Assembly (NCBI GenBank): GCA_007120055.1
Contig: SKOL01000112.1
Coordinates: 1 to 8,009, forward strand
DNA length: 8,009 bases
Reading direction: 5' to 3'
From: Anaerobacillus sp.
GTDB taxonomy: Bacteria; Bacillota; Bacilli; Bacillales_H; Anaerobacillaceae
Shown here: positions 1-8,009 of the stretch, one piece after another
How positions within the stretch are numbered: position 1 is the first letter of the stretch
How the letters are laid out: each line of letters begins with the position of its first letter
Notes under the pieces: model-generated
Database searches by the model: none
The model's input: only the letters and a program-made list of their open reading frames with translations
Told to the model about the DNA's origin: nothing
Translations under genes and position numbers: made by a program

Positions 1-658
1 CATAGCTTGTACTGTATATCGCGGTTGCATCTACAAGATCATTGGCAACAGCGGCCACCGAATGATCGTGACTATATGTGAAAAAACTACTTGAAAAGAA
101 TTGGTCAAAATCAAATCCTGCAGTTTTAATCAAATGCTTCGGCACTAAATAACCTGAAAAAGATGAAGGATCGGAAAACGCGAAACTCTTACCTTGTAAA
201 TCAAATAGTGAATTGATTTCTTCTGTATTTTTCGTAATAATATAAGAAGTATATTTCCTCTCCCCATCTACAATTGGCATAACAAGCTTATCCATAATCC
301 CTTTTTCATCACCTAAGACTGATAAATATCCACAAACAAAGCCTAAATCGACTTTTCCAGTTTCAAAAGTTTGCAAAACTTCGTCATATGTTTTTTTCTG
401 AATGATTTCAACGGACTTTCCTAAAGTTTCTTCAACTAAACGAACAAAACCGTAATGTGTTCGATATGTTTCTTTTATCGAGACATTCGAAAGAATCACA
501 AACCTTAAAATCTCCTCTTCTTCTATTTTCTGATCGATCGGACTAGTTTCTGAAACTTCTTTACTTATTGGTATGATTATTTCTTCATTATTCGCGGAGC
601 AAGCACTGCTTATCAAGATAACAAGTATAGCGATTGAAAAAATGATATATTTTCCCAT
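1..658 (-). CDS. PhnD-like periplasmic-binding lipoprotein, N-terminal 219 residues (runs off window start)
   Basis: This is the open N-terminal part of a solute-binding protein; the C-terminus lies beyond base 1. Residues 1-20 form a lipoprotein signal: a short charged start, a hydrophobic stretch and a lipobox ending L-I-S-S-A-C with the lipidated Cys at 20. After a low-complexity Glu-rich linker come features of the phosphate/phosphite/phosphonate-binding (PhnD) family: 'KVDLGFVCG', the ligand-loop signature 'FSDPSSFSGYLVPKHL', and 'YSHDHSVAAVANDLVDATA' near the break. The family is about 300 residues long, so roughly a third is missing. The start at 658 is supported by AAAGGGGG about 9 bases upstream. 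The protein should sit on the outer face of the membrane and bind a small anion. The ligand cannot be told from sequence, and no permease or ATPase gene is visible. The fold is fairly sure; the substrate is not. Confidence 0.8.
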   Translation of the reverse strand, partial: MGKYIIFSIAILVILISSACSANNEEIIIPISKEVSETSPIDQKIEEEEILRFVILSNVSIKETYRTHYGFVRLVEETLGKSVEIIQKKTYDEVLQTFETGKVDLGFVCGYLSVLGDEKGIMDKLVMPIVDGERKYTSYIITKNTEEINSLFDLQGKSFAFSDPSSFSGYLVPKHLIKTAGFDFDQFFSSSFFTYSHDHSVAAVANDLVDATAIYSTSY

Positions 659-660
659 GC

Positions 661-897
661 AAAAAAGCCCCCTTTCTCCTATATTCACTTTAAGTATAAA
701 TGAAAACTAGGCGTATAAATGTTTCGATTTTATAAACGATGTCACTTATAAAGATTTGGATAATCTCTAGTCGTCGCAGAACTCATTGTTATTTATACTA
801 GCAACCGCATCATGTTGAATAAAGAAATGAAACATTAAAAGTATCAAATGCTATGTAAAATAATAAAGTTTCACAAAACGACGATTTAGTAGTACTA
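661..897. other. Intergenic region between divergent genes
   Basis: This AT-rich stretch of 237 bases lies between the lipoprotein gene (minus) and the weak ORF (plus). On the minus strand it holds the lipoprotein Shine-Dalgarno sequence and a TATACT that could be a -10 box, without a convincing -35 partner. No ribosome binding site is visible before the plus-strand ORF. I see no other gene or repeat here. Confidence 0.5.
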
Positions 898-1191
898 ATG
901 GAACACAATTTATACAAGAACAAAGATAGTAATCAGGCGACTAACAATGACCACTTACAATACATAGAAAATTTACTAAACGAACATCGAGAAAAAGATT
1001 ACCTAGCTAAAGTCAATTCTTACTATAAAATGATAGTTGAAAGCGGGTTACCACTTTCAAAAGCATTAAATATGCTAGATGATATAAAGTTTTTATTAAC
1101 GACGAAAGCTTTATCAAAAAGAGGATATAAGCCTAATTATCACGACAGGTGCCTGTCACTCCTTGGGTTTTGTCATTTTTTGTCGAAATAA
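898..1191 (+). CDS. Hypothetical protein, 97 aa, weakly supported; tail lies in a repeat
   Basis: I do not recognise this protein. Residues 1-82 are hydrophilic and look helical, with many Asn, Lys and Glu and a segment 'YYKMIVESGLPLSKALNML' that could be a helix-turn-helix-like or small helical bundle element. There is no signal peptide or membrane span. No Shine-Dalgarno sequence precedes the ATG, and the frame is open upstream only to a TAA at 856-858. The last residues ('DRCLSLLGF...') are encoded by GACAGGTGCCTGTC and its flank, an intergenic palindrome seen again at 3526. The natural C-terminus has therefore probably been replaced by repeat sequence, making this a truncated remnant. A chance ORF cannot be excluded. 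Confidence 0.35.
   Translation: MEHNLYKNKDSNQATNNDHLQYIENLLNEHREKDYLAKVNSYYKMIVESGLPLSKALNMLDDIKFLLTTKALSKRGYKPNYHDRCLSLLGFCHFLSK
1144..1163. repeat. Short palindromic repeat, copy 1 (GACAGGTGCCTGTC core)
   Basis: GACAGG and CCTGTC form a perfect 6-base inverted repeat around TG, followed by ACTCCT. The 17-base string from 1147 recurs at 3526 with one base missing. From memory, GGTGCCTGTCAC/GTGACAGGCACC-type strings are dispersed between genes in many Bacillus genomes and resemble REP elements. That link is recollection, not something shown by this window. Confidence 0.6.
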
Positions 1192-1500
1192 AGGCGTATT
1201 AATACTCTAATCATTGATTTTGTCACAAAAAGACTAATTATTAAAAATAATACATATATTTTAAAAAGTAACTAGACGCTGCAAGACTAGTGAATTTCTT
1301 AATCAATGACACTTTCTAGACGGTATTAATAATATCTAAATTTTCCGACTAGTTTGTTGATATGTGGATAACTTTGTGGGTAACCTCCTGTTAGATGTTA
1401 ATTACTTGTTAATAAATTGTTGATATGTGATTAAAGCTGTGAGTAACTCTTAGCGTAAATCTCTTAATAGGTCCGTAAATCAATTCATTCTTTTTTCAAA
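1192..1500. other. Non-coding stretch with DnaA-box-like pairs
   Basis: No ORF with a ribosome binding site is present. The left half is AT-rich with nothing recognisable. The right half holds a duplicated 13-mer and four DnaA-box-like 9-mers, listed separately. Confidence 0.5.
1354..1446 (-). promoter_or_regulatory. Cluster of four DnaA-box-like 9-mers in two tandem pairs
   Basis: Read on the minus strand, the boxes are TTATCCACA (1363-1371, a perfect match to the known DnaA box TTATNCACA), TTACCCACA (1375-1383), TTAATCACA (1426-1434) and TTACTCACA (1438-1446). The last three each have one mismatch. All point the same way. Within each pair the boxes are 12 bases apart, and the pairs are offset by exactly 63 bases inside an imperfect direct repeat that starts with the identical 13-mer TTGTTGATATGTG at 1354 and 1417. 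Binding by DnaA is inferred. No dnaA or dnaN gene is nearby, so this would be a secondary cluster rather than the origin. Confidence 0.45.
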
Positions 1501-1542
1501 CAAAAAACGACGCAACTTTCGCTTAAACGAAAATTGCGTCGT
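1501..1542 (-). terminator. Rho-independent terminator of the chemoreceptor gene
   Basis: On the minus strand a 15-base-pair stem (arms 1507-1521 and 1528-1542) with a 6-base loop is followed by TTTTTTG. The one non-Watson-Crick position is a G-U wobble in the minus-strand RNA but an A-C mismatch on the other strand, which fixes the working orientation. It starts about 25 bases after the chemoreceptor stop. A near copy lies at 3561-3600. Confidence 0.9.
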
Positions 1543-1566
1543 AAATACCTATTCCTTTTCGATATT

Positions 1567-3348
1567 TTATATTCTATATTTTTTCACAAATGAATTCAGC
1601 TGATTTGTTATGGCCATTAATTCTTGGGTTTTTTGAGTTAAATCGTCTACTTGTTTTTGTTGACTTTCTATTGTTCTTGTTACGTCCTCAACATTCATTA
1701 CAGCATCTTCGGAGGTCACCGCTGTTTCATGAATGGCCGTTTGAATCATTTGACTTTTCACTGCCATATCATTTATCGATCCTGAATTTATCTTTACTTT
1801 CTCTGTCATGTCATTAATGTTTTCGTAAATTTCTTTAAAATATTCACCTGCATCATTAATTGATTTTACACTTTCCTTCGCCTCCATTGTTCCTATCTCC
1901 AGCGTTTCTGTAACACTTTTCGTTTCACTATTAATATTTGAGACAATACTGGAAATTTGTTTAACCGATTTCTCTACTTCATCGGAAAGCTTCCGAATTT
2001 CATCTGCTACTACAGCAAAACCACGACCGTATTGGCCAGCTCTTGCAGCTTCAATCGTTGCATTTAAGGCCAACAAGTTAGTTTGTTCTGCAATCTCCTT
2101 TATCACACGTATAAAACGTGCAATATCATCCGTTCTTTCATGGAGCATCCTAATCTTATCATTAGACTTAATAACAGTTTCACTTAACATACTAATTTGA
2201 TTTCGAGAACTAGCCATTTTCTCATTTCCTCTAGACGTAAGCTCCTGAATATACGACGCAGATTCATTCATCATTTGACTACCGTCGTTAATCATATCTA
2301 AATGTCCTGTGAACTCTTTTACAGAGTCGGAAACACTCGTAAATGTACTTGATTGCTCCTCCATACCTGCAATTAAGTTTTGCATATTTGCAAATACGTT
2401 GGAACTATCCTCTCTAATTGTTTCAGAAAAATTGGATAAAAACTCTGTCTTCTCACCCACTGTTGCAGAAGCTTCTGAAACTTGTCTCATCGTCTCCGAT
2501 AATCTATTTTTCATTTCATTTAAAGTACTAGATATAATAGCCAACTCATCTTTTCCTATATCCTCTATATCATCAATTTGCAACTTACCTGCTGTTAATT
2601 CCTTACTAAATTCAATAACTCGATTTAGCCTTCTATTGGTTGCAATATGAATGATTAATAGCATAATAACAGCAATAACCAAGGACACTATAAATAAAAT
2701 AATTAACGTGTTAGAAGACGACTCTAAACTTTCTTGAGTAGCAGAAACTCTTAATTGACGGTCATTGTTTACATAAAGAAGCATCTGCTCTAATGCAAAG
2801 TTTGTTCTATTTTTTATACTCATAGCATCAAAGATGGTACTTCTAAAATACCTAAACTGATTGTGCGCTTCCTCCTGTTGTCCTAAAAGATCTCGATTCA
2901 AGCCATGAAAAATATTATTAAGCTCTGCATTATTGTCATTAATAATATCGTATAAGTTTTTCATTTCATCCGTATCTAAATACGGCTTGATATCTTCCAT
3001 CATAGATTCGAAAGCGCTTTCGTTTTCAACAAATAAAAGATCTAATTCTTCCGTAGGCTCACTGAGTGATTGCATTAAAATACTATATCTTTGCTCAAAT
3101 AAATAATTCATCTGTGACAACATGATAGAACGGTCCACACTACGCTCTTGTGCTTCCAATTCATCTTGAACATTCCCCAGTGTAAAATAAACAAACATAG
3201 AAGAGAAGAAAAATAACATGATAACAATCATAAAAACAAACCCATACTTCCATGTTAGTTTTATATTATTTAAACTGGTTCCCCCCTTCCACTTACTATT
3301 CCTACTCGAATCTTTAAGCTTTTTTTCTCTTTTAAAATAGTTTCTCAT
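1567..3348 (-). CDS. Methyl-accepting chemotaxis protein, 593 aa, transmembrane
   Basis: This is a membrane chemoreceptor that would pass an extracellular signal to the CheA/CheW kinase complex. A basic cytoplasmic N-terminus (1-33) is followed by membrane span 1 (about 36-57), an extracellular helical sensor domain (about 58-213, no recognisable ligand motif, possibly of the four-helix-bundle type), span 2 (about 214-235), a HAMP linker (about 236-288) and a long signalling coiled coil. The hairpin tip at 418-437 is the family hallmark, '[20 protein letters not shown]', followed by '[17 protein letters not shown]'. There is no C-terminal CheR/CheB-tethering pentapeptide. The start is supported by AAAGGAG (3355-3361) 6 bases before the ATG. 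A TATAAT lies on the minus strand at 3383-3388 without a good -35. It appears to be a single-gene unit ended by the hairpin at 1501-1542. The family is certain; the ligand is unknown. Confidence 0.96.
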
Positions 3349-3382
3349 CTGTTACTCCTTTCCATAAATTTACATATAGTCA

Positions 3383-3388
3383 ATTATA
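3383..3388 (-). promoter_or_regulatory. Candidate -10 box of the chemoreceptor gene
   Basis: The minus strand reads TATAAT, a perfect sigma-A -10 hexamer, 34 bases before the ATG. The hexamer expected as -35 (CAGAAA at 17-base spacing) is poor. No match to the sigma-D motility promoter (TAAA-N15-GCCGATAT) is seen at the right spacing. Confidence 0.4.
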
Positions 3389-3525
3389 TCAGATAACGAA
3401 AGCGGTTTCTGAACTTTATTGTAATTTATTTTATAAATTTTTACCATACATTTTCAAAATATTATGATTTCCATCTAATAAACAGTTTATTTTTAAAATG
3501 ATTTATCATATTCTTTTTTATCGAG

Positions 3526-3541
3526 AGGTGCTGTCACTCCT
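3526..3541. repeat. Short repeat, copy 2
   Basis: AGGTGCTGTCACTCCT differs from copy 1 at 1147-1163 only by one missing C. The left arm of the palindrome has decayed (GAGAGG instead of GACAGG). It lies between genes, just downstream (minus-strand sense) of the terminator at 3561-3600. Confidence 0.5.
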
Positions 3542-3560
3542 GACTTACTTTTTTCCAAAC

Positions 3561-3600
3561 AAAAACGACACAATTTTCACTTAAACGAAAATTGCGTCAT
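3561..3600 (-). terminator. Rho-independent terminator, duplicate of the one at 1501-1542
   Basis: On the minus strand the arms 3586-3600 and 3565-3580 form a stem of about 15 pairs, including several G-U wobbles, followed by TTTTTG. It lies about 50 bases after the stop of the 174-residue protein gene. The surrounding 80 or so bases, including CCTATTCCTTTT on one side and CAAACAAAA on the other, match the element at 1485-1566 closely, so the whole terminator segment is duplicated. Confidence 0.85.
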
Positions 3601-3651
3601 AATCACCTATTCCTTTTATTATTTTGGACAGCTTCTTCTTATTACCTACAA

Positions 3652-4176
3652 TTAAAATACCCTTACTGCATTTCTCATAAACGCTTCTCTGTTATCGTCA
3701 TATGTTTGAATTAATAAAAAGCGATTTTCACTAACAAAAAAGTAATTATCTACGCCATTATTATCAATGCCATGAAAGACCGTTTGATCACTAAAGTTTT
3801 TTTCTCCGAAGTCAGTAAGGAGCTGATCGGTTGTGACTAATTCATACTTTGCTTCTAACAACTCCTCGGGCTTTCCATCAATATTTGTTTCTGAGATCCA
3901 AACGACCGCTTGAGCACCACCACGACTTCCGTACTCTAGTATAAACGCTTGATCCAGCTCTACATCCTTTCCATGCAGGTTAGCCATCAAATCGTTAACT
4001 CTTTCCGCTTCTACTTCACTAAACAATTCGAAATTAGCAAAGCTCTCGGGTAAGCCTCGGTAATCGACACTAAAACCATAATTTTCAGATGGATCATCTG
4101 ACATAAAGGCTGTTGAAATTACTGCAACTAAAGCTATAAAAGCTACAATACCACTTGCAACCCAAACTTTTTTCAT
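3652..4176 (-). CDS. Membrane-anchored protein of unknown function, 174 aa
   Basis: I do not recognise the family. Residues 4-25 form one hydrophobic segment after a short basic start (M-K-K), giving an N-terminal anchor or uncleaved signal. There is no lipobox Cys, and the mature part has no cysteines at all. Residues 27-174 are soluble, acidic and mixed alpha/beta in appearance, and would lie outside the membrane. A segment 'EYGSRGGAQAVVWISET' alternates small and hydrophobic residues as in a beta-rich domain. The start has AAGGGGGA a few bases upstream, and a minus-strand TATAAT lies about 30 bases before the ATG. It is followed by its own terminator and preceded by the end of the redox operon, so it is probably a separate transcript. 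Confidence 0.75.
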   Translation of the reverse strand: MKKVWVASGIVAFIALVAVISTAFMSDDPSENYGFSVDYRGLPESFANFELFSEVEAERVNDLMANLHGKDVELDQAFILEYGSRGGAQAVVWISETNIDGKPEELLEAKYELVTTDQLLTDFGEKNFSDQTVFHGIDNNGVDNYFFVSENRFLLIQTYDDNREAFMRNAVRVF

Positions 4177-4264
4177 GTTGTCCCCCTTATATATAACTAA
4201 TATTATAAGATTATTTTAATATAAAACTAGCTATATATTGGTTAAGACTTATGAATAATTTCTG

Positions 4265-4301
4265 AAAAAAGTTTAAAATATTTTTGAACCTTATAAAACT
4301 T
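4265..4301 (-). terminator. Weak AT-rich terminator candidate after the redoxin gene
   Basis: On the minus strand AAGTTT (overlapping the stop codon) can pair with AAACTT (4269-4274) and is followed by TTTT. The stem is short and AT-rich with a large interior, so termination here is only possible, not convincing. Confidence 0.3.
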
Positions 4302-5041
4302 TAGTTTGTCCCTGGGATGCGGCAGCCTTCAGGTCCACAATCGTCAGCCTCTGCTTGCTTTTCTTTTTTAAGTTGTTGTTGTTGCCAATCAATATCAATC
4401 GTTGGCGAAAACTTTTCAGGATAACGAATGTACCAGCGCTGCTTACGGATGAGAAAATTATCTGGATTATACCGAAGTGCTTCATCTAATTGTTTTAAAA
4501 CCTCTTCTTTTTTGCCTTGTTTTAAGTATTCTAACCCTAAAGTGAATTTCGTTTGTGACAACTCATCTTCAAGTGCCGATTTCTGTTCTGGATTGTAATA
4601 AACATCATCAAGCTGAACCGTCTCCACTTTTTCAGCTACTAAATCTTCGATCGCTTTTAGGTGATCTTCATTTGTTACTTGAAATCCTTGCTTGATCATC
4701 CTTATGACTCCTTCTTCATCGATAAAAATTCCATTAGGAACGATCGTAAACCCAAAATAATTAGCAATTTCATTCCTGTATCAACAACAGTTGGAAATGA
4801 AAAGTTTTCTACATAAGGTTTGACAACTTCTGGCCCTTGAAGGTCGACTGAAACGGAAAGAATTTGTAATGAAATCCTTATGTTTCGTTAAAAATTGCTC
4901 CCAGCCTGGAAGCTGCTCACGACAACGTCACCAAGATGCCCACATGAAAATGAGTGTTTTCTTCCCGAGTAATTGATCTGTACTAAACGAACTTCCATCG
5001 ATGCTCGTTAAATGAATATTAGGTAGCTTTTTTAACAACAT
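4301..5041 (-). CDS. Thioredoxin/redoxin-like protein with predicted selenocysteine (in-frame TGA) and two apparent frame changes
   Basis: This is a predicted cytosolic thiol/selenol oxidoreductase of 246 residues when read through. It starts 'MLLKKLPNIHLTSIDG' and continues 'TLIFMWASW', then TGA at 4930-4928 (codon 38), then 'RCREQLPGWEQF'. The TGA replaces the first active-site cysteine, giving Sec-Arg-Cys (U-x-C) instead of the usual C-x-x-C. A hairpin suited to a SECIS follows. The frame then moves at an A-run near 4863-4865 ('ILSVSVDLQGPEVVKPYVE') and moves back near 4773-4774 ('NEIANYFGFTIVPNGIF', containing the cis-Pro V-P motif of thioredoxin folds). The C-terminal part (from about 150) has a TPR-like helix pair ('LGLEYLKQGKKEEVLKQL') and ends with C-G-P-E-G-C. 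There is no signal peptide. GGAAGGA lies about 9 bases before the ATG. The gene is 26 bases behind the AhpD-like gene and surely co-transcribed. A pseudogene is possible if the frame changes are real. Confidence 0.75.
4897..4930 (-). promoter_or_regulatory. SECIS-like hairpin after the TGA of the redoxin gene
   Basis: After UGA (4930-4928) and 14 bases, GCUUCC (4913-4908) pairs with GGGAGC (4902-4897), six pairs including one U-G. The apical loop AGGCU starts 20 bases from the UGA. Known bacterial SECIS elements sit just downstream of UGA inside the coding region and have a G-containing apical loop about 16-37 bases away. The Escherichia coli fdhF loop, AGGUCU, is very similar. SelB binding is inferred. 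Confidence 0.65.
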
Positions 5042-5067
5042 AGCAAAACATCCTTCCCGTTGAGGAA

Positions 5068-5595
5068 TCATTCCTTTTCTAACTCTATACCTAGTCCTTC
5101 AGCCATTCGGTTCACAAAATTAAAATATGAAGTTATTTGGCATGCATCTAAAATTTCACGATCTGTGCAGCCGTGTTCTTTTAAAAGATTGACATCTGCT
5201 TCTTTGATACTTGTCGGCTTTTCCGTAAGCTTAACCGCATAGTCAAGGATTGCCATTGTTTTCTCGTCGATGTTAGCTTCTTTATAATTATTTTTAAGTG
5301 TTGCGACTAACACTTCGTCTTTCGTCAATAAATGGAGCGCCGCCCCATGATGTTCCATTCAGTAATGACACTCATTGACTGCGGAGACAGTTGTCGCAAT
5401 TATCTCGCGCTGCGCTCTACTAAGTGGAGATTTTTTAAACATAATTGTTTTGTAGTAGGCTAAGTGTGCTTCCATCGATTCAGGGAATAGACTATGTACT
5501 TTTAAAATATTGGCAACTTTATTCCCCATTGCTTCGTATAACTCTTTTAATTTCCCTTCTGCTTCATGTTCATGAATTAATTGAATATGACTCAT
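5068..5595 (-). CDS. AhpD/carboxymuconolactone-decarboxylase-like protein with predicted selenocysteine (in-frame TGA)
   Basis: This is a predicted cytosolic alkylhydroperoxidase-like selenoprotein of 175 residues. The frame runs from ATG 5595 to 'SAVNECHY', meets TGA at 5361-5359 (codon 79), and continues unbroken as 'MEHHGAALHLLTKDE' to the true stop at 5070-5068. In AhpD the active site is Glu, 12 residues to Cys, C-x-x-C, then His four residues after the second Cys. Here Glu64, Cys76, position 79 and His83 fit exactly, so TGA stands at the second catalytic cysteine (C-x-x-U). The C-terminal part ('DYAVKLTEKPTSIKEADV', 'ITSYFNFVNRMAEGLG') is typical of the peroxidase-related branch of the family, and about 175 residues is its normal length. 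AAAGGAGGT stands 5-6 bases before the start. Read with TGA as stop, the gene would be reported as two ORFs of 78 and 96 residues. First gene of the operon. Confidence 0.88.
5332..5361 (-). promoter_or_regulatory. SECIS-like hairpin after the TGA of the AhpD-like gene
   Basis: After UGA (5361-5359) and 10 bases, AUGGGGC (5348-5342) pairs with GCUCCAU (5338-5332), seven pairs including one G-U. The loop GGC starts 17 bases from the UGA. An alternative fold pairs UGAAUGGA, starting at the UGA itself, with UCCAUUUA over eight pairs. The first fold matches the size and loop position of bacterial SECIS elements. Function is inferred. Confidence 0.6.
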
Positions 5596-5716
5596 TTGTT
5601 ACCTCCTTTAAGGTTTGTTATTTTTATTTTACCAAAAATCGTTTCTTCTTCGAAAACATTTCGTCCTTACTTGATTTTAGCGCTGTTATATTTATAGGAT
5701 GACATCATTTTTTCGT
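5596..5716 (-). promoter_or_regulatory. Leader of the redox operon: strong ribosome binding site, weak promoter candidate
   Basis: On the minus strand AAAGGAGGT lies 5-6 bases before the ATG, close to the perfect anti-16S sequence. About 30 bases before the ATG, TTGGTAAAAT offers an extended -10 (TGG plus TAAAAT) with no clear -35. No known peroxide-regulator (PerR-like) operator is evident to me. Confidence 0.35.
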
Positions 5717-5747
5717 AAAAAAAAGATACCCTCCTAAAGAAGGTACC
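5717..5747 (-). terminator. Rho-independent terminator of the first YjcZ-like gene
   Basis: On the minus strand GGTACCTTC (5747-5739) pairs with GAGGGTATC (5733-5725) over nine pairs with G-U wobbles and a 5-base loop, followed directly by eight Ts. It sits 15 bases after the stop of the micro-protein gene and separates that gene from the downstream redox operon. Confidence 0.9.
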
Positions 5748-5762
5748 TCATAAATCCTACTA

Positions 5763-5852
5763 TTAGTAGCCGACGTAAGCCGCACCAATAATAACTAACA
5801 AGATAAACAATACAAGAATTAACGCGAATCCTGCTCCTCCTGCGTGAGCCAT
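5763..5852 (-). CDS. YjcZ-family micro-protein, 29 aa
   Basis: This tiny protein has the sequence pattern M-A-H-A-G-G-A-G-F-A, then a 14-residue all-hydrophobic stretch (L-I-L-V-L-F-I-L-L-V-I-I-G), ending A-A-Y-V-G-Y. It matches the YjcZ family of Bacillus micro-proteins: a Gly-rich head, one short membrane span and a Y-V-G-Y tail. Such proteins are found in sporulation and spore-coat gene sets, but their biochemical role is not known. AAAGGAG (5861-5867) lies 8 bases before the ATG and a strong terminator follows, so it forms its own short transcript. A paralogue lies at 7887-7988, beyond the dcuB gene. Confidence 0.9.
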   Translation of the reverse strand: MAHAGGAGFALILVLFILLVIIGAAYVGY

Positions 5853-5882
5853 TTTTAACACTCCTTTTAAATTTTGTGGATT

Positions 5883-5897
5883 AGTGGGTTACCCACT
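5883..5897. promoter_or_regulatory. Palindrome upstream of the YjcZ-like gene, possible operator
   Basis: AGTGGGT and ACCCACT form a perfect 7-base inverted repeat around a single T, 31 bases before the ATG of the micro-protein gene. It could be a regulator site or a short hairpin in the leader. I do not recognise a specific regulator. Confidence 0.35.
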
Positions 5898-6052
5898 TAG
5901 AAGCATTGTATTCATCGACTGATATATGTGTTTAGACGCTTATAATTATTTGCAATATTTTTTTATAAATTTCTTCTCTTCTGCTCGTAAAGCTGTATTG
6001 TTTTTTGTCAAAATCGTGATTTCCTATTTAAGAAAATCGCATTACTAAATAT

Positions 6053-6069
6053 GTGAATTATGAGTTCAC
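6053..6069. promoter_or_regulatory. Inverted repeat GTGAA-N7-TTCAC upstream of dcuB, possible operator
   Basis: GTGAA (6053-6057) and TTCAC (6065-6069) are perfect inverted arms about 50 bases before the -35 of dcuB. A further half-site, TTCACAA, lies at 6107-6113 just before the -35. The arms resemble those of redox/anaerobic regulators such as Rex (TTGTGAA-N4-TTCACAA) or Fnr (TGTGA-N6-TCACA), but the 7-base spacer fits neither exactly. Confidence 0.35.
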
Positions 6070-6118
6070 CGTGTAAACGCCATCATTATAACAAAATTTC
6101 GAATTTTTCACAAATTAG

Positions 6119-6146
6119 TTTACTAATAAAATTACTTCTGTATAAT
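6119..6146 (+). promoter_or_regulatory. Promoter of dcuB (sigma-A type)
   Basis: TTTACT (6119-6124, four of six matches to TTGACA) is followed after 16 bases by a perfect TATAAT (6141-6146). Transcription would begin near 6153, leaving a leader of about 43 bases with GGAGGAG (6183-6189) before the ATG. Confidence 0.6.
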
Positions 6147-6195
6147 AGGTTGATATATTCTTTATCACTTTAATCTATTAACGGAGGAGATTTAT

Positions 6196-7509
6196 ATGAT
6201 TTGGGTACAATTCATAATTGTTTTAGCCTGTATTTTAATCGGTGCTAGAATCGGTGGTGTCGGCTTAGGTGTTATGGGAGGCGTCGGCTTAGCAATTTTA
6301 ACATTCGGTTTTAAATTGCAACCCACGGCACCACCGATTGATGTAATGTTAATGATCTTAGCAGTTATTACGGCAGCAGGAGCATTACAAGCATCAGGTG
6401 GATTAAACTATCTCGTTTCAATCGCCGAGAAAATGCTTCGAAAAAATCCGAGTCGAATCACCTTTATGGCTCCGATAACTACGTACTTATTTACTTTTTT
6501 TGCAGGAACTGGCCATGTGGCGTATAGTTTACTACCAGTCATTTCGGAAGTTGCTCAAGAATCGAAAGTCCGACCTGAGCGCCCACTTTCCATCGCAGTG
6601 ATCGCATCGCAACAAGCGATTACAGCTAGTCCTATTTCAGCTGCGACAGTCGCACTACTTGCAATACTCGCACCATTTGAAATTACATTATTACAAATTC
6701 TATCGATCACTATTCCAGCAACGTTCCTTGGAATTATGACTACTTCTTTTATTATCCGCAAAAGAGGACTCGAGCTTGAAGATGACCCTGAGTATCAACG
6801 TCGCTTGCAAAATGGGTTAATGCCTATGAAGCAGGAACGTGAAAAACAAACGATCACAAAAGAATCAAAACTATCTGTTTATTTATTTTTATTAGGAGCT
6901 GTTTTAGTCGTTATATTAGGAAGCTTTCCAGAATTACGTCCGACTTTTGAAACAAACGGGGAAACCTCTCAACTATCAATGCCTTATGCGATTCAAATTA
7001 TCATGTTAACAGTAGCAGCAATTATGATTTTACTATGTAAGGCCAATGTCGAAAAAATCGTTACAGGAAACGTATTTAGAGCAGGCGTTGTCGCTGTTGT
7101 TGCAATCTTTGGGATTGCTTGGATGGGAGACACATTCTTCCGAGCAAATATCGACGTGATCCAAGATCAAATTCAATATGCAGTAATGGCTGCACCTTGG
7201 GTATTTGCCTTTGCTTTATTTATTTTATCTATATTATTAAATTCTCAAGCAGCTACAGTTCGCGCATTAATGCCATTAGGTGTCAGCTTAGGAATTTCAC
7301 CTTTCTTTTTAATTGCGATGTTCCCAGCGGTCAATGGTTACTTCTTCATGCCGAACTACGGACCCTTACTTGCCGCAATTAATATGGATCAAACTGGATC
7401 AACGAAAATTGGTAAATACGTCTTTAACCATAGTTTCATGACCCCTGGACTAATTACTAGTGTATGTTCTGTAGCGATTGGCTTTATTCTCGTACTTATC
7501 TTTTATTAA
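6196..7509 (+). CDS. dcuB: Anaerobic C4-dicarboxylate transporter, DcuA/DcuB family
   Basis: This is a polytopic inner-membrane carrier of 437 residues. Family members exchange fumarate, malate, aspartate and succinate, typically during fumarate respiration. It aligns along its whole length with Escherichia coli DcuA/DcuB (433/446 residues). Recognised stretches include 'GARIGGVGLGVMGG' (17-29), 'LQPTAPPIDVML' (41-52), 'LQASGGL' (64-70), 'GTGHVAYSLLPVI' (104-116), 'RPERPLS' (126-132), 'ITASPISAA' (142-150), 'FGIAWMGDTFF' (305-315), 'NSQAA' (349-353) and 'VFNHSFMTPGLI' (409-420). LQP, GTGHV and RPERP are closer to DcuB than DcuA. A charged loop lies near 188-226. The start is supported by GGAGGAG 6 bases upstream. 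It stands alone, with no aspartase, fumarase or DcuS/DcuR-type sensor in the window. The family is certain; the B subtype is likely. Confidence 0.93.
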   Translation: MIWVQFIIVLACILIGARIGGVGLGVMGGVGLAILTFGFKLQPTAPPIDVMLMILAVITAAGALQASGGLNYLVSIAEKMLRKNPSRITFMAPITTYLFTFFAGTGHVAYSLLPVISEVAQESKVRPERPLSIAVIASQQAITASPISAATVALLAILAPFEITLLQILSITIPATFLGIMTTSFIIRKRGLELEDDPEYQRRLQNGLMPMKQEREKQTITKESKLSVYLFLLGAVLVVILGSFPELRPTFETNGETSQLSMPYAIQIIMLTVAAIMILLCKANVEKIVTGNVFRAGVVAVVAIFGIAWMGDTFFRANIDVIQDQIQYAVMAAPWVFAFALFILSILLNSQAATVRALMPLGVSLGISPFFLIAMFPAVNGYFFMPNYGPLLAAINMDQTGSTKIGKYVFNHSFMTPGLITSVCSVAIGFILVLIFY

Positions 7510-7569
7510 GGCTCTTTTCGTAAAGATTGTTGCTTTTACTATAAATTAGGTTGGTAAATGACTTGTTTT

Positions 7570-7707
7570 ATGGGATTAATATCGTTAAAGAAAAACGAAA
7601 AGATGCCAACCGTTGAAATTACATGGGAAAATGGCTAATTTGAAAAGCAACATTTAATACGAAACCAGCGTTTATTAATGAGGGAATTTCATATTTACCT
7701 TAATTGA
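7570..7707 (+). pseudogene. Possible small gene remnant, interrupted by TAA
   Basis: From ATG 7570 the frame encodes 22 residues ending 'KMPTVEITWENG', stops at TAA 7636-7638, and then continues open for another 22 codons ('FEKQHLIRNQRLL...') to TGA at 7705. Both halves look protein-like, but there is no ribosome binding site and I recognise no family. It may be a decayed fragment or chance. Confidence 0.2.
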
Positions 7708-7797
7708 GCAATATAAAATATATGTAGTTGCGAGAGGTTTAACACAACTACATATAGATACTTAATGGCGAAAATATTGAATTATGAAATTCATTAA
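7675..7797. repeat. Nested imperfect palindrome of about 123 bases
   Basis: Four pairs of arms are nested in order: TTAAT (7675-7679)/ATTAA (7793-7797), GAATTTCATA (7684-7693)/TATGAAATTC (7783-7792), CAATAT (7709-7714)/ATATTG (7774-7779) and TATATGTAGTTG (7719-7730)/CAACTACATATA (7745-7756), the last a perfect 12-base stem with a 14-base loop. There is no T-tract after the inner stem, so it is not a typical terminator. It could be a miniature inverted-repeat element or a structured RNA. Confidence 0.5.
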
Positions 7798-7827
7798 CTA
7801 TTTTAGAATTATTAAGTTTGTGAAATA

Positions 7828-7869
7828 AACGGGCAAAATGTCAATTAAGCGACATTTTGCCCGTTTTTT
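7828..7869 (+). terminator. Strong terminator between dcuB and the second YjcZ-like gene
   Basis: A perfect 15-base stem (7828-7842 with 7851-7865) and an 8-base loop is followed by TTTTTT on the plus strand. It can end transcripts from dcuB and, less strongly because the minus-strand tail is only TTTATTT, from the converging micro-protein gene. Confidence 0.9.
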
Positions 7870-7886
7870 AACTCAAATCCTTCTAA

Positions 7887-7988
7887 TTAATAACCGTAGC
7901 CAACGTACGACGCTCCAATAATTACTAGAAGGATAAACAGTACTACGATTAACGCAAAACCTGCTCCAAGTCCGTGTGCGTGAGACAT
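7887..7988 (-). CDS. YjcZ-family micro-protein, 33 aa
   Basis: This is a second member of the YjcZ family: head M-S-H-A-H-G-L-G-A-G-F-A, one hydrophobic span (L-I-V-V-L-F-I-L-L-V-I-I-G), tail A-S-Y-V-G-Y-G-Y. From F-A to V-G-Y it is nearly identical to the 29-residue protein at 5763-5852, so the two are paralogues. The start is preceded by AAAGGGTGA on the minus strand. The upstream promoter lies at or beyond the window edge. The function is unknown; members are usually small membrane-associated proteins of sporulating Bacillales. Confidence 0.9.
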   Translation of the reverse strand: MSHAHGLGAGFALIVVLFILLVIIGASYVGYGY

Positions 7989-8009
7989 AACTAGCTTCAC
8001 CCTTTCTTC

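Follow-up and report, generated by a model that had tools for sequence, protein, structure and literature searches.

Adjacent selenoprotein genes for an AhpD-like protein and a U-x-C redoxin in Anaerobacillus sp., with relatives among Bacillaceae

The window analysed here (the whole 8,009-nucleotide stretch of Anaerobacillus sp. contig SKOL01000112.1) carries on its minus strand two redox genes, each with an in-frame TGA. The AhpD-like (TIGR01926) selenoprotein gene at 5068..5595 encodes 175 amino acids with the motif CHYU and selenocysteine as residue 79; in the ORF reading, its frame (5595-5068) holds a single internal TGA (5361-5359), corresponding to the second Cys of CxYC, and ends at a stop TGA (5070-5068). 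The redoxin selenoprotein gene at 4301..5041, which includes a TPR-like part, has the motif WASW-U-RC, with the TGA codon for Sec38 at 4928..4930 (a position read in the window and in 29 further loci), and a C-terminal CGPEGC; its frame is broken in the window copy. The first Met given by the ORF tool, at 5071, was rejected as the redoxin start because the redoxins of two related loci (L138 and L139) begin at a Met equivalent to 5041. This conserved Met lies 26 bases past the AhpD stop at 5068, which upholds the adjacency of two same-strand genes across a 26-base gap as originally described from the sequence alone. Within the gap, 5' of the redoxin start, a putative ribosome-binding-site-like GGGAAGG (5052..5058, minus strand) was recognized by eye.

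Elsewhere in the window, the methyl-accepting, DcuB-like and 174-aa frames are open. Downstream of the methyl-accepting gene (1567-3348) lies a partial minus-strand gene (2-688) for a PhnD-like substrate-binding protein scoring 111.9 bits with TIGR01098, just under the cut-off of 112.05. Also on the minus strand (5763-5852) we noticed by eye an ORF for a 29-aa glycine-rich membrane peptide, presumably resembling YjcZ-type sporulation proteins. The promoter/terminator scan of the window placed a terminator-like site at 5749-5723 (minus strand), upstream of the AhpD-like gene, and listed none 3' of the redoxin gene; scans for Rfam families and for tRNAs gave no matches in the window.

By its score (147.9 bits, curated cut-off 81.8), the AhpD-like protein is a member of NCBIfam TIGR01926, and its six PDB matches (e.g. 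2pfx, 3c1l, 6k40) are all peroxidase-related proteins or AhpD. Its AlphaFold2 model is all-helical (pLDDT 95.4). We compared 88 loci, comprising the best 80 of 425 encoding stretches from the genome collection, seven additional loci and the window. At residue 79, 29 of them have a TGA codon and 59 have Cys, with no other residue at this position. Cys143 and Cys152 are present in 18 and 22 of the 29 Sec loci, respectively, and in none of the 59 Cys-type loci, a restriction that may reflect descent, not function.

Cys forms of the redoxin are represented by two out of ten long homologues, P0126 (WASWCRC) and P0136 (WASWCGC); the remaining eight have Trp at the Sec position, which probably results from a UGA read by another code. 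The placement of UGA at a catalytic Cys was thus borne out for both families. On the other hand, the redoxin motif is U-x-C, not UxxC, and is formed by Sec38 and Cys40. The C-terminal tail contributes two more conserved positions, with Cys in 30 of 31 rows at alignment column 246 and in 31 of 31 at column 251; the single exception at column 246 is L139, an adjacent pair, which has no first tail Cys. Three intact redoxins, those of L138 and L139 included, pass the Pfam cut-offs for both AhpC-TSA and Redoxin. Their scores with Pfam TPR_2 (18.1-23.5 bits, and 24.9 for the window C-terminal part) are under the gathering cut-off of 27, and for this reason we call this part TPR-like rather than TPR. 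Likewise, 79.2 bits for the broken window copy and 104-110.8 bits for three other redoxins fall short of the NF041054 (WAxxUGC_long) cut-off of 300, and 59.1-64.8 bits in three redoxin copies fall short of the ResA (NF002854) cut-off of 170. The predicted structure (pLDDT 86.3) consists of one part with mixed strands and helices and another that is helical, and the C-terminal tail is modelled at low confidence (56 and 45 for its last two blocks). One genome (G011) has two Sec-redoxin copies (L140, L143). In another, selB-positive genome (G060), locus L167 (~4900-5790) retains a 115-aa redoxin remnant without the Sec domain, and the frames upstream of it, read by eye, resemble transposase pieces.

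The window redoxin frame is broken, a point missed in the sequence-only reading. A three-frame reading against L138 and L139, whose redoxins are unbroken except for the Sec codon, showed that the conserved protein follows the main frame as far as about 4871 and is back in it from about 4775, about 100 bases further on (~4775..4871, minus strand; limits approximate, by eye). Within this shifted stretch, a second TGA, which had been overlooked, interrupts the nominal frame. The window gene is 3 bases shorter than those of L138 and L139, which fits small losses at both places. The damage may be either an assembly error or a recent inactivation, both being possible because the best match of the redoxin C-terminal part in the protein search, besides the window's own, is 82% identical. 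The frame break concerns the window copy alone.

A candidate SECIS-like hairpin follows the Sec codon in both genes, at 5332..5348 (minus strand; 7 pairs, GGC loop) in the AhpD-like gene and at 4898..4912 (minus strand) in the redoxin gene, the latter stem being also terminator-like in the terminator scan. Folding energy does not single out either window hairpin (z-scores of -0.74 and -0.59 against shuffles) and was dropped as evidence because these scores are weak; what does single out the putative structures is conservation and covariation. Hence, the proposed hairpin after each UGA (5348-5332 and 4912-4898) survived as a conserved and covarying element, without distinction in energy. Covariation in the AhpD-like gene was evaluated in alignment A2 (columns 14-20 with 24-30, 26 sequences) against 500 shuffles, which, here as for the redoxin, leave the relatedness of the sequences in place. 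Of all cells, 97.8% are paired. Two pairs show double changes: 6 sequences have C-G in place of U-A and 2 have A-U in place of C-G, giving 8 doubly changed cells in which pairing is kept. Neither this number of cells nor the covariation score was reached in any of the 500 shuffles; the number of doubly changed pairs was reached by 65/500 and that of pair types by 425/500. Controls with slid partners scored no more than 0.031 vs the actual 0.208. All 7 pairs form in 23 of the 29 Sec-AhpD loci (6 pairs in four, 3 pairs in two), whereas at the same place in the 59 Cys-AhpD loci all 7 pairs form in none (median 3/7). The codons CAT GGG GCG GCG CTC CAT are identical in 19/19 Bacillaceae AhpD loci, and the codons following them vary.

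For the redoxin (29 distinct sequences, 500 shuffles), 6 cells are doubly changed and paired (C-G to U-A in 4; G-C to U-G in 2, the window and L138). Again, 0/500 shuffles reached the score or the doubly changed cells, and 31/500 reached the numbers of pairs and of types; the sixth pair is broken in 11 rows. Slid controls scored at most 0.101 vs the actual 0.146. A partner slid by one column gave 10 doubly changed cells vs 6, yet with 33% of cells paired vs 94% and a lower score. Judging from the shuffle, slid-control and Cys-locus comparisons, the case for the putative AhpD hairpin is the stronger of the two.

We searched 299 genomes from the order of genome G010, with redoxin and AhpD matches counted at E <= 1e-25. 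Of these, 27 carry the redoxin (in one case as a fragment), 14 carry Sec-AhpD and 137 carry selB. All complete copies of both proteins are the Sec form: exactly one TGA is present in 27 of 28 redoxin copies, the 28th being the fragment, and all 14 AhpD copies have TGA at the residue-79 position, which sustains the view that the occurrence of two such genes is more than chance. The co-occurrence with selB proposed as a check was complete, with selB in all 27 redoxin and all 14 AhpD genomes over a background of 137/299 (hypergeometric p of 1.5e-10 and 1.2e-5, respectively, values that overstate independence because the species are related). Profile searches placed selB over its cut-off in 15/15 Sec-AhpD genomes submitted, and selA and selD in 14/14 AhpD genomes. 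tRNA-Sec was over the cut-off in the same 14/14 and also in 5/14 control genomes, making this model less specific. This evidence for the selenium machinery (selA, selB, selD, tRNA-Sec) comes from the genomes of relatives. Overall, both UGAs are almost certainly selenocysteine codons, in agreement with the original proposal: the in-frame UGA is conserved, changes in the hairpins are compensatory, the AhpD hairpin is lost in Cys homologues and selB is present in all carriers.

The two genes also tend to occur together. Of the 137 selB genomes, 10 have both, 17 the redoxin only, 4 AhpD only and 106 neither (Fisher p 1.1e-5); when G001-G015, first found via AhpD, are taken out, the respective counts are 6, 17, 1 and 106 (p 1e-4). 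A redoxin orthologue is present in 7 of the 15 genomes first found via Sec-AhpD, all copies with one TGA. The suggestion of a functional pair is upheld in part: co-occurrence in selB genomes is strong (10/14, p ~1e-5), but 17 of 27 redoxin genomes are without Sec-AhpD; conversely, 4 of 14 AhpD genomes have no redoxin. As to conservation of the arrangement itself, the genes are adjacent in two of the ten genomes with both (match ends 28 bases apart in G042 and 54 bases in G115). In the others they are apart: nearby on one strand in G010 (2.7 kb) and G011 (7.0 kb), distant in G178 (36 kb), G165 and G268 (>1 Mb), and on different contigs of draft assemblies in G001, G007 and G276. The AhpDs of both adjacent-pair relatives are 84% identical to the window's, adjacency (seen or suggested) is limited to AhpDs 81-86% identical to it, and no further adjacent pair was found among 101 relatives of G042. 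Contigs of the same sizes (53,137, 54,286 and 20,072 bases) recur in the AhpD and redoxin protein lists (P0015/P0248, P0014/P0255 and P0017/P0151), which suggests three more linked cases. The pair is thus side by side only in a narrow group, so that a working partnership is no more than plausible.

Other selenium genes accompany the redoxin as well. Among 30 fetched full-redoxin stretches (window excluded), 8 hold another sought selenium gene, compared to 0.4 to 1.1 expected by a rough chance estimate that assumes the number of selenium genes per genome and their independence and counts one partial match (L165); AhpD, SelA, SelB, SelD or PrdB-like genes were not found in the other 22. AhpD is near the redoxin in L010, L138 and L139. 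In L149, selB, selA and the redoxin gene follow each other on one strand, with 36 bases separating the last two. A selD gene is near the redoxin on the opposite strand in L153, and a second, Sec-type selD is on the redoxin's strand in L139, with a divergent LysR gene in between. This selD (L139 ~4837-5890; G115:C1:3632932-3633849) lies downstream of the AhpD-redoxin pair at a distance of ~1.2 kb, and the LysR regulator scores 218.7 bits with NF040786 (cut-off 250). PrdB/selenoprotein-B-like genes with UGA in a UxxC motif lie on the redoxin's strand in L140 (4525-5274, the next gene) and L151 (7052-7858, one gene between); another, in L139 (14121-14908), is 5.7 kb from AhpD. The partial PrdB-like match in L165 is at the edge of the stretch, its Sec state out of view. 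The PrdB-like proteins reach 147-187 bits with TIGR04483, where the cut-off is 300, and so are relatives of that family, not members; those of L139, L140 and L151 are probably further unannotated selenoproteins of Bacillaceae.

The surroundings of Sec-AhpD offer a separate observation. Of 18 Bacillaceae stretches, four (L005, L006, L007, L157) have an ABC transporter after it; the binding protein of this transporter, tested for L005, matches NF008633/PRK11622. Three of these four stretches also have a TVP38-like membrane protein, a name resting on a weak UptA-profile match. The combination of AhpD, a PRK11622-type transporter and a TVP38-like protein may parallel E. coli ynjA-ynjBCD with ydjX/ydjZ. 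A MerA-like flavoprotein is encoded near AhpD in L010 and L157.

Our preferred reading, to which we assign a probability of roughly 0.68, is that the window, whose nearest relatives point to Bacillaceae, contains two bona fide selenoprotein genes forming a two-gene unit in one lineage, and that the redoxin is a selenium-linked oxidoreductase serving several Sec-dependent clients, AhpD included. Both genes would be read by UGA recoding, with a hairpin just 3' of each UGA. In the modelled all-helical AhpD-like protein, Cys76 and Sec79 would form a CxxU redox centre, and this putative enzyme would most likely serve to reduce peroxides or to hand on electrons. The redoxin, probably cytoplasmic, would combine a ResA/TlpA-like domain (U-x-C), a helical TPR-like part and the C-terminal CGPxGC tail, which may resolve or relay a selenenylsulphide; its most likely role is that of a selenium-linked thiol-disulphide oxidoreductase for several Sec-dependent proteins, with AhpD as one client. 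That the two proteins share a peroxide/thiol pathway we consider fairly likely, and direct electron transfer between them is a tentative proposal. Reduction of AhpD is unlikely to be the sole role of the redoxin because the latter occurs in twice as many genomes and has other selenium-gene neighbours.

Several other explanations were weighed. Were the UGAs ordinary stops, both genes would be split genes or pseudogenes, a view that the further frame damage in the window redoxin might seem to encourage, as might the second ORF annotated after the AhpD TGA (P0082, P0105). Such an ORF is called because an ATG often comes after the TGA; among the 19 Bacillaceae loci, 16 have ATG as this codon, though not all do. 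The conserved UGA position, the hairpins and the link to selB leave this explanation with a negligible chance, and we rejected it. More serious, if still unlikely, is the possibility that both are selenoproteins without direct partnership, each working alone and brought together by shared regulation or selenium supply, which overlaps partly with our own reading. It would account for the six of ten genomes with both genes in which the two are separated or found on different contigs, and for the redoxin's additional neighbours (selA/selB, selD, PrdB-like genes), but not as readily for the strong co-occurrence in selB genomes or for the near-linkage outside the adjacent group (G010 and G011, 2.7 and 7 kb, same strand).

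The redoxin could also act in selenium metabolism, e.g. as a reductant or carrier of selenium for SelD/SelA, instead of being a partner in peroxide defence. The selB-selA-redoxin arrangement of L149 (36 bases between selA and redoxin) and the nearby selD in L153 and L139 would fit such a role; however, a sel gene is present in only 3 of 30 redoxin stretches (on the other strand in L153), and the redoxin is not a core selenium factor because 110 of 137 selB genomes have no match to it. We regard this assignment as quite improbable. Going beyond the selenium-linked oxidoreductase that we favor, one may speculate, with low confidence, about an unannotated selenium redox system in many Bacillaceae, in which the U-x-C redoxin, cytoplasmic and with its CGPxGC tail, would be the shared reductant of Sec-AhpD, PrdB-like and other proteins, with a peroxide-detoxifying selenol-to-selenol relay including AhpD Cys143/152.

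Both families are known selenoprotein types: PMC13188914 lists the AhpD-like CxxU protein of TIGR01926 as well as TlpA-like selenoproteins containing UGC, and the UxC redoxin is a variant below the NF041054 cut-off. As far as our literature searches reach, the URC form of the redoxin, its distribution across Bacillaceae and the selenium genes around it are new. No publication on the selenoproteins of this group came up in the open-access literature, outside which most subscription papers fall. The public entries examined for both genes start after the UGA and are named, for example, "peroxidase", "thioredoxin family protein" or "tetratricopeptide repeat protein"; both genes look overlooked in many Bacillus relatives. 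With selB in nearly half of the order's sampled genomes (137/299), recognition of the two genes would set these gene models right and give access to a Sec-based thiol/peroxide system that can be tested in relatives of Bacillus amenable to culture.

A comparison with known systems places the two proteins as follows. With M. tuberculosis AhpD, as described in PMC3141380, the AhpD-like protein shares the spacing of four of five proton-relay residues (Glu118/Cys130/Cys133/His137, equivalent to Glu64/Cys76/Sec79/His83), differing in Sec at the second active-site position, in place of Cys133, and in the fifth residue, His132, which is Tyr78 here (Tyr in 88/88 loci). Its family, by score, and its CxxU motif are those of the known AhpD-like selenoprotein TIGR01926/COG2128 in the tables of PMC13188914 and PMC9312934, the difference being Cys143/Cys152 of the Sec loci, which follow the clade. 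The redoxin has the redoxin domain and U-x-C centre of NF041054 (ResA-like WAxxUGC motif-containing) and of the UGC-containing TlpA/Prx-like families in PMC13188914 and PMC2398784. It matches the redoxin part of the NF041054 profile, and the window C-terminal part matches the profile's later part; unlike that family, most redoxin copies here have URC instead of UGC, and approximately the first 80 profile positions are missing from the redoxin. ResA/TlpA oxidoreductases with solved structures (4nmu, 1st9 and others) have a thioredoxin-like domain with similar active-site surroundings, whereas the redoxin described here has UxC for CxxC, an extra TPR-like part, the CGPxGC tail and, by eye, no N-terminal signal or anchor. 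Finally, a neighbouring Prx-like/AhpD-like selenoprotein gene pair was reported in PMC2398784 and mentioned again in section 9 of PMC13188914. It likewise consists of neighbouring genes for one selenoprotein of redoxin type and one of AhpD type; there, however, Prx-like 1 is listed with UxxC and AhpD-like 2 as pfam02627, as opposed to the UxC redoxin and COG2128/TIGR01926-type AhpD of the present pair, which has its relatives among Bacillaceae.
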